Assembly: GCA_021779195.1 (NCBI GenBank)
Contig: JAJYBB010000007.1
Coordinates: 1 to 64,000 of the forward strand
Source of the DNA: Bacteroidota bacterium
GTDB taxonomy: Bacteria > Bacteroidota > Bacteroidia > Bacteroidales > Paludibacteraceae
Reading direction: 5' to 3'
Length of the DNA stretch: 64,000 nucleotides
A program made the position numbers and the translations under genes. The notes under the pieces are model-generated. The model saw only the letters and a list, made by a program, of their open reading frames with translations, was not told the origin of the DNA and did not search any database. Within the stretch, counting starts at the first letter, position 1; each line of letters begins with the position of its first letter. Positions 1-64,000 of the stretch are shown one piece after another.

Positions 1-1988
1 TACGTCAGTGCATCATGGTCAGGGTCAGAAGAAGCCGAACCATCCAAGGTAACTACCGTGCCTTCGTTGACACTCTGATCTGTTCCTGCATTGGCTACCG
101 GAGCATGATTAAGACGTAGAACTTTTAAAATCCCATTTTTAGGTGAATATAAAACATTTTCTGATTTTGCATTACTCATTAAAGTATTCGAAAAAGTCAG
201 ATTATAGGTTCCCTGCAACAAACTTGTTTCTGCCTTAAATGGAATATTCAAAATCGACCCGGAATTACCTGTAAATGTTTTCTGACCCGGACTATAAATC
301 AGAATCCGTAAACTTGTTTTAGATAAAGCTGTAGCTGCGAATACATGATCTTGTTTACGATTGGTCAGGGCAATGGCATTTAAATCGGGAGTAAATCCAT
401 CCGGATAATTCAAATCAAATTGTAATGCAACAAAAGGCTCTTCATTTTCAACTTCTATACCAACTGTTTTGGTTTCACTCTGAGTAAAGTTTTGATTATT
501 AATCAGAAAATAATTCGGTATAAAAGCGTTAGCCGTTAATTGAACAATAAACGGATTTTCATCAGGATCATTACTGAAAATTTTTAGCGTTGCTGCTGTT
601 GAACCTTTCACCGGATCGGCAAACAGAACCGGCAAATCAAAATAACCGGAGGGTTGGATAGTGATGGGGAGTGTCTGATTACATTTGAAATAATTACTGG
701 AAAATTGTAGCTGATTAATTATTAACGGTTCTTGCCCGTAATTATTTATGCGATGCAGAACTGTTGAACTAGACAAAATGGACACATCTCCCAAATTAAG
801 CTCTGTGGAAGCATGAATATCCGCTGAAGTAACAATGAGCTGTCCATCGTATGAATTTGAAACAATATTTTCTCCTGCAGAATTGGCAATAATCACATTG
901 CTCATCCCAATTGAATAATATCCAGCCGTTCCATTTAATAAAAATTCAAGACTGAGTATCTTACCGTCTGATCCTGTAAAGTTTTTATTTCCTGCCGAAA
1001 AAGCGACTACTCGCAATGTTTGGCTATTGATTTGACTGACAGAAACTGTCTGGTCTTGCGCCCGTAATAATTGGGCAGTTCCAGTTTTGTAGGTAATGGG
1101 CTGAGGCAGATTCAGATCAAACTGAAAGCCTGTAAATGCTTCCATGTTATTCAATGTGAATTCCAACGTTTTAGTTGTCGATGAAGCACCTGTTATGCTT
1201 CCGGTATGAATCTCGTTTATGGCATAAGCAACCGCATTAAGCATTACAGAAGAAGTTGACTGATCGGGATCATTACTCCCGATTTGTAATTGCTTCGCAA
1301 ACGTTCCTTTGGCTGAAGGAGTAAATTTTACTGAAATAGTTCGACTTGTTTGAGGAGCAATACTAAAACCCGCTGCATCTGTAGTCGTAAACGCCGGATC
1401 ATTAAATGTCAGGCTATTGATGACAAGATTTGAATTACCTGTATTGTTGATTTGAACGGTTTGAACCAAATTAGTTCCAAGCGGAACACGTCCATAATTC
1501 AAAGCAGTAGTTGATACTGAAATATTCGGTGCTAAAACGGTTACACTGCCATTACTGGAACTTGTAAGTATATTATTGGATTGAGTATCGCCTAATATCG
1601 GTTTATTAAGCCCAAGTGAATAAGTGGCAGGAACGGCTCCCGATTTGAATGTAAAACTTACCAAAACACCCGAATTACCTAAAAATGCAGTATTGCCGAC
1701 AGAATAGCCAATCAGGCGAAGAATATTCCCATCAAGCAAACTGGCGTTTAATATATGTCCCGAAATACGTGAAGCATTGAGCACTGCAGAACCATCAATA
1801 TAGTTAAACCCTGTAGGTATTGGAATATCTACCTGAAATGCAACAAACGGATCGGTGTTTTCAGCCACGAGTTGAATAACAAAAACGGAATTGGGTAGTA
1901 CCTGATACTGCCCGATTTTCAATGTATTGGCGGCATACAGTTGTCCCGCTAACATATACAATAGTAATACGATCGTTGTTTTTTTCAT
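1..1988 (-). CDS. Partial secreted surface protein with cohesin-like and Ig-like repeats (3' end outside window)
   Basis: The ATG is at 1986-1988 and the frame is open to the left edge, so 662 residues are visible and the C-terminus is missing. Residues 1-19 are a signal peptide (KK then a hydrophobic run ending QLYA). A unit of about 235 residues repeats: a cohesin-like beta domain (cores near residues 43, 283 and 513 reading AENTDPFVAFQVD, NNMEAFTGFQFDL and NEEPFVALQFDL), each of the first two followed by a domain of the ASPM/choice-of-anchor-D type (about 152-255 and 390-490). A PKD-like segment with NAGTDQSVNEG starts near residue 630. Extracellular display is inferred, and a T9SS tail may lie beyond the window. 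The next genes upstream on this strand include a dockerin-bearing protease, so a binding or scaffold role is possible but unproven. Confidence 0.75.
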   Translation of the reverse strand, partial: MKKTTIVLLLYMLAGQLYAANTLKIGQYQVLPNSVFVIQLVAENTDPFVAFQVDIPIPTGFNYIDGSAVLNASRISGHILNASLLDGNILRLIGYSVGNTAFLGNSGVLVSFTFKSGAVPATYSLGLNKPILGDTQSNNILTSSSNGSVTVLAPNISVSTTALNYGRVPLGTNLVQTVQINNTGNSNLVINSLTFNDPAFTTTDAAGFSIAPQTSRTISVKFTPSAKGTFAKQLQIGSNDPDQSTSSVMLNAVAYAINEIHTGSITGASSTTKTLEFTLNNMEAFTGFQFDLNLPQPITYKTGTAQLLRAQDQTVSVSQINSQTLRVVAFSAGNKNFTGSDGKILSLEFLLNGTAGYYSIGMSNVIIANSAGENIVSNSYDGQLIVTSADIHASTELNLGDVSILSSSTVLHRINNYGQEPLIINQLQFSSNYFKCNQTLPITIQPSGYFDLPVLFADPVKGSTAATLKIFSNDPDENPFIVQLTANAFIPNYFLINNQNFTQSETKTVGIEVENEEPFVALQFDLNYPDGFTPDLNAIALTNRKQDHVFAATALSKTSLRILIYSPGQKTFTGNSGSILNIPFKAETSLLQGTYNLTFSNTLMSNAKSENVLYSPKNGILKVLRLNHAPVANAGTDQSVNEGTVVTLDGSASSDPDHDALT

Positions 1989-2061
1989 CGTGTAATTTTT
2001 ATGTAGTACAGGTAAGTTTATTTCTCAGCCATTAAAATTAAATTAATTCCATAAGTTTTTA

Positions 2062-2125
2062 GGCTGAAGGCCTACTATATTCTAGCCCAAGGTAACGTCC
2101 TGAAGGGATAATGCCTTGGGTTAAT
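2062..2125 (+). repeat. Left inverted-repeat (REP-like) arm of the RAYT element
   Basis: This arm contains AGCCCAAGGTAACGTCCTGA and reappears as an imperfect reverse complement at about 2727-2790. The match runs about 64 bases with scattered mismatches. A second copy of its outer piece (GCCTTGGGTTAATnATAC) follows directly at 2139-2155, and a CCCTGAAATGGGC hairpin lies at about 2173. GC-rich pieces of this kind are typical REP sequences mobilised by RAYT proteins. Confidence 0.75.
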
Positions 2126-2196
2126 AATACCATCAACGCCTTGGGTTAATGATACAACCCACCACAATATACGCCCTGAAATGGGCAACATTGAAT

Positions 2197-2649
2197 TTAT
2201 GTCCACAAATAATCATCATTATATTCAACACCGTTTTCTTTCAAAAATCGAATGTATTCCTCCTTAAAGGATTGCTTATTATGATGTTCTTTTTGATTTT
2301 CGATGTATTTTTTTACAACATCAACCTTCGATTGACTTACAGAATAACCGGCATATCCGCCTTGCCATGCAAATTCACGATAATGTGGTCCGAATGTTTT
2401 AATCCATCTGCTACTATTGGTTTTAATATCCTCCAGAAGAGCCGAGAGCGAAATGTTTTTTGACATAATACACAAAATATGAATATGGTTTTCAGTCCCA
2501 TTTATGACAATAGGAATTGATTTGGAGATTTTAATTGTTCCACCCATATAAGCATATAATTCCTTTTCGTCTTCAGGTTGTATTAAACATTCGTTGTTTT
2601 TCACATGGAAAATGGCATGTATATACAATTTTGATAATGATTGAGACAT
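2197..2649 (-). mobile_element. REP-associated tyrosine transposase (RAYT, IS200/Y1 family)
   Basis: This 150-residue protein belongs to the IS200-like Y1 transposase superfamily. The HUH metal site is visible as NHIHIL near residue 53. The probable catalytic tyrosine is in VVKKYIENQKEHH near residue 115. The length is normal for a RAYT, and the C-terminal FLKENGVEYNDDYLW is typical of Bacteroidetes members. Single-copy domesticated RAYTs process REP hairpins rather than move as full insertion sequences. The gene sits between two imperfect inverted REP-like arms (2062-2125 and 2727-2790), which supports that assignment. The gene looks intact. Confidence 0.9.
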
Positions 2650-2726
2650 ATTCTTATTTTAAATGATAATATTGCCCTTTGGCTACGCCGATTTTCAATT
2701 CAGGACGCAAAATGATTTTTTTATTC

Positions 2727-2790
2727 TTACCCCAAGGCGGTGTCCTTTCAGGACGTTACCCTGGGCTGGAATACATTGGGCTTACAGCCC
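2727..2790 (-). repeat. Right inverted-repeat (REP-like) arm of the RAYT element
   Basis: Imperfect reverse complement of 2062-2125, with TCAGGACGTTACCCTGGGCT at its centre. It ends 6 bases from the stop codon of the subtilisin gene (TAA at 2797-2799). It could therefore act as the 3' end or terminator hairpin of that transcript. Confidence 0.7.
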
Positions 2791-2796
2791 GAAGAC

Positions 2797-5700
2797 TTAC
2801 TGCACTATCATTTTCTTATTCGGACAAACGCTCCGTTGCTTACCGTTTCGGACTTCGAGCGTATATACAAACAGTCCCTTATTCGTTCCCGGGTTCCACG
2901 ACAGCAAATGTTCACCGATATAGGGGTTTGCCATTCGGATGATTTCCATTTCCTGACCCATCATATTTACGATTCGTATCACTGCTTCATCCACAGGCTC
3001 GTAAATACGAATCTGAATAGTGGTTTGTCCGTTTAATGGATTTGGGAAGTTTTGTCCTAATTCGGCCACGGTTTGATTCATATTATCACTAATATCCGGA
3101 ATCCTAGTTAGTATGAAATTTACCCGGATAGGCGAACCATTGGTTCCTCCAAAAATAGCATTGACAATACGGCTGCCGTTCTTTAGTACCAGTAACGGGA
3201 TATGATTCCCTGCCGGAATGGATTTGCCGGACATACTATAATAGAGCAAGCGTAAGGTATCCGATTTGATACTGTAACCCGACTCAAATCCATCGAGGGC
3301 TTTCAGTGTCTGAATATCCTGTATTGATGACACGCCACTTATATCCAACTGAATACCTCCAACAGGCACATTGGTATCGGCAAACAAGGTATCATTTTGC
3401 AGATACAGATTGGCTTGCTGATCGAAGGATATGCCTTTTACTTTTTGCGGACCGTTCAGCACCAGATTCACTACTCCCACTATATCGAGCACATTGATGG
3501 TGGCATCACTGTTCATGTCGGCGGCTTCAAAGATAAAAGGCTGGGGGTTATTATTCAGCAGATAAGCTACAATAGAAGTTATATCCAGTACATTCACACT
3601 CAAATCGCCGTTGGCATCGCCTTTGGATGCAGTAAACGGTGTGGCACTTACGACCTTTGATTGATCTGTTTCAGACATATCTGTTCGTAGTACTTTATAG
3701 AAATAGTAGTACTTCTTATTGGGAGTTACAGCAAAGTCGGTGTACAAAGTATCTGTAATAAGGGATGAATTTATCAAAACAGGTGAAGTCAGTGTGGAAT
3801 CATTAATATGTTCCATGCGGTACATATTGAAACCTAATCCATCTGCCAAATCATTATTATTCCACTCCAATTTTACTTTTCCTAAACCAGCAGAAGCCAT
3901 AAATTCGAGTGAAGAAGAACTGGCTGCACTAATTAAAAAACTATAACGCATATCTTCTGTTGGGATTTCCCAGCCTTCGAGGTCTTTTGCTACGGTAACC
4001 CGTATACGGTTAAATCCATCACCAGTAGTCAATTTAATGTTTTTATAAACTGTATAGATACGTCCATCACCAGACCAACTTCCATCTTCATTTACTGCAA
4101 TTGAGGAAAAAGGATAGCGTACTCCAAAACTAACTTGCGGAGCTATGGTTTTATCCATTGGACGATTAAAATACACATCGAAACGTTGTTTTCCGACTCC
4201 AACAGGTTCTACTTTTTGGTCTTGGGCATCTTTTCCATTAACCAGAACTTTCCAAACTACCCCATGGCATTCTTCGGGTGGAGCATTTAAGAATGGTTTA
4301 AATATTGCTCTTGATAAGGTAGACCTTTCCATAAAATCATAAATAAATCCTTCAATAATTGTTGAATCAGATGTTCCCCAATATTGATTTTGAACTTTCT
4401 GAAAATCAGCAGAACTATAGGAATTTGGAGTATATTTTGTATAAATTTGAGTTACATCTTTGTAGAAAGATCCATTCCATTGTTGACTTGGCTTGGAATA
4501 TTCGCTAATCCATGCATTTTGCATTAATGGGTTAGTCCATTCCATTTCAGGTATTGAATAATTAAAGATATTATTGTATTGAAAATTACCCCCAAATGAA
4601 ACATGTTGAAAACTCTGATTATAGTAATAATCTTTTGAAGTTCCAGGTCCAATAAAATTATTTTTATATGCAATACTGAAACCGTATACAATACCGGTAT
4701 TCCCATAGCCTTGACCTGGGAAATGACAATTATTATTCACTAAAGAATCGACTATTCCAATTGCACCAACATTGAAAATACTATTAAATACACTTGCAGG
4801 TGAACCACCAACTCTTGATAAAGTAAATTCACCAATATTATCAAATTTACAATAATTAAATCTATTCTTTATTGAATATCCATTATCAAAGGAAAAAATT
4901 GTACTTATACCACCCCACGAACTGGGTGGTGTATAACCTGAAAAACAAATCAGGCTATCAGGCTTTCCCTCTGCAATTAATACACCTTTAATGCGAACTT
5001 CTTGACCAGGATAAAATAGTATTTTTGTTCCTGGCTTAATTATCAACGTTCCATTTGTCCCAACTTTAAAACTATTATTTACAAGATACAATCTATTTGG
5101 ATATAAAATTTTCACACCATCGAGCACTCCTGAAAGTTGCTCTCCATTTTCCGCAGTAAATACAAACTTTTGAACAATTGTATCGGTTGCCCCTTTGTAC
5201 CAACTTAATAAATCAAAGGTAATATCCCGGTCATGCGCCACATTATTACTGATAATAAATTTCATATGGTCAGCTTCACTGGTTCGGGTGGCATAAGGAC
5301 TTATAGAACCAAGAAAAGAAGTTGGTTTTACAATATTGCAGGTTGTTGGGTCTTCAAATTCAGCCAACCGTATTTTCCAGTACACGCTATCTACCTGCCC
5401 TCCAGTATTTCGTGCTCTAAACCACAGTTGAATGGTTTCTCCCGCATCCACCCGTCCATCTTTATCATCAATGCCAATCGTATCCACCATCACTTTGTTT
5501 AAAAACCAAATTTCGGGTTTTGGATTAATCGTTAATGCTTTATTTATATTTAGATATTGTCCGGTTGCCTGAATAAGTTTTACCCACATAAATTCATTGG
5601 TTTCGGTATCAGATGGTATTAATTTACGATAGAGCGATAATGCTCCCGAAACAATGGGTGCAGCCATGGAGGTACCCTGATATACCCGGTAATTGCCATT

Positions 5701-6999
5701 CGGTATTGTACTGATTATGTTAGTACCCGGAGCTTTCATCTCATAATTATAAAGTGCAGATGAATTACTAAAAGTTGGTCCGGTACAATCATAATTACTA
5801 AATGAAGCTTCAGGTGCTTGAACTCCTAACACGAAAGAAAGTGCTGCCGGGAAAAAAGGAGCTCCCGGAGGGCAATCTCCAATATCAATTCCATCATTCC
5901 CAGCTGCTGCTACTAATAAAGTTGTAGCATACGCATTGGCTAACGCATCTTCCATGGCCTGTGAGCGGGCGTAACTACCGAAGCTCATATTAATTACGGT
6001 AGCTTGGTGAGTAGATGCATAAATAATTCCCTTTGCGATGGTTGCAGCATCGCCCCGTCCAGAACTTTGAAAAACTTTTATCGGCATTATTTTCGCCTTC
6101 CAGTTCACTCCGGCAATGCCTATTCCATTATTGGATTCGGCTGCCGCTATTCCTGCCACATGTGTACCATGACTATTGTCGTCCATCGGGTTATTACGAT
6201 TATTGATATAGTCCCATCCTCTGATATCATTCACCACACCGTTAGCATCTGGAGTGGTATTCGGATGTGGATTCGTCCATATTTTATTCTTTAAATCGGG
6301 ATGATTCCAATCTACCCCTGTATCCAGTATGGCAATTATTTGTGTAGTATCACCAACAGTTTTTTGCCAGACTGAATCGGCTTTCACAGCAGGTATATAC
6401 CACTGCTGGCTATATAAAGGGTCATTGGGTGTAACAGCATCTGTTGAACTATTTTGTTTCGGAGTTTGCATTCTGGCCACATCTTCTGCGGTTAATATAG
6501 GGCCTACCGGTTGCATGTTATCAATGGAATAGATATAATTCGGTTCGGCATATTCCACTTCGGGCAAGGCTTTCAGTTCTTCAATCAATTGAAAGATATT
6601 GGTTGGCACACTATCAGTCGGTTGTGCAGGAGGTAATGAAACCCTGTAAATCTTGTCCAAAGCAGGAATTGTCATGTCCTTTCCTTGCGGACTTTTCATC
6701 ATTCGGCTTTGAGCGGGCTTTTGCACGGTTGGAAAAAGCTGTTCGAGCGAAGTAATTCCGTGCGCTTTTAAAACCTTATCCACAGAACTAACTCCTGCCG
6801 CTTTTACCCGTGCACCGGAAGCCACAGGAACTGCATCTTTAAATTTCACAAGTACTTCATTTGGAACAAAATTCATTAAGTCGGCACGTGGATCACGTCG
6901 TTGGTCACTTTTGTTTCCGGTAAAATCGGACGCCTGGTTTTGGGTAAAAGCTGTACCCATGCCGGCAAAAAGCAATAAGAAAAGAATGTAGTTTTTCAT
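2797..6999 (-). CDS. Secreted subtilisin-like (S8) protease with dockerin-type repeat and T9SS sorting domain
   Basis: 1400 residues. A signal peptide (residues 1-19, ending GTAFTQ) and a propeptide of about 150 residues precede the S8 catalytic domain. The triad is D226 (ILDTGVD), H277 (NSHGTHVAG) and S444 (GTSMAAP), with the oxyanion Asn in AAAGNDG. A long beta-rich region follows (about 490-1110). A dockerin type I pair sits at about 1122-1182 (GDANGDLSVNVLD and DMNSDATINVLD, Ca-loop spacing kept). Next is a cohesin-like beta segment (GGIQLDISG to KSIPAGNHIPL). The last 80 residues are a T9SS type A sorting domain ending KKMIVQ. Export across the outer membrane and cell-surface anchoring or release are expected from the family. 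Substrate is unknown. It stands next to a protein with cohesin-like repeats (1-1988), separated by the RAYT element. Confidence 0.92.
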   Translation of the reverse strand: MKNYILFLLLFAGMGTAFTQNQASDFTGNKSDQRRDPRADLMNFVPNEVLVKFKDAVPVASGARVKAAGVSSVDKVLKAHGITSLEQLFPTVQKPAQSRMMKSPQGKDMTIPALDKIYRVSLPPAQPTDSVPTNIFQLIEELKALPEVEYAEPNYIYSIDNMQPVGPILTAEDVARMQTPKQNSSTDAVTPNDPLYSQQWYIPAVKADSVWQKTVGDTTQIIAILDTGVDWNHPDLKNKIWTNPHPNTTPDANGVVNDIRGWDYINNRNNPMDDNSHGTHVAGIAAAESNNGIGIAGVNWKAKIMPIKVFQSSGRGDAATIAKGIIYASTHQATVINMSFGSYARSQAMEDALANAYATTLLVAAAGNDGIDIGDCPPGAPFFPAALSFVLGVQAPEASFSNYDCTGPTFSNSSALYNYEMKAPGTNIISTIPNGNYRVYQGTSMAAPIVSGALSLYRKLIPSDTETNEFMWVKLIQATGQYLNINKALTINPKPEIWFLNKVMVDTIGIDDKDGRVDAGETIQLWFRARNTGGQVDSVYWKIRLAEFEDPTTCNIVKPTSFLGSISPYATRTSEADHMKFIISNNVAHDRDITFDLLSWYKGATDTIVQKFVFTAENGEQLSGVLDGVKILYPNRLYLVNNSFKVGTNGTLIIKPGTKILFYPGQEVRIKGVLIAEGKPDSLICFSGYTPPSSWGGISTIFSFDNGYSIKNRFNYCKFDNIGEFTLSRVGGSPASVFNSIFNVGAIGIVDSLVNNNCHFPGQGYGNTGIVYGFSIAYKNNFIGPGTSKDYYYNQSFQHVSFGGNFQYNNIFNYSIPEMEWTNPLMQNAWISEYSKPSQQWNGSFYKDVTQIYTKYTPNSYSSADFQKVQNQYWGTSDSTIIEGFIYDFMERSTLSRAIFKPFLNAPPEECHGVVWKVLVNGKDAQDQKVEPVGVGKQRFDVYFNRPMDKTIAPQVSFGVRYPFSSIAVNEDGSWSGDGRIYTVYKNIKLTTGDGFNRIRVTVAKDLEGWEIPTEDMRYSFLISAASSSSLEFMASAGLGKVKLEWNNNDLADGLGFNMYRMEHINDSTLTSPVLINSSLITDTLYTDFAVTPNKKYYYFYKVLRTDMSETDQSKVVSATPFTASKGDANGDLSVNVLDITSIVAYLLNNNPQPFIFEAADMNSDATINVLDIVGVVNLVLNGPQKVKGISFDQQANLYLQNDTLFADTNVPVGGIQLDISGVSSIQDIQTLKALDGFESGYSIKSDTLRLLYYSMSGKSIPAGNHIPLLVLKNGSRIVNAIFGGTNGSPIRVNFILTRIPDISDNMNQTVAELGQNFPNPLNGQTTIQIRIYEPVDEAVIRIVNMMGQEMEIIRMANPYIGEHLLSWNPGTNKGLFVYTLEVRNGKQRSVCPNKKMIVQ

Positions 7000-7013
7000 G
7001 TTTCGAATTATTT

Positions 7014-8273
7014 TTAGCGAATTATTTTTATCACTTTCGTCTCTGTTTTCTTGTTATTTGTAAGTCTAATCAGATATGTACCGCTTAAAAGGGTATCAAT
7101 ATCAACTTGGGTTTTGTTATTTATTATCGGCTGTTTAATTAACTCTTGTCCTTGAATATTATAAACGGTCAACTTATATTTTTCAGTAAAAACTTCATTG
7201 ATCTTAATAACCAATTTGTTATTAGCATTTATATACGCATAAAAAACATTTTCCGACGAAGGTTTATACGCGAATGTAGTTCCTCCTAAAGAGGATTGTG
7301 GCAAGGTTTTAAAATTATAACCATTGACCTTATTTGATTCAGTATCATTAGAACTAACTAAATGACTTAAAATAATATGCGGCAAATAAAGACCGGAATC
7401 ACAACGAGAAATTCTAAAACAATAAGTTTGATATTTTGTAACCTCCGCATTTGTATTGTAAACATAGTAGTCGCCTTCTAAATTCATGGGGTGAACTGAC
7501 CAGCATAATGTTGATGCTTCTTCATATAATACGGAAACTTCATCTACACCAAAAAAATCAATCATTCTTTTCGCTGCATAATAATATCCACTCGTTGTAA
7601 TGCCATAATCTCTATAATCAAACATTGGGAGCAAAGTAGTTGCAGGAATCATAATAGTAATGTATTTGCCACCGGTGTCGCCATACCAATCGGAACACCA
7701 GCCCAAAGTATCATTTTCCAATGAATCTGCCATGTTAGTCCAATAATCACAGCCAAGCTGAACACCTATGTTTCCGCTAATCATCATGCTAACTTCTAAA
7801 AAATATGTACTTGAAATATTACCATCACTGATTCTTTCTGTCCACCAATGTGAGATTTTAGTGGGTTCAAGACCGGCATCTACTCTCAACGTACCTTTTT
7901 CCTGATGCGAGTTAGTCATTATAGTATGGGTACCACCCTCATACCATTTATTAAATCGGTGATAAAGTCCTCCTTCATTATATGTAAGACTGCCTGTCCC
8001 GTTATAATCCTTTCTCGTTTTTACGACACTATCTCCATTTACTTTCATTTCAATCAATTTTAGTGAATCAATTTTCACATACCCATTGTTAGCAATACTA
8101 TCGGCTTTTATTGTTGTAGCTTGCATCCAACCTTGAATACATAAATTTGTTGATAAAGGATGAGTCAGAAATATTTGCTGTGTTTGATGCGATACTCCAC
8201 ACGGAATTGAAGTTTGAGATGCAACTTTTAAAAACAGTACACTTAGTATAAAGATCAAACATGTTTCTTTCAT
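7014..8273 (-). CDS. Secreted protein of unknown function with T9SS sorting domain
   Basis: 419 residues from the ATG at 8273. An in-frame TTG nine bases upstream is a less likely start. Residues 1-20 form a signal peptide (KETCLIFILSVLFLKVASQ). The central 300 residues are rich in Trp, Tyr and Gly and match no family I recognise. The last 75 residues have the T9SS type A pattern (KINEVFTEKYKLTVYNIQG, then LLSGTYLIRLTNN and KVIKIIR). The gene ends 14 bases before the S8 protease start on the same strand, so the two may be co-transcribed and co-secreted. Confidence 0.8.
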   Translation of the reverse strand: MKETCLIFILSVLFLKVASQTSIPCGVSHQTQQIFLTHPLSTNLCIQGWMQATTIKADSIANNGYVKIDSLKLIEMKVNGDSVVKTRKDYNGTGSLTYNEGGLYHRFNKWYEGGTHTIMTNSHQEKGTLRVDAGLEPTKISHWWTERISDGNISSTYFLEVSMMISGNIGVQLGCDYWTNMADSLENDTLGWCSDWYGDTGGKYITIMIPATTLLPMFDYRDYGITTSGYYYAAKRMIDFFGVDEVSVLYEEASTLCWSVHPMNLEGDYYVYNTNAEVTKYQTYCFRISRCDSGLYLPHIILSHLVSSNDTESNKVNGYNFKTLPQSSLGGTTFAYKPSSENVFYAYINANNKLVIKINEVFTEKYKLTVYNIQGQELIKQPIINNKTQVDIDTLLSGTYLIRLTNNKKTETKVIKIIR

Positions 8274-8312
8274 GTTTCTCAATATTTTAGATAAATAAAT
8301 CTTAATTCAAAA

Positions 8313-8507
8313 TTATTCAGCATAGACTTTATCATAATCTGAATAATCGGTAGCACCACAATTCGGGCATTCGGTACCATCTCCTTCGCCACATTCATTA
8401 CAGTATTTCTGACCACATTCACGACAAGTATGAACTTCGAAAAAGTTTGAAAACATTGAATCTTTAGCTTCACGCCCACAGTTTGGGCAACTATCAAGGC
8501 TACTCAT
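8313..8507 (-). CDS. Small double zinc-ribbon protein
   Basis: 64 residues with four CxxC-type knuckles: CPNCG at residue 7, CRECG at 29, CNECG at 37 and CPNCG at 48. These are enough ligands for two zinc sites. Such small Cys-rich proteins are cytosolic and usually of unknown function. It is separated from the T9SS protein gene by 39 bases. An overlapping frame on the same strand (8279-8497) is a shadow. Confidence 0.7.
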   Translation of the reverse strand: MSSLDSCPNCGREAKDSMFSNFFEVHTCRECGQKYCNECGEGDGTECPNCGATDYSDYDKVYAE

Positions 8508-9535
8508 ATTTATTAAATATTTTGTCTTTAACCTACTCTTCCACTCCCTACTTATTTTCGAATTTTCGGGTTATTCTGTATGGGTTAAACTGATAAGTTA
8601 TACCTGTCAGATTATAATTGATTAACGAAATACAGATAGAAATGCAACTTCAAACATAAAAACATATCGATTTCTACAATTGGGATAGCTGAAATTAAAT
8701 AGGTGAGTACCCATTCGTCTGTTTTTATCACTTTAATTTGTTCTTTTGCATTATTTTTATTTTTTCGTAATAATTTATTAATCAATTTTTTGCTTATTCT
8801 TATATTATTTGTTTTCTGCGTTGAAATTTGAATTTTTAGTTGAATGTACATATTTTAAAATTAAAGCCATTGAAGCGTGTGCTGCAAATCAGATTAGTAA
8901 TTTAGCAGCATTTTAAGATGACAAAGGGTTGGATGTATGACAGGTATATGTAGGGAATATACTGAGTAAATATTAATATTTGATGAGGATAATTGTGATG
9001 AAAGCGCTTTTGGTTCGGGGTTTTGGAATGCGCACGGAGTGATGACACACCTTTCAGAAGGAAATGTAAGTTTCATAATATTAGAATAATAAAGGCTAAT
9101 TGTCGCAAAAATACAAAAACATTTTGTAAAGCAATAAAAAAAAGTAATGTATTTTGATAATATTTTTTGTGATTATTTTTAAATCCTTTACTCAGGGAGG
9201 TGAGTGCTTGATTTTTTTAATGAACGCAATTAATATTTAACTGAATGGATTAAATATTCCGGATGGGAGGAATTACTTTCGTTTATTAAGTAATAACGGG
9301 GCAACAAATGATAAAATTTCCTGAATATTTTTCTATGGTATTTTATTGTTTCAATATTTTGGATTTTACAACCATAACCTTGTTCAAGGAAATTCAAAAA
9401 GGCGTTGAATGTAAATCTGAAAGTGAATAGGTTGAAGGTGGGATAAAAACGATGATTATCGATTCACTGGACAACATGCCTTTTTATGCGATTTTAAGAA
9501 GCTGCAAGATATATAATTTTTTGAAAAAAACTGTC
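8508..9535. other. About 1 kb without a convincing gene
   Basis: AT-rich sequence between the zinc-ribbon gene and the GH78 stop codon. Minus-strand frames at 8612-8851 (79 residues) and 8894-9076 (60 residues) have no recognisable family, biased composition and no clear ribosome binding site. A plus-strand frame at 9308-9430 (40 residues) is equally unsupported. I see no RNA gene, terminator or repeat here. Decayed coding sequence is possible. Confidence 0.5.
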
Positions 9536-12385
9536 TTAAATTATTTCAGACCTAAACTTATATTCTCCCGAACCAACTTCATATACAGCTTTGCCATTTT
9601 CCGTACGTAAAAACTTAACTCCGCTTGATTTAGACGCTCGTTTGCTGCTTTCGGTAACACTTTTTTCGCTGATGGCAGGTACATAAACCGTAGCAGTGGT
9701 ATTGGCCGGAATGATAATGCTGAGTGTGAAAATATTCTTTTCGCGTTTCCAATCAACAGAAATAAGTCCGCTCACAGTTTTATAGGATCCTTTTACCCAT
9801 TTAAGATCGCCAACGGGAGTAGGTTTAATAATTGATTTACGAAAACCGGCTCCATCGGCTTCGACGCCAATGCCTAGTAAATCATGAAAAAACCATTCAT
9901 TTATTTGCCCCGACATAAAATGATTTTGTGAGCCAAAACTTCCTACACTGGCATCCCATTTTTCGGTAAGCGAAGTGGCACCCATTTTTATCTGATAACC
10001 GTAACCGGGTTTTTCGGACTGATTATTCATATCGTAAATCACATCGGAATGCCCTTCCATAGCCAGCGCCCCCAACAGAAAGCGATAACCTACTTCGCCT
10101 GAAGTAAATGCATTGCCACGCCGGCGAATATCCGATACCAATGAATCTGCAAGTGTTTTCCGGTTTTTGGGCTCTACTATGTTTAGAAACAATGGCATGG
10201 CACAGGTGGTATTGGAACCGGTAGCATAAATTCCTTGTTCCGGTTTATAAAACTCCTTGTTGAACGAAATTCGAATAGCCTCAGCCCGTTCATTATAGAA
10301 TGAGGCATCTTCTTTTTTACCCAGAACAGAAGCTATATGCGACAGAATTTGATTGTCGTAGAAAAAGATAGCCGTTGCAGTGAACGACACAGGCGTTAGC
10401 TGTGAACCCCAGGCTGGTTTGGGACCGATGTCGTACCAATCACCCAGACCGTTACGAATAATATTGTTGTTGGATGAAGAGTCCAAAAATGCAACATAGC
10501 GTTTCATTTGATTGTAATAACGGCTAAGCAACGACACATCACCCGAAAAAAGATATTGCTGCCAGGGTACAATGATAAACGAACTGCCCCATTCGGGCGA
10601 ATTGCGGAAACCGTTGTTGATGTCTGGCGTAACAATGAAAAATTCCGGTGCAATATCGGGAATCAGTCCGTTACTCAACTGGCAATCAGCCATATCATTC
10701 ATTGCTTTGCGAAAATTGGTGGTCAAATCGAAGTTATACCTGAGCGACGGGCCATTGAGATGGTATTGTTCCAACCAACTTTGTTTTTCGCGTTGCGGAC
10801 AGTCGGTCAATATCGACATCATATTGCTTCGTTGTGCCCATCGAACAAGGGAATAAATACGATTAAAAAGCTCGTTGGAACAGGAAAATTTTCCGATAGG
10901 TTCTGTCGAAGAGTGAATCACTACTCCCTGAAGAGTTTCCACTGTGGGTAAAACACTATCGCCCGCTGCAGGAAACAATTCCACCTGTAAATAACGTCCT
11001 CCCTGATAGAAAAATTGAGGAAACCAATGTTCTGTTTCTTTTGACGATAGAGTGTATTGCCACCAGGCGGGACGCACGCCATCCTGAGTTGCCGATGTAC
11101 GATCAACAGTTCCATCGGGTTTTAATAACTCGGATGGGATAATACGGATACAGGCTCCGGGCACGCCTTTCATGCTTATTTGCGGCATGATGGAGGCATT
11201 TTGTCCGAGGTCGTACACCCAAAGATTTGGTTTTATTTTATTGATTTTGATGGGAGCCAATGTTTCAATGGCCCTGATGGGTGAAGCTGCACAGGACAAC
11301 CCTTTGAGTTCACCTCCCGGACCAGCACATTCGATGGCTTTACTCCAGCGTTCATTGGCCTTAAAAGATGATTGATTCCAACCTTCAGGCATTAAGCGGG
11401 CATCAAAATCTTCGCCACCATAAAAGTTTGAATAAGTTACGGGACCGGGGGCAACCTGCCAGCTTTTATCGGTACCAATCGTTTTCACAGAGCCATCAGC
11501 ATATTCGAGGCGCATTTGCACAATGGCTTTTAAGGGTCCGTACGAACCCAAAAACTTAACATATCTTACCGAATCTGGCTGTATATTATACACACTATTA
11601 CCCAGTATTAACCCAATGGCATTATCTCCGGTTTTGATTTGTGTGGTTACATCGTAAGTATCATATAAAACAGTTTTGGGATAATAAGACCAACCGGGAG
11701 ATAGAATGTAATCGTCGATTTTACTGCCGTTTATGAAAAGCTCGTATTGACCCAAACCACTGACATGTACAACGGCACGTTTTAGTTTGGAGGCTGCATT
11801 AAAGGTTTTTCGAAGTAGCATCGAGGAGTAGTTTGTGTCTTCGGGTTTTGGGCAAAATTTACGCATCTCATCCAAATTGCGTTTTAGATTGAAATCACTC
11901 TTAGCCGATTTGTATTGATGTGCGTACTTTTCGGCACCATCAGCCGAAATCCACCGAGCTACCCAGTCGTTAGCGTTAAGTAAACCCATTGTCCACTGAG
12001 CCGGTTCGCTCCACGTCGATTCGACACCTTTTTCGTCCCATACTTTTACTTTCCACCAGCATTGTTGACTCGATTGTAGTGGTTTTCCCTGATATTCAAT
12101 CTGACCCATTTTGTCAGAAAACACTTTCCCTGAATTCCATAGATCACCTTTATTGCTATTTAGCAGTTCAATTGACGAAGCAACTTTAAGCTCATAAGCG
12201 GTCTGACGCATCGCGCGTTTTTCAGAGTCAGTTTTTATCGTCCAGCTTAATGTCGGATTTGGTGAGTCAATACCAAGAGGATTAACCCAGAAGTCGCACC
12301 GCAAATCCACCGGAAATACCGCAGAATAAATAGCTGACGTAACGAATACGAGTAAAATTGTTGTAAAGAATCTCAACACCCTCAT
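9536..12385 (-). CDS. Secreted alpha-L-rhamnosidase (GH78)
   Basis: 949 residues with an N-terminal signal peptide (hydrophobic stretch FFTTILLVFVTSAIYS). The order fits bacterial GH78: an N-terminal fibronectin-like domain (LRCDFWVNPLGIDSPNPTLSW), a rhamnosidase N domain with VSGLGQYELFINGS, the concanavalin-like domain, then the (alpha/alpha)6 barrel. The hallmark acidic patch is TDCPQREKQSWLEQ near residue 530, and a second conserved acid is in SLTEKWDAS. It removes terminal alpha-L-rhamnose from plant or bacterial glycans in the periplasm or outside. It starts 16 bases after the stop of the GH2 gene and is probably co-transcribed with it. Confidence 0.92.
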   Translation of the reverse strand: MRVLRFFTTILLVFVTSAIYSAVFPVDLRCDFWVNPLGIDSPNPTLSWTIKTDSEKRAMRQTAYELKVASSIELLNSNKGDLWNSGKVFSDKMGQIEYQGKPLQSSQQCWWKVKVWDEKGVESTWSEPAQWTMGLLNANDWVARWISADGAEKYAHQYKSAKSDFNLKRNLDEMRKFCPKPEDTNYSSMLLRKTFNAASKLKRAVVHVSGLGQYELFINGSKIDDYILSPGWSYYPKTVLYDTYDVTTQIKTGDNAIGLILGNSVYNIQPDSVRYVKFLGSYGPLKAIVQMRLEYADGSVKTIGTDKSWQVAPGPVTYSNFYGGEDFDARLMPEGWNQSSFKANERWSKAIECAGPGGELKGLSCAASPIRAIETLAPIKINKIKPNLWVYDLGQNASIMPQISMKGVPGACIRIIPSELLKPDGTVDRTSATQDGVRPAWWQYTLSSKETEHWFPQFFYQGGRYLQVELFPAAGDSVLPTVETLQGVVIHSSTEPIGKFSCSNELFNRIYSLVRWAQRSNMMSILTDCPQREKQSWLEQYHLNGPSLRYNFDLTTNFRKAMNDMADCQLSNGLIPDIAPEFFIVTPDINNGFRNSPEWGSSFIIVPWQQYLFSGDVSLLSRYYNQMKRYVAFLDSSSNNNIIRNGLGDWYDIGPKPAWGSQLTPVSFTATAIFFYDNQILSHIASVLGKKEDASFYNERAEAIRISFNKEFYKPEQGIYATGSNTTCAMPLFLNIVEPKNRKTLADSLVSDIRRRGNAFTSGEVGYRFLLGALAMEGHSDVIYDMNNQSEKPGYGYQIKMGATSLTEKWDASVGSFGSQNHFMSGQINEWFFHDLLGIGVEADGAGFRKSIIKPTPVGDLKWVKGSYKTVSGLISVDWKREKNIFTLSIIIPANTTATVYVPAISEKSVTESSKRASKSSGVKFLRTENGKAVYEVGSGEYKFRSEII

Positions 12386-12401
12386 GATTTTTAGTTAAAA
12401 A

Positions 12402-14822
12402 TTAGTCTTTCTTTGAATTAATATTTATAACCGCATCGGTTAAGTCTGGTGAATTTACCGTTAGCTTAATATTGCCGGCAGCATGTGTACTTCTGATGAC
12501 CACCATGGCACGACCTTTCCATGCATTGCGTGAAAAACCAACATACGAATCAACATCTTTCAAATTAGCATTAGCTACCCCGGCAATTACGCCAGTGCCT
12601 TCAACCTTGAAAGTAAGTCTATTTTCGGCATTCGGCTGCAAAATGCCATCCTTATCAGTTATTTCAATAGTAATAAATGATAAGTCCTGACCATTTGCTA
12701 AAATTGTTGAATGGTCAGCTGTCAGCTTAATTTTAGCAGCGCTTCCAGCAGTTTTCAGCAGGGTGGTTTCCACTTCTTTGTTATCCAGTACCCCAACAGC
12801 TCTTAATTCTCCCGGAGCATAAGGAACCGTAAAAGTAGCTTTAAACTGCTGCTTTTCAGTTGTTACTTGTTCGCCAATAAGTTTATTATTTAGATAAAGT
12901 CGAACCTTAGGGTACTTAGAATAGATTTCAACCTGTAGAGCTTTTCCTTCAAAACCCGGCCACGTCCAGCTTTCCCACGTCGGCCAAACAGCCCATTTCG
13001 TCACTTTAATTTCAATGGGTTTTGGTTCAGGTTCCCGCACGGCCATGTAGAGTTTTTCGGTGTTATTATATAACATACTCCGATAATGTGATATGGGTTT
13101 TCTCCATCCTGTCAAATCAATATCACCACAATATGCGCCATGCCAGGGAAACAAATTGCCTTCCCAGTGTTCTCCCGGAATATCGCCTGAATAATACCAA
13201 CGGCCAATACCTGATTCGCCCAAATAGTCGAGTGCTGTCCATACAAAGTCGCCAATGACATAATTGTTATTTTGCACCAACTTCCAATTTTCAAAAGCAT
13301 CTTTTGGATATGATTCCGTTTGAACAATAATACGTGCAGGGACACGCTTATGGTCCGATTCTGCACGTCCTAACTCGTAATTATATCCACATACATCATG
13401 CGCTGCCATTAGTGGGTCGAATATTTCCCAATCTTTATCCCAGGTGGTCATTGCAGAAGTTACAGGTCGTGTCGGATCAATTTTACGTACACAATTAACC
13501 AGCATTTTAGCCGTTTCAACTGCTTCGGGTTTTTTCCGTTCAATTACTTCGTTACCAATACTCCACATTATAATGGAGGGATGATTCCGATCGCGAAAGA
13601 CCATCGATTCAAGGTCGCGTTGCCACCATTCATTAAAAATTGAAGCATAATCGTATTTGTTCTTTTGTTCTTTCCAACCATCAAATGCCTCGTCAATAAC
13701 CATCATTCCCAAGCGGTCGCAAGCAGCTAAAAATGCTTCTGATGGTGGATTGTGCGATGTTCGGATTGCATTAAATCCGGCTTCTTTGAGCAGTTCTACG
13801 CGCCTTTCTTCAGCACGGTCGAATGCCGCAGCTCCTAAACAACCATTATCGTGGTGTACGCATCCCCCGTTTATTTTCATTGTTTTTCCATTCAGTTGAA
13901 AGCCATTTTCAGCACTGAATTTGATTGAACGAATCCCAAAGGAAGTTTTGAAATTATCAATAACATTTTTATTCTTTACAATCTGAACTTGTACTTCAAA
14001 AAGATGGGGCGTTTCGGGTGTCCACAACATAGGTTTTGACACAATGATAGTTTGGGTAATTTCCTTTTCGCTATTTGGTAAAAGTTCTACCGTTAGTTGA
14101 TTATTTCCGCTATTTTTTGATTTTGCATCCCGAAGTCGGATTTTAAGAATGATACGTTGGGATGTGTTTGTTTCATTCATTACCCGTGTTTTAATCTGAA
14201 CGGTCGCTTTTGCAGATGATACGAATGGAGTTGTAATTGCCACGCCCCAATGGGCAACATGAATAGGGTCGGTAATAATCATCCAAACATGACGATAGAT
14301 GCCTGATCCACTGTACCACCGGCAATTTTTTTGCATTGAATTGTCTACACGTACCGATAGAATATTATCCTTATTGTAATTGACGTATGGGGTAAGGTCG
14401 TAGCAAAACGAAGTATAACCATATGGGTGCACTCCAAGCGATTTTCCATTTATGAAAACCTGAGAATTCATGTAAACACCTTCAAAATAGATTGAAATGC
14501 ATTTTCCCTTCCACGATGCAGGAACAGTCAATGTTTTTCGATACCAGCCGATACCAGCCGGGAAAAACCCTCCATCACCACCTGTGGGATTTTCAGGATT
14601 TATTATACCTTCAATGCTCCAATCGTGAGGCAAATCGAGAGTTCTCCAGTTTTTATCGTCGAAATTGTTGGCACTGGCAGCTGGGGTATCTCCCAAATTA
14701 AATTTCCAGTTGTAATCGAAAAGTTGTTTACGCTCAATAATTTCCTGTTTTTGAGCATACCCGCCAAGGTAATTTGAGATAAGAAAAAATGCAGAAATCA
14801 GGAATTGAACGTGTTTTGTCAT
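12402..14822 (-). CDS. Secreted beta-galactosidase-type glycoside hydrolase (GH2)
   Basis: 806 residues with a signal peptide (FLISAFFLISNYLGGYAQ). A sugar-binding beta domain (about 30-210), an Ig-like domain and a TIM barrel follow. The acid/base is E425 in WSIGNEV, and the nucleophile is E503 in VQTESYP. The C-terminal part (after WAVWPTWESWTWPGFEG) matches the DUF4982 and big-Ig extension of Bacteroidetes GH2 enzymes. Beta-galactosidase is the default call; beta-glucuronidase or another GH2 specificity cannot be excluded. It is first in a pair with the GH78 gene. No SusC/SusD pair or sensor-regulator is in the window. Confidence 0.9.
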   Translation of the reverse strand: MTKHVQFLISAFFLISNYLGGYAQKQEIIERKQLFDYNWKFNLGDTPAASANNFDDKNWRTLDLPHDWSIEGIINPENPTGGDGGFFPAGIGWYRKTLTVPASWKGKCISIYFEGVYMNSQVFINGKSLGVHPYGYTSFCYDLTPYVNYNKDNILSVRVDNSMQKNCRWYSGSGIYRHVWMIITDPIHVAHWGVAITTPFVSSAKATVQIKTRVMNETNTSQRIILKIRLRDAKSKNSGNNQLTVELLPNSEKEITQTIIVSKPMLWTPETPHLFEVQVQIVKNKNVIDNFKTSFGIRSIKFSAENGFQLNGKTMKINGGCVHHDNGCLGAAAFDRAEERRVELLKEAGFNAIRTSHNPPSEAFLAACDRLGMMVIDEAFDGWKEQKNKYDYASIFNEWWQRDLESMVFRDRNHPSIIMWSIGNEVIERKKPEAVETAKMLVNCVRKIDPTRPVTSAMTTWDKDWEIFDPLMAAHDVCGYNYELGRAESDHKRVPARIIVQTESYPKDAFENWKLVQNNNYVIGDFVWTALDYLGESGIGRWYYSGDIPGEHWEGNLFPWHGAYCGDIDLTGWRKPISHYRSMLYNNTEKLYMAVREPEPKPIEIKVTKWAVWPTWESWTWPGFEGKALQVEIYSKYPKVRLYLNNKLIGEQVTTEKQQFKATFTVPYAPGELRAVGVLDNKEVETTLLKTAGSAAKIKLTADHSTILANGQDLSFITIEITDKDGILQPNAENRLTFKVEGTGVIAGVANANLKDVDSYVGFSRNAWKGRAMVVIRSTHAAGNIKLTVNSPDLTDAVININSKKD

Positions 14823-14962
14823 TATGTATTTTTTGAGTAGATTATCAGTAAGCTAATGCAGCGTAATATTTGCTGAATGAATGATTGTTTTTCTATTCAG
14901 TACCAGAGAATCAAATAGTTGAACACAACTATATTTTGGAGATGATTAAAAGAACATCACTA

Positions 14963-16042
14963 TCAAATATTTTCAGCTTTTACTCTTCCAAACCGCAACG
15001 CTTTCAGCATCCAATCACTTAAAGGTTTTTCAGGATTATACTTGCGTAAGTTGAGGTATATTCCCAATTTCTTTATCATTGGAATTTTATGTGTTTCCAC
15101 AAATTCAATCAGTGTTCCGTCAACATCTTCGATATAAGTAAATTGACCGGATGCTTCGCCCATATCAAAATCACCTTTAACCGAGCTATCGACGGTAAAA
15201 TTGAAACCCATACTTTCGCATTTTTCTTTTAAAGCATTCATGTTGCGGACATCAAAACAGATTTGTATAAATCCGGGATCGCCCCAAAAGCGTCCTTCAT
15301 AAATTTTTCGGGGGGCGCGCTCCAGTGCCTGAACAAGCTCAATGGTCGATTGTCCGAATAGCCGGCTAAAACTTCCCTTACGCGGGTTGGAATGAGTGAG
15401 CAAAACTCTTCTGAATTTTTGGTTTCCTGAATTCAATCCTGTTATGTCGTCGAAATTCCCTTTTACATCGGCAATCACTTTGTCGTAGCCCAAAATTTCC
15501 TGATATACCGGCAATGAACGCTCGATATCTGTTACGCCAACGATTCCACCCACGGGTCCGCCGGACGAACGGTGTTCGTCCCTGAAAATAGTTTCGTCGT
15601 GAACAATCTGAAATACATTCGAAAATGGGTCTTCCATGTAAAACGTATCAGTGCCATCTATATACTTACTCAATCCTCCAAGTATTTTAATTCCAGGATT
15701 TTTTGAAAATTCGTGATAAGTTTGTTTTACATTTCTGCTTTTCATCTTGGCAACGCATATTCCTAAATCGCCAAATTGTATGTCGAAATCAGGTTTTTTG
15801 GGTTTGCGTTCGGAATATTGCCAAATTTCGAAGCCGCTTCCACCTTGCATATTAATGGCTATGGCAGCATGGCGTTTCTGAGGTTTATTTCCGGTGTAGG
15901 GCAACATCAATTCGGCAATTGTATCATCTTCAAGAATCTTCACGTCCATGTTAAACGTACCGATGTAATATTTCCAGGCTGTTTTGAAGTCTTCCACTCC
16001 AATTCCAAGTTGTTGGATCCCACTTATAATATAATCGGCCAT
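14963..16042 (-). CDS. Two-domain VOC (glyoxalase/dioxygenase superfamily) protein in sulfonolipid-type operon
   Basis: 359 residues with two vicinal-oxygen-chelate domains. The first (about 5-150) begins with GIQQLGIGVEDFKTAWKYY and ends with YMEDPFSNVFQIV. The second (about 162-325) begins with VGGIVGVTDIERSLPVYQE and ends with YIEDVDGTLIEFVE. Candidate metal ligands are E in FEIW, H in IVHDE and E in LIEFVE. It is the last gene of a four-gene operon; its start lies 3 bases after the stop of the reductase gene. The function is unknown. A role in modifying or hydroxylating the lipid product is only a guess from position. Confidence 0.75.
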   Translation of the reverse strand: MADYIISGIQQLGIGVEDFKTAWKYYIGTFNMDVKILEDDTIAELMLPYTGNKPQKRHAAIAINMQGGSGFEIWQYSERKPKKPDFDIQFGDLGICVAKMKSRNVKQTYHEFSKNPGIKILGGLSKYIDGTDTFYMEDPFSNVFQIVHDETIFRDEHRSSGGPVGGIVGVTDIERSLPVYQEILGYDKVIADVKGNFDDITGLNSGNQKFRRVLLTHSNPRKGSFSRLFGQSTIELVQALERAPRKIYEGRFWGDPGFIQICFDVRNMNALKEKCESMGFNFTVDSSVKGDFDMGEASGQFTYIEDVDGTLIEFVETHKIPMIKKLGIYLNLRKYNPEKPLSDWMLKALRFGRVKAENI

Positions 16043-16045
16043 GAC

Positions 16046-16843
16046 TTATGATGGTTTTATTTTCCGTGCTAAAATTCTTGATAATGAGGGAATAAATCTT
16101 TTTATATAAACCATAACCAGTTCTTTTCCTCCTGTCATAACCTCCGGTTTTCGTTTGTAAATTCCGTTTACAATTTTTCTGGCTGCTTTTTCTGCTGTGA
16201 TTCCACCGGCTTGTCCTGCATCAAGTTTTGCATGGCGTTTTCCGTCGTTTTCCAATGCATTTATTGAAATGTTTGTGTTGACAAATCCCGGACAAATCAT
16301 CACTACGCGAATGTTTTGGTTGTAGTATTCGGCCTGAAGTGTTTCAAAGAAACCGTATAAGGCATGTTTCGAAGCACTGTAAGCCGATCTCAATGGAAAT
16401 CCGAATTTGCCGGCAATGCTCGACGTTACTGCGATGGTCCCGGATTTTCTTTTAAGCATCTCCGGCAATACAAGTTTTGTAATGAGTACCGGTGCAAAAA
16501 AGTTGACATCCATAATCTTTTTGTCAACTTCAAAAACAGTGTCGATAGTTAGTCCCCGCTGGCTTATTCCGGCATTATTATATAAAACATCGATGGTGTC
16601 GAAACAATTAAAAGCATCTGCAACCAAGTTTGGAATTTTATCTATATTTGATAAATCAAAAGGGAGTATTTTGCATTCTGCACCCAATTCCATGCATTTA
16701 TCCTGTGTCTTTTTCAACGCATCAATTCTCGTCCCGGTAAGGATAAGGTTCGCTTTTTCAATAGCGAAAAGATAAGCACAGGCTTCACCAATTCCCGATG
16801 AAGCTCCTGTTATCCAAATTGTTTTATTTTCGAACTTTGCCAT
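16046..16843 (-). CDS. Short-chain dehydrogenase/reductase, candidate 3-ketocapnine reductase
   Basis: 265 residues from the ATG at 16843. A longer in-frame start at 16870 would overlap the upstream gene. Classical SDR motifs are present: nucleotide site TGASSGIGEA (12-21), NNAG at 89-92, SSIAG at 141-145, and the catalytic pair Y155 and K159 in YSASKHA. It sits third in the operon, 5 bases after the threonine-synthase-like gene. In known sulfonolipid synthesis a reductase of this family reduces the 3-keto intermediate with NADPH. That assignment here is inference from context. Confidence 0.85.
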   Translation of the reverse strand: MAKFENKTIWITGASSGIGEACAYLFAIEKANLILTGTRIDALKKTQDKCMELGAECKILPFDLSNIDKIPNLVADAFNCFDTIDVLYNNAGISQRGLTIDTVFEVDKKIMDVNFFAPVLITKLVLPEMLKRKSGTIAVTSSIAGKFGFPLRSAYSASKHALYGFFETLQAEYYNQNIRVVMICPGFVNTNISINALENDGKRHAKLDAGQAGGITAEKAARKIVNGIYKRKPEVMTGGKELVMVYIKRFIPSLSRILARKIKPS

Positions 16844-16848
16844 GTTTG

Positions 16849-18162
16849 TTAATCTTCGATGGCAGCCCACAATTGATCCCGATAAGCGTTCATTATGTGA
16901 GGTTTACATTGTTCTACCTTGTCAATGATTTTTGTGGTATAAATCATTTCATTTACAAACTCGGGCGCACGATTTACTCCTTCACCGATATTCAACAACA
17001 CGGTTTCCCCATCTTTTATCAACCCTTTTTTAAGCGATTCGAAAAAACCGGCTATACAAACTGCCGACGCAGGACCCAACATTACTTTGCTTTCAAAAGC
17101 GATTAATCGGGCGTAAGCGGCTATCTTATCTTCGCTGATTCTTACAAAATTGCCATCAACAGATTTTACTAACTTTGCAATAATCGGATAAGTGCCCGGA
17201 TGTCCTGTGGCGAGTGTAGGAATTGTAGTATCTGGATTGTGAATGGAAGGAAAGTCTTTTTCGTATCCTGTTGGGAAGTCATTTATTTCTGCCTTTTCCC
17301 AGGCTTGAACCATTGGATCGCATTTGTCGGGTTGAACTAAAAGAAACCTTGGATTTTTCAACCCCGGATAAATAGATTGTATTTCGCGCACCCCTTTATC
17401 GATGGCAATTGGGCCTGTACCGCCACTAATAGCCTGAATATACACATCAGGCATTTTGCCTAACTGACGCAACCATTCAAAAACCATGGTTTTTTTAGCT
17501 TCAACCCTGATCGGATCAATATTCCCGTTGGAAATAAGAATATTGTTTATTTTGGCATACTCGGCAGCAATTACTTTGGTTTTTGTATAATCTCCGTTGG
17601 TTCTGAAAACCTGCTGTCCATAAGCACTAATAAATGCTTCAGAAGCTTTCAATGCATTTTCGGGAATAAAAACCGAACAATTTATTCCGGCAATGGATAA
17701 ATAAGTGGCGTAGGAAGTTGCCGTATTCCCAGTTGAAGCTACACAATACTGGTTAACGCCATATTCTTTAAAAATACTTGCTGCCAACGAAGCGGAAACA
17801 TCTTTAAAAGTGCCTGTGCCACCATTCAAATCATTTCGATAAACATGTACCTGAATGTTTATATTATAGTTGTTTCTGACAAACTCTTCCAGAAAATTCC
17901 ATTGTTGAAGCGGAATTCCTCCTTCCATGCATGTAACAATATTCGTTGGATCGATAAGTGGCAGATAGGGCAAATATTCCCAAAAGCTATCCACTTTTTC
18001 TTCCATTATGGTTTTTAATCCTTTATAATCGGTATTATACCAAACTTCGGAATGCTTGCTCCCGCATACGGGACAAACCTGGTTTTGCTCAAACCAAGCA
18101 CCAAAATCGGAAGTTTTATGCCCACATGCGACACATTGTAAATAATATTTTTGTTCGCTCAT
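16849..18162 (-). CDS. Threonine-synthase-like PLP enzyme, candidate cysteate synthase
   Basis: 437 residues of the fold-type II PLP family. The PLP lysine is K120 in GTFKDVSAS, and the phosphate cup includes STGNTATSYA and SGGTGP. Residues 10-36 form a zinc knuckle (CVACGH, CPVCGS) seen in archaeal-type threonine synthases. Threonine synthase is the default annotation. The gene follows a lipid-type acyltransferase by one base and precedes an SDR. Cysteate synthases that use phosphoserine and sulfite evolved from this family and sit in such operons, so cysteate synthase is the preferred guess. A housekeeping threonine synthase would normally sit with homoserine genes, none of which are here. 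Confidence 0.75.
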   Translation of the reverse strand: MSEQKYYLQCVACGHKTSDFGAWFEQNQVCPVCGSKHSEVWYNTDYKGLKTIMEEKVDSFWEYLPYLPLIDPTNIVTCMEGGIPLQQWNFLEEFVRNNYNINIQVHVYRNDLNGGTGTFKDVSASLAASIFKEYGVNQYCVASTGNTATSYATYLSIAGINCSVFIPENALKASEAFISAYGQQVFRTNGDYTKTKVIAAEYAKINNILISNGNIDPIRVEAKKTMVFEWLRQLGKMPDVYIQAISGGTGPIAIDKGVREIQSIYPGLKNPRFLLVQPDKCDPMVQAWEKAEINDFPTGYEKDFPSIHNPDTTIPTLATGHPGTYPIIAKLVKSVDGNFVRISEDKIAAYARLIAFESKVMLGPASAVCIAGFFESLKKGLIKDGETVLLNIGEGVNRAPEFVNEMIYTTKIIDKVEQCKPHIMNAYRDQLWAAIED

Positions 18163-18163
18163 C

Positions 18164-19417
18164 TTAAACTATGTTCATTGCCTGCATTTCGGCTGTGTTA
18201 TATTTCCCTGTGGACAAATTTGATTTAATATTCTTGAAAGCTGAAATTGTTTCTTTTACGTCTGCTAATGTGTGAGATGCTGTAGGAATTAAACGTAACA
18301 TCAAAACCCCTTTTGGTACTACCGGATAGGCAACTATGGAACAAAATATATTATAGTTTTCTCTCAGATCAACTACGATATTGGTTCCTTCGGCCACACT
18401 GCCATTGAAATATACCGGAGTAACAGGTGATTGTGTGTGCCCGATGTCAAATCCATCTTCTTTCAGTCCGCTTTGAAGGGCACGGGTAATTTTCCATAAG
18501 TTTTCTTTATGCTCCAGTTGCGTTTGAAGAATTTCTAAGCGTTTTAATGCTCCGAATACCATTGGCATTGGGAGTGATTTTGCAAAAATTTGCGAACGCA
18601 TATTAAATCGCAATGAATCAATGATTTCAACTTCCGAAGCCACGAAAGCTCCAATGCCGGCCATACTTTTAGCAAAAGTCGAAAAATAAATATCTATCTG
18701 ATCCTGAACTCCAAAGTGTTCGCCTGTTCCGGCTCCTGTTTTTCCCATGGTTCCAAAACCGTGTGCATCGTCAATTAAAAGTCTGAATTTAAAATTTTTC
18801 TTTAGTTTTACAATTTCATCGAGCTTACCTAAATCTCCTGCCATACCAAATACACCTTCGGTAATCACAAGCACTCCTCCATCTTGTTCGTCGGCCAGTT
18901 TTGTGGCGCGTTCTAATTGTTTCTTCAGGTTTTCCATATCGTTGTGAGGAAACACGAACCGTTTTCCGATATGAAGTCGTAATCCATCAAGTATGCAGGC
19001 GTGTGATTCCGAATCGTACACAACAACATCTTTTCGGTCTAATAAGGAATCGATGATCGAAACCATGCCCTGATACCCGAAATTCAATAAATAGGACGAA
19101 GGTTTGCCGACAAATTTGGCCAGTTTATGTTCAAGTTCTTTGTGGTATTTTGTTTCGCCCGACATCATACGGGCGCCCATTGGGTAAGCCATTCCGTATT
19201 TCAACGCAGCTTCAGCATCAGCTTTTCTAACTTCAGGATTATTAGCCAGCCCCAGGTAATTATTTAAACTCCAGTTTAGCACTTCTTTTCCGTTAAATCT
19301 CATTCTTGGGGCAATTTCGCCTTCTAATTCTGGAAACATAAAATAACCATCTGCTTTTTGTTGATATTGTCCTAATGGACCTTTTGCTGCTTTTAATCTG
19401 TCGAAAATGTCTACCAT
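18164..19417 (-). CDS. Alpha-oxoamine synthase family PLP acyltransferase, candidate cysteate fatty acyltransferase
   Basis: 417 residues of fold-type I, in the family of serine palmitoyltransferase, KBL and BioF. The PLP lysine is K250 in STFAKSMAGIG. DDAHGFGTMG carries the PLP-binding Asp and His, and ESHACILDG stacks on the cofactor. The N-terminus (IFDRLKAAKGPLGQYQQKADGY) and WSLNNYLGLA match a Bacteroidetes subgroup which, from the literature as I recall it, contains the cysteate acyltransferase of capnine synthesis. The reaction would join L-cysteate with a fatty acyl thioester to give 3-ketocapnine and CO2. Serine palmitoyltransferase is the main alternative; the neighbouring threonine-synthase-like gene argues for cysteate. 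It is the first gene of the operon. Confidence 0.8.
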   Translation of the reverse strand: MVDIFDRLKAAKGPLGQYQQKADGYFMFPELEGEIAPRMRFNGKEVLNWSLNNYLGLANNPEVRKADAEAALKYGMAYPMGARMMSGETKYHKELEHKLAKFVGKPSSYLLNFGYQGMVSIIDSLLDRKDVVVYDSESHACILDGLRLHIGKRFVFPHNDMENLKKQLERATKLADEQDGGVLVITEGVFGMAGDLGKLDEIVKLKKNFKFRLLIDDAHGFGTMGKTGAGTGEHFGVQDQIDIYFSTFAKSMAGIGAFVASEVEIIDSLRFNMRSQIFAKSLPMPMVFGALKRLEILQTQLEHKENLWKITRALQSGLKEDGFDIGHTQSPVTPVYFNGSVAEGTNIVVDLRENYNIFCSIVAYPVVPKGVLMLRLIPTASHTLADVKETISAFKNIKSNLSTGKYNTAEMQAMNIV

Positions 19418-19518
19418 GATATTGATTTTAATAGTTTATATGAATAAGCAAAGAAAGATTATGACCTGATTAGGAAGTTGGTAACACAAAATCATATTCT
19501 TTGCAAATTTTTCAATTG

Positions 19519-19546
19519 CAAAGATAATACTTAATATAACTTCAAA
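19519..19546 (-). promoter_or_regulatory. Candidate promoter of the sulfonolipid-type operon
   Basis: On the minus strand a -7 element TATCTTTG (19519-19526) follows a TTTG (19543-19546) after 16 bases, close to the Bacteroidetes consensus. It is 102 bases upstream of the first operon gene. Confidence 0.5.
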
Positions 19547-19860
19547 AAAAAATATACATAACTTTTATAATAAAGTAATAAGAAATGAAACCACTTACTT
19601 CTCGGCTTGGCTGGTTTAAATACCCTCTTGTTGGTTTTATAACCGTTTTCCGATCAAAATGAAAGTTTCAGTTTCAAACATTGAAACATAAACAGGAAGA
19701 ATGTAAATTTCTTTATTACATTCATTTAATAGAATGATTGATTAGTACTGGAAATAACCTTCAGAGCGTGGGCATTTCTAGAGAGTTATATGGAATTTTA
19801 ATGCTGATTCCGGGCTTATAAAACGAAAGTATGCGATAATCGACCAAGTAAAATTAACGA

Positions 19861-19896
19861 AAGAAGGAAGCTAAAAATTAAATTATCTTCCTTCTT
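19861..19896 (-). terminator. Terminator-like hairpin after the ABC transporter operon
   Basis: Ten-base perfect stem AAGAAGGAAG (19861-19870) with CTTCCTTCTT (19887-19896) and a 16-base AT loop. It lies 45 bases downstream of the permease stop on the minus strand. Confidence 0.55.
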
Positions 19897-19940
19897 AAAC
19901 GTTGAATTTAATCAAATATATTGTTTCAAAACGACCCGAA

Positions 19941-20954
19941 TTATCGTGAACGAATTTCCTTTTTCATAAAAGAAACGTACGACAACACAAAGCATGTTAT
20001 CGTTGCCGCCACAAGTCCGGTTAACTGTGTCCATACCAACAAAAGGCTTTGCGACAAAGGTAACGGACCGGGAATAGCACCATAAAGTTGTTCCTGTGTT
20101 AATGGTCCGAGACTCCGTATATTAGGCATAAGCAAAGTGGTTGTAGCATCGCTAAACAACTGGTTTGGCAAAAGGCGCATTAAAACTGTATGGAGTTGAT
20201 TCAGTGCGATCAACCTTTGTTGAGAAGCAAACTCTATGTTTGAAGGAGAAAGTCCCCTGATAATGAGGTTTACAATCAATGGATAGAATATCGTCAGAAA
20301 AAGCCAGATGGCAATTCCGGCAAGCGCAGCCGTAGCGGGTTGTCTAAATCGAATGGAAAAGAAAATGGAAAGATTCAGCCAAAAAGCAACGTAAAAAATA
20401 TTCAATATGATGAAAAATATGATGCGCCAGAATTCTTCGGCATTGGGTGGAATGCCCAGTGTGATCAGCCCGATTCCCATCACTAAAAAAGCAAGTGCAA
20501 AAAACATAGCTGAAATCACTAATATAGCTCCTGTAAATTTAGCATTGATCACATAATCACGATGAATGGGCTGCGCCAGCATACGGCTCAACGTTCCTCT
20601 GTTCTGTTCAGAATTAATAGCATCAAAACCGAGACTAATACCCAGCAGCGGTCCCAGAAAACCCATAAATACGAAGAATGAAGGCATTGTACCATCCGAT
20701 ATTGTGAAAAGTTTTAAAAAAAAGAACGTATCTGCTCCATTAGCAGACTTTATAGCATTGCCCATGCCAGTCAGTGCAGTATAGATGGAACCAATACCAG
20801 TCAGAATAATTAGGGTTAACATAATAATAAAACGCCAACTCCGTAAATGATCAGAAATTTCTTTTTGAACAATGACCCAAAAAGGATGTCTTACACCATA
20901 TGGATTGCCGAACCAACGGGGCAATGTTGAATTTGTGTGTGCAATTCTTTTCAT
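19941..20954 (-). CDS. ABC-2 type transporter permease
   Basis: 337 residues from the ATG at 20954. The frame extends upstream to 20996, but a strong GGAGG seven bases before this ATG and only one base between the ATPase stop and this ATG decide the start. About six membrane segments are visible, the first at FIIMLTLIILTGIGSIYTAL. The conserved SEQNRGTLSRMLAQPIHRD marks ABC-2/CcmB-like permeases of the NosY/YhaP kind. It forms the membrane channel for the ATPase encoded just upstream. Substrate is unknown. The Shine-Dalgarno site lies inside the last codons of the ATPase gene, so translation is probably coupled. Confidence 0.88.
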   Translation of the reverse strand: MKRIAHTNSTLPRWFGNPYGVRHPFWVIVQKEISDHLRSWRFIIMLTLIILTGIGSIYTALTGMGNAIKSANGADTFFFLKLFTISDGTMPSFFVFMGFLGPLLGISLGFDAINSEQNRGTLSRMLAQPIHRDYVINAKFTGAILVISAMFFALAFLVMGIGLITLGIPPNAEEFWRIIFFIILNIFYVAFWLNLSIFFSIRFRQPATAALAGIAIWLFLTIFYPLIVNLIIRGLSPSNIEFASQQRLIALNQLHTVLMRLLPNQLFSDATTTLLMPNIRSLGPLTQEQLYGAIPGPLPLSQSLLLVWTQLTGLVAATITCFVLSYVSFMKKEIRSR

Positions 20955-20955
20955 C

Positions 20956-21921
20956 TTATTTACCTCCTTCAAAATATTGGTAATAAATATCGTCAAGTCC
21001 GTACTCTTTTTTATGTAAGTAACTTAAAATAAGACCTGAATTTATTAATATTTTTGCAATTTCAGCAGATATATCTGTGTCGGATTCAATACGAAATACA
21101 TCGTTCTCAATCGAAATTTTCCGAATTCCATGAATGGGCAGTAATATTTTTTGCAGTTGCGCCACGCTTACTTTAGCTACGTTTATTTTAGGAGGTTGAG
21201 ATACGCTGACTTCAACCACAAATAGTTGATTGTTAAATAGCTGCTGCGACAATGATTGAATATTCCCTACACCAAGCAATTTGCCATTTATAAAAATTCC
21301 CACCCGATCGCAAACCTGTTGCACTTGATGTAAATTATGCGATGAGAATAACACGGTCAGTCCTTTTTCTCGACTTAATCCAACAATCAGATCAAGAAAT
21401 TCACGCACTCCATTGGGGTCAATGCCTGAAGTGGGTTCATCTAAAACAATGATTTCCGGATTTTTAATCAGCACATCTGCTAGCCCTAAACGTTGGCGCA
21501 TGCCACGCGAATAATTGCCGGTTTTCTTTTTCAAACTATCCGACAGACCAACTTTTTCAAGCAATTGCTCTGCAAGAACGGTAGCTTCAATATCAGGAAT
21601 GCCGTTGAGATGTGCAGTAAACATTAAGTTTTCTAATCCGGTTCGATTATCATAAAAGCCTACATCTTCAGGCAAATATCCTATTTTTCGCTTCACTTCG
21701 ACCGGATAACTGGTGGAATTAATGCCACAAACCTGTACCGAGCCCGAAGTTGGTTCAGTTAGTCCCAATATGGTCAGGATAGTTGTGGATTTACCGGCTC
21801 CGTTAGGTCCCAATAATCCAAAAATTTCTCCTTTGCTAATCTTGAGATTTAACCCATCGACTGCCGTGAATGAACCGTACTTTTTAGTCAGATTGACCAA
21901 TTCGATAACAGTATTATCCAA
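20956..21921 (-). CDS. ABC transporter ATP-binding protein
   Basis: 321 residues starting with TTG at 21919-21921. An AGGAGG seven bases upstream and the stop of the previous gene three bases upstream support this unusual start. The Walker A is GPNGAGKST (38-46), the signature YSRGMRQRLGLA, the Walker B IIVLDEP, and the switch His is in SSHNLHQV. The C-terminal 90 residues resemble the DUF4162 tail of drug/copper-type exporters. It powers the ABC-2 permease encoded downstream. The operon also has a NEW3-domain membrane protein, a grouping found in bacteria and archaea with no settled substrate. Confidence 0.9.
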   Translation of the reverse strand: MDNTVIELVNLTKKYGSFTAVDGLNLKISKGEIFGLLGPNGAGKSTTILTILGLTEPTSGSVQVCGINSTSYPVEVKRKIGYLPEDVGFYDNRTGLENLMFTAHLNGIPDIEATVLAEQLLEKVGLSDSLKKKTGNYSRGMRQRLGLADVLIKNPEIIVLDEPTSGIDPNGVREFLDLIVGLSREKGLTVLFSSHNLHQVQQVCDRVGIFINGKLLGVGNIQSLSQQLFNNQLFVVEVSVSQPPKINVAKVSVAQLQKILLPIHGIRKISIENDVFRIESDTDISAEIAKILINSGLILSYLHKKEYGLDDIYYQYFEGGK

Positions 21922-21924
21922 AAT

Positions 21925-23079
21925 TTACCTCCTTCCATATTTTCGGAAAAGAAAATAAACTACGCCTATCGCGGCAAAAATAATCAGAATACCTATCCAA
22001 CCCCAAAGCAATGAGGTTTCAACCGACATTCTTAACGTTAAGGAAGACGATGTCTGGGAATTATTTGCCTTTATTTCGCTTTCATAATCACCTGGAATGG
22101 CTTTTTTATCCGCTTTAATATGTGCAAATACAGAAACTGAAGCTCCGGGTTGAATCGCATCAATCGTTGTTGGTTCAAAAGATATATCCCAGTTTGAAGG
22201 CACATTTCCTGATAGTTGCACGTTTTGAAGTATTGAAGAACCCGTATTTTGAACCAGAATCTCAATTTTTTTAGAACTTCCGGCTGTAATTTTAGAACTT
22301 AGCAAGCCTGTAGGTGTGGTAAGTCCCATATTATAAGATCCTGTAACTACAACGGACAGGTTCATTGATGTTGAAGTATTTGATGCTTGTGCCACAATTG
22401 GAATTGAATAGGTTCCGGCTTGAATCTGATCGGGTGGCGTAATTTCAATACCGATATTCTGAGATTTGTTTGGGCCTACACTAACAGCGGAAACTTCTTT
22501 GTAATTAGACTTAAAAACCACCTTCCAACCTGAATTAACACGCGCTTGCAACGCATATAACAAACTGTCGGCAGTCATATTCTGCAAATTGGACTGAAAT
22601 GTAAATGTGGTTTTTGATGTGCCTTCCATATTCGACTGATCTGTTGTCAAAACTGTTTTATATATGCCTTGTTTGGCTATTTGCGTAACCAAAGGCAACG
22701 AATACAGACCGCGTGCCACAATATAAAAACGGTAACTTCCTTTGTTGATTTTCAACGGTACATTTACGGTCAGGGTAAAGTTTTTCCGTTCGCCCGGAAG
22801 AACTGAAATGCCGGTTACTTTCCAGCCCCCCGATAACAATGCTGAAGTCCAGCCGCTACGAAGTCCCTTTACCCCAAGTGAGAAATGCTGAATCTGTTTG
22901 CTGTTGTTGATGGCATCAACATCGTAGGTAACCGTCTGACCAGGTGAAACTGAAATGTTGGTGTAAGGGGTGTACAAAAAAACACTGTCGGTCGATACTG
23001 CTGCCGATAGATCAGCTGACCATAAAAAGAAAATAGCAACAATAAATTGCAAGATAACGTTTTTAATGCGCATTGTCAT
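21925..23079 (-). CDS. NEW3-domain membrane-anchored protein of ABC operon
   Basis: 384 residues. A signal peptide (FIVAIFFLWSADLSAA) is followed by three or so NEW3/NPCBM-associated beta domains with repeated pattern VSPGQTVTYDV, VLPGERKNFTLTV and IQPGASVSVFAHI. One C-terminal membrane helix (LLWGWIGILIIFAAIGVVYFL, slightly split here in description) and a basic tail RKYGRR follow. It would face the periplasm and be held in the inner membrane, possibly as the substrate-handling partner of the ABC pair. GGAGG six bases before the ATG at 23079 supports the start. It is the first gene of the operon. Confidence 0.82.
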   Translation of the reverse strand: MTMRIKNVILQFIVAIFFLWSADLSAAVSTDSVFLYTPYTNISVSPGQTVTYDVDAINNSKQIQHFSLGVKGLRSGWTSALLSGGWKVTGISVLPGERKNFTLTVNVPLKINKGSYRFYIVARGLYSLPLVTQIAKQGIYKTVLTTDQSNMEGTSKTTFTFQSNLQNMTADSLLYALQARVNSGWKVVFKSNYKEVSAVSVGPNKSQNIGIEITPPDQIQAGTYSIPIVAQASNTSTSMNLSVVVTGSYNMGLTTPTGLLSSKITAGSSKKIEILVQNTGSSILQNVQLSGNVPSNWDISFEPTTIDAIQPGASVSVFAHIKADKKAIPGDYESEIKANNSQTSSSLTLRMSVETSLLWGWIGILIIFAAIGVVYFLFRKYGRR

Positions 23080-23725
23080 AAAAATCCTCCATTCATTCTA
23101 TTAAACAATTAGTTACTAAATATTTAAAAATCGCGGTGGCAAAGTTATATAAAAGCGCAAATAATGATTCTTTCTATTTTTATGTTCCTATTTGAATTGC
23201 GAAAAAAATACCTATATCTTATTAATTGTCTGATTTTTATGCTCAATAAAAATAAAATCAAACATCGTATAAAAATATATAATCATCGAATTATGAAATA
23301 TTTTTGAGAAATGATTGCAACTTCAACGAGATTATGTTGAAAGAACCAGTACGATTTCAAATGAAAAATGTCGTTTGAGACTGAAAAACTTGATACAAGG
23401 AAAAAAATGAAAATTTTCTTGTACAAAAAGAAATCATGAAAAAGGATTTTGAAAAAAAATATTCAGGTTTAGTGCTAAATCATAATTATTTTATAATTTA
23501 GCAGCCGAAAACAAATTTCAAAATCCTCATGCAATATTCATCCAACTATAAAGGCAATTTGCTCCACAAGTCCGGTAAGGGCTTGTACGAGTGCTGGATG
23601 ATTTAGCTCACCCAATCCTCCTACTGGGAACTTTTACTACCTGCAAAAAAACTGGTTTGCAAAAACAACCTTCGTTTAAATTCACCAATTTTACATCTAT
23701 TATTCCTCCATTCTTCATTTTCAAA
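23080..23725. other. Divergent intergenic region with a short leader ORF
   Basis: 646 bases between divergent operons. The left part is very AT-rich. A 25-codon frame at 23529-23606 (MQYSSNYKGNLLHKSGKGL, then YECWMI) sits in a locally more GC-rich stretch. The activase frame is open from 23591, but the true start is taken as 23726. The short ORF could be a leader peptide, a gene relic or chance. No riboswitch that I can name is present. Confidence 0.4.
23140..23147 (-). promoter_or_regulatory. Candidate -7 element of the NEW3/ABC operon
   Basis: TAACTTTG on the minus strand fits TAnnTTTG, 61 bases upstream of the ATG. A well-spaced -33 TTTG is not clear. Confidence 0.35.
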
Positions 23726-24520
23726 ATGGGTATTATCTTCGATATCAAACGCTTTGCTGTACACGACGGTCCGGGAATCCGTACAACGGTTTTCATGAAA
23801 GGCTGTCCGCTTTCGTGCCAATGGTGCCATAATCCGGAAAGCATAAGTGCGGCTATCTGCACCGTGCCAAAAACCGTTCGGATTGGTAATAAAACTTTTA
23901 CTGAAAATGAAATAGTTGGACGTGAGATGACGGTTGAAGAAGTCATGAAAGAACTGTGCAGGGAAAAAATCTTTATGGAAGAAACTGGAGGTGGTGTAAC
24001 ATTTTCGGGTGGAGAACCGTTGCAACAAGCTGATTTTCTGCAGGAGATGTTGAATGCCTGTAAAGCAGAAAGAATGCATGCAACTGTTGATACTTCGGGT
24101 TTCTCAAGTTGGAAAACACTTGAAAAAATCGCAGAAAACACCGATTTATTTTTGTATGATTTGAAATTAATCGATGACGCTCTTCATAAAACTTATACCG
24201 GAGTATCCAATAAATTGATGCTGGAAAATTTGGAGAAATTGCTTGAAAAAGGGAAAAAAGTTAGGATACGAATCCCTGCGATTCCCGGAATCACATTTAC
24301 CGAAGTAAATATCCAACAAACGCTTAATTATTTATCCAAGCTAAAATTTAAGGTGGAAGGTGTTGATTTGCTACCTTATCACAATACCGCATCGCATAAA
24401 TACGAACGGTTTGGACTGGAGTACAAACTTGGTGAACTCAAGACTATCAAGAAAACTGATTTGGCTGAAACTAAACAACGATTTGAAAAAGCAGGTTTTG
24501 AAGTGAAAATTGGCGGCTGA
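23726..24520 (+). CDS. Glycyl radical enzyme activase (radical SAM)
   Basis: 264 residues from the ATG at 23726. The open frame reaches 23591, but homology begins at MGIIFDIKRFAVHDGPGIRT. The radical SAM cluster motif is CPLSCQWC (CxxxCxxC), followed by HNPES and the SAM-binding GGGVTFSGGEP. The two extra ferredoxin-like clusters found in many GRE activases after HNPES are absent, so this is a short, PflA-like form. It generates the glycyl radical on its partner from SAM in the absence of oxygen. The partner is the dehydratase encoded 69 bases downstream. Confidence 0.92.
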   Translation: MGIIFDIKRFAVHDGPGIRTTVFMKGCPLSCQWCHNPESISAAICTVPKTVRIGNKTFTENEIVGREMTVEEVMKELCREKIFMEETGGGVTFSGGEPLQQADFLQEMLNACKAERMHATVDTSGFSSWKTLEKIAENTDLFLYDLKLIDDALHKTYTGVSNKLMLENLEKLLEKGKKVRIRIPAIPGITFTEVNIQQTLNYLSKLKFKVEGVDLLPYHNTASHKYERFGLEYKLGELKTIKKTDLAETKQRFEKAGFEVKIGG

Positions 24521-24547
24521 TTTTCCTGTCATTTTTTTAAATTTCAA

Positions 24548-24561
24548 AACGTTGGAAAAGT
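24548..24561 (+). repeat. 14-bp arm of an inverted repeat flanking hypD (left)
   Basis: AACGTTGGAAAAGT, the exact reverse complement of 26964-26977 on the other side of hypD. It lies 28 bases before the hypD ATG. It may be an operator or chance. Confidence 0.45.
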
Positions 24562-24589
24562 AAAATCAATAAAATAAACTACAAAAAAT

Positions 24590-26953
24590 ATGACTCCAAG
24601 AATTCAACAATTACGTGAACAAAGCCTGAATGCTGTTTACCGTATCTCGGCTGAAAGAGGCTTATTGATGACAGAGTTTTATAAAAACCATGTCGATCCG
24701 GACGATTCCATTCCCGTACAACGTGCCAAATCATTCGAATATATTTTATCCAATAAATCCATTTGTATCAATGAGTTGGAACTGATTGTCGGCGAACGCG
24801 GTCCTGCTCCTAAAGCCACTCCGACTTATCCGGAAATCACCGTTCACTCCCTGCATGATTTGGAAATACTGCATTCGCGCGAGAAAGTCTGGTTTCGGGT
24901 AGATGACCAAACTCGTTCGTCTTTCGAAAAGACAATTATTCCGTTTTGGAATGGTCGTTCCAACCGCGATCGCATGATGGAAGCCATGACCAGTGAATGG
25001 CACGATGCTTACAATGCCGGAATTTTTACCGAGTTTATGGAGCAACGTGCACCGGGACATACTGTTGCCGGTTATAAGATTTACCGGAAAGGGATGCTTG
25101 ATATTATTCAGGATGTGGAAGAAAGTATGAACTCGCTTGACTTAATCAACGATCCGCTGGCACACGATAAAAAGGAAGAACTCAAGGGCATGAAAATAGT
25201 GGCAAACGCCATGATTTTTTTTGCAAATCGCCATGCTGACAAACTGGAAAAATTAGCCAAAACTGAAACAAATATTGAGCGCAAAGCCGAATTGACAGAA
25301 ATAGCGCGCATTTGCCGTCGTGTTCCGGCTTATGCTCCAGCCACTTTCCACGAAGTGCTGCAACATTATTGGTTTGTGCATTTGGGTGTTGTGACAGAAC
25401 TAAATCCCTGGGATTCGTTTAATCCGGGTCGTTTGGATCAACATTTGAATTCGTATTACCTGAAAGAAATTGCCCAAGGCACTTTGACTAAAGAGCAGGC
25501 AGTAGAATTGCTGGAATCGTTTTGGGTGAAATTCAATAACCATCCTTCGCCACCTAAAATTGGTATTACGGCACTGGAGAGCAGCACTTATACCGATTTT
25601 TGTCTGATTAATCTGGGAGGTGTAAAACCCGATGGAACGGATGCAGTAAACGAAATGACGTATATTTTGCTCGATGTGATTGAGGAAATGCGCTTGCTGC
25701 AACCCAGTTCGATGGTGCAATTGAGCAAATTGAATCCCGATAGTTTTATCGATCGTGCGGTGAAAATTACCAAAACAGGCTTTGGTCAGCCTTCCATTTT
25801 TAACACCGATGCCATTATTCAGGAATTACTGAATCAGGGCAAGAACATCGTGGATGCCCGCAACGGTGGTTGCAGCGGTTGTGTGGAAACAGGAGCTTTT
25901 GGAATCGAAAGTTATATACTGTGCGGATATTTTAATTTGCCCAAAATTCTGGAACTTACGTTGCACAATGGTTTTGATCCCCGAACTCACAAGCAAATCG
26001 GTCTAAAAACCGGCGAGGTTTCGGAATTCAAATCATACCACAATTTATTGGCTGCTTTTAAAGCACAAGTCGAACATTTTGTTCGAATTAAAATTACAGG
26101 CAGCAATGTGATTGAAAATATTTTTATGGAGCATATGCCAACACCTTTCTTGTCGCTTATTATCGACGATTGTGTGGCACGCGGCATGGATTATATTCAG
26201 GGTGGTTCGCGCTACAATACGAACTATATTCAGGGCGTGGGTGTTGGAACAATGACCGATGCATTAACGGCTTTGAAAAAGCATGTATTTGAAGATAAAT
26301 CAATATCTTTACCCGCTTTTGTAGCTGCTTTGGAAAGCAATTTCGAGAATAACGACGAATTACTTTACAAGTTACTTTACAAAACGCCGAAATACGGAAA
26401 CGATGATGAAGTGGCTGACGAGCAGTTGGTGGATGTCTTCAATATTTATTATGATGCAGTGAAAGGGCATAAAAGTCCGCGCGGTGCCGAGTACCGGATT
26501 AACTTGTTGCCAACCACCTGCCATGTGTATTTTGGAAGTGTAATGCATGCCAGTGCCGACGGACGAAAAGCCGGATTGCCTGTTTCGGAAGGCATTTCGC
26601 CGGTGCAGGGTTCGGATAGAAACGGGCCTACTTCGGTGTTAAAATCGGCAGCCAAAATCGATCATTTGCATACCGGTGGGACGTTGCTGAATCAGAAATT
26701 CAGTCCGAATTTTTTTGAAGACGACACCGCCATTCGAAAAGTATCCGGCCTGGTACGCAGTTATTTCCGTATGAATGGTCATCATATTCAGTTCAATGTG
26801 GTGAATGCTTCTACCTTGCGTGATGCACAGAAACATCCGGAGAAATACCGAAATCTGATTGTGCGTGTGGCCGGTTACAGCGACTATTTCAACGACCTGG
26901 GACTGGATTTACAGAATGAGATTATTGAACGGACGGAGCATGACAGTTTTTAA
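24590..26953 (+). CDS. hypD: Glycyl radical enzyme, trans-4-hydroxy-L-proline dehydratase-like
   Basis: 787 residues, the normal length for this family. The thiyl cysteine is C431 with the catalytic acid E433 in GGCSGCVETG. The radical glycine is G762 in RVAGYSDYF. Runs shared with known HypD proteins include FTEFMEQRAPGHTV, TELNPWDSFNPGRLDQHLN, KIGITALESSTYTDF and HIQFNVV. HypD dehydrates trans-4-hydroxyproline to pyrroline-5-carboxylate, which ProC reduces to proline; no proC is in this window. Other dehydratases of the class (glycerol, choline, propanediol) lack this exact GCVETG context. Upstream is its activase; downstream is a proline-specific aminopeptidase, which suits growth on collagen- or cell-wall-type peptides. 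The enzyme is destroyed by oxygen, so the host is an anaerobe. Confidence 0.82.
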   Translation: MTPRIQQLREQSLNAVYRISAERGLLMTEFYKNHVDPDDSIPVQRAKSFEYILSNKSICINELELIVGERGPAPKATPTYPEITVHSLHDLEILHSREKVWFRVDDQTRSSFEKTIIPFWNGRSNRDRMMEAMTSEWHDAYNAGIFTEFMEQRAPGHTVAGYKIYRKGMLDIIQDVEESMNSLDLINDPLAHDKKEELKGMKIVANAMIFFANRHADKLEKLAKTETNIERKAELTEIARICRRVPAYAPATFHEVLQHYWFVHLGVVTELNPWDSFNPGRLDQHLNSYYLKEIAQGTLTKEQAVELLESFWVKFNNHPSPPKIGITALESSTYTDFCLINLGGVKPDGTDAVNEMTYILLDVIEEMRLLQPSSMVQLSKLNPDSFIDRAVKITKTGFGQPSIFNTDAIIQELLNQGKNIVDARNGGCSGCVETGAFGIESYILCGYFNLPKILELTLHNGFDPRTHKQIGLKTGEVSEFKSYHNLLAAFKAQVEHFVRIKITGSNVIENIFMEHMPTPFLSLIIDDCVARGMDYIQGGSRYNTNYIQGVGVGTMTDALTALKKHVFEDKSISLPAFVAALESNFENNDELLYKLLYKTPKYGNDDEVADEQLVDVFNIYYDAVKGHKSPRGAEYRINLLPTTCHVYFGSVMHASADGRKAGLPVSEGISPVQGSDRNGPTSVLKSAAKIDHLHTGGTLLNQKFSPNFFEDDTAIRKVSGLVRSYFRMNGHHIQFNVVNASTLRDAQKHPEKYRNLIVRVAGYSDYFNDLGLDLQNEIIERTEHDSF

Positions 26954-26962
26954 AATTTCATC

Positions 26963-26995
26963 AACTTTTCCAACGTTCTAAACTTAGGAAAAGTT
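26963..26995 (+). terminator. Hairpin between hypD and the aminopeptidase gene
   Basis: Nine-base perfect stem AACTTTTCC (26963-26971) with GGAAAAGTT (26987-26995), loop of 15 bases. It lacks a U-run, so it may be an attenuator or processing site rather than a full terminator. Its left arm also belongs to the inverted repeat around hypD. Confidence 0.45.
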
Positions 26996-27009
26996 ATTAT
27001 CAAAAAATT

Positions 27010-28398
27010 ATGTTCAGCAAAGAAACTTACATTCAGCGTCGCAAAATTCTGACCAAAAAGATTGGTTCGGGATTGATTTTGTTGATGGGCAACGACGAAA
27101 GCCCGATGAATTATGCCGATAATGGGTATCATTTCCGACAGGACAGTACTTTCTTGTATTATTTCGGGGTTGATTTTCCGGCACTGGCGGCTGTTATCGA
27201 TGTGGACAACGACCGTCAGATTATTTTTGGCAACGATTATACCATCGATGATATTGTGTGGATGGGGCCGCAACCAACCATTACCGAAAGAGCCAGCGAA
27301 GGAGGAATTCATCAGGTATTGCCTACCTCAGAATTGGCAACCATGATGCACGAAGCGTTGAAACAAGATCGTGAAGTTCATTACTTACCTCCTTATCGCC
27401 CTGAAAATAAGCTCAAACTGCAACATTTATTGTTTCTTCATCCCGACCATATTGCCCAAAAATCATCCCTGAAGTTGATTCGTGCAGTGGTAAACCAGCG
27501 CGAACTAAAATCTGATGAAGAAATCCGTGATATCGAAAAAGCTGTTGATCTCTCGGTGGAAATGCATGTTGGTGCCATGCACCTGGTTCGTCCGGGCATG
27601 ACCGAAGCGCAGGTTGCTGCCCGTGTTTATGAAATTGCTCGTGCGGCCAACTGTGAAATTTCATTCCCGATTATTGCTACTATCAATGGGCAAACGCTGC
27701 ACAATCATTACCACGGCAATGTGTTGAAAAGCGGTGACCTCTTCCTGCTCGATGCGGGTGCGGAATCAATCAATCATTATGCCGGCGATTTATCGAGCAC
27801 TTTTCCAGTGGATGCAACCTTTACAGCGCAACAAAAAGTAGTCTACGAAATGAGTCTGAAAGCACATCAGGCGGCTATTGGTGCATTGGTATTGAACGTT
27901 CCCTTCCGAAACGTACATTTGGCGGCATGCAAATCTATTGCCACCAGCATGAAAGAACTCGGACTGATGAAAGGTAACGTGGATGAAGCGGTAGCAGCCG
28001 GAGCTCATGCACTTTTCCTGCCTTGCGGAACGGGTCACATGATGGGACTGGATGTTCACGATATGGAAAATCTGGGTGAAGTGTGGGTTGGTTACGACGG
28101 AGAACCGAAGAGCACACAGTTCGGACTCAAATCGCTCCGACTGGCCAAACCGTTGAAACAGGGGCATGTATTTACCATTGAACCGGGCATTTATTTTATT
28201 CCTGAGTTAATGGATAAATGGCAATCGGAAGGGCATTTGAATGACTTCTTTAACTGGACTGAAATACAAAAGTTCCGTAACTTTGGCGGTATCCGCAACG
28301 AAGAAGATTACATGATGACCGAAAACGGACCGCGTCGATTGGGTACTAAAGTAAAACCCAAAACGGTGGAAGAAGTGGAAGCGATACGAAAAGGGTGA
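27010..28398 (+). CDS. pepP: Xaa-Pro aminopeptidase (M24B, aminopeptidase P)
   Basis: 462 residues. The N-terminal domain (about 1-170) is the aminopeptidase P non-catalytic domain, and the pita-bread catalytic domain follows. The five metal ligands of M24 peptidases are visible: D in FLLDAGAES, D in YAGDLSST, H in GTGHMMGLDVHD, E in TIEPGIYF and E in GIRNEEDY. It removes the N-terminal residue before a proline (X-Pro), in the cytosol. It lies 57 bases after the HypD-like gene on the same strand; together they suggest breakdown of proline and hydroxyproline peptides. A terminator follows at 28410. Confidence 0.92.
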   Translation: MFSKETYIQRRKILTKKIGSGLILLMGNDESPMNYADNGYHFRQDSTFLYYFGVDFPALAAVIDVDNDRQIIFGNDYTIDDIVWMGPQPTITERASEGGIHQVLPTSELATMMHEALKQDREVHYLPPYRPENKLKLQHLLFLHPDHIAQKSSLKLIRAVVNQRELKSDEEIRDIEKAVDLSVEMHVGAMHLVRPGMTEAQVAARVYEIARAANCEISFPIIATINGQTLHNHYHGNVLKSGDLFLLDAGAESINHYAGDLSSTFPVDATFTAQQKVVYEMSLKAHQAAIGALVLNVPFRNVHLAACKSIATSMKELGLMKGNVDEAVAAGAHALFLPCGTGHMMGLDVHDMENLGEVWVGYDGEPKSTQFGLKSLRLAKPLKQGHVFTIEPGIYFIPELMDKWQSEGHLNDFFNWTEIQKFRNFGGIRNEEDYMMTENGPRRLGTKVKPKTVEEVEAIRKG

Positions 28399-28409
28399 TT
28401 GAAAAAGTT

Positions 28410-28446
28410 AAGCAGAGTCACGGTGGCTCTGCTTCTTAATTTTTTA
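28410..28446 (+). terminator. Rho-independent terminator after pepP
   Basis: Stem AAGCAGAG (28410-28417) with CTCTGCTT (28427-28434), followed by CTTAATTTTTTATT. It separates the plus-strand operon from the convergent HicAB pair. Confidence 0.75.
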
Positions 28447-28779
28447 TTCCAGTACCGATTGACTTAATGCCTCGGATACAAATTTATTAATCGATTCGCC
28501 GCGCATTTTAGCTGAAATAGCAATGCGTCGATGCAGTTCGGGAGTCAGGCGCACATTAAAACTACCTTTGTAGCTTTTTTCTACTGCAATATTTTCTTTT
28601 TCACAGTCTTTTATATGTTCATCCACTACATAATGAAACGCATCGGTCAGTTCTTTAACCGTTTCTCCTTCGAAAGTAACTAAATCGTTTATCCCTTCAA
28701 GTTTTCCAAAAAACACATTGTCGTCGGCCGAAAAATGCACACTGCCGATAAATCCTTTATAATTTAAAACATCTTTCAT
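28444..28779 (-). CDS. hicB: HicB-family antitoxin
   Basis: 111 residues. The N-terminal half has the partial RNase H-like HicB fold (YKGFIGSVHFSADDNVFFGKL, split by the usual turn, then FEGETVKELTDAFH). The C-terminal part is a ribbon-helix-helix or HicB-type DNA-binding tail (FNVRLTPELHRRIAISA, then GESINKFVSEAL). It should bind and silence the HicA toxin and repress the operon. It is 13 bases after hicA. The toxin-first order is the usual one for this family. Confidence 0.85.
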   Translation of the reverse strand: MKDVLNYKGFIGSVHFSADDNVFFGKLEGINDLVTFEGETVKELTDAFHYVVDEHIKDCEKENIAVEKSYKGSFNVRLTPELHRRIAISAKMRGESINKFVSEALSQSVLE

Positions 28780-28792
28780 CTTTATACCTCCT

Positions 28793-29035
28793 TTAAATTA
28801 ATCCTTCTTTTTTAAGTTCCTCAATAATTAAACTTATCTGATATTGCTTCAGAATCATACCGGGATGTGGTTTATGAAGTTTTATTTTATGTAGTTTCCT
28901 TTTAAAACACACTCTTGATCCTGCACCCTGTTCTTCATCATACCCAAATGAACTAAGTAAAGTTTTCAGTTCGGAATATGTAAAATCTTTAGGTTGAGAT
29001 AATAAACGTACCAATAATTTTTCAGCCCGTGACAT
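28793..29035 (-). CDS. hicA: HicA-family toxin (mRNA interferase type)
   Basis: 80 residues with the dsRBD-like HicA pattern: KDFTYSELKTLLSSFGY, then GAGSRVCF, LHKPHPG and IIEELKKEGLI. Classical HicA has GSH at the catalytic position; here it is GSR, as in a second HicA subgroup that keeps H54 and H57 in LHKPHPG. Activity is therefore likely but not certain. The gene starts the toxin-antitoxin operon with hicB. Confidence 0.82.
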   Translation of the reverse strand: MSRAEKLLVRLLSQPKDFTYSELKTLLSSFGYDEEQGAGSRVCFKRKLHKIKLHKPHPGMILKQYQISLIIEELKKEGLI

Positions 29036-29052
29036 AGCATTTAATTTTGTGA

Positions 29053-29093
29053 CAAAGATATAACAAATATTTGTAACTATTGTTTAGTTGCAA
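29053..29093 (-). promoter_or_regulatory. hicAB promoter with candidate operator
   Basis: On the minus strand TATCTTTG (29053-29060) is 18 bases from the hicA ATG. Next to it lie the 12-base palindrome ACAAATATTTGT (29063-29074) and an imperfect inverted repeat TTGTAACT/AGTTGCAA (29071-29078/29086-29093). The repeats may be the HicB binding site. Confidence 0.5.
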
Positions 29094-29108
29094 ATTGATT
29101 TTTTCAGA

Positions 29109-31352
29109 TTACTTTTTCGCTCCCACTTCGCTCCAACCCGGAGGGTTAATATCCATCAGGTTTTTCACGAAAAAATCATAGCGTTTATGTTCGCCAAAAT
29201 CGCCGCCCATGGTGTGATTGGAGCCGGGCAAAACAACCAGTTCAAAGTCCTTGTTGGCTTTTATAAGCGCGTTGCAGACCTGATAGGTGGACGACGGATC
29301 TACGTTGTCGTCCAGTTCACCAACCACCAGCATGAGCGGACGGGTCAGTAAATGCGCATTCACCACGTTGGAATTAGCCGCATAACTCGAATCGATGGGA
29401 TAACCCATCCATTGTTCGTTCCACCAAATTTTGTCCATACGGTTATCATGGCATCCGCAAGAAGCGTAGGCGGCTTTATAATGCTCCGGATGATAAAGTA
29501 CAGCAGCCATGGCCGATTGTCCGCCAGCCGAAGCACCGAAAATGCCAATTCGAGTGGTGTCAATGAAGGAGTATTTTTCGGCTGCGGCTTTAGTCCATGC
29601 AATGCGGTCGGGGAATCCGGCATCTTTCAGGTTTTTATAACAAACGTCTTCGAACGCTTTGGAACGGAAAGAAGTTCCCATACCGTCCATTTGTATCAGG
29701 ATAAATCCCAATTCAGCAATGGAGGAAAGATTATAATTATACGAAATAAAAGTTTTGGGAACATATTGGCTTCCCGGTCCGGCATAAATGTACTCGATAA
29801 CCGGATATTTTTTAGTAGAATCAAAATTCGTCGGACGGTAAATAATACCCCAAATATCGGTTTTGCCATCACGTCCTTTCGCCACGAAAGGTTCGGGTGC
29901 TATCCAGCCGGTTTTCAGGAGTTCACTGATATCAGCTTTTTCGAGCGGCATAATAATTTTGCCATTTGCTGCATTACGTAATACGGCAATAGGTGCTTTA
30001 TTAACCATAGAATAAACATCGACTAAAAACTTTTTATCGTCTGAAAACCATGCCTGATGCATACCTTCTTCGGGAGTCAGACAGGTAAGACCGGTTCCAT
30101 CGAAACGGATTCGGTAATAGCGCACCAGGTAGGGATCTTCATTTGGAACCATGCCATTGGCAGAGAAAATGATTTCGCGCTTTTTATCATCAACGTTTAC
30201 AATATCGCGAACGTACCAATGACCTTTGGTGATTTGGTTTATTATTTTTCCCGTGTGGCGATCGTAAAGATAAAGGTGATTCCAGTTGTCGCGTTCGCTC
30301 ATCCAGATAATTTCATTGCCATTGTCTACCGTTTGGCGAAAATAACGATTGTAATTTACGAATGTTTTGGATGTTTCTTCAATCAACGTTTTTATTTCAC
30401 CGGTGGTGGCAGAGATCTCGAGAACACGATATACCTGATTCCCGCGTTGATTGTATTCAATTATCACAGATTTGCTATCGGGTAACCATTCAAAACCTTT
30501 CAGATCCATTTGATTTTTACACAAATCGGTTGAAACTATTTTTTTGTTTCCGGTTGCAATATCAAAAATAACAGGTGTACGAACAGGTAATTCGTCGCCT
30601 GGTTTTACATAATCGCGGGTGTGAAGTTTGGGTTGAAGTTGATCGACAGGCGATGATTCAATCAAATATAATTTTCGAATTTTGACTCCGTGAATGCGCA
30701 TCACAGCCAGTTTTTTTGAATCGGGCGACCAATATGGATAAGCAGAATAATAATCTTCGGCGGTGCCATCGGTGCTGAGGACTTTTTCAATGCCGGTCTT
30801 CAAGTCTTTGATGTAAAGATTATTGTCTTTGACAAATGCCGAAAGCTTTTTATCGGGCGAAATAACCGGTTCCCCAGTTCGCTCTGTATCAACCTTTCCC
30901 CAGTATTCCGGTTTTGAGAAGGTCTGTTTTCCGTCATTTATCAATGAATCCTTTTTTTGCAAATAAATCCATTTTTCGCCATTATTCACAAACCGGAGTG
31001 TATCCAAATTGGACGAAACTTGTAAGGATGGTATCGAAAGTTGCTCTATTTCTATTTTCTTTTTTGTAGCTTTCGAAAGTGATTCAGTTAGTTTCAGGTG
31101 ATCGAAAAGTACGGTTCTGGTCTTTTTGTTCGCATCGGTCAGCATGTAAATTTTCCCTTTTGGAGTATACCGAATGTACCAAAACAGATTGGTTTTACCT
31201 ATCCATTGTGGCACGACATTGGAGTAAAACACTTTGTTTTTTAACTTATCTTGAAGTGAAAAGGCACGGTTATAAGCTTCAACCATGTTTTGAGCAAAAA
31301 GAGATTGACCGATAAGCCAGATTCCGAAAGTGAGAAATGAAATTTTTTTCAT
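29109..31352 (-). CDS. Secreted S9 family peptidase (dipeptidyl peptidase IV-like)
   Basis: 747 residues from the ATG at 31352; an upstream in-frame start at 31415 would precede the signal peptide. Residues 1-20 (KKISFLTFGIWLIGQSLFAQ) are exported. An eight-bladed beta propeller of the DPP-IV N type (about 80-490) precedes the alpha/beta hydrolase domain. The triad is S608 in GASAGGQS, Asp in GELDDNVD and His in GSNHTMGG. It would release X-Pro or X-Ala dipeptides in the periplasm. This specificity complements the aminopeptidase P and HypD-like genes 1-4 kb away, though on the opposite strand. Confidence 0.9.
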   Translation of the reverse strand: MKKISFLTFGIWLIGQSLFAQNMVEAYNRAFSLQDKLKNKVFYSNVVPQWIGKTNLFWYIRYTPKGKIYMLTDANKKTRTVLFDHLKLTESLSKATKKKIEIEQLSIPSLQVSSNLDTLRFVNNGEKWIYLQKKDSLINDGKQTFSKPEYWGKVDTERTGEPVISPDKKLSAFVKDNNLYIKDLKTGIEKVLSTDGTAEDYYSAYPYWSPDSKKLAVMRIHGVKIRKLYLIESSPVDQLQPKLHTRDYVKPGDELPVRTPVIFDIATGNKKIVSTDLCKNQMDLKGFEWLPDSKSVIIEYNQRGNQVYRVLEISATTGEIKTLIEETSKTFVNYNRYFRQTVDNGNEIIWMSERDNWNHLYLYDRHTGKIINQITKGHWYVRDIVNVDDKKREIIFSANGMVPNEDPYLVRYYRIRFDGTGLTCLTPEEGMHQAWFSDDKKFLVDVYSMVNKAPIAVLRNAANGKIIMPLEKADISELLKTGWIAPEPFVAKGRDGKTDIWGIIYRPTNFDSTKKYPVIEYIYAGPGSQYVPKTFISYNYNLSSIAELGFILIQMDGMGTSFRSKAFEDVCYKNLKDAGFPDRIAWTKAAAEKYSFIDTTRIGIFGASAGGQSAMAAVLYHPEHYKAAYASCGCHDNRMDKIWWNEQWMGYPIDSSYAANSNVVNAHLLTRPLMLVVGELDDNVDPSSTYQVCNALIKANKDFELVVLPGSNHTMGGDFGEHKRYDFFVKNLMDINPPGWSEVGAKK

Positions 31353-31430
31353 TGAAAAATAGCTGAATTTAATTTGTATTCTTGGTTGATCATTTTTGTA
31401 AGCCGTTCGAAGCACTACTGTATTTAATTA

Positions 31431-31438
31431 CAAATGTA
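31431..31438 (-). promoter_or_regulatory. Candidate -7 element of the S9 peptidase gene
   Basis: TACATTTG on the minus strand matches TAnnTTTG, 79 bases upstream of the ATG; no clear -33. Confidence 0.35.
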
Positions 31439-31635
31439 TTGGTTTGCATTTATACATGGATAAATATAGGGATTTAATGGACAAAAATGATATTTTTTTA
31501 GACTTGTTAAGATTAAAAACATAGATTTGAATCCGATCTATCAAAAGTTATTTTGGTGCATGTTCGCCACATATTGCATGAAAACTGAAACCAACTATAG
31601 TATCTGTTGTGTGGTAAAGCTTTATAATTTATAAA

Positions 31636-31674
31636 ATTAACAGCCGATTGCGTTATCTGCAATCGGCTGTTAAT
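31636..31674 (-). terminator. Strong terminator of the carbamoyl-phosphate synthase gene
   Basis: Sixteen-base perfect stem ATTAACAGCCGATTGC (31636-31651) with its complement at 31659-31674 and a 7-base loop. On the minus strand it is followed by TTAATTTT. It lies 25 bases after the gene's stop. Confidence 0.85.
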
Positions 31675-31699
31675 TTCAGTTGAAAATTAAAATTACAAA

Positions 31700-34600
31700 T
31701 TAATATTCGTCCCAACTTTTAATTTTAATATCTTCAATAGTCATACTGCAAAACGCAGTAATAAAAGCTGAAGCCAAACGGGCATTGGTTAACAATGGAA
31801 TATTAAAATCGATGGCATCCCTACGGATGGTATAATCATTTTTTAATTCACGTTCAGTAGTATTCTTAGGAATATTAATAACCAAATCGAATTGTTTGTT
31901 TGTCAACATATTTTTCACATTCATTTCGCCTTCTTCATCAGGCCAAAGTACCGAAGTTGCATTTACACCGTTTTCTTCTAAGAAACTTTTTGTACCTCGT
32001 GTAGCATATAATTCAAATCCTTTTTTTTGTAAGAGTTGACAGGCATCAAGTAATTCAACTTTCGATTTTGTTTCACCTGAAGAAATCAGAATTCGTTTTT
32101 TTGGAATTCTGAATCCAACCGAGAGTAAAGATTTGAGAATGGCTTCAGAAAAATCGTCGCCTATACAACCCACTTCTCCTGTAGATGCCATGTCAACCCC
32201 GAGGACGGGATCGGCTTGTTGCAATCGATGGAAGGAAAATTGTGACGCTTTGATGCCAACATAATCGAGATCAAAAGCCGATTTTTCGGGTTTGGATACG
32301 GGAATGCCAAGCATAACTTTTGTTGCTAAATCTATGAAGTTTATTTTCAGTACTTTAGAAACAAACGGGAAACTTCGAGACGACCGTAAGTTACATTCAA
32401 TTACTTTGATATAGTTGTCTTTTGCCAGAAACTGAATGTTGAATGGTCCCGAAATATGAAGTGATTTAGCAATTTCACCTGCAATTTTCTTGATTCGACG
32501 AATGGTTTCAACATAAATTTTTTGCGGAGGAAATTGCGTGGTAGCATCTCCTGAATGCACTCCGGCAAATTCTACGTGTTCAGAAATGGCATATACAATA
32601 ATTTCTCCTTTATCGGCAACAGCATCAATTTCAATTTCCTTACACCGTTCCAAAAATTCGGAAATTACGACCGGATGGCTTTTAGAAACATCAGTTGCTA
32701 ATTTTAAGAAATTTTCGAGTTGCATTTTATCGTGGCAAACATTCATGGCAGCGCCAGAAAGTACATATGAAGGTCTTACTAACACTGGAAATCCAATGCC
32801 ATTAACAAATTCATTCACATCGTCAAATGTAGTAAGTTCTTTCCAGCGAGGTTGATCTATACCTAATTCATCGAGCATTGACGAGAACTTGTGCCGATCT
32901 TCAGCCCGGTCGATATCTATTGCTTGAGTGCCAAGAATATTTACATTTGATCCGGCTAATTTCAATGCTAGATTATTTGGAATCTGACCACCAGTTGAAA
33001 CGATTGTTCCCATTGGATTTTCCATTTCGATAATGTCCATTACCCGTTCAAAACTCAATTCGTCAAAATATAAACGGTCACACATATCGTAATCGGTAGA
33101 AACCGTTTCTGGATTGTAGTTTATCATTACTGAACGTAGTCCTTCTTTGCGAATAGTCAGCAAGGCATTCACACCGCACCAGTCAAATTCAACCGACGAA
33201 CCTATGCGGTAAGCTCCTGAACCAAGCACCACCACCGAGCGATGGTCGCCAAGATAGTGAACATCGCTACCAGTACCACCATACGTCAGGTAAAGATAAT
33301 TGGTTTGAGCCGGATATTCCGCCGCCAACGTGTCAATTTGTTTTACTACAGGAATTATCCCTAAATTTTTTCTATATTTTCGGGTTTTTTGAATGCGTTC
33401 GTCAATTTCATCGCTATTGCATTTGGTAACTAAACGTGTAATCTGAAAATCTGAAAATCCCGTCAGTTTTGCTTCGAACAATAGTTTTGTCGGCAATGTT
33501 TCCAATGAGTTGAATGTGGCTAATTTTTGCTCGAGTTGAGTAATGCGTTGGAGCTTAAATAAGAACCAGCGATCAATTTTGGTTAATTCATGAAGACGAT
33601 CCACTGAATATCCGCAATGCAATGCTTGAGCTAAATAAAAAACGCGTTTATCGGTGGGCTGGGAGAGTGCTGTATCTATATCATCAACAAATAAATCTTT
33701 ATTTGCGACAAATCCGTGCATTCCCAGGCCAATCATGCGTAAGCCTTTTTGAAACGCTTCTTCAAAATTTCGCCCGATGGACATAATTTCGCCAACAGAT
33801 TTCATGCTACTTCCTAATTGTCGCGAAACACCCTGAAATTTAGCTAAATCCCAGCGGGGAATTTTGCAAACAATATAATCGAGAGCTGGTTCGAAAAATG
33901 CAGAAGTATCTTTTGTAACTGAATTTTTCAGTTCAGGAAGTCCGTATCCCAATCCCAATTTTGCGGCTACGAAAGCCAATGGATAACCAGTTGCTTTTGA
34001 AGCTAATGCCGACGAACGGCTTAAACGGGCATTCACCTCGATTACGCGGTAATCTTCCGAATCAGGATCTAAAGCGTATTGCACGTTGCATTCACCAACA
34101 ATACCGATGTGGCGGATAATTCGGATGGCTAATTCGCGGAGTTTATGGTATTCGTTGTTTGACAAGGTTTGCGATGGAGCAACCACAATGCTTTCGCCGG
34201 TGTGAATTCCCAGCGGATCGAAGTTTTCCATGTTACAAACGGTAATGCAGTTGTCATATCTGTCGCGAACTACTTCGTATTCAATCTCTTTCCACCCTTT
34301 CAACGATTTTTCGACTAACACCTGGGGAGAATACGAAAATGCTTTATCGACCAATAATTTTAATTCTTCATCGTTGTCGCAAAATCCGCTTCCAAGACCA
34401 CCAAGAGCATAGGCTGCACGAACGATTACAGGATATCCTAATTCATTTGCTGCTCTGATTGCATCGTCATGATTGGTAACAGCTTCACTTTTAATAAATT
34501 TTACATTAATTTCAGATAATTTGCTATTGAAAATCTCACGATCTTCGGTGTTGATAATTGATTGTACAGGTGTTCCAAGAACCCTTACACCGTATTTCTC

Positions 34601-36070
34601 AAAAATTTTATCTTTATAAAGAGCTACTCCGCAATTCAATGCAGTTTGTCCACCAAACGAAAGAAATACGCCATCGGGTAGCTCTTTTTCTATCACACGT
34701 TCCACGAAATCGGGTGTAACCGGAAGAAAATAAACTTTGTCGGCAATGCCTTCAGAAGTTTGTACTGTGGCAATGTTTGGATTAATCAATACTGTTTGAA
34801 TCCCTTCTTCTTTCAACGCTTTTAAGGCCTGTGAACCGGAATAATCAAACTCACCGGCTTCGCCTATTTTCAGTGCACCTGAACCCAGCACCAATACTTT
34901 TTTGATTTCGCCTTTTTCTGCACCTTTATACTCTTGTTTTGAAACCAAGCGTAACGATAACTCATCTTCAATCATTTCAGTTACCGGTTTGTCAAAACGA
35001 TCAATTGTTTTTAGGAATACATCGAATAAAAATTCTGTATCTGTAGGTCCTGATGCGGCTTCTGGATGAAATTGGGCAGAAAACCAAGGTTTTGTTTTGT
35101 GTCGAACGCCTTCATTTGTGCCATCATTCATGTTTACAAACAAAGGTTCCCAATCAGAACCAAGGGTTGAGTTATCTACAGCAAAGCCATGATTTTGAGT
35201 AGTAATAAAAGCCCTGTGGGTGCCCGCAAGTTGTACTGGCTGATTATGACTGCGATGTCCATATTTCAGTTTGTAGGTTGTTGCTCCTCCGGCAACTGAA
35301 AGAAGCTGATTTCCCATGCAGATACCAAAGATAGGCTTATTATTCTGCATGGCAGTTTGAATATGTTTTACGGTTTCTTGCGCATATTCAGGATCGCCAG
35401 GACCATTTGAAATAAACAATCCATCGAACTCAATTTGGTTGAAATTATAATCCCAAGGCACACGAATAACTGTGGTGTCACGTTTTAGCAAACTGCGAAT
35501 AATGTTATGCTTTACACCACAATCGACTAAAAGAATGCGATTTTTTCCGGTGCCATAATTGATAACATCTTTACAGCTAACTTTTGCAACCTGATTTTCA
35601 TCGTCGGGATTAATGAATTCAATATCTTCACCATCGGGGAAAACCAATTTTCCACGCATGGTTCCTTTTTCACGAACAAGTTTAGTCAATTCGCGGGTAT
35701 CAACGCCGAAAATTCCAGGTACTTCATTCTCAATAAGCCATTCACTTAGGCTTTTACTTGCATTCCAATGACTATATTCAAAAGAAAAATCGGAAATAAT
35801 CAAAGCTGTTACCTGGATTTTTTCCGATTCGTAAAATGTAGAAAGACCATTTTGAATAATGTCATTCGGGACACCGTAATTTCCAACCAAAGGGAACGTA
35901 ATTGCTAACAACTGTCCCGCGTAGGAAGGATCGGTGAGGCTTTCAGGGTAGCCAACCATTGCCGTATTAAAAACTACTTCTCCGGCGACAGCTTTTTCGA
36001 ATCCAAAGGATTTTCCTTTAAAAACAGTACCGTCTTCCAAAATTAAATGATAAGGCTTATAATTCTGCAT
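31700..36070 (-). CDS. carAB: Fused carbamoyl-phosphate synthase (glutaminase and synthetase in one chain)
   Basis: 1456 residues from the ATG at 36070; a TTG four codons upstream is less likely. Residues 1-375 are the CarA half, with the glutaminase nucleophile C251 in FGICMGNQ and the His/Glu pair in AQFHPEA. After a short linker (TEMIEDELSLRLVSKQEYKG) the CarB half runs to the end, with two ATP-grasp domains (GGLGSGF and SYVLSGAAMN), an oligomerisation domain and a C-terminal MGS-like allosteric domain (KKRILISSGETK). It makes carbamoyl phosphate from glutamine, bicarbonate and 2 ATP for pyrimidines and arginine. Motifs such as FDYSGSQA, PRWDLAKF and KQIDTLAAEYP recall eukaryotic CPS I/CAD. 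One-chain CarA-CarB is unusual in bacteria. Confidence 0.95.
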   Translation of the reverse strand: MQNYKPYHLILEDGTVFKGKSFGFEKAVAGEVVFNTAMVGYPESLTDPSYAGQLLAITFPLVGNYGVPNDIIQNGLSTFYESEKIQVTALIISDFSFEYSHWNASKSLSEWLIENEVPGIFGVDTRELTKLVREKGTMRGKLVFPDGEDIEFINPDDENQVAKVSCKDVINYGTGKNRILLVDCGVKHNIIRSLLKRDTTVIRVPWDYNFNQIEFDGLFISNGPGDPEYAQETVKHIQTAMQNNKPIFGICMGNQLLSVAGGATTYKLKYGHRSHNQPVQLAGTHRAFITTQNHGFAVDNSTLGSDWEPLFVNMNDGTNEGVRHKTKPWFSAQFHPEAASGPTDTEFLFDVFLKTIDRFDKPVTEMIEDELSLRLVSKQEYKGAEKGEIKKVLVLGSGALKIGEAGEFDYSGSQALKALKEEGIQTVLINPNIATVQTSEGIADKVYFLPVTPDFVERVIEKELPDGVFLSFGGQTALNCGVALYKDKIFEKYGVRVLGTPVQSIINTEDREIFNSKLSEINVKFIKSEAVTNHDDAIRAANELGYPVIVRAAYALGGLGSGFCDNDEELKLLVDKAFSYSPQVLVEKSLKGWKEIEYEVVRDRYDNCITVCNMENFDPLGIHTGESIVVAPSQTLSNNEYHKLRELAIRIIRHIGIVGECNVQYALDPDSEDYRVIEVNARLSRSSALASKATGYPLAFVAAKLGLGYGLPELKNSVTKDTSAFFEPALDYIVCKIPRWDLAKFQGVSRQLGSSMKSVGEIMSIGRNFEEAFQKGLRMIGLGMHGFVANKDLFVDDIDTALSQPTDKRVFYLAQALHCGYSVDRLHELTKIDRWFLFKLQRITQLEQKLATFNSLETLPTKLLFEAKLTGFSDFQITRLVTKCNSDEIDERIQKTRKYRKNLGIIPVVKQIDTLAAEYPAQTNYLYLTYGGTGSDVHYLGDHRSVVVLGSGAYRIGSSVEFDWCGVNALLTIRKEGLRSVMINYNPETVSTDYDMCDRLYFDELSFERVMDIIEMENPMGTIVSTGGQIPNNLALKLAGSNVNILGTQAIDIDRAEDRHKFSSMLDELGIDQPRWKELTTFDDVNEFVNGIGFPVLVRPSYVLSGAAMNVCHDKMQLENFLKLATDVSKSHPVVISEFLERCKEIEIDAVADKGEIIVYAISEHVEFAGVHSGDATTQFPPQKIYVETIRRIKKIAGEIAKSLHISGPFNIQFLAKDNYIKVIECNLRSSRSFPFVSKVLKINFIDLATKVMLGIPVSKPEKSAFDLDYVGIKASQFSFHRLQQADPVLGVDMASTGEVGCIGDDFSEAILKSLLSVGFRIPKKRILISSGETKSKVELLDACQLLQKKGFELYATRGTKSFLEENGVNATSVLWPDEEGEMNVKNMLTNKQFDLVINIPKNTTERELKNDYTIRRDAIDFNIPLLTNARLASAFITAFCSMTIEDIKIKSWDEY

Positions 36071-36089
36071 AAATTTGTCCAAATTTTTG

Positions 36090-36097
36090 CAAAAGTA
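36090..36097 (-). promoter_or_regulatory. Candidate -7 element of carAB
   Basis: TACTTTTG on the minus strand, 20 bases before the ATG at 36070. It implies a very short leader and supports that start over the TTG. Confidence 0.4.
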
Positions 36098-36234
36098 CTG
36101 CTTTTAATTTTTGTGCGCAATATAATTAACAATAAAGAAAATAAGATTTTAGTTAAATAAGATTTTGAAAGGGACGAGTTAAAATCAAATAATCTGAATT
36201 GAAAACATTTGAAATGAAATATTTTTAGCAGATT

Positions 36235-37167
36235 TTATTCATTCAAATTTAATATATAACCTTTAATAATGTAATTTTTGAAAAGTTGTTTCTCTGTATC
36301 GAACTGCTTGTGAGTTATGGCTTCGAAATATGGTTTAACAATGATGGCTGTTTCTGAAGTTGGATATTTTTGAAGTAAATATTTAAATGCTATAGTGAAA
36401 TAACTTGTAAGTATTTTATCATTATTATTGGTAAATAAAGAAGTTTTTTTATACCCGCTTAATAAATAAGTTAAATATGCTTTGCGATAATTATTACAAT
36501 TGTCGATAAAAACAAAATTCTGATTCGCAGCAATAAATTTCTCATACCAAATAATTCGTTCAACCAGTTTTTGAGGAAGAATGGAGATGGCATCATCCGT
36601 TGCAAAACCTTCCTTACTTTCAGTTTGAATTTCAATCAAATAATTTTTCATTGTTTCCGATACAATCGGGAAAAAAATATTGGCAATAAAACTTCGATCC
36701 TGAACGATGTAAACACTTCCTTCCGAAGAAGTGAGATCAAATCCGCATTTCTGATATTGGGCTTTGAGATCTTTCAATTTACGAGGAAGTGATTCATTTT
36801 TAATTAGTGGATTGAAATCAGTAGTGTCCTGTTGAATTTTTTCGTTTAATTTTAGATCCAGTGTGTCGTACAAAGCCTGAAACATGACATACCCACTATC
36901 ACATAAGCCTACTCTTTGACTGGTAAAGATTTCTTTGAATTTTTCGGCTGCTATGGAGGCTGAATTGATATTCGAACTATCTAATGAACTTAAAAATTTG
37001 CTGTATTCCAGTAATTTGGCATCAGGTACATTTAATTTTAACGTGTCATTCGTTTTGAATGAATCACTTCTGTTTCCTGCGTTTTTGTTCTCGCGAGTAG
37101 TTTTATGACAAGCACTAAACGATAATAAAACAATCAATCCGATAAGAGAAACTGAAAAGAATTTCAT
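36235..37167 (-). CDS. Lipoprotein of unknown function
   Basis: 310 residues from the ATG at 37167; the frame is open 30 bases further up. The N-terminus KFFSVSLIGLIVLLSFSAC has a lipobox with cysteine at about residue 20, so it is a lipid-anchored envelope protein. The rest is mostly helical with no motif I recognise. Lys/Asn-rich segments match the local AT-rich composition. It is 51 bases downstream of the kup gene on the same strand and may share its transcript. Confidence 0.7.
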   Translation of the reverse strand: MKFFSVSLIGLIVLLSFSACHKTTRENKNAGNRSDSFKTNDTLKLNVPDAKLLEYSKFLSSLDSSNINSASIAAEKFKEIFTSQRVGLCDSGYVMFQALYDTLDLKLNEKIQQDTTDFNPLIKNESLPRKLKDLKAQYQKCGFDLTSSEGSVYIVQDRSFIANIFFPIVSETMKNYLIEIQTESKEGFATDDAISILPQKLVERIIWYEKFIAANQNFVFIDNCNNYRKAYLTYLLSGYKKTSLFTNNNDKILTSYFTIAFKYLLQKYPTSETAIIVKPYFEAITHKQFDTEKQLFKNYIIKGYILNLNE

Positions 37168-37217
37168 ACGGTATGAATTATTTGTGTTGTAAATCAAGGG
37201 TATAACTTATATTATTG

Positions 37218-39197
37218 TTAAAAAATTGGACAATCATTAATATTAAAATCAGTAGATCTTTCAATTTTCTTTTTATAATTTGTACTGATTACCAAAGGCA
37301 CACTTTCCACATTTACATTGCTGGTATCTAACCCGTAAGCAGCAGTTTCGGGTATTCCTAAGTGTCGGAATAAATTATATAAATTCATTGTTAGCCGATC
37401 CTTGAGTTTGAACCCTTGGGTTTGGTCATAAACTCTATGAATAATAATGAATCTGAAATCGCCCGGAATATTATTTTTTCGCAAAGATGGATAGTTGCTG
37501 ATTAAATCAAATTCTTTATTTTTAACTAAATCGTCGACAATTTGACGAAAATAGACATTAATCAACGGCTGAACCTGAAACCCGATACGGATATTGACAC
37601 GGTATAAAGTGGTTGGAATTAGTTTTTCAAATGTATAATCTAATGTTTGAGGTTCATCCACATGATCAATATGCATTATCCAATAGTTGTCGGCACGTTT
37701 TGGTTGCTTATTGATAATTGAATAAATAATTTTTCCTTCGATATCAGACGTTTGATTTGCCTTGCTCAAATAAACCAGATTTGTGGCATATTTAGGTACT
37801 GAAATATCTTTACTTAAATCTGAAAGGAGATTGTAATATTTCTTAATTTTGAAGAATTGGAGATGTTTGTTCTTGATTTTGCGGGCATTGTACCATACAA
37901 GCATTATCATGAAAATAGTTCCGGCAATTAATATTGTAATCCAACCACCATGTAAAAATTTAAAAAGATTTGCAGTTAAAAAGCTGATTTCAATAAACAG
38001 ATACAACCCTATAAATGGAACAATTAAAAAAGTTTTTAATTGTTTTGTTTTCAAATAAAATGAAAGTAACAAGGTGGTCATCAACATCGTAATCGTAATT
38101 GACAATCCGTATGCAGCTTCCATATTGCTTGAACTTTGAAAATATAAAATCACAATCACACAAAATACGAACAAAAACCAGTTTATAAATGGAATGTACA
38201 ATTGACCTTTAACTTCTGTGGGGTATTTAATTTTTTGTCGAGGCCAAAAATTCAGGCTCATACCTTCACTGAAAATACTAAACGAACCGCTTATTAATGC
38301 CTGACTGGCAATAATAGCTGCAATTGTAGCCATAATTATTCCTGGAAGCAAAAACCAGTCGGGCATAAGTGCGTAAAATGGATTGACACCTTTTTGCAAA
38401 TGATCCATATGAGTTAGAATCCATGCTCCTTGCCCTAAATAATTTAATATCAATGTAATTTTTACAAAAATCCAACTAATACGAATATTTTTAATGCCAC
38501 AATGTCCCAGATCGGAATAGAGTGCTTCGGCACCGGTTGTACAAAGAAACACGGCTCCCAAAATCAAAAACCAATGTGGATAATTGTGGAGCATGTGAAT
38601 CGCATAGTAGGGATTAAATGCTTTTAAAATTGGCAAAAAATGTACAATTTCATTTATTCCTAGCATGCCAAGCATCGAAAACCAAAGAACCATAAGGGGG
38701 CCGAATGATTTGCCAATGGCTCTGGTTCCAAACTGTTGAATAATAAAAAGAGTTGAAATAATCAGGATGCTTATGGGTATCACGGGAGTTTGTGCATTTA
38801 CATCTTTTAGCCCTTCAATTGCTGAAACTACTGTTATAGAAGGAGTTATAACTCCATCGGCAATTAAAGTACTGGCTCCGATGATGGCAATTACATACAG
38901 CCATCTTTTGCTGCTTTTCCTTACCAAAGCGTATAAAGCCAAGATTCCGCCTTCTCCGTTATTATCGGCACGCAAGGTTACGATTACGTATTTAATTGTT
39001 GTCTGAAGTGTTAAAGTCCAAATGATACACGAAACAGCTCCAATTATATAGTTGGCATCAAAATTCGAATTTGCACCGATAATAGCTTTCATTACATATA
39101 AGGGCGATGTTCCGATATCACCGTACACTATTCCCAAGGTTACGATTACCCCCCAAAAGTTAAATTTGTTCAAGTGTGCGGACTTATTTTTTTCCAT
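37218..39197 (-). CDS. kup: Kup-type potassium uptake protein
   Basis: 659 residues from the ATG at 39197 (MEKNKSAHLNKF); an in-frame start at 39224 is less likely. The Kup signature GIVYGDIGTSPLYV is at residues 25-38. About 12 membrane helices follow over residues 20-450, with conserved DGVITPSITVVSAIEG and LYSDLGHCG. A cytosolic C-terminal domain completes the usual arrangement. It imports K+ with protons. The potassium channel gene at 56 kb is unrelated by position. Confidence 0.93.
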   Translation of the reverse strand: MEKNKSAHLNKFNFWGVIVTLGIVYGDIGTSPLYVMKAIIGANSNFDANYIIGAVSCIIWTLTLQTTIKYVIVTLRADNNGEGGILALYALVRKSSKRWLYVIAIIGASTLIADGVITPSITVVSAIEGLKDVNAQTPVIPISILIISTLFIIQQFGTRAIGKSFGPLMVLWFSMLGMLGINEIVHFLPILKAFNPYYAIHMLHNYPHWFLILGAVFLCTTGAEALYSDLGHCGIKNIRISWIFVKITLILNYLGQGAWILTHMDHLQKGVNPFYALMPDWFLLPGIIMATIAAIIASQALISGSFSIFSEGMSLNFWPRQKIKYPTEVKGQLYIPFINWFLFVFCVIVILYFQSSSNMEAAYGLSITITMLMTTLLLSFYLKTKQLKTFLIVPFIGLYLFIEISFLTANLFKFLHGGWITILIAGTIFMIMLVWYNARKIKNKHLQFFKIKKYYNLLSDLSKDISVPKYATNLVYLSKANQTSDIEGKIIYSIINKQPKRADNYWIMHIDHVDEPQTLDYTFEKLIPTTLYRVNIRIGFQVQPLINVYFRQIVDDLVKNKEFDLISNYPSLRKNNIPGDFRFIIIHRVYDQTQGFKLKDRLTMNLYNLFRHLGIPETAAYGLDTSNVNVESVPLVISTNYKKKIERSTDFNINDCPIF

Positions 39198-39241
39198 ATT
39201 TTTTATACAATTATTTATTTGCAAATAAATAAAACTTTCGA

Positions 39242-39249
39242 CAAAAGTA
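39242..39249 (-). promoter_or_regulatory. Candidate -7 element of kup
   Basis: TACTTTTG on the minus strand, 45 bases before the chosen ATG and upstream of the longer start too. Confidence 0.4.
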
Positions 39250-39375
39250 CTATAAAAATCAATAATTAGCGAACATTTGATTTTAAAAATTTAAAATTAA
39301 CGACAAAAATAAAAAGTTGTTTCATGTTTTAATATCATTATGATACTTGCTGACTATGAATAAATAAATTGTTCG

Positions 39376-40953
39376 TTAAAACTCAGAGGTGAAATGAAAT
39401 CTAATATTTTTGAAGTCGTTTTGAGCCATTTGTAATACGTATCCCGAGTCGGCAAGAAAAACATCTCTTCCATGCTTGTCTAAAGCGATATATTGGGCTT
39501 TTCGCTTTTTAAAGTTATCAAGTTCAATGGGATCGTCGCTTTCAATCCAGCAGGCCTTAAACAGTGAAACTGGCTCCCATCGACACTGAGCGCCATATTC
39601 ATGTAATAAGCGATACTGAATCACTTCAAACTGAAGCTGACCGACAGTACCTATAATTTTTCGGTTATTATATTGGTTTATAAATAATTGAGCAACACCC
39701 TCATCCATTAATTGATGAATACCTTTATCCAATTGTTTGGTTTTCATTGGATCGGCGTTTTCGATATATTTAAACATTTCGGGCGAGAAGCTTGGAATCC
39801 CTTTGAAATGAAGTTCTTCGCCTGAAGTTAGAGTGTCGCCAATTTTAAAATTTCCGGTATCTGGTAAACCCACAATATCGCCGGCAAATGCCTCGTCGAC
39901 GGTTTCTTTTTTTTGAGCCATAAATGCTGTAGGCGACGAAAAACGCAACATTTTTCCTTGTCGAATGTGTTTGTAATTGACATTTCGCTCGAATTTTCCT
40001 GAACATATTTTAACAAAAGCAATGCAGCTGCGGTGATTCGGATCCATGTTAGCATGAATTTTAAACACAAAACCAGTGAAAGTCTCTTCATATGGATTTA
40101 CTTCTCGTTCCTGTGATTTTACTGATCGGGGAGAGGGAGCTATTTCAACAAAACAATCCAATAATTCCTTAACTCCAAAATTATTGAGTGCGCTTCCGAA
40201 AAAAACCGGAGCTAACTCGCCTGCATTGTATTTTTCCTGATTAAAATCATCGTAAACGCCATGAATTAACTCCATGTCATCTCGTAATTTTTTAGCATCC
40301 CGTTCTCCTACAAGTACATCGAGTTCCTGATCGTGAATATCGATTAATTCAATAGATTCACTTATAGTTTGCTTATTTGGAGTATAAAGTTGTAAATTTT
40401 GTTTGTAAATATTATAAACACCCTTAAATGTATATCCTTGATTTATTGGCCAGCTTAGTGGGCGGACGGCAATATTCAGCTCGGATTCAAGCTCATCTAA
40501 TAAGTCGAAGGGATCTTTTCCTTCCCGATCCATTTTATTTACGAAAATCATGACCGGCGTGTTTCGCATCCGGCAAACTTCCATCAACTTTCTTGTTTGG
40601 GATTCTACCCCTTTTGCCGTATCTACAACAATAATTACACTGTCAACAGCCGTAAGTGTCCGATAGGTGTCTTCTGCAAAATCCTGATGCCCTGGCGTGT
40701 CAAGAATATTGATTTTAAAATTCCTGTATTCGAAACCCATAACAGAGGTGGCAACTGAAATACCCCGTTGTTTTTCAATCTCCATCCAGTCCGAAGTGGC
40801 GGTTTTTTTTATTTTATTGGATTTTACTGCACCGGCTACGTGAATTGCACCACCAAATAATAACAATTTCTCGGTCAAAGTTGTTTTTCCGGCATCTGGA
40901 TGACTAATAATGGCGAAGGTACGACGGCGTTGAATTTCGAAATATAAAGACAT
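39376..40953 (-). CDS. prfC: Peptide chain release factor 3
   Basis: 525 residues from the ATG at 40953 ([18 protein letters not shown]); an upstream in-frame start at 40998 would overlap the promoter motif. The GTPase motifs are [13 protein letters not shown] (G1), RGISVATSV (G2), DTPGHQDF (G3) and NKMD (G4). Domain 2 and the RF3 C-terminal domain ([16 protein letters not shown]) follow. It recycles release factors 1 and 2 from the ribosome with GTP. Length and motifs are standard for RF3. Confidence 0.95.
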
Positions 40954-40995
40954 ATTTTTGAGAAAATTTACAATTGAAGTGTTTTTTTGAGCCTG

Positions 40996-41003
40996 CAAAG
41001 GTA
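40996..41003 (-). promoter_or_regulatory. Candidate -7 element of prfC
   Basis: TACCTTTG on the minus strand, 43 bases before the chosen prfC ATG. Confidence 0.4.
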
Positions 41004-41036
41004 CTATTTTTTTCTCAATTTAGATATTTCTTATTT

Positions 41037-41280
41037 ATGAGTATCCGTTTTGGAATCTAATTTATTTTTCACAACACTTGCAAACTACCGACCTTGTCCG
41101 ATGAGGTTTCTTGAACTTTTTTACTTCTTTTGTTGGTTCAAACTAATTGGAGAGAAGCGGAAATCGCCGATGCCAACTAAGTGAAATTCGTTGGAGGCAA
41201 AACTTGAAGTGGGGATTTATTGGCGAATCCCCTGGTATTCAATTTTATATTGATATATGGAATAGAACGGATTATCATTT
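41037..41280 (+). repeat. Dispersed intergenic repeat, copy A
   Basis: The left end starts ATGAGTATCCGTTTTGG and continues through TTATTTTTCACAACACTTGC. The centre has TTTCTTGAACTTTTTT. The right end has TATTCAATTTTATATTGA and GAACGGATTATCAT. All these blocks recur in the same order, reverse complemented, at 50523-50892, where the element is about 125 bases longer. No protein is encoded. Confidence 0.75.
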
Positions 41281-41353
41281 TATTATATTTCAAAATATGG
41301 CTACTCAAATGAAGTATTCAATTTTTGAATTTTTCTAAAATACGATTAATAAA

Positions 41354-41386
41354 CAAAGAGTCGGTTCATTTCAAACCGACTCTTTG
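41354..41386 (-). terminator. Terminator hairpin after the FadL-like gene
   Basis: Thirteen-base perfect stem CAAAGAGTCGGTT (41354-41366) with AACCGACTCTTTG (41374-41386), loop 7 bases, 37 bases after the stop. Confidence 0.8.
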
Positions 41387-41422
41387 CCAAAAAGATATAA
41401 TATAAAACTTTTTATTAACGTA

Positions 41423-42973
41423 TTAAAACCGAAAAGCCAAGGTCAAAACAAGATTATTGTTAGTTGTCGAAACATTTGCCGGATTTACAAGAGGAACTGA
41501 AATACCATCGGATTTATAAGGATAAAATGTGTCGTTCAGTATTTTATTAACATAAGCAAAATCAAGCGACCAATTAGTTTCATGATATCCTATACCTGCT
41601 GAAATATAATTTGTATTATTGTTAATCAAATATTGAGGATCAGTACGAACTGTATTAACTCGCATCCACTTCTTTGCGGTCGATAAATTTCCGTTATTCG
41701 CATAAGCGTATCCTGCCCGAAGTGAAAAATTATCAGTTAAGCGGTATTCACCTCCAAGTTTAAAGATATTTCCGGTATTCATCACACTCGACATACCTTG
41801 ATTTTCATCCAAAAAATTTTGCGCATCTCCATTTTGGTCTCTAAATCTTGTTCCGGGATAGTTGATATAGTCATATTCAGCACTGATTAAACCTTTTTGA
41901 CCTACAATATAAGCCAGACTGGCGTTTAACATCAATGGACTTTGAAGTTGATAGCCACTTGTTCCGCCCGGTGTGCCGACATAACCTGTATTCGTCCCGT
42001 TATCAAAGCTAAGTTTTGCATAATAATTATCATTCATTGAATACACAGTTGGTGTGTGAAAGGCAAAACCGACTCTTAAATAATCAGTAGGACATACAAT
42101 AGCACCAATATTTAGATTTACACCCGTTCCATTACTGTAAATGCTATCGCGTAAATTTAGTCCACCTCCAGCACCAAAATTTTCGTTATATTCACTAAAT
42201 GCAGCATAATTGATTGTTTGTAAATTAAGGGTAGCACCTAAGTAAACAATATTGCTAAAATTGCCTGCCCAACCAAATGAATATTCATCTTGATATCCTT
42301 TTTCGTAAAGTTTATAAGATGGTTTTACGGTTTCAGTATTTCCTAAAAATGAATTCCAGCTGCTTACACCGTTTGTTACTGTTTCGTTCATCAATCCTCC
42401 TCCATATCCCATAATTGAAATCCAAGGTACATTTGTATTGTTGAATGGATCATAACTGTTTGGCACATATTTTAAATCGGCTGAAGTCAAATTTCCGGTA
42501 AAATAACCCATGTAATCAGTCAAAGATGAGGCTGAATTACCGCTATTAAGATAGAGACTGCGGTTAAAATCTTTCAATCGATTGTAAGCAAACGAAAAAT
42601 TTGAACTTAATAATCCACTTGTCCCGTTATCGCTTCGCCATGTTGGTGCAGCAATTACCAATGAAAGATTATTTAATCCGACATTATATAAATCGCTTGA
42701 TGCGCTAACTCCGTTCCATGTTCCCGAACTGTTTTGCATCAACATATTAGCAGTTCCGGTAATTTCCGATTTCCGATAAATACCTAATCCTGCAGGATTA
42801 TCCTTAATAGCAGAAGGATCTCCACCCAAGGCTCCAAATGCACCTCCCATACTCATGTATCGGGCGCTTCCATTTATATCTGTCTGAACCATTTTGAAAG
42901 CATCAAATTCTGTTTGTGCCATCATAAATATGCTGTTCGTGAGTACTAACACGCTAATTACAACCTTTTTCAT
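41423..42973 (-). CDS. OmpP1/FadL/TodX family outer membrane protein
   Basis: 516 residues. A signal peptide (VVISVLVLTNSIFMMAQ) precedes the Bacteroidetes FadL-type start (NGSARYMSMGGAFGALGGDPSAIKDNPAGLGIYR, given in parts). The rest alternates as beta strands and ends in aromatic LVLTLAFRF, a typical outer membrane barrel terminus. Family members move hydrophobic compounds across the outer membrane; the substrate here is unknown. The Gly/Tyr-rich protein gene lies 65 bases upstream on the same strand. Confidence 0.88.
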   Translation of the reverse strand: MKKVVISVLVLTNSIFMMAQTEFDAFKMVQTDINGSARYMSMGGAFGALGGDPSAIKDNPAGLGIYRKSEITGTANMLMQNSSGTWNGVSASSDLYNVGLNNLSLVIAAPTWRSDNGTSGLLSSNFSFAYNRLKDFNRSLYLNSGNSASSLTDYMGYFTGNLTSADLKYVPNSYDPFNNTNVPWISIMGYGGGLMNETVTNGVSSWNSFLGNTETVKPSYKLYEKGYQDEYSFGWAGNFSNIVYLGATLNLQTINYAAFSEYNENFGAGGGLNLRDSIYSNGTGVNLNIGAIVCPTDYLRVGFAFHTPTVYSMNDNYYAKLSFDNGTNTGYVGTPGGTSGYQLQSPLMLNASLAYIVGQKGLISAEYDYINYPGTRFRDQNGDAQNFLDENQGMSSVMNTGNIFKLGGEYRLTDNFSLRAGYAYANNGNLSTAKKWMRVNTVRTDPQYLINNNTNYISAGIGYHETNWSLDFAYVNKILNDTFYPYKSDGISVPLVNPANVSTTNNNLVLTLAFRF

Positions 42974-43038
42974 ACCCTTTTTATATTTGTTGTTAATTTA
43001 TTGGAATTAGATTATTTAAAAAACAAGTGAAATTAAAA

Positions 43039-44427
43039 TTATCTTCTGCCTCCAGAGCTTCCGCTTGAGCTTCGGGTTGCACCGCCGCCACTGCTTCCAC
43101 CACCAGAGTATGAACTCGAACTCGAGCGAAAACTTCCGCTACTTGATGAGCTGTTGAATGAAGAACTGCTACGTTCAGGAGCAGGGTTGCTATAGGTGGG
43201 CATGCTTGTACGTGAATACGAATTATTTGATGACGAAGAAGGTCTTATATATTCATTATTCGTAGCCGGTCTGGAATAGTTCGAATGGTTTGAATTTGTG
43301 TACACTTGTCGTGAAGCTGAAACTCGCGGTTGTGTGTTTATCGTAGTGCGGTATGTCCTTTCTAAATTATTAGTACGAATGCCTCCAGAGCGAACAATGC
43401 CGATGCCATTACTCCTGTTGAAAGTTGAACCGGAAGATCTTACAGAATTTCTTATTATACGACTTCCATTACTGTTATAGGCTGTTACATTTTGTTGACG
43501 AGAACCACTGCCACCTGCAATAACAGTATAAGGATTACGAGTTGAACCGGCTAAAAACCCACTGTTTATAACTGAAGATGAACCGCTACTGCCTCCCAAA
43601 CGATGGGGACTCTGATTGCTCACCTCACGGCGTACGGCTTCGTCATGATTCGGATTGTGTGGTTTGTAAGTGGATATTCCGCCTCCGTAATAGGGGTAAC
43701 CGCCATATCCATATCCATATCCATAACCGCCATATCCGCCATATCCGTAACCATAATAGGGATAACCACCATATCCATATCCGTCATACCCATAACCTCC
43801 GTAATAGGGGTAACCGCCATATCCAAATCCATATCCAAAACCGGTATCCCATCCCCAAGGAGAATTGTACCAATTATTATAATAACCGAAAGGTGAACTC
43901 CAACTATAAGGATTAAAATTATAATCCATCCAATAAGGATTTGTCCATGTAGGTGTTACGTATGCATAAGATCCATCAACGTAAACATTCCAATCCGAGT
44001 TGTTTAGAAAATAAATGTCGTTGTATCGAGGGTCTCCGATGAAAATTTCATATTTAGGATTATGAAACCGACGTATGCGTTCAGCATATTCTAAGTCTGA
44101 TTGGTTTCCGTTAAAACCATTTAAATAATGACCTTGCTGTTGGTTGTTATCTGTACTGTCATTCGCTTCAGCCAAAACTTGTGCCGTATCGCCCGGAGCA
44201 ACTTGCGAATTATCAACGATCTTTGAATTTTCGTTGTTGCTATCGATGTAAATAATTTCTTTTGCTCCGTTTTTTTCATTTGGAGTTTCGTTATTATTCT
44301 GAATCTTCTGCATCTTTTTGGCGTCACTTGGTTTGAAGTAAATGTCGTCGAAAGATGTCTGATTCTGACTTGTTCCCGAGAACGAAATCAACATCGAGAT
44401 AAATGCTATGAATGTGAATCGTTTCAT
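43039..44427 (-). CDS. Secreted Gly/Tyr-rich and Ser-rich low-complexity protein
   Basis: 462 residues from the ATG at 44427, chosen because AGGAGG lies seven bases upstream; the frame is open to 44484. Residues 1-20 are a signal peptide (FTFIAFISMLISFSGTSQ). An acidic/Asn-rich spacer leads to a globular-looking segment (PKYEIFIGDPRYNDIYFLNN). A block of about 55 residues follows, built from GYGGYPYYGGYGYDGYG-type units. The last 60 residues are Ser/Gly repeats ending SSGGRR. Function is not recognised. Low-complexity Gly/Tyr blocks suggest an adhesive or structural envelope protein. It may be co-transcribed with the FadL-like gene. Confidence 0.75.
   Translation of the reverse strand: MKRFTFIAFISMLISFSGTSQNQTSFDDIYFKPSDAKKMQKIQNNNETPNEKNGAKEIIYIDSNNENSKIVDNSQVAPGDTAQVLAEANDSTDNNQQQGHYLNGFNGNQSDLEYAERIRRFHNPKYEIFIGDPRYNDIYFLNNSDWNVYVDGSYAYVTPTWTNPYWMDYNFNPYSWSSPFGYYNNWYNSPWGWDTGFGYGFGYGGYPYYGGYGYDGYGYGGYPYYGYGYGGYGGYGYGYGYGGYPYYGGGISTYKPHNPNHDEAVRREVSNQSPHRLGGSSGSSSVINSGFLAGSTRNPYTVIAGGSGSRQQNVTAYNSNGSRIIRNSVRSSGSTFNRSNGIGIVRSGGIRTNNLERTYRTTINTQPRVSASRQVYTNSNHSNYSRPATNNEYIRPSSSSNNSYSRTSMPTYSNPAPERSSSSFNSSSSSGSFRSSSSSYSGGGSSGGGATRSSSGSSGGRR
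43680..43850 (-). repeat. Degenerate tandem repeat coding Gly/Tyr units
   Basis: Runs of CCATATCC and CCGTAATAGGGGTAACCGCC units, 18-60 bases apart, inside the Gly/Tyr-rich gene. Such coding repeats can change length by slippage. Confidence 0.75.
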
Positions 44428-44786
44428 AAGAATACCTCCTATTATTTTTAGTCTTTCGTGATTTGTTTTTTTATAACTTAACAATAATCATGCCATGCAA
44501 AGGCTGATTTAAAGTGGCATTTTGATTGAAAATTGTGCTTGTAAATGTTTTAAATATTTGTATCTTTGTACTTTCAAAAGCATTGATTTGACTGATTTCA
44601 GATCAAATAGTTTAATTCATTTTCATTCTACGAAAGTATTCTTTTTTTGTCTATTAATCAAAAATCAAATGCTAATCTTTTATAAACAAATAAAGACAGG
44701 ATTCATTTGGGTTTAATTTTTATCATTTTATTATTTGTAATATTTTAAATATGAAATTAAACAATTAACAATCAATCATTTAATCT
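44428..44786. other. Divergent intergenic region before prmA
   Basis: 359 AT-rich bases between divergent genes. Apart from the plus-strand promoter motif at 44561 nothing is recognised. The 64-codon frame at 44522-44716 has no support. Confidence 0.45.
44561..44568 (+). promoter_or_regulatory. Candidate -7 element upstream of prmA
   Basis: TATCTTTG with the start base run GTACTTTC after it, 219 bases upstream of the prmA ATG. Confidence 0.4.
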
Positions 44787-45626
44787 ATGGAAAATATCGA
44801 AGTTAATTTTCAAATTCAACCTTTTGAAGAGTATGTAATAGATATACTTATTTCGGAATTAGGTGAAATAGGGTTCAATAGTTTTGAACCAAACGAAGAT
44901 GGTGTTAATGCCTACATCGTGCAAACTGATTTTAATGAAGCTAATTTAAAGAAAATGTTAGATAATTTCCCGCTCGAAGCTTCTATCGATTATAAAGTAA
45001 CGAAAATTGAATCGAAAAATTGGAACGAAGAGTGGGAAAAAAATTATTTTGAACCGATTTTAATTGGAAATGAATGTGTAATTCACAGTTCTTTTCATAA
45101 GCAAGTACCAAAAGCTGATTTTGATATTGTGATTGACCCAAAAATGGCATTTGGTACCGGACATCACGAAACAACAAGTATGATGATTGCACGGATACTT
45201 GGTTTGAATTTAAAGGATAAATCGGTGCTCGATATGGGATGTGGAACTTCCGTATTGGCAATTTTGGCTGCCAAAAAAGGAGCTAAACTTATTACTGCTA
45301 TTGATGTAGATGTTTGGTGTACAGAGAATTCACTCGAGAATATTGTATTAAATCATGTTGAAGGAATTGAAGTTTTACGTGGTGATTCAGAATTGCTTGA
45401 GGGTAAAAATTTTGATTTCATTTTTGCAAATATAAACCGGAATATTCTTTTAGAAGATATGTCGCGGTATGCATCCTGTTTGTTGCCTGGGGGTGAGCTT
45501 TATATGAGTGGCTTTTATGTTGAAGATATTCCGCTTATTGAAGCCGAAGCAAATGCCAATAAACTAACAATGATTGATCACAACCAAAAGAATAATTGGG
45601 TCGTAGTGAAAATGGTAAAGGAATAA
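44787..45626 (+). CDS. prmA: Ribosomal protein L11 methyltransferase
   Basis: 279 residues. The substrate-recognition N domain (about 1-95) is followed by the class I SAM methyltransferase domain. The markers are DPKMAFGTGHHETT, the SAM loop VLDMGCGTSVLAILAAKKGA and the motif NINRNIL in place of the usual NI. PrmA trimethylates L11 in the cytosol. The gene is alone on its strand with a bidirectional terminator after it. Confidence 0.93.
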   Translation: MENIEVNFQIQPFEEYVIDILISELGEIGFNSFEPNEDGVNAYIVQTDFNEANLKKMLDNFPLEASIDYKVTKIESKNWNEEWEKNYFEPILIGNECVIHSSFHKQVPKADFDIVIDPKMAFGTGHHETTSMMIARILGLNLKDKSVLDMGCGTSVLAILAAKKGAKLITAIDVDVWCTENSLENIVLNHVEGIEVLRGDSELLEGKNFDFIFANINRNILLEDMSRYASCLLPGGELYMSGFYVEDIPLIEAEANANKLTMIDHNQKNNWVVVKMVKE

Positions 45627-45680
45627 TTTTTTCATTTTCACAGTCAGAAAGCTATTATATTATAATCGTTTAATTTTCAC

Positions 45681-45718
45681 TTAAAAACGCTGTAAACTTT
45701 CGTGTACAGCGTTTTTAA
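45681..45718 (+). terminator. Bidirectional terminator between prmA and the oxidoreductase operon
   Basis: Fourteen-base perfect stem TTAAAAACGCTGTA (45681-45694) with TACAGCGTTTTTAA (45705-45718). It has A and T runs on both sides and lies between convergent genes. Confidence 0.85.
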
Positions 45719-45773
45719 TTTTATGCAATAAATTTAAAAGTCATAGACTTATCTTTTAAATATATACCATTTG

Positions 45774-46319
45774 TTAATTAACTTTTTGAATTAAATCCAT
45801 ACCGGTATGAATTGCTTTTTCATTCATACCTAGTAAATGATGATGGCGTTCGGGTAAAGATTTTTTCAATCCTTTCAAAACATTTTCGACTTTTACGATT
45901 GGTCTGATTTTTAATAAACCTCCCAAGATGATCATGTTCATGGTTTTGGCAGAATTATTTGCAAACGCATATTCGGTAGCATCAATACGATATATGTTGA
46001 TATCGGTTCTTGAAGGAAATCGATGGAAACCATTGCTGTCAAAAATGAGTGTACCACCGGGTTTTACTTTGCTTTCAAATTTATCTAACGAAGGCTGGTT
46101 CAAGACGATAGCAGTGTCGTAAGCACTAAGAACGGGTGAACTAATGGCTTCATCACTTAAAATTACAGTAACATTTGCTGTCCCGCCACGTTGTTCGGGT
46201 CCGTAAGATGGCATCCAACTTACTTCTTGTCCTTGCATTAATCCCGAATAAGCCAAAATTTTTCCCATCGATAAAACGCCTTGTCCACCAAACCCGGCTA
46301 TAATTATTTCTTCTTTCAT
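45774..46319 (-). CDS. korC: 2-oxoacid:ferredoxin oxidoreductase, gamma subunit
   Basis: 181 residues. The gamma-subunit motif GFGGQGVLSMGKILAYSG is at residues 9-26, followed by WMPSYGPEQRGGTANV. It completes the four-subunit enzyme with the genes upstream (delta, alpha, beta). The complex oxidises a 2-oxoacid plus CoA to acyl-CoA and CO2, reducing ferredoxin. The exact substrate (2-oxoglutarate or branched-chain 2-oxoacid) cannot be told from sequence alone. It starts 41 bases after the beta subunit gene. Confidence 0.88.
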   Translation of the reverse strand: MKEEIIIAGFGGQGVLSMGKILAYSGLMQGQEVSWMPSYGPEQRGGTANVTVILSDEAISSPVLSAYDTAIVLNQPSLDKFESKVKPGGTLIFDSNGFHRFPSRTDINIYRIDATEYAFANNSAKTMNMIILGGLLKIRPIVKVENVLKGLKKSLPERHHHLLGMNEKAIHTGMDLIQKVN

Positions 46320-46360
46320 TCTCTGAATTGTAAAATTGTAAATTATAAAATAGGAAAATT

Positions 46361-47122
46361 TTAAAGATTTTTTATATCACCCAATGGGTATTCAGGAAAC
46401 ATATTATCTACCATCCATGTATTTGCATCGGCAGGCGTCATTTTCCAACCTGAATTACAGGTTGAAACAACTTCGACGACTGATGTTCCTTTGTGCGCTA
46501 AAGCGTTTTCAAAAGCAAGCCGGATGGCTTTTTTGGTTTTTCTCACGTTTGCCACGTTATGAACGCTTTGACGGGTAACATAACAAGTGCCGGGTAATCT
46601 GGCTAATAGATCAGTCATATTCAGCGGATTACCGTTGAGCTCAATTTTCCTTCCGTTTGGTGAAGTAGACGTTTTCATACCTTCCAGCGTGGTTGGAGCC
46701 ATTTGTCCACCGGTCATGCCATAAATTCCATTATTAATGAAAATGATGGCTATGTTTTCGCCACGATTGGCGGCATGAATTGTTTCTGCTGTGCCGATAG
46801 CCGCTAAGTCACCATCACCCTGATAAGTAAAAACTAACCGGTCGGGCAGTAACCGAATAACAGCCGTAGCCAAAGCCGGAGCACGACCATGAGCTGCCTG
46901 CTGCCAATCGATATCTAAATATTTATAAGCAAAAACTGCACAACCCACAGGGGCTATTCCGATTGTTTTTTCCTGAACGTTCATTTCTTCAATTACTTCG
47001 GCAATCAATTTATGAACTACGCCATGACTACATCCGGGGCAATAATGCATCGGGGTGTCATTCATAACTTTAGTTTTTGAATATACTAAGTTGGCGGGAT
47101 TTATTATTTCGTTCAATGTCAT
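46361..47122 (-). CDS. korB: 2-oxoacid:ferredoxin oxidoreductase, beta (TPP-binding) subunit
   Basis: 253 residues. CPGCSHGVVHKL near residue 28 and the TPP/Mg motif GDGDLAAIG with NNGIYGMTGGQ identify the thiamine-pyrophosphate subunit. KorB proteins of Bacteroidetes have this length. With the alpha subunit it forms the catalytic core. It lies between the alpha and gamma genes with gaps of 39 and 41 bases, one operon. Confidence 0.9.
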   Translation of the reverse strand: MTLNEIINPANLVYSKTKVMNDTPMHYCPGCSHGVVHKLIAEVIEEMNVQEKTIGIAPVGCAVFAYKYLDIDWQQAAHGRAPALATAVIRLLPDRLVFTYQGDGDLAAIGTAETIHAANRGENIAIIFINNGIYGMTGGQMAPTTLEGMKTSTSPNGRKIELNGNPLNMTDLLARLPGTCYVTRQSVHNVANVRKTKKAIRLAFENALAHKGTSVVEVVSTCNSGWKMTPADANTWMVDNMFPEYPLGDIKNL

Positions 47123-47161
47123 AACTTTATTGATTTAAAATTTATAATTCATGGCTATGAA

Positions 47162-48241
47162 TTAATTTACAATTTTCGTTTTTAATGCATCGAGCACATC
47201 GTCGGGTGAAGGAACGATACCGCCCATGCGTCCGAAAAATTCCACAGAAACACGCCCGTTTACGGCAAGCCGCACATCTTCTATCATTTGTCCGGCATTC
47301 ATTTCGACAGTTAACATCCCTTTTACCTGATTTGCTAATTGACTAATCGGTATTTTTGGGAATGGGAATAGGGTAATGGGGCGCAATAATCCTACTTTGA
47401 TACCTTCGGCTCGTGCCAATTCAACAGCTTTTTTTGAAACCCGCGAGCTTGTACCAAATGCCACAATTAAATATTCAGCATCTTCACACAAAAATGTTTC
47501 ATAAAGCACTTCATTTTGTTCAATTTGGGCATAACGTTTTTGCAAAAGAAGGTTTAATTCTTCCATTTCATCCGATTCGAGACGCAATGAATTGATAATA
47601 TTTGGGTTGCGGGTTTGCGGTTTTCCTAAGGTTGCCCAAGGATATTTTTCGCTTATTTCCTTTTCGGTCAATCGGGGACGGAAGGGCGGAAGAACTACTT
47701 TCTCCATCATTTGTCCAATCACACCATCAGCTAAAATCATAGCAGGGGTTAGATATTTAAAAGCCAAATCGAAAGCTAAACATAAGTGATCGGCCATTTC
47801 TTGAACAGAATTTGGTGCTAATACAATCATGTGATAATCGCCATGTCCACCTCCTTTTACAGCTTGAAAATAATCTGCCTGACTGGGTTGAATTGTACCA
47901 AGTCCGGGTCCGCCCCGCATTACGTTAACAATTACACAAGGCAATTCAGCTCCGGCAATATACGAAATACCTTCCTGCATCAAGCTGACTCCGGGGCTTG
48001 AAGAGCTTGTCATAGCTCGTTTTCCGCAACCGGCGGCACCATAAACCATATTGATTGATGATGTTTCGCTTTCGGCTTGTAAAACTACCATTCCTGTTGA
48101 ATTCCATGGTTCAAGCTCCATTAGGGTTTCCATAATTTCGGACTGAGGGGTAATGGGATAACCGAAATAACCGTCGCATCCACATCGAATGGCAGCATGT
48201 GCTATCGCTTCATTCCCTTTCATTAGTCTTACTTCTTCCAT
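47162..48241 (-). CDS. korA: 2-oxoacid:ferredoxin oxidoreductase, alpha subunit (KorA/VorB type)
   Basis: 359 residues. The start MEEVRLMKGNEAIAHAAI, then GYPITPQSEIME, and TSSSSPGVSLMQEGISY are signatures of the pyruvate/2-oxoglutarate:ferredoxin oxidoreductase alpha subunit. Proteins like this are named either KorA or 3-methyl-2-oxobutanoate dehydrogenase subunit VorB, so substrate is left open. It lies 59 bases downstream of the ferredoxin-subunit gene. Confidence 0.9.
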   Translation of the reverse strand: MEEVRLMKGNEAIAHAAIRCGCDGYFGYPITPQSEIMETLMELEPWNSTGMVVLQAESETSSINMVYGAAGCGKRAMTSSSSPGVSLMQEGISYIAGAELPCVIVNVMRGGPGLGTIQPSQADYFQAVKGGGHGDYHMIVLAPNSVQEMADHLCLAFDLAFKYLTPAMILADGVIGQMMEKVVLPPFRPRLTEKEISEKYPWATLGKPQTRNPNIINSLRLESDEMEELNLLLQKRYAQIEQNEVLYETFLCEDAEYLIVAFGTSSRVSKKAVELARAEGIKVGLLRPITLFPFPKIPISQLANQVKGMLTVEMNAGQMIEDVRLAVNGRVSVEFFGRMGGIVPSPDDVLDALKTKIVN

Positions 48242-48300
48242 ATTGAATTTGTTTCTGTTAATTAGTAAATTTGAAAGATAAATCGTGAATTGATATATAA

Positions 48301-48525
48301 TTATACCCGTACCTTATAAACAGTGATGCAGGCATCGGGGCAAACATAAGCACAGGCTGCGCACCCAACACACTCATCCGGATTATCCATGTAACTATAA
48401 TTATATCCTTTTGAATTGGCTTCTTTATTTAATGCTAAAACATTTGACGGACAAGCCACTACACATAAATTGCAGCCTTTGCAATGTTCTTCATCGATTA
48501 CGACTGCTCCTTTAATTTTTGCCAT
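48301..48525 (-). CDS. korD: 2-oxoacid:ferredoxin oxidoreductase, delta subunit (2[4Fe-4S] ferredoxin)
   Basis: 74 residues with two cluster motifs: CKGCNLCVVACP (about 18-29) and CVGCAACAYVCP (about 52-63). It passes electrons from the TPP core to free ferredoxin. First gene of the operon, in the order delta, alpha, beta, gamma. Confidence 0.9.
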   Translation of the reverse strand: MAKIKGAVVIDEEHCKGCNLCVVACPSNVLALNKEANSKGYNYSYMDNPDECVGCAACAYVCPDACITVYKVRV

Positions 48526-48550
48526 TAGGTTTTAATTTAAAATTGATGTA

Positions 48551-48558
48551 CAAATGTA
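48551..48558 (-). promoter_or_regulatory. Candidate -7 element of the korDABC operon
   Basis: TACATTTG on the minus strand, 26 bases before the korD ATG. Confidence 0.4.
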
Positions 48559-48667
48559 AGTAAAATTGATGGAAACATTTTTTCTATCCATGAATTTTTA
48601 GATTTTTTTGTACATTAAGTCTATCTAAATATGATATTAATTATTTGTAAATCATTTATTTATCGGT

Positions 48668-49438
48668 TCATTTCTTTTGTATGAAAATCCATTTAATAAA
48701 ATCCGGTTGTGCAAAAATAGTATCCCAACAATCGTGTCCAATTCCGGGGAACTCGAAAAATTGAACTATTTTAGTATCATTTGCTTTCAGTTTATTATAG
48801 GCTGTCCGAGCGTATTCAACTGATACAATTGGATCACTACCCCCATGGTATATGCTAATAGCCGTTTTATGGACTTTTTTTAATCGATCTACATTTACAG
48901 CTCCGCAGATTGGAACTGCAGCTGCAAAGAAATCAGGGTATCGACATATTAAATCATAAGTGCCCATTCCTCCTAGTGAAATACCTGATATATAAATCCT
49001 TTTATTATCAACAGCTTCTGTTTTTTTATAAAAATCGATTAATTTTTTTGTAAGTAGTAACGATTTGGTAGGTTCTTTCTTATCAACAAATTCAAAAGTG
49101 CCCTTGTCTTTATCCTTTATGTTTATCCAAGCGTCATTTGAAGGGCATTGTGGAAAAATTACGATAGCTGGATATTTTTTTCGGTTTTGAGGATTACTAA
49201 AAAGAGCACCTCCATGACTGAGTTGTTTTGAATTATCGTTTCCACATTCTCCGGAACCATGTAAAAATACAACCAATGGATAGGTTAAGTCATGATTGTA
49301 ATTGTCAGGAAATAGAACCCTGTAAAGTAATGTATCGCCTTTATAAACAAATTCTTTTTTAAGATAAAGTGAATCTTGAGCAGTAGCCATAAATGAAAAG
49401 AGGGTGATATAAATAGTGAAGGTTTGGATTTTTTTCAT
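48668..49438 (-). CDS. Secreted alpha/beta hydrolase (esterase-like)
   Basis: 256 residues from the ATG at 49438; the in-frame start at 49465 would precede the signal peptide (KKIQTFTIYITLFSFMATAQ). The fold is that of CE1/PHB-depolymerase-type esterases: oxyanion loop LHGSGECGND, nucleophile Ser in SGISLGGMG, Asp in HGGSDPIVS and His in GIGHDCW. It probably cleaves an acyl or feruloyl-type ester of a carbohydrate or a peptide in the periplasm; substrate unknown. It is a lone gene, 110 bases downstream of the korD promoter region on the same strand. Confidence 0.82.
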   Translation of the reverse strand: MKKIQTFTIYITLFSFMATAQDSLYLKKEFVYKGDTLLYRVLFPDNYNHDLTYPLVVFLHGSGECGNDNSKQLSHGGALFSNPQNRKKYPAIVIFPQCPSNDAWINIKDKDKGTFEFVDKKEPTKSLLLTKKLIDFYKKTEAVDNKRIYISGISLGGMGTYDLICRYPDFFAAAVPICGAVNVDRLKKVHKTAISIYHGGSDPIVSVEYARTAYNKLKANDTKIVQFFEFPGIGHDCWDTIFAQPDFIKWIFIQKK

Positions 49439-49655
49439 CGAAATAATCAAATGATTTAATGGCAAAATAAATCAAACCTTTTTTTGTATGCAAGTATTTG
49501 CTTTGAAAAACTATTGAAATGGTATAAAATTGGTTTATTAAGGGGTAAAAATAGGCATTTGGGGTTAAGCATATAAAATACTTTAGGGTTATACCTAACA
49601 TTTTTGAGGGAAAAAAGATCTATTTTAGAAGAAACCAACTTTCATGAAAGTACAT

Positions 49656-50123
49656 TTACCATTTTGAAAAGGGATTTTTACACAGGGAAGCATTATAATA
49701 ACGAGCGTCGCCGGTAACTTCTTGGCCAATCCATGGAGGCTTAACATATGCAGTATTTTCGTTATCCAATTCAAGTTCTGCCAATATTAACCCTCGATTT
49801 GTTCCAAAAAATTCGTCAACTTCGAAAGTTTGATGTTCAAAAATAACTTCGTAGCGTATTTTTTCGATTTTGCAGGGTTGACATAGTTTAAGTAATTCTT
49901 GTGCGTCATGGATCGGAATTTCTTTTTCCCATTCGTAACGTGTAAGCCCTGATTCGGTACTTTTTCCTTTTATGGTTATAAAAGCACGATCACCTTTTAT
50001 ACGAATGCGTACAGTTCGTTCGGGATCTGAAGAAAGATATCCCTGAGCGATACGATAACTGATATTGGCCAATGAACGGAATTCGCCGGTAACTAAAAAT
50101 TTTCGTTCTATTTCTTGTGGCAT
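49656..50123 (-). CDS. CYTH domain phosphatase
   Basis: 155 residues. The defining ExExK motif is EIERKFLV at residues 4-11. Conserved acidic and basic pairs line the tunnel (RTVRIRIKGDRAFITIKGK, VDEFFG, LAELELD). Such single-domain bacterial CYTH proteins are usually inorganic triphosphatases; adenylate cyclase activity is also known in the family. The cytosol is the expected site. Length is normal. Confidence 0.88.
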   Translation of the reverse strand: MPQEIERKFLVTGEFRSLANISYRIAQGYLSSDPERTVRIRIKGDRAFITIKGKSTESGLTRYEWEKEIPIHDAQELLKLCQPCKIEKIRYEVIFEHQTFEVDEFFGTNRGLILAELELDNENTAYVKPPWIGQEVTGDARYYNASLCKNPFSKW

Positions 50124-50522
50124 GAGCAGAAATTATGGTTGTTTCAAAAAATTGGTTGATAAAAATTAAAAGTCAACTTCGAAAAGTTTTTTTTTATAAA
50201 AGATCATTGATTTTATTGTTGATTTTTAAAGACAACATTTTCAAAATAAACTTATTAGTATAGTATTATTGCTTTTTTTTTGTCTTTGAGTTGAATAAAT
50301 TCTATTCTCAATGCTCGTTCAAATAATAGAAGAATGAGCTTTATCGTAAGGACTTTCAAAAGTATGAATTTTTTTAAAAATATATCCCGATTCGGTTTAA
50401 ATTATGATATATATTTTGCTGCCGAACACTTTAAGAATGATAATCTAATGTACTAATATTGAGATTTTATATCGAAATCAATTCATTTCGATCCCGAGTA
50501 TTGAAATGCTCCGATGAAATTC

Positions 50523-50892
50523 ATAATGATTATCTGTTCTATTTTATATTTCAATATAGAATTGAATATCAGTGGCTTCACCCCTAAAATTTCACTTCAT
50601 TTTTTAGCTTGAATTAAAAAAAACGAAGCAAAAAAGTTCAAGAAATTTCATCCGAACTTCGGCTACCCTTTTCAAATGGAGAGGGAACAGCCGAAAAAAA
50701 TGTTTGTCTGCTTCACTCGAAAAATGAGTGGTTTGTTGGCTGAAAACTTTTAAACTCTTCTCGTCGAAATACGTCGAGACTTAAACAGAACAGTTTTCTA
50801 CGCCTACTCACTCCATTTTTCGGCACATCCCGATGAGGTCGATCGTTTGCAAGTGTTGTGAAAAATAAATTAGATGCCAAACGGATACTCAT
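50523..50892 (-). repeat. Dispersed intergenic repeat, copy B
   Basis: Reverse complement of the copy at 41037-41280, sharing the two ends and the TTTCTTGAACTTTTTT centre. Between centre and outer end it carries about 125 extra bases, with sub-hairpins such as the pair of ATGGAG/CTCCAT-like pieces around 50690 and 50810. It does not encode protein. Confidence 0.75.
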
Positions 50893-50930
50893 TAATTCAT
50901 TTTGATTTTATCGAAACTTTTCGGGAATTT

Positions 50931-50964
50931 TTTGCATTGTTTTGTCATCACTGTAGTATCTTTG
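50931..50964 (+). promoter_or_regulatory. Promoter of the metallophosphoesterase gene
   Basis: TTTG (50931-50934), 22-base spacer, then TATCTTTG (50957-50964) followed by GTAC. This is a good match to the Bacteroidetes -33/-7 pair, 20 bases before the ATG. Confidence 0.65.
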
Positions 50965-50983
50965 TACATTAAAATTTTAATGC

Positions 50984-51772
50984 ATGAAAAGGCAGTATGT
51001 TTTCATATTTCTTTGTATTGCAGGGTTGATTTTCATACATCCTGCAGCACAAACTTTTCGATTTGCATTGCTTACCGACACCCATATTTCTACTGAAAAT
51101 TCTTCAGCATCAACTGATCTTGCATTGGCAGTGGATGAGATTAATAAAAACCATGCATTGGCTTTTGTTTTGGTTGATGGCGATATAGCCGATCATGGGG
51201 ACAATTCATCGCTGAAGAAGGCAAAAAATATACTTGATCATCTGACAATTCCATATTATATTACATCAGGAAATCACGATTCGGATAACGGGCGCATGAA
51301 TTTGATTAATTTTATCCATGTTTTCGGAGATAATAAGTTTGTATTTCAATATGCCGGATTTTATTTTGTGGGTTTTCCCACCGGACCGGTTTCGGTTGAT
51401 TCAGAAGGACATATTTCTGTACAAACACTGGATTTTTTAAAAGCGGAGTTGAAGCGAATTCCGTTAAAAAAACCGATATTTTTAATTACCCATTATCCTT
51501 TATTAGACGGAGATGTAGATAATTGGAGAGAACTTTCAACTCGATTAAAAAATCATAAAATAATGGCTGTATTAAATGGTCATTATCATCGGAATGCATT
51601 ACTCAGTTACAATGGGCTGCCGGGCATTGTAAACCGATCTACTTTACGAGGAAATGCACCCTTCGGTGGTTATTCGCTTTTTGCGGTAGGTGATTCATTG
51701 CAGGTTTTCGAAAAAGTTATCGGACTACCCGCACGTCGATGGTTAAACCTTCCTCTGAAAATAATTAATTAA
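50984..51772 (+). CDS. Secreted metallophosphoesterase
   Basis: 262 residues. A signal peptide (FIFLCIAGLIFIHPAAQ) precedes calcineurin-like motifs in order: TDTH, DGDIAD, GNHDS, THYP and NGHYH. Two metals and phosphoester hydrolysis in the periplasm are expected from the family. The substrate (nucleotide, phospholipid or phosphoprotein) is unknown. The stop is 21 bases before the next gene, a likely operon with the Bax-inhibitor-like gene. Confidence 0.87.
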   Translation: MKRQYVFIFLCIAGLIFIHPAAQTFRFALLTDTHISTENSSASTDLALAVDEINKNHALAFVLVDGDIADHGDNSSLKKAKNILDHLTIPYYITSGNHDSDNGRMNLINFIHVFGDNKFVFQYAGFYFVGFPTGPVSVDSEGHISVQTLDFLKAELKRIPLKKPIFLITHYPLLDGDVDNWRELSTRLKNHKIMAVLNGHYHRNALLSYNGLPGIVNRSTLRGNAPFGGYSLFAVGDSLQVFEKVIGLPARRWLNLPLKIIN

Positions 51773-51793
51773 TCATCAAAAAATAAACAAAGT

Positions 51794-52492
51794 ATGGATC
51801 AATTTTTAGAAATCTCGAAAGAACAAGAAATTGCCGAAACGAAGCGTTTCTTTGTACGTGTATATGGTTGGATGACTTTAGCACTGATTATTACCGGTCT
51901 GACTGCTTTTAAGACTGCTGCTTCACCCGAAGTAATACAGTTTATTTTCGGAACCAGGTTTGTGTTTTACGGATTACTTATTTCGGAGTTAATTTTAGTG
52001 GGAACGTTGGCAGGAGCAATTCATAAAATGACGGCAGTAACGGCAACCATAATATTTGCACTTTATTCTGTTCTTAACGGATTGACATTGGCAAGTATAT
52101 TTTTTATATTTACTGCTCAATCAATAGCAAATGTGTTTTTTATTGCTGCCGGAACTTTTGCTGCCATGAGCGCTTATGGCTATTTGACCAAAAAAGACCT
52201 GAGTAAAATGGGAAATATCATGATTATGGCATTGATCGGATTGATTATTGCATCGGTGGTAAATATTTTTCTGAAAAGCGAAATGCTTTACTGGATTTCT
52301 TCTTATGTTGGGGTGCTTATTTTTGTCGGATTAATTGCTTATGATACTCAGAAACTTAAAAAAATGAATGTGATGGGTAACGAAGGAACCGATGAAGATA
52401 AAAAGGAAGCTATTATCGGAGCATTAACACTTTATCTCGATTTTATTAATTTGTTTTTGTTTCTGTTGCGTATTTTTGGCCGACGGAAATAA
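51794..52492 (+). CDS. Bax inhibitor-1/YccA family membrane protein
   Basis: 232 residues with seven predicted membrane segments, beginning GWMTLALIITGLTAF and ending LYLDFINLFLFLLRIFGRR. The family signature is YDTQKLK near residue 190, followed by the conserved LYLDFINLF. Bacterial members (YccA, YbhL, BsYetJ) are pH-sensitive calcium leak channels or FtsH modulators; the role here is unknown. Confidence 0.9.
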   Translation: MDQFLEISKEQEIAETKRFFVRVYGWMTLALIITGLTAFKTAASPEVIQFIFGTRFVFYGLLISELILVGTLAGAIHKMTAVTATIIFALYSVLNGLTLASIFFIFTAQSIANVFFIAAGTFAAMSAYGYLTKKDLSKMGNIMIMALIGLIIASVVNIFLKSEMLYWISSYVGVLIFVGLIAYDTQKLKKMNVMGNEGTDEDKKEAIIGALTLYLDFINLFLFLLRIFGRRK

Positions 52493-52561
52493 GGCATTGA
52501 AATATTTTTGATAACTCTATTTTGTTGGTGTGAATTATAATTTTTCTCATATTTTTTTAAA

Positions 52562-55021
52562 ATGAAATTAAATACAATTGCCAAGTTGATTGGATCAAAT
52601 AGTCCTGAAAATAAGGATATTGAAATCAATTGGCTGTTAACTGACAGCCGATCGCTATCATTTCCGGCAGAGAGTTTGTTTTTTGCCATTAAAACATCAC
52701 GAAATAATGGACATAATTATGTGTCGGAGCTTTACAATCAGAATTTGCATTATTTCGTGGTTAGCGAAATGCGTCCGGAATTTTCAAAAATGACTGATGC
52801 CATTTTTTTGCAAGTTGAAAACACATTGGATGCTTTGCAAACCCTAGCTGGTCGGCATCGTGCGTCGTTCCAAATTCCAATTATCGGCATTACCGGCAGC
52901 AATGGCAAAACGGTAGTAAAAGAATGGCTTTATCAGCTTTTTCATAGCGATTTTAATATCACACGTTCACCACGAAGCTTCAATTCTCAAATCGGGGTGC
53001 CTCTTTCGGTGTGGGCACTCAACGAAAATACGCAATTAGGTATTTTTGAAGCTGGTATTTCGAAACCGGGCGAAATGCAACTGCTCGAACCTATTATTCG
53101 TCCCACTATCGGGATTTTTACTAATTTAGGCGAAGCACATCAGGAAAATTTTCACAGTCTGAAGCAAAAATGTGAAGAAAAACTGAAACTTTTTGATCAT
53201 TCCGAAACCTTGATTTATTGTGCTGATAATAAATTGGTAGACATTTCCATCGCGCAATCCGGATTTAAAGGGAAATTATTTTCGTGGGGAAAATCCGAAA
53301 ATACTGTTTTGCGCGTGTTATCAATAGAAAAAATCAACAATCGAGCTACTATCCTGTTGAATTACGAGAATCAAAAATTGAATTATATCATTCCGTTTAC
53401 TGATGATGCTTCGATTGAGAATGCATTGCATTGTGTGGCAGTAATGTTACTTTTGGGTATGCAAAATGAACAAATTGCTACCCGAATTACACATCTTGAA
53501 ACAGTTGCTATGCGGCTGGAAGTGAAAAAAGGTGTTCGCGACTGTATGATTATCAATGATAGTTATAATTCAGATTTAAATTCATTGAGCATCGCGCTTG
53601 ATTTTCTGAATCAACAAGCTACGGCACAGAATCTTTCGAAAACACTTATTTTGTCGGATATTTTGCAGACAGGTCTTTCTCCCGAAGATTTATATCATCA
53701 GGTTGCCGAAATGATTGTCAACAAAAATGTAGATCAGATTATTGGCATTGGACACGAAATTTCAAAACAAGCTCATGCTTTCAAAATTGAAAATAAAATT
53801 TTTTTCGACGATACAGATAATTTTTTGAAATCGCCTTTGATTCGGGATTTTCAAGCTGAAATAATTTTGTTGAAAGGTTCACGCAACTTTCACTTTGAAG
53901 ATATTTCCGTAAAATTAGAAATGATTGCGCACGAAACAATTTTAGAAGTAAATCTGAATGCGTTGATAGAGAACCTGAATTATTTCCGTTCAAAACTTCG
54001 ACCTGAAACCAAAATGATGTGCATGGTGAAAGCTTTTGCATATGGCAGTGGTTCGGTCGAAGTAGCTCGCACGTTGCAACATCATCATGTCGACTATTTA
54101 GCTGTTGCCGTAGCAGACGAAGGAGCAGAATTGCGCCGCGAAGGTTTACGCATACCCATCGTGGTGATGAACCCTGAAAAAGGGAGTTTCGGGATGATTT
54201 TCGACAATAAATTGGAACCTGAAATTTATAGTTTTCGTTTGCTTGATGCTTTTATCTTGGCGGCCGAAAAATTAGGATTGACCGATTATCCGATTCATAT
54301 TAAAATTGACAGTGGCATGCATCGGTTAGGATTTGAACCCCAGGATATGATTTCGTTGCTTAGCCGTTTAAAAAGCCAGAATCAAGTGAAAGTTCGTTCG
54401 GTATTTTCTCATTTGTCGGGTTCCGACGAAGCAAAATTCGATAATTTTACCCGCGAACAAATTTCGGTTTTTACTGCTTGTGCCGATCAGTTTGCTAAAA
54501 CTTTTTCGCATTACATCATGCGCCATATTCTTAACTCGGCAGGTATTGAACGATTCCCTGAATTTCAGTTTGATATGGTAAGGTTAGGGATTGGGCATTA
54601 TGGCATCAGTTCGTTACCTGAAATTACGCTGAAACAGGTGTGTGCATTGAAAACCATTATATTGCAGATCAAAAATGTTAAAGCCGGAGAAACGGTAGGT
54701 TACAGCCGAAAGGGAATTGTAAATGTTGATAAACGGATCGCAATTTTACCCATTGGATATGCTGATGGTTTTGATAGAAAACTTGGAAACGGGGTAGGAG
54801 AAGTGTTAATAAATGGACAACTTGCCAAAACCATTGGCAATGTGTGTATGGATTTAATTATGGTTGATGTTACCGGCATTGAATCAAATGAAGGCGACTC
54901 AGTTGAAATTTTTGGTAATCAATTACTTATTGCTGATATGGCTGAACGTTTACACACTATTCCGTATGAAATCCTTACTGGTGTGTCGCGTAGGGTAAAA
55001 AGGATATATTTTCAAGAATAA
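52562..55021 (+). CDS. murF-alr: Bifunctional MurF ligase/alanine racemase
   Basis: 819 residues. The N-terminal half is UDP-N-acetylmuramoyl-tripeptide:D-Ala-D-Ala ligase, with the ATP loop GITGSNGKT near residue 110. The C-terminal half is alanine racemase, with PLP lysine K490 in CMVKAFAYGSG and catalytic Tyr Y714 in VGYSRKG. The chain makes D-Ala and attaches D-Ala-D-Ala to the peptidoglycan precursor in the cytosol. This fusion is well known in Bacteroidetes. Confidence 0.93.
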   Translation: MKLNTIAKLIGSNSPENKDIEINWLLTDSRSLSFPAESLFFAIKTSRNNGHNYVSELYNQNLHYFVVSEMRPEFSKMTDAIFLQVENTLDALQTLAGRHRASFQIPIIGITGSNGKTVVKEWLYQLFHSDFNITRSPRSFNSQIGVPLSVWALNENTQLGIFEAGISKPGEMQLLEPIIRPTIGIFTNLGEAHQENFHSLKQKCEEKLKLFDHSETLIYCADNKLVDISIAQSGFKGKLFSWGKSENTVLRVLSIEKINNRATILLNYENQKLNYIIPFTDDASIENALHCVAVMLLLGMQNEQIATRITHLETVAMRLEVKKGVRDCMIINDSYNSDLNSLSIALDFLNQQATAQNLSKTLILSDILQTGLSPEDLYHQVAEMIVNKNVDQIIGIGHEISKQAHAFKIENKIFFDDTDNFLKSPLIRDFQAEIILLKGSRNFHFEDISVKLEMIAHETILEVNLNALIENLNYFRSKLRPETKMMCMVKAFAYGSGSVEVARTLQHHHVDYLAVAVADEGAELRREGLRIPIVVMNPEKGSFGMIFDNKLEPEIYSFRLLDAFILAAEKLGLTDYPIHIKIDSGMHRLGFEPQDMISLLSRLKSQNQVKVRSVFSHLSGSDEAKFDNFTREQISVFTACADQFAKTFSHYIMRHILNSAGIERFPEFQFDMVRLGIGHYGISSLPEITLKQVCALKTIILQIKNVKAGETVGYSRKGIVNVDKRIAILPIGYADGFDRKLGNGVGEVLINGQLAKTIGNVCMDLIMVDVTGIESNEGDSVEIFGNQLLIADMAERLHTIPYEILTGVSRRVKRIYFQE

Positions 55022-55087
55022 GATTTGTTATTTATTTACGTACTATCTGCGATTGTTCCAATCAACGCTCTATGATTCAATTGAAAT

Positions 55088-55858
55088 ATGATTTTAGCAT
55101 TAATTGTTGATCTTAATTCTGCTGATGCACTGATTCTAAGTGCTTTTAAATTATCAGTGCAACTCGGAAAGCAATTTGGTGTTATGAGTTTAGTTGCTGA
55201 TAATGATCTTATTGCAGGTTGCAAAAATGAATTGTATAATGGTGTTGCCGTTTTACATATTGAGAATGCTTATGTGTCGGTAAGACAAGCTGAGCTGAAT
55301 GACTTACCGGATATTTGTGAAGAAATTGAAGTCTCATTTCTGTTAATTCAGTTGCCCAACAAGCAGGTTAAGAATCTCCGTAACTGGTTAAAATACTGTA
55401 GAAATTTACGTATTCCCTATGTTTTTTTCAGAGATTCATTTACATCTATTCATCTATCAACAGTAATTTTACCCGTTGGATTTTTGGAGGAAGAAATGGA
55501 AAAAGCACAATTTGCTTCGGCGTTTGGACGTTTTTGCGGGTCGGAAATTAAAATGCTCCTTGCCAATGATTATGGCTCGAAAGCAGCTACAAATGCTGCA
55601 AAAATGAAGGAACTTTTTGATAAATTTACTTTCGGTTATTCACTTGAAAAAGCTGTACGAGATAGTTTTAAGGTTGATATTGAAGCCATTGATAAAGCCG
55701 AAAAAGAACAGGCTGATATGGTGATCGTGTCGGCTTCGCGTGATTATGGTTTGGATGATTTGTTTTTCGGCCCGAAGGAATATCATATTGTCAAAAAATC
55801 ATCAGTTCCTGTTTTGTTGGTTAATCCCCGCGGTGATTTGTACGCTTTGTGCGATTGA
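55088..55858 (+). CDS. Universal stress protein-like protein
   Basis: 256 residues. Two UspA-like halves are suggested: one starting at ILALIVDLNSADALIL and a second ending in VIVSASRDYGLDDLFFGPKEYHIVKKSSVPVLLVNP (in parts), where KSSVPVLLVNPRG is the usual Usp terminus. The ATP-binding GxxG site is not obvious. Cytosolic; function uncertain. It lies 66 bases after murF-alr and 160 bases before the K+ channel. Confidence 0.7.
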   Translation: MILALIVDLNSADALILSAFKLSVQLGKQFGVMSLVADNDLIAGCKNELYNGVAVLHIENAYVSVRQAELNDLPDICEEIEVSFLLIQLPNKQVKNLRNWLKYCRNLRIPYVFFRDSFTSIHLSTVILPVGFLEEEMEKAQFASAFGRFCGSEIKMLLANDYGSKAATNAAKMKELFDKFTFGYSLEKAVRDSFKVDIEAIDKAEKEQADMVIVSASRDYGLDDLFFGPKEYHIVKKSSVPVLLVNPRGDLYALCD

Positions 55859-56018
55859 GCATTAAGTTTTAATTTTAAAACGGATTTTGAAGGAAATGGA
55901 TTGATTTTGTCTTGATTTGATTTGTAAATCGCTTATCCATTGCTAATTTTAGAATTTTATCATCATCTTTTTGCTCAATATCAAACAACCAATCAACAAT
56001 TAAAAGTTAAAAATATTT

Positions 56019-57068
56019 ATGAAACTCAAAATCAAAAATCGAATCAATACTCTTATAATCAAAGAGCTGTTGTTCCCGATAGCTGCGTTGGTTCTGATAA
56101 TTTTAATCGGATTTCTTGGGTTTATGTTGATTGAAGGATTTTCGCCACTTACATCGTTATATATTTTGGTAATTACATTAGCTACAATTGGTTATGGCGA
56201 TGTAGTGCCGATAACCAACGCCGGTCGGATTTTCACAATACTGTTGGTACTATCGGCTTTTACAGTCGGGGTTTATGCTATCAGTAAAATTTCAGCATTT
56301 TTATTAGAAGGAGAATTTTCAACATTATTAAAACAACGAAAAATGAACAAAACATTAGATGCTATGAGCGATCATTATATTGTTTGCGGATATGGCAAAA
56401 CAGGAAAACGCGTCATGGAGGATTTGTTGGAAAAAGGCTTTGATGTGGTGTTGATTGAAACCGACAAAGATCGAAATGAAAAAATAAAAGAACTTTACGG
56501 GCGAAATTTTGTGCATTTAGATGCCGATGCAACGGAAGATGCCGTATTGATACAAGCTGGAGTAAAACGTGCCAGGATGCTCATTTCGGTTCTCTCAACT
56601 GATGCAGAAAATTTATTTGTTACTTTGAGTGCCAAAGATTTGAATAAAAATATTAAAGTAATTACTCGTGTAGCCGAAGGCAATTCTCCCGAAAAATTCA
56701 AAAAAGCGGGTGCCGATTTTATCGTTTCACCAATTGAAATAGCTACCGACAGGATTATATCGATAGCTACAACAAGTAGTGAATTTTTTAGTTTTGTCGA
56801 TTTCGCTGGAGGTAATCACGAACTTCGTGACTATATTTTTGGTTTAGTCGAAATTCATCAGGGTAGTGATTTAATCGGTAAAACCTACCGCGAAGCCAAT
56901 ATTCCGCAACGCACCAATCTGGTGGTAATCGGCTATAATTCCATATCCAGTGAATTTCAGATTAACCCTAAAGCCGATGATTTTATTCGTCTTGGCGACC
57001 GGTTGTTGGTATTCGGACAAGAAAATGAAATCAACGGATTGAAAAAAATAGCCATGAACCTGAAATAG
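56019..57068 (+). CDS. Potassium channel with RCK (TrkA-N/TrkA-C) domain
   Basis: 349 residues. Two membrane helices (LIILIGFLGFMLI and IFTILLVLSAFTVGVYAI) flank the selectivity filter TLATIGYGD near residue 60. The RCK N domain starts HYIVCGYGKTGKRVMEDLLEKG (Rossmann GxGxxG), with Asp in IETDKD. A TrkA-C domain closes the protein. It is a MthK/Kch-like ligand-gated K+ channel. Length is normal. Confidence 0.92.
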   Translation: MKLKIKNRINTLIIKELLFPIAALVLIILIGFLGFMLIEGFSPLTSLYILVITLATIGYGDVVPITNAGRIFTILLVLSAFTVGVYAISKISAFLLEGEFSTLLKQRKMNKTLDAMSDHYIVCGYGKTGKRVMEDLLEKGFDVVLIETDKDRNEKIKELYGRNFVHLDADATEDAVLIQAGVKRARMLISVLSTDAENLFVTLSAKDLNKNIKVITRVAEGNSPEKFKKAGADFIVSPIEIATDRIISIATTSSEFFSFVDFAGGNHELRDYIFGLVEIHQGSDLIGKTYREANIPQRTNLVVIGYNSISSEFQINPKADDFIRLGDRLLVFGQENEINGLKKIAMNLK

Positions 57069-57092
57069 TTGTCAATATCTATTGAGTCTATA

Positions 57093-57235
57093 CTGAAAAA
57101 GAGATGTATGCAACGCCATGAAGCATAGGAGTGTTGCTATAATAAATTCATTTTTAAAATGTTATCTTTAAGACTCAAATAGAAAATCAATGATTACTTG
57201 TTAAAAATAATTTTTCTGAATGGACTCTTTCTTTA
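57093..57235 (+). repeat. Dispersed direct repeat, copy 1
   Basis: Begins GAAAAAGAGAT and ends TGGACTC. It matches 60361-60510 over about 145 bases, best in the TTCATTTT...AGAAAATCA.TGATT core. Its end overlaps the last codons of the flavoprotein gene (57201-58313). Confidence 0.55.
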
Positions 57236-58313
57236 ATTCTTTATTCTTTTTTGACTGTTCGTAATGCAGAATAATGTCGCTGACAATTTCTTTTACAGAT
57301 GAAATTTTAGTTGCCAAATACGCATTGCTTCCTGCAAAAGCATATCCCTTTTCCATTTTTCCCTGATAAGCATTGTACAGAGCCACGATAATGCAATAAG
57401 GAACTTTTTTGTAATCGCAGGTATGAAGGCAATTATACGGACACGATTTAGGAGCAGTAAGTCCTAATTTTACTCTTTCAAGAAATTTACCTTTTAATGC
57501 TCTTCCGGGCATGCCCACGGGACTTTTTATGATTTCAACTTCATTTTGATTTGCTTGAATATATGATTCTTTAAATTTTATATCTGCATCACATTCATTG
57601 GTGGTTACAAACCTGCTGGCAATCTGAACGCCTTTAGCTCCTAATTGCATGATTTTATACATGTCTTCGCCTGAATAGATGCCACCAGCTGCAATTACCG
57701 GAATTTCCTGATTGTATTTTTCTTCAAATGTAGCTACTTCTCTAACCACATCCGGAATAAGTTTTTCGATGGTGTAATCGGGATTTTCAATCTGATCGAT
57801 TTTGAAACCCAAATGTCCACCGGCTTTCGGACCTTCTACAACAACTAAATCAGGTAAATAGTCATAAAGGGTTTTCCATTTTTCGCAAATTATTTTTGCA
57901 GCTCGTGCCGACGAAACTATGGGTACTAATTTTGTTTTGCAACCGGGGGTTCGGTATTTAGGTAAATCGAGCGGAAGCCCGGCTCCGGCAAAGATCACAT
58001 CGGCTTTTTCCGAAATAGCCGTTTTGACCATATCACTAAAATTTGTAAGTGCCATCATGATATTAATTCCTATAATACCCGATGTTTTCGCCCTTGCTTT
58101 TTTAATTTCTTCTCTTAATCCAATTTTACATGCTTCCATGTAATCCTTCGACGATTTGCGATAAATTAACCCTAACCCGGCACACGAAATCACACCTATT
58201 CCTCCTTCATTAGCAACTGCCGAAGCTAAACCCGATAATGAAATACCCACGCCCATTCCTCCTTGAATTATCGGAAGTTTTGCAGTTAGATTACCAATTT
58301 TTAATGCATTCAT
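57201..58313 (-). CDS. Nitronate monooxygenase-like FMN protein
   Basis: 370 residues, TIM barrel FMN family PF03060. IIQGGMGVGISLSGLA starts the barrel. EGPKAGGHLG holds the catalytic-site His region, and IPVIAAGGIY the FMN phosphate site. A Cys-rich insertion CPYNCLHTCDYKKVPYC near residue 310 marks a subgroup common in anaerobes. Nitronate monooxygenase and FabK enoyl reductase share these motifs, so the activity is not settled. It is a lone minus-strand gene whose last codons lie in a dispersed repeat. Confidence 0.8.
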   Translation of the reverse strand: MNALKIGNLTAKLPIIQGGMGVGISLSGLASAVANEGGIGVISCAGLGLIYRKSSKDYMEACKIGLREEIKKARAKTSGIIGINIMMALTNFSDMVKTAISEKADVIFAGAGLPLDLPKYRTPGCKTKLVPIVSSARAAKIICEKWKTLYDYLPDLVVVEGPKAGGHLGFKIDQIENPDYTIEKLIPDVVREVATFEEKYNQEIPVIAAGGIYSGEDMYKIMQLGAKGVQIASRFVTTNECDADIKFKESYIQANQNEVEIIKSPVGMPGRALKGKFLERVKLGLTAPKSCPYNCLHTCDYKKVPYCIIVALYNAYQGKMEKGYAFAGSNAYLATKISSVKEIVSDIILHYEQSKKNKELKKESIQKNYF

Positions 58314-58802
58314 TTTTGCACAGTTTTATTATTTCTGTGCAAAGGTACATATTAAATATCGTGGCATGAATTTATTATAGTATTACAATGATTATTTAAC
58401 CTAATATCGACCCGTTACATAAGTTAGGCATATATTTTAAGTGAAATTATCGTCCCATGGGCAGAATAAATCAACGAAATATTTTACTTGCTTTAATTTT
58501 CAAACAAAGCAATAAACCGGATATTGAATAGAAATCTTTCCATGATTGGAATAGCTAAACCGATTGAGGATTGATTAATGTGCTTTATATACATAATTCT
58601 CAGACGCACTCATTGAAAGCAGTTACATCTTGAAAACAACAATGTAAAAATTTGTATCAGAAACAATCACTCTTTTGGATAGAGAAATCAATATGGAAAT
58701 AATGGAATAAGGGATAATTGTTTATGTTTGTTATGCAAGCATGGGTTAAAAACCGATTCACTCAGTAATTCTAATGCATTGAATAATTTACACTTAGAAG
58801 AA
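58314..58802. other. Intergenic region without a gene
   Basis: 489 AT-rich bases; only the -7 element at 58340 is recognised. No terminator, repeat or RNA gene seen. Confidence 0.4.
58340..58347 (-). promoter_or_regulatory. Candidate -7 element of the flavoprotein gene
   Basis: TACCTTTG on the minus strand, 27 bases before the ATG. Confidence 0.4.
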
Positions 58803-58877
58803 ATGAAAATGAATATTTTTTCCCTAATTGTCTTTTTATGCACCATGATCAGCTGTCAGTCGGCTGTTTGGAAATAA
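58803..58877 (+). CDS. Possible very small lipoprotein (24 residues)
   Basis: The frame reads MKMNIFSLIVFLCTMISC then QSAVWK and stop. It has the look of a lipoprotein signal with the cysteine at residue 18 and a six-residue tail. It overlaps the 3' end of the opposite-strand gene by 29 bases. No clear ribosome binding site or promoter was found. It may be chance. Confidence 0.25.
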   Translation: MKMNIFSLIVFLCTMISCQSAVWK

Positions 58878-59472
58878 TTGGCTTCGGTTTTGGAGCAGTC
58901 TTCTTTTTCTTACGGGGGACATACGTACCGGGCAAAATAACATCCAACAAATGCTTACCCAGTAAACCAAGTCTGATAGCGCAAGCCAGTGCAGCAATAC
59001 CGATTAAGATTGATAACCAGTTATATGCAGCAGGTTTGAAAAAAATGAGTTGTGAAACCGATAAAATGATAATGAGTGAACTGAAGATAATTTTTGATTT
59101 TAACATTGGGGTTCGCAATGTTTTGAAACGGGTAATTCCGTCGAGCAATCCCGAAAGAAACGAAAGGATCAACGAGAATGGGAGTGCAAATACGGAGAAT
59201 TGAATTACCGAAAGAATTATCTCCGACTCAAAATTTGGAAAAATCAGGTGAAAAATCAGAAGCATTGGAGTCAAAGCCACAAATGTTTGCGATAAATGAA
59301 TGGCAATAGGATGGATATCTAAACTCAAAATAAACAACCGGTTAGGTGAAACACGTTCACGGTAAGGTTCAAATACAGAACGGGGTAACCCGCAAGCCGG
59401 ACATACATCGCCTAATTCGCTGGCTTTCATTACATATCCACAAGGGCGACAGCGTACTAATTCTTCATCCAT
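58849..59472 (-). CDS. Membrane protein with N-terminal rubredoxin-like zinc/iron knuckle
   Basis: 207 residues. The first 30 residues have CRPCG and CPACGLPR, spaced like a rubredoxin-type metal site. Four or five membrane helices follow (starting with SQTFVALTPMLLIFHLIF). The C-terminus is a Lys/Pro-rich tail (PRKKKKTAPKPKP). It resembles rubredoxin-like plus DUF2231-type proteins of anaerobes, possibly in electron transfer. Function not established. Confidence 0.72.
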   Translation of the reverse strand: MDEELVRCRPCGYVMKASELGDVCPACGLPRSVFEPYRERVSPNRLFILSLDIHPIAIHLSQTFVALTPMLLIFHLIFPNFESEIILSVIQFSVFALPFSLILSFLSGLLDGITRFKTLRTPMLKSKIIFSSLIIILSVSQLIFFKPAAYNWLSILIGIAALACAIRLGLLGKHLLDVILPGTYVPRKKKKTAPKPKPIISKQPTDS

Positions 59473-59509
59473 ATTATATGTGATTTTAATTAATGGTTAT
59501 GTTGATTTG

Positions 59510-59517
59510 CAAATATA
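59510..59517 (-). promoter_or_regulatory. Candidate -7 element of the rubredoxin-like membrane protein gene
   Basis: TATATTTG on the minus strand, 38 bases before the ATG. Confidence 0.4.
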
Positions 59518-59547
59518 CTAAAAATATTGGATTTTAATGCTAATTGA

Positions 59548-60186
59548 CTACTTTTTTTTCATGAAATATCTGCACCAAGGAGTTAATCCGCACGCGTTGC
59601 ACTTGGGATTACGTGCAGTACAAATATACCTTCCGTGTAAAATTAGCCAGTGATGTGCTTTCGGTATAAGTTCAGCAGGTATATAGTTCACTAATTCCAG
59701 TTCGGTTTGCAACGGATTTTTTGAATCGGTGGTCAGCCCTAAGCGTTCGGATATTCGAAAAACATGCGTGTCGACTGCCATTGCAGGTTTATTGAAAATA
59801 ACCGATGCCACTACGTTTGCGGTTTTTCGGCCTACTCCGGGTAAAGTTTGAAGTTTATCTACATCATCGGGTACAATGCCATTAAAATCAGATACTAATT
59901 TTTTAGACATAGCAACCAAATGATGCGCCTTGTTATTGGGATATGAAATTGAACGAATGTACTCAAAAACTACTTCGGGTGTTGTAGCAGCCATCGCTTC
60001 GGAAGTTGGAAAATCATGAAGTAAACCGGGTGTAATCATATTTACGCGTTTATCGGTACATTGTGCTGAAAGAATGACTGCAACTAATAACCCGAATGCA
60101 TCTCCATAATGTAATTCAGTTTCAGCAACAGGTACATTTTCAGAAAACCAGTCGATAATATTTTTATAACGTTCTTTTGTTGTCAT
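59548..60186 (-). CDS. nth: Endonuclease III
   Basis: 212 residues. The helix-hairpin-helix LQTLPGVGRKTANVV carries the catalytic Lys near residue 121, and AVDTHVFR the Asp near 139. The C-terminal [4Fe-4S] loop is CTARNPKCNACGLTPWC (C-x6-C-x2-C-x5-C). It removes oxidised pyrimidines as a bifunctional glycosylase/AP lyase. Length and motifs are standard. Confidence 0.95.
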   Translation of the reverse strand: MTTKERYKNIIDWFSENVPVAETELHYGDAFGLLVAVILSAQCTDKRVNMITPGLLHDFPTSEAMAATTPEVVFEYIRSISYPNNKAHHLVAMSKKLVSDFNGIVPDDVDKLQTLPGVGRKTANVVASVIFNKPAMAVDTHVFRISERLGLTTDSKNPLQTELELVNYIPAELIPKAHHWLILHGRYICTARNPKCNACGLTPWCRYFMKKK

Positions 60187-60329
60187 AATTTTTCGGGAAA
60201 CGAATTGAGCTGTAGTTTTATCAAGTTTTGAAAAATTAAAATTGACAATAAACCTCAGCCATTTTCTAGTTAGTTATTTTTTTTCTGCAAATTTATAAGA
60301 AAAGATAGTATGAGGGCATTCATTTTTAT

Positions 60330-60337
60330 TATTTTTG
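60330..60337 (+). promoter_or_regulatory. Candidate -7 element of ftsK
   Basis: TATTTTTG followed by a CAAATTAA run, 270 bases before the ftsK ATG. It would make a long leader containing repeat copy 2. Confidence 0.35.
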
Positions 60338-60360
60338 CAAATTAATTTATGACTGTAAGT

Positions 60361-60510
60361 TGAAAAAGAGATTTATTCAACTCAAAGACACCAGAACACT
60401 AAGCACTATTTTTATAATCAGTTCATTTTAAAAGTGTTATTTTAAAGACTTTAAAAGAAAATCATTGATTTTCTTTTAAAACTGACTTTTAGGAGTGGAC
60501 TCATTTATCA
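60361..60510 (+). repeat. Dispersed direct repeat, copy 2
   Basis: Begins GAAAAAGAGAT and ends GGAGTGGACTC, matching 57093-57235. It includes a perfect palindrome, TTAAAAGAAAATCA (60451-60464) with its complement at 60466-60479, that could fold as a hairpin. Confidence 0.55.
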
Positions 60511-60607
60511 AAGAATAATATTTACAGTTAAATTTAATAACAACCAGTTGATTTTGTTTATCATTGACTAATTAAATTTGAATTCAAAAAGTACACTTTT
60601 AAAATAA

Positions 60608-63088
60608 ATGGCACCGAAAAAACCCATACGACCCGTAGCAAAACCAGAACCCAAATTAACTACCAAGGCTATTCCAAAAAAAGAGAAAGTTAAACGTGAA
60701 CCCAATCAATTTTGGCTTAAAACCCGTAACTTTTTTACCGATGAACGAACCCGAATAATCATAGGTATTTTTTTGATGCTGTTAATTGTGTACATGATGA
60801 CCGCTTTTGTATCTTATTTTATTACGGGAGCTGACGATCAAAGTAAAATTGATCTTTCGTGGAGCGATTTACAGCAAATGCGCAGTCAGATTCATAATTG
60901 GGCTGGAGTTACCGGAGCAGTTATTTCCGAAACTTTTATTAACAAATGGTTTGGCGTTTCATCCTTCGCTGTGCTTTGTTTTGGCATTATTTTAACATTG
61001 CGACTTTGGCGATTTCGGGTATCTTCTCTCTGGAAATCATTTTTTCATTGCAGTTTTTGGCTGATATGGCCATCGGTATTGCTTGGTTATATTTTTACCC
61101 CATTTTATCAAAATTATATTTTTACTTTTTCGCCGGGGGGCAAACACGGCGATAATATTAGTCAATGGTTGATTTCTTACTTCGGCATTCCCGGAACGTT
61201 GATGATTCTGATTGGTACTATATTAGTTTATGCAATCATCACTTCAAAAGCAACGATTATTCTATTTAAAAACCTTTTTTCGAGAAAATACAGATCATCG
61301 AATTTATCAAATACTGTTGATGAATTTGAATCGAAAAGGGATGAACCTACAGTGGCAGTGGGAACTGAAATAATTCCGGATGATTGGATTAGCAAAGCCG
61401 AAGAAGATGATGAGCCTGATGAATTCGTAATTGAACCGGCTGACGAGGTAAAACCTGATGTACCTTTTGAAATTGAAGAACCCGAGCATACGGAAGAAAA
61501 CAAACCGGTTGATTCGGATATTTTGGAGTTTAACAAAGATGAAAATGAAGATCCATTCTACAATATTAATAAGTTGGGTAAATTTGATCCGACTTTAGAT
61601 TTGTCGCATTATGTTCCTCCCACACTCGATTTGTTGAAAGTATATGGTACCGACAACGATACTCAAATTGATATGGTTGAACAAACTGCAAATAAAAATC
61701 GCATTATTAGTACTTTACAAAATTATGGCATCGAAATTGAAACCATCAAGGCTACCGTAGGTCCAACCATTACTTTATATGAAATTGTGCCTAAAGCCGG
61801 AGTGCGGATTTCGAAAATCCGAAATCTGGAATACGATATCATGTTAAGCCTTGCAGCAACAGGAATTCGTATTATTGCGCCCATCCCAGGCAAAGGAACC
61901 ATTGGAATTGAAGTGCCCAACTCCGATCCGCAGGTGGTATCAATGCATTCGATCATTGCTTCTAAAAAATTTCAAGAATCAAAATTTGAACTTCCCGTGG
62001 CATTCGGACGAACCATAACGAATGAAATTTTCATGGTTGATTTGGTTAAAATGCCTCATTTACTTGTTGCGGGAGCTACAGGTCAGGGTAAATCGGTCGG
62101 ACTGAATGCTATTATCACTTCGTTGCTGTATAAAAAGCATCCGGCTGAACTGAAACTGGTATTGGTCGACCCCAAAAAGGTGGAATTTAATATTTACGGG
62201 GATATCGAAAAACATTTTCTGGCAAAACTTCCCGACGGAGATGATTCCATTATTACCGATACCAGCAAAGTAGTGGAAACACTCAATTCACTTTGTAAGG
62301 AAATGGATGACCGCTATGACTTGTTGAAAAAAGCACACGTTAGAAATGTAAAAGAATACAACGAAAAGTTTATCAATCGGCTGTTAAATCCCGAAAAAGG
62401 ACATCGATTTTTACCTTATATAGTTGTGATTGTTGATGAGTTTGGCGATTTAATCATGACTGCCGGCAAAGAAGTGGAAATGCCGATTGCCCGTATTGCT
62501 CAGTTAGCCCGTGCAGTGGGCATTCACATGATTATTGCTACGCAGCGTCCTTCGGTTAATATCATTACAGGGGTGATTAAAGCCAACTTCCCTGCCCGTG
62601 TTGCTTTCAGGGTTTCGTCGATGATTGATTCGCGTACCATTCTCGATTCGCCCGGAGCAAATCAGTTGGTTGGACGGGGTGATATGCTTTTCTCTCAGGG
62701 AAATGATCTTATTCGCGTGCAATGCGCTTTTGTTGATACCCCAGAAGTTGAAAATATTGTTCATCATATCAGTCATCAGCAGGCATATGCTACCGCATTT
62801 TATCTGCCTGAATATGTTGGGGCTGAAGGCGAAGGAATTGAGGTATCGAGTGTGGATATGACCAAACGCGATCCTTTATTCGAAGAGGCTGCCCGACTGA
62901 TTGTTGCTAATCAGCAGGGCTCTACCTCGCTTATTCAACGTAAATTTTCGATCGGTTATAATCGTGCCGGACGTATTGTCGATCAGTTGGAAGTTGCCGG
63001 CATCATTGGTCCGTTTGAAGGTAGTAAAGCCCGCCAGGTATTGGTGTTGGATGATTATCATTTGGAGCAGATATTCAAACATCTTTAA
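60608..63088 (+). CDS. ftsK: DNA translocase FtsK
   Basis: 826 residues. Four membrane helices lie in residues 45-220 (first RIIIGIFLMLLIVYMMTAF). A Glu/Asp-rich linker (about 240-330) leads to the motor domain, with Walker A GATGQGKS near residue 490 and Walker B VVIVDEFGDL. The C-terminal 65 residues are the gamma winged helix (RKFSIGYNRAGRIVDQLE). It pumps DNA at the septum and helps chromosome dimer resolution. Standard length for Bacteroidetes FtsK. Confidence 0.95.
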   Translation: MAPKKPIRPVAKPEPKLTTKAIPKKEKVKREPNQFWLKTRNFFTDERTRIIIGIFLMLLIVYMMTAFVSYFITGADDQSKIDLSWSDLQQMRSQIHNWAGVTGAVISETFINKWFGVSSFAVLCFGIILTLRLWRFRVSSLWKSFFHCSFWLIWPSVLLGYIFTPFYQNYIFTFSPGGKHGDNISQWLISYFGIPGTLMILIGTILVYAIITSKATIILFKNLFSRKYRSSNLSNTVDEFESKRDEPTVAVGTEIIPDDWISKAEEDDEPDEFVIEPADEVKPDVPFEIEEPEHTEENKPVDSDILEFNKDENEDPFYNINKLGKFDPTLDLSHYVPPTLDLLKVYGTDNDTQIDMVEQTANKNRIISTLQNYGIEIETIKATVGPTITLYEIVPKAGVRISKIRNLEYDIMLSLAATGIRIIAPIPGKGTIGIEVPNSDPQVVSMHSIIASKKFQESKFELPVAFGRTITNEIFMVDLVKMPHLLVAGATGQGKSVGLNAIITSLLYKKHPAELKLVLVDPKKVEFNIYGDIEKHFLAKLPDGDDSIITDTSKVVETLNSLCKEMDDRYDLLKKAHVRNVKEYNEKFINRLLNPEKGHRFLPYIVVIVDEFGDLIMTAGKEVEMPIARIAQLARAVGIHMIIATQRPSVNIITGVIKANFPARVAFRVSSMIDSRTILDSPGANQLVGRGDMLFSQGNDLIRVQCAFVDTPEVENIVHHISHQQAYATAFYLPEYVGAEGEGIEVSSVDMTKRDPLFEEAARLIVANQQGSTSLIQRKFSIGYNRAGRIVDQLEVAGIIGPFEGSKARQVLVLDDYHLEQIFKHL

Positions 63089-63240
63089 ATTTTGATATGA
63101 GAAATAGAATCGTAATGATTCGAAACTCAATGTATGTCCATTCTTTATGTAATTTAAAGTGTAAATTATATCGGACGGATTAATACAGGGAAAACATCAC
63201 AAACGTTGCAAATTAAAATTCAAAACAAAAAAACATACGT

Positions 63241-63675
63241 ATGAAAACAGCAAAAATTATTACCGAAAAAGGAGAGATGCAGGTTGAATTTTACGAACAG
63301 GATGCGCCCGGTACAGTAGCAAACTTTATTAAGCTCGCAACTTCGGGCTTTTATGATGGATTGACTTTTCACCGTGTGATTCCCGATTTTGTAATTCAGG
63401 GTGGATGTCCCAATGGAAATGGAACAGGGGGTCCGGGTTACACTATTCCTTGCGAGTTAGACGGTGGCAATCAGTATCATGACAGAGGAGTGTTATCAAT
63501 GGCACATGCCGGACGTAATACCGGTGGATCTCAGTTTTTTATTTGCCATTCGCGCAAAAACACGGCTCATTTGGATCGCCAGCATACCTGCTTTGGCAAG
63601 GTGGTTGAAGGGTTAGAAGTGATTGATGCAATTCGTCAGGGCGATAGAATTTTGAAAATTGAAGTTTCAGAATAA
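63241..63675 (+). CDS. Cyclophilin-type peptidyl-prolyl isomerase
   Basis: 144 residues. Cyclophilin landmarks are [25 protein letters not shown], given in parts, with the catalytic Arg in FHRV, the GSQFFICH core and [15 protein letters not shown]. It has no signal peptide, so it acts in the cytosol. It is 152 bases after ftsK and has its own terminator. Confidence 0.93.
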
Positions 63676-63696
63676 GTGTCGCTTTAAACATAGCGT

Positions 63697-63736
63697 CAAA
63701 GGTCAGATAATTTTTTTTTCTGACCTTTGTTTTTTG
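63697..63736 (+). terminator. Terminator after the cyclophilin gene
   Basis: Stem CAAAGGTCAG (63697-63706) with CTGACCTTTG (63720-63729), then TTTTTTG. The loop is 13 bases, mostly T. Confidence 0.8.
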
Positions 63737-64000
63737 ATATCTTGGAGCTATAATTTCAAATCTAATGACTTGTCTATTTGATAATAATGATTTATCGTCC
63801 TCTCATAATCTTGCAAGTGGGGAATACGGTTCAACCGACGCTTCATTGCTGGGTCGTTCAAACCGCAGTAGGTGGTCGGTGTTTGGTCATCCAAGATATT
63901 TTTTCAATTTTAAAACAAAAATGGTGGAATGCTGGTATTTAATCCTATCGTTACCACCATTTATATAAAGTGTCTATATGCAAAGACGTTTTGAGGTTTC
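63737..64000. other. Window end without a convincing gene
   Basis: A 67-codon frame (63765-63968) has no recognised family. AATGGTGG and CCACCATT (about 63920 and 63954) could form a hairpin. An ATG at 63978 opens a frame (MQRRFEV) that runs off the edge; it could be the start of the next gene. Confidence 0.3.

Follow-up and report, generated by a model that had tools for sequence, protein, structure and literature searches.

What do four tightly packed genes on the minus strand of a 64,000-nt stretch of a Bacteroidales genome (the window) make together? The original prediction had read them as an operon for capnine-type lipids. Sulfonolipids are sulfur relatives of sphingolipids, trigger colony formation in choanoflagellates and have been linked to inflammation. 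Their biosynthetic enzymes were called largely unknown in a published abstract. We report that the operon very probably serves sulfonolipid backbone synthesis, and we regard this explanation as a whole, with the sulfonolipid base capnine as the product, as probable.

Organization and conservation of the operon

Four ORFs were found at 14963-19417 (minus strand) with intergenic gaps of 1, 5 and 3 bases, and their coordinates and Pfam domains agree with the four-gene arrangement originally described:

18164-19417, minus strand: gene 1, cysteate fatty acyltransferase (CFAT; SulA/CapB family) as judged from sequence, 417 aa
16849-18162, minus strand: gene 2, threonine-synthase-like PLP enzyme, candidate cysteate synthase of a separate lineage, 437 aa
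16046-16843, minus strand: gene 3, classical SDR, candidate 3-ketocapnine reductase, 265 aa from ATG
14963-16042, minus strand: gene 4, two-domain VOC (glyoxalase-fold) protein, tentatively proposed 3-ketocapnine C2 epimerase, 359 aa
19519-19546, minus strand: possible, weak Bacteroidetes-type promoter, TTTG-N16-TATCTTTG, upstream of the operon

The Pfam matches were Aminotran_1_2 (120 bits), PALP (153 bits) and adh_short (172 bits) for genes 1-3, and Glyoxalase_4 (39 bits) and Glyoxalase (35 bits) for gene 4. A GTG listed at 16870 as an alternative start of gene 3 would overlap gene 2. Promoter-like TTTG-N16-TANNTTTG matches numbered 6 in the window against 5.4 expected, and neither the promoter scan nor the terminator scan brought out a clear signal beyond chance.

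All four genes were present in 26 of 80 loci, which were the best 80 of 574 confirmed VOC relatives and are biased toward near kin; within these 26 loci the set occurred in several orders and strands. Since the set was retained in varied arrangements, it represents more than chance clustering. Generic domain names would also suit everyday housekeeping genes (KBL, threonine synthase, SDR and glyoxalase) that happen to lie side by side, but recurrence in different orders and strands rules out a chance cluster, the genome has its own separate SPT, KBL and ThrC, each over cut-off, and gene 1 lies in the SulA clade (see below), so that the housekeeping explanation is extremely improbable. As had been anticipated, default annotation is likely to miss the pathway, because none of genes 1, 2 and 4 reaches an NCBIfam cut-off and the only one that gene 3 exceeds belongs to a generic SDR model (PRK06181, 232.6 bits over a cut-off of 215).

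Gene 1 and the acyltransferase family

Gene 1 scored 637 bits against the solved SulA (7u7h), 590 bits against 28eh and 256 bits against the best SPT. In a 32-row tree it was placed with SulA and 28eh in a 29-row clade (support 100/99), so that it groups with SulA/CFAT, as predicted, and not with SPT or KBL. Both the PLP lysine, Lys250, and the SulA-type Lys280 were conserved in 49/49 aligned relatives; SulA Lys281 is described in PMC9304779 as occupying the place of an SPT alanine. By score, tree and key residue, the sequence identifies gene 1 as a CFAT of the SulA/CapB family. The bit scores and the SulA clade rule out a KBL, SPT or BioF identity.

Gene 2, a candidate cysteate synthase

The prediction had taken it as established that the cysteate synthase of Bacteroidetes is threonine-synthase-like, which proved to be correct in part. 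Liu (2022) reportedly found CapA to be related to CBS/CysK. In line with such a relationship, the CapA model NF053679 matched the CysK-type protein of the host (L004) below cut-off (237.9 against 600 bits). None of the host's other four PALP proteins (ThrC, CysK and two TrpB-type) was over the cut-off of this model, and gene 2 was absent from its NCBIfam matches. Alistipes and Odoribacter, according to a review (PMC10191378), rely instead on a homologue of archaeal type.

Gene 2, which carries zinc-ribbon-like cysteines at its N-terminus, remained below the cut-offs of the best threonine synthase model (158.5 against 303 bits), of thrC (92.9 against 167.1) and of cysteate synthase TIGR03844 (122.4 against 324.9). 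Had it been the sole threonine synthase candidate of the genome, this would have counted against the original prediction; the genome has a further one, the ThrC protein L008, which scored 297 bits, over the thrC cut-off of 167. The gene 2 profile gave 125 bits with threonine synthase against 82 with CapA2, and private agreements numbered 65 with one threonine synthase against 47 with CapA2, whereas the stretch 241-252 agreed with CapA2 against threonine synthase. Profile score and structure and sequence alignment show that gene 2 and CapA2 are not close orthologues.

Among 39 other genomes, a CFAT gene lay within 8 kb of the gene 2 homologue in 12, cysH/D/N/Q in 13, and either in 20; in the remaining 19 the queried genes were absent from this distance, some of the homologues being on short contigs. 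Because of the 20/39 genomes with such neighbors, we read gene 2 as a candidate for a separate cysteate-synthase lineage. The genome-level association of gene 2 with CFAT was not significant (CFAT in 33/40 genomes with gene 2 vs 108/158, p 0.083), CFAT at 1e-100 being absent in 7/40 gene-2 genomes. Gene 2 might instead supply gene 1 with a different amino acid, or take part in threonine formation or a similar beta/gamma-replacement, with cysteate coming from elsewhere, for example from a side activity of CysK. Its closer sequence and structural resemblance to threonine synthase than to CapA2, and the 108/141 CFAT genomes of the order sample that are without gene 2, favor this possibility; however, the CFAT in whose operon gene 2 lies retains the lysine typical of SulA, sulfite-forming genes are found in the neighborhood of gene 2 in relatives, and ThrC is encoded elsewhere in the genome, and we consider a function other than cysteate synthesis unlikely.

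Genes 3 and 4

The catalytic residues Ser142, Tyr155 and Lys159 of gene 3 were intact in 71/71 aligned relatives; family and context make it likely that gene 3 is the 3-ketocapnine reductase.

The VOC fold of gene 4 was recognized over the Pfam cut-offs and by fold search, and no family cut-off was passed beyond generic Pfam domains. In the AlphaFold model (mean pLDDT 88), the order of strands and helices reads as four VOC modules, that is, two domains. Among 104 relatives, Q11 was conserved in 98 (1 H, 5 gaps), E72 and E313 in all 104, and position 260 was H in 57 and Q in 47; the residue-conservation alignments exclude duplicates, short translations and any that contain a stop. By motif, these Q/E/(H or Q)/E positions are candidates for the glyoxalase-I metal ligands, and the conserved residues suggest a metal site of the glyoxalase-I/epimerase type. 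A dioxygenase role is less likely, as the conserved residues do not make up a 2-His-1-carboxylate and HPPD-like matches superposed badly (rmsd about 21). Our tentative proposal, one of several candidate roles, is that gene 4 may belong with metal-dependent isomerases such as glyoxalase I and methylmalonyl-CoA epimerase and convert the two C2 epimers of 3-ketocapnine into each other.

Co-occurrence of the VOC gene with CFAT

In the phylum sample of 296 genomes, 108 had CFAT, and all 41 genomes with VOC were among them. In the order sample, CFAT was detected in 57/63 VOC genomes and was absent at 1e-100 in 6/63 (63 of 64 VOC matches were counted, the weak match in G155, 27.5 bits, being left out). 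The co-occurrence count proposed earlier thus ties VOC to the acyltransferase, and gene 4 is read as a dedicated member of the pathway. Conversely, 67/108 CFAT genomes of the phylum sample were without VOC, so that the pathway in itself does not require VOC. VOC was within approximately 10 kb of CFAT in 10/57 order-sample and 6/41 phylum-sample genomes. SDR and VOC occurred together in 59/198 order-sample genomes and each alone in 4, with the SDR set defined as matches >200 bits (a cut that separates scores of 203.9 and above from those of 176.2 and below). Outside Bacteroidales, SDR was nearby in only 4/20 VOC loci examined, and we therefore give the epimerase proposal a lower weight.

The other thresholds were 1e-100 for CFAT, 1e-60 for gene 2 and X5, and 1e-50 for CysD. 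Fisher values treat genomes as independent, which does not hold, and absences are soft since many sampled genomes are bins. Some of the loci are contigs of sampled genomes (L067/G185, L068/G120, L070/G081, L078/G154 and L115/G037).

These counts bear on a further possibility within the same operon: VOC might have a glyoxalase-like function in repair or protection, directed at reactive compounds that arise from the alpha-amino-ketone, off the main line. Such a role would suit the fold neighbors from the glyoxalase family and the numerous CFAT genomes without VOC; the strict nesting of VOC in CFAT genomes and its strong conservation across distant lineages argue against it, and we rate it as rather doubtful, slightly below the epimerase proposal.

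Sulfite supply and neighboring genes

The sulfite source of the host genome was not found: searches of this genome found neither CysD at 1e-50 nor a PAPS reductase over cut-off, and neither an Hdr membrane gene at 1e-60 nor HdrB (the last search without a positive control). In relatives, the neighbors included cysH/D/N/Q, a PlsC-type acyltransferase beside SDR-VOC and an Hdr-like cluster composed of HdrC, HdrB, HdrA-like, HdrC and a CCG-domain membrane protein; no lipoate-binding protein family was among the recurrent neighbors. In 140 loci picked two ways (VOC-centered and gene-2-centered), Hdr genes (X5 or X2) were present in 25, Cys genes in 13 and both in none. A strict alternation of the two sulfite modules is countered by the 40/141 CFAT genomes with both CysD and X5, where the negative association was weak (p 0.017).

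VOC might equally act on the sulfur side of the same capnine operon, in the handling of sulfite or cysteate and not on 3-ketocapnine. VOC heads cysH-cysD-cysN runs in three loci (L158, L160 and L163), VOC precedes the Hdr-like cluster in numerous loci where no CFAT is in view, and in G044, G066 and G155 roughly 1.1-1.2 kb separate a divergent VOC match from CysD. Against this, the closest partner of VOC in Bacteroidales is SDR, and in three loci VOC adjoins a fused AMP-ligase-ACP-CFAT with no sulfur genes in view. The sulfur-side role is possible, to the same limited degree as the epimerase role. No paper linking sulfonolipid with heterodisulfide reductase was found in the open-licence PMC literature, and none there, judged by title, concerned a glyoxalase in sulfonolipid synthesis.

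Proposed pathway

Returning to the capnine pathway, gene 2 would convert O-phosphoserine and sulfite to cysteate, gene 1 would form 3-ketocapnine by condensing the cysteate and an acyl thioester (in A. finegoldii, acyl-ACP), and gene 3 would reduce this product. Because the C2 proton of 3-ketocapnine is acidic, gene 4 is proposed to interconvert the C2 epimers, so that the reductase could use both. N-acylation of capnine would depend on a gene outside the operon. Demonstrated here are the operon itself, the family to which gene 1 belongs, that the gene set is conserved, and that VOC genomes nest within those with CFAT; the roles of genes 2 and 3 are inferred from their families and context. 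The original capnine-lipid reading gains from the gene 1 family and the VOC-acyltransferase tie, and loses from gene 2, which is only distantly related to CapA2.

A far more speculative and improbable extension is a self-contained Bacteroidales sulfonolipid locus, with a third cysteate synthase that arose separately from threonine-synthase ancestry, a dedicated sulfite module, and VOC as the first sphingoid-type-base epimerase. The module would be cysH/D/N/Q in some lineages and, in others, HdrC-B-A with HdrC and membrane HdrD, sHdr-like in action; VOC would correct C2 of 3-ketocapnine ahead of reduction.

If the capnine explanation is true, a small group of genes covers synthesis of the base and offers a marker that default annotation would overlook; it also includes a candidate cysteate synthase from none of the lineages described so far, and VOC as a conserved gene of the pathway to assign. 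The neighboring genes in relatives make the sulfite source and capnine N-acylation addressable by gene deletion.

Comparison with known systems

The Hdr-like cluster of relatives, not of the host genome, can be likened to sHdr/HdrABC, from which it differs in that no NCBIfam cut-off was passed and the HdrA-like protein is short (341 aa). GLOD4 and maize glyoxalase I are among the fold neighbors of gene 4, but the TM by query was only about 0.5 and the rmsd 5-8. The best sequence and structure neighbors of gene 2 are the threonine synthases of B. subtilis, A. aeolicus and T. thermophilus (125 bits; TM by target 0.86-0.89), which have GNAGNI where the loop 244-252 of gene 2 has GGTGPI. A. finegoldii CapA2 (PDB 9k3c), a word absent from the open-licence PMC papers searched, and archaeal TIGR03844 share the threonine-synthase fold with gene 2. 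CapA2 gave a full-length profile match (positions 6-397) and has the motif 241-252 in common, but it shows 18% identity in the structural alignment and 82 bits with the profile, and it is without two of the four N-terminal cysteines of gene 2 in the printed alignment.

The known capnine pathway (SulA/CapB-CFAT, CapA/CapA2 and CapC/KCR) involves the same fold families for genes 2 and 3, with gene 2 in a lineage different from both CapA and CapA2. The reductase genes tested in C. gleum and A. finegoldii lie apart from cfat and cys (PMC11211663), whereas here the genes form one operon to which a VOC gene is added. The capnine pathway itself is already known, and what is new here is a variant gene set with VOC.

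Conservation and surroundings of the four-gene operon

Re-reading of the open reading frames gave the same four genes, strand, lengths and gaps as the original prediction. The operon and its flanks in the window are as follows.

18164–19417 (−): gene 1, putative cysteate fatty acyltransferase (CFAT)
16849–18162 (−): gene 2, threonine-synthase-like protein (TS)
16046–16843 (−): gene 3, SDR
14963–16042 (−): gene 4, VOC protein
9536–14822: downstream flank, alpha-L-rhamnosidase and GH2 glycosidase genes
19941–23079: upstream flank, genes for an ABC-2 permease, an ABC ATPase and a NEW3-domain protein

No lipid genes were found in either flank, and neither had an evident tie to the operon. The source genome is a 3.12-Mb draft (96% complete), and the window sits on its contig 9. 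Among the named loci with similarity to the VOC gene (the best 80 of 574 confirmed), 62 carried the SDR, 29 CFAT, 27 gene 2, 26 all four genes and 24 some Hdr gene; the best matches were one Bacteroidales bin and one Paludibacter bin, which suggests that the host probably lies near Paludibacteraceae. Gene orders included CFAT-TS-SDR-VOC, VOC-CFAT-TS-SDR and VOC facing SDR-TS-CFAT. The four-gene operon is real and conserved, and its product is very probably a sulfonolipid base. The subject of Liu 2022 was reportedly CapABC.

Gene 1 groups with cysteate fatty acyltransferases

Comparison with PDB sequences gave 637 bits for 7u7h, which is SulA of Alistipes finegoldii (PMC9304779), 590 for 28eh, a cysteate-C-fatty acyltransferase, and 256 for the best serine palmitoyltransferase (SPT). 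In a 32-row tree, gene 1, 7u7h and 28eh fell in a 29-row clade (100/99). SPT lay outside it, as did the host's SPT and its KBL, the latter on a long branch. According to PMC9304779, Lys281 distinguishes SulA from SPT; the equivalent Lys280 of gene 1 was kept in 49/49 aligned relatives. These comparisons bear out the predicted placement with CFAT instead of SPT or KBL, and show gene 1 to be a putative CFAT of the SulA family. Assignment by default to SPT or KBL was rejected, because the host's two other alpha-oxoamine synthases already pass those cut-offs (SPT, 667 vs 640; KBL, 652 vs 493).

The host carries both an SPT (L002, C19:244918-246027) and a CFAT, although, according to a review (PMC10191378), members of the Bacteroidota may have either sphingolipids or sulfonolipids but not both. 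Separately, three distant phylum members encode a fused protein of ~1110 aa, in which CFAT forms the C-terminus behind an AMP-binding ligase domain and a phosphopantetheine (ACP) domain; VOC is encoded by the next or next-but-one gene.

L142:2472-5849 (+): fused CFAT
L146:7574-10897 (−): fused CFAT
L147:2226-5573 (+): fused CFAT

Judged by its domains, the fusion is a predicted built-in acyl-ACP supply.

Gene 4 belongs to the sulfonolipid pathway

Strong VOC relatives (41–61% identity) occurred in 63 of 198 order-sample (Bacteroidales) genomes, with one further weak match, and in 41 of 296 phylum-sample genomes. The co-occurrence count proposed earlier proved favorable: CFAT was present in 41/41 phylum-sample VOC genomes vs 108/296 overall, and in 57/63 vs 141/198 in the order sample. 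The six exceptions (G022, G036, G084, G157, G171 and G174) had no CFAT at a threshold of 1e-100, and none was present in their fetched gene-2 regions. VOC and CFAT lay within ~10 kb in 10/57 order-sample and 6/41 phylum-sample genomes, the window being counted in both. By co-occurrence, gene 4 belongs to the sulfonolipid pathway.

The structure model of gene 4 was confident, and its fold neighbours were glyoxalase-family proteins. Among 104 aligned sequences, Q11 was kept in 98 (one H, five gaps), E72 and E313 in 104, and position 260 was H in 57 and Q in 47; by motif, these are candidate positions of the four glyoxalase I ligands. The glyoxalase I class shifts protons adjacent to a carbonyl, and C2 of 3-ketocapnine, the proposed substrate, bears a proton of this kind, so that gene 4 may be a 3-ketocapnine C2 epimerase. 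The epimerase role is a proposal of low probability; action on the sulfur side and not on 3-ketocapnine is about as likely, and a protective role, which the glyoxalase-like character might instead reflect, is slightly less so. As for the epimerase proposal, PMC11211663 describes two product peaks, which its authors speculate to be epimers.

In three genomes, a divergent VOC match (28–29% identity) and CysD were encoded on one strand, ~1.1–1.2 kb apart.

G044:C16:15215-17820: divergent VOC and CysD
G066:C638:61-2853: divergent VOC and CysD
G155:C358:12674-15126: divergent VOC and CysD

Gene 3 and a candidate acyltransferase

The catalytic Ser, Tyr and Lys of gene 3 were kept in 71/71 aligned relatives. 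SDR (match >200 bits) and VOC occurred together in 59 of 198 Bacteroidales genomes, each occurring alone in four; outside Bacteroidales, this SDR was near VOC at 4 of 20 fetched VOC loci. We infer that gene 3 is a candidate 3-ketocapnine reductase. Six SDRs in all, from C. gleum and A. finegoldii, are active on 3-ketocapnine, their genes lying apart from cfat and cys (PMC11211663).

In relatives, a PlsC-type PF01553 acyltransferase gene (~468 aa) adjoins SDR-VOC, and is a candidate for the missing capnine acylation.

L078 (1342-2745), L085, L097, L103, L115, L117, L121, L123: PF01553 gene directly upstream of SDR
Six further loci: PF01553 gene ≤3.5 kb from VOC

An Hdr-like cluster adjoins the lipid genes in relatives

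The cluster comprises HdrC, HdrB, HdrA-like, HdrC and a CCG-domain membrane protein; Hdr-like family matches were below NCBIfam cut-offs, and Fer4 and CCG Pfam matches were over cut-off. Five-gene clusters beside CFAT/VOC were located as follows.

L049:102-5018
L066:11073-15975
L101:14342-about 19237
L135:3877-8828
L136:6389-11391
L137:8124-13079 (host's own family; order CFAT-TS-five Hdr genes-SDR-VOC)

The Hdr membrane gene was present in 64/198 genomes, 61 of which also have CFAT (p 3e-8), and either this gene or CysD was present in 128/141 CFAT genomes vs 27/57 others. Neither the cluster nor CysD was found in the host genome. Sulfur oxidisers use sHdr to produce sulfite from sulfur (PMC11582611); by analogy, we would guess that the cluster is a possible sulfite or electron supply.

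Gene 2 is nearer to threonine synthase than to CapA2

Among 39 other order-sample genomes, CFAT lay ≤8 kb from gene 2 in 12, cysH, cysD, cysN or cysQ in 13, either in 20, and the Hdr cluster near it in four; in 19, some on short contigs, none of the queried genes was within 8 kb. A cysH/cysD/cysN/cysQ gene adjoined gene 2, CFAT or VOC at 13 loci (L128, L139, L140, L158, L160, L161, L163-L167, L169 and L170; the labels cysH, cysD and cysQ are based on proteins of L140, L128 and L158 that passed NCBIfam cut-offs). Across the 198 order-sample genomes, gene 2 was associated with VOC (both in 29, p 2.9e-9) and with the nearer CysD clade (28/40, p 0.0076); its associations with CFAT (p 0.083) and with CysD at large (p 0.57) were not significant, the former being a point against a role in cysteate synthesis. 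The CFAT and cys neighbours suggest that gene 2 is a candidate cysteate synthase outside the described lineages.

Gene 2 is not the only threonine-synthase-type gene in the genome, since the remaining four PALP proteins (CysK, two TrpB-type and ThrC, models over cut-off) include a separate ThrC. Archaeal cysteate synthase eliminates phosphate from O-phosphoserine and then adds sulfite, according to PMC12713407, where a cited title has it evolve from threonine synthase. For gene 2, the NCBIfam threonine synthase (158.5/303) and cysteate synthase (122.4/324.9) models were both under cut-off; both matched 17/17 aligned relatives (best E-values, 5.2e-53 vs 3.9e-38). The 17-sequence profile scored 125 bits against threonine synthase and 82 against 9k3c, a PDB entry named cysteate synthase/CapA2 of A. 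finegoldii. The predicted structure fitted B. subtilis threonine synthase (E 3e-25, rmsd ~2.5, TM by target 0.88–0.89) better than 9k3c (E 1.4e-18, rmsd 12, TM by target 0.73), TM by query being similar (0.71), and private consensus agreements over 335 columns numbered 65 for one threonine synthase and 47 for CapA2. Therefore, the threonine-synthase-like family assignment stands, whereas membership among the known cysteate synthases is rejected; within gene 2, it is the stretch 241–252 that sides with CapA2.
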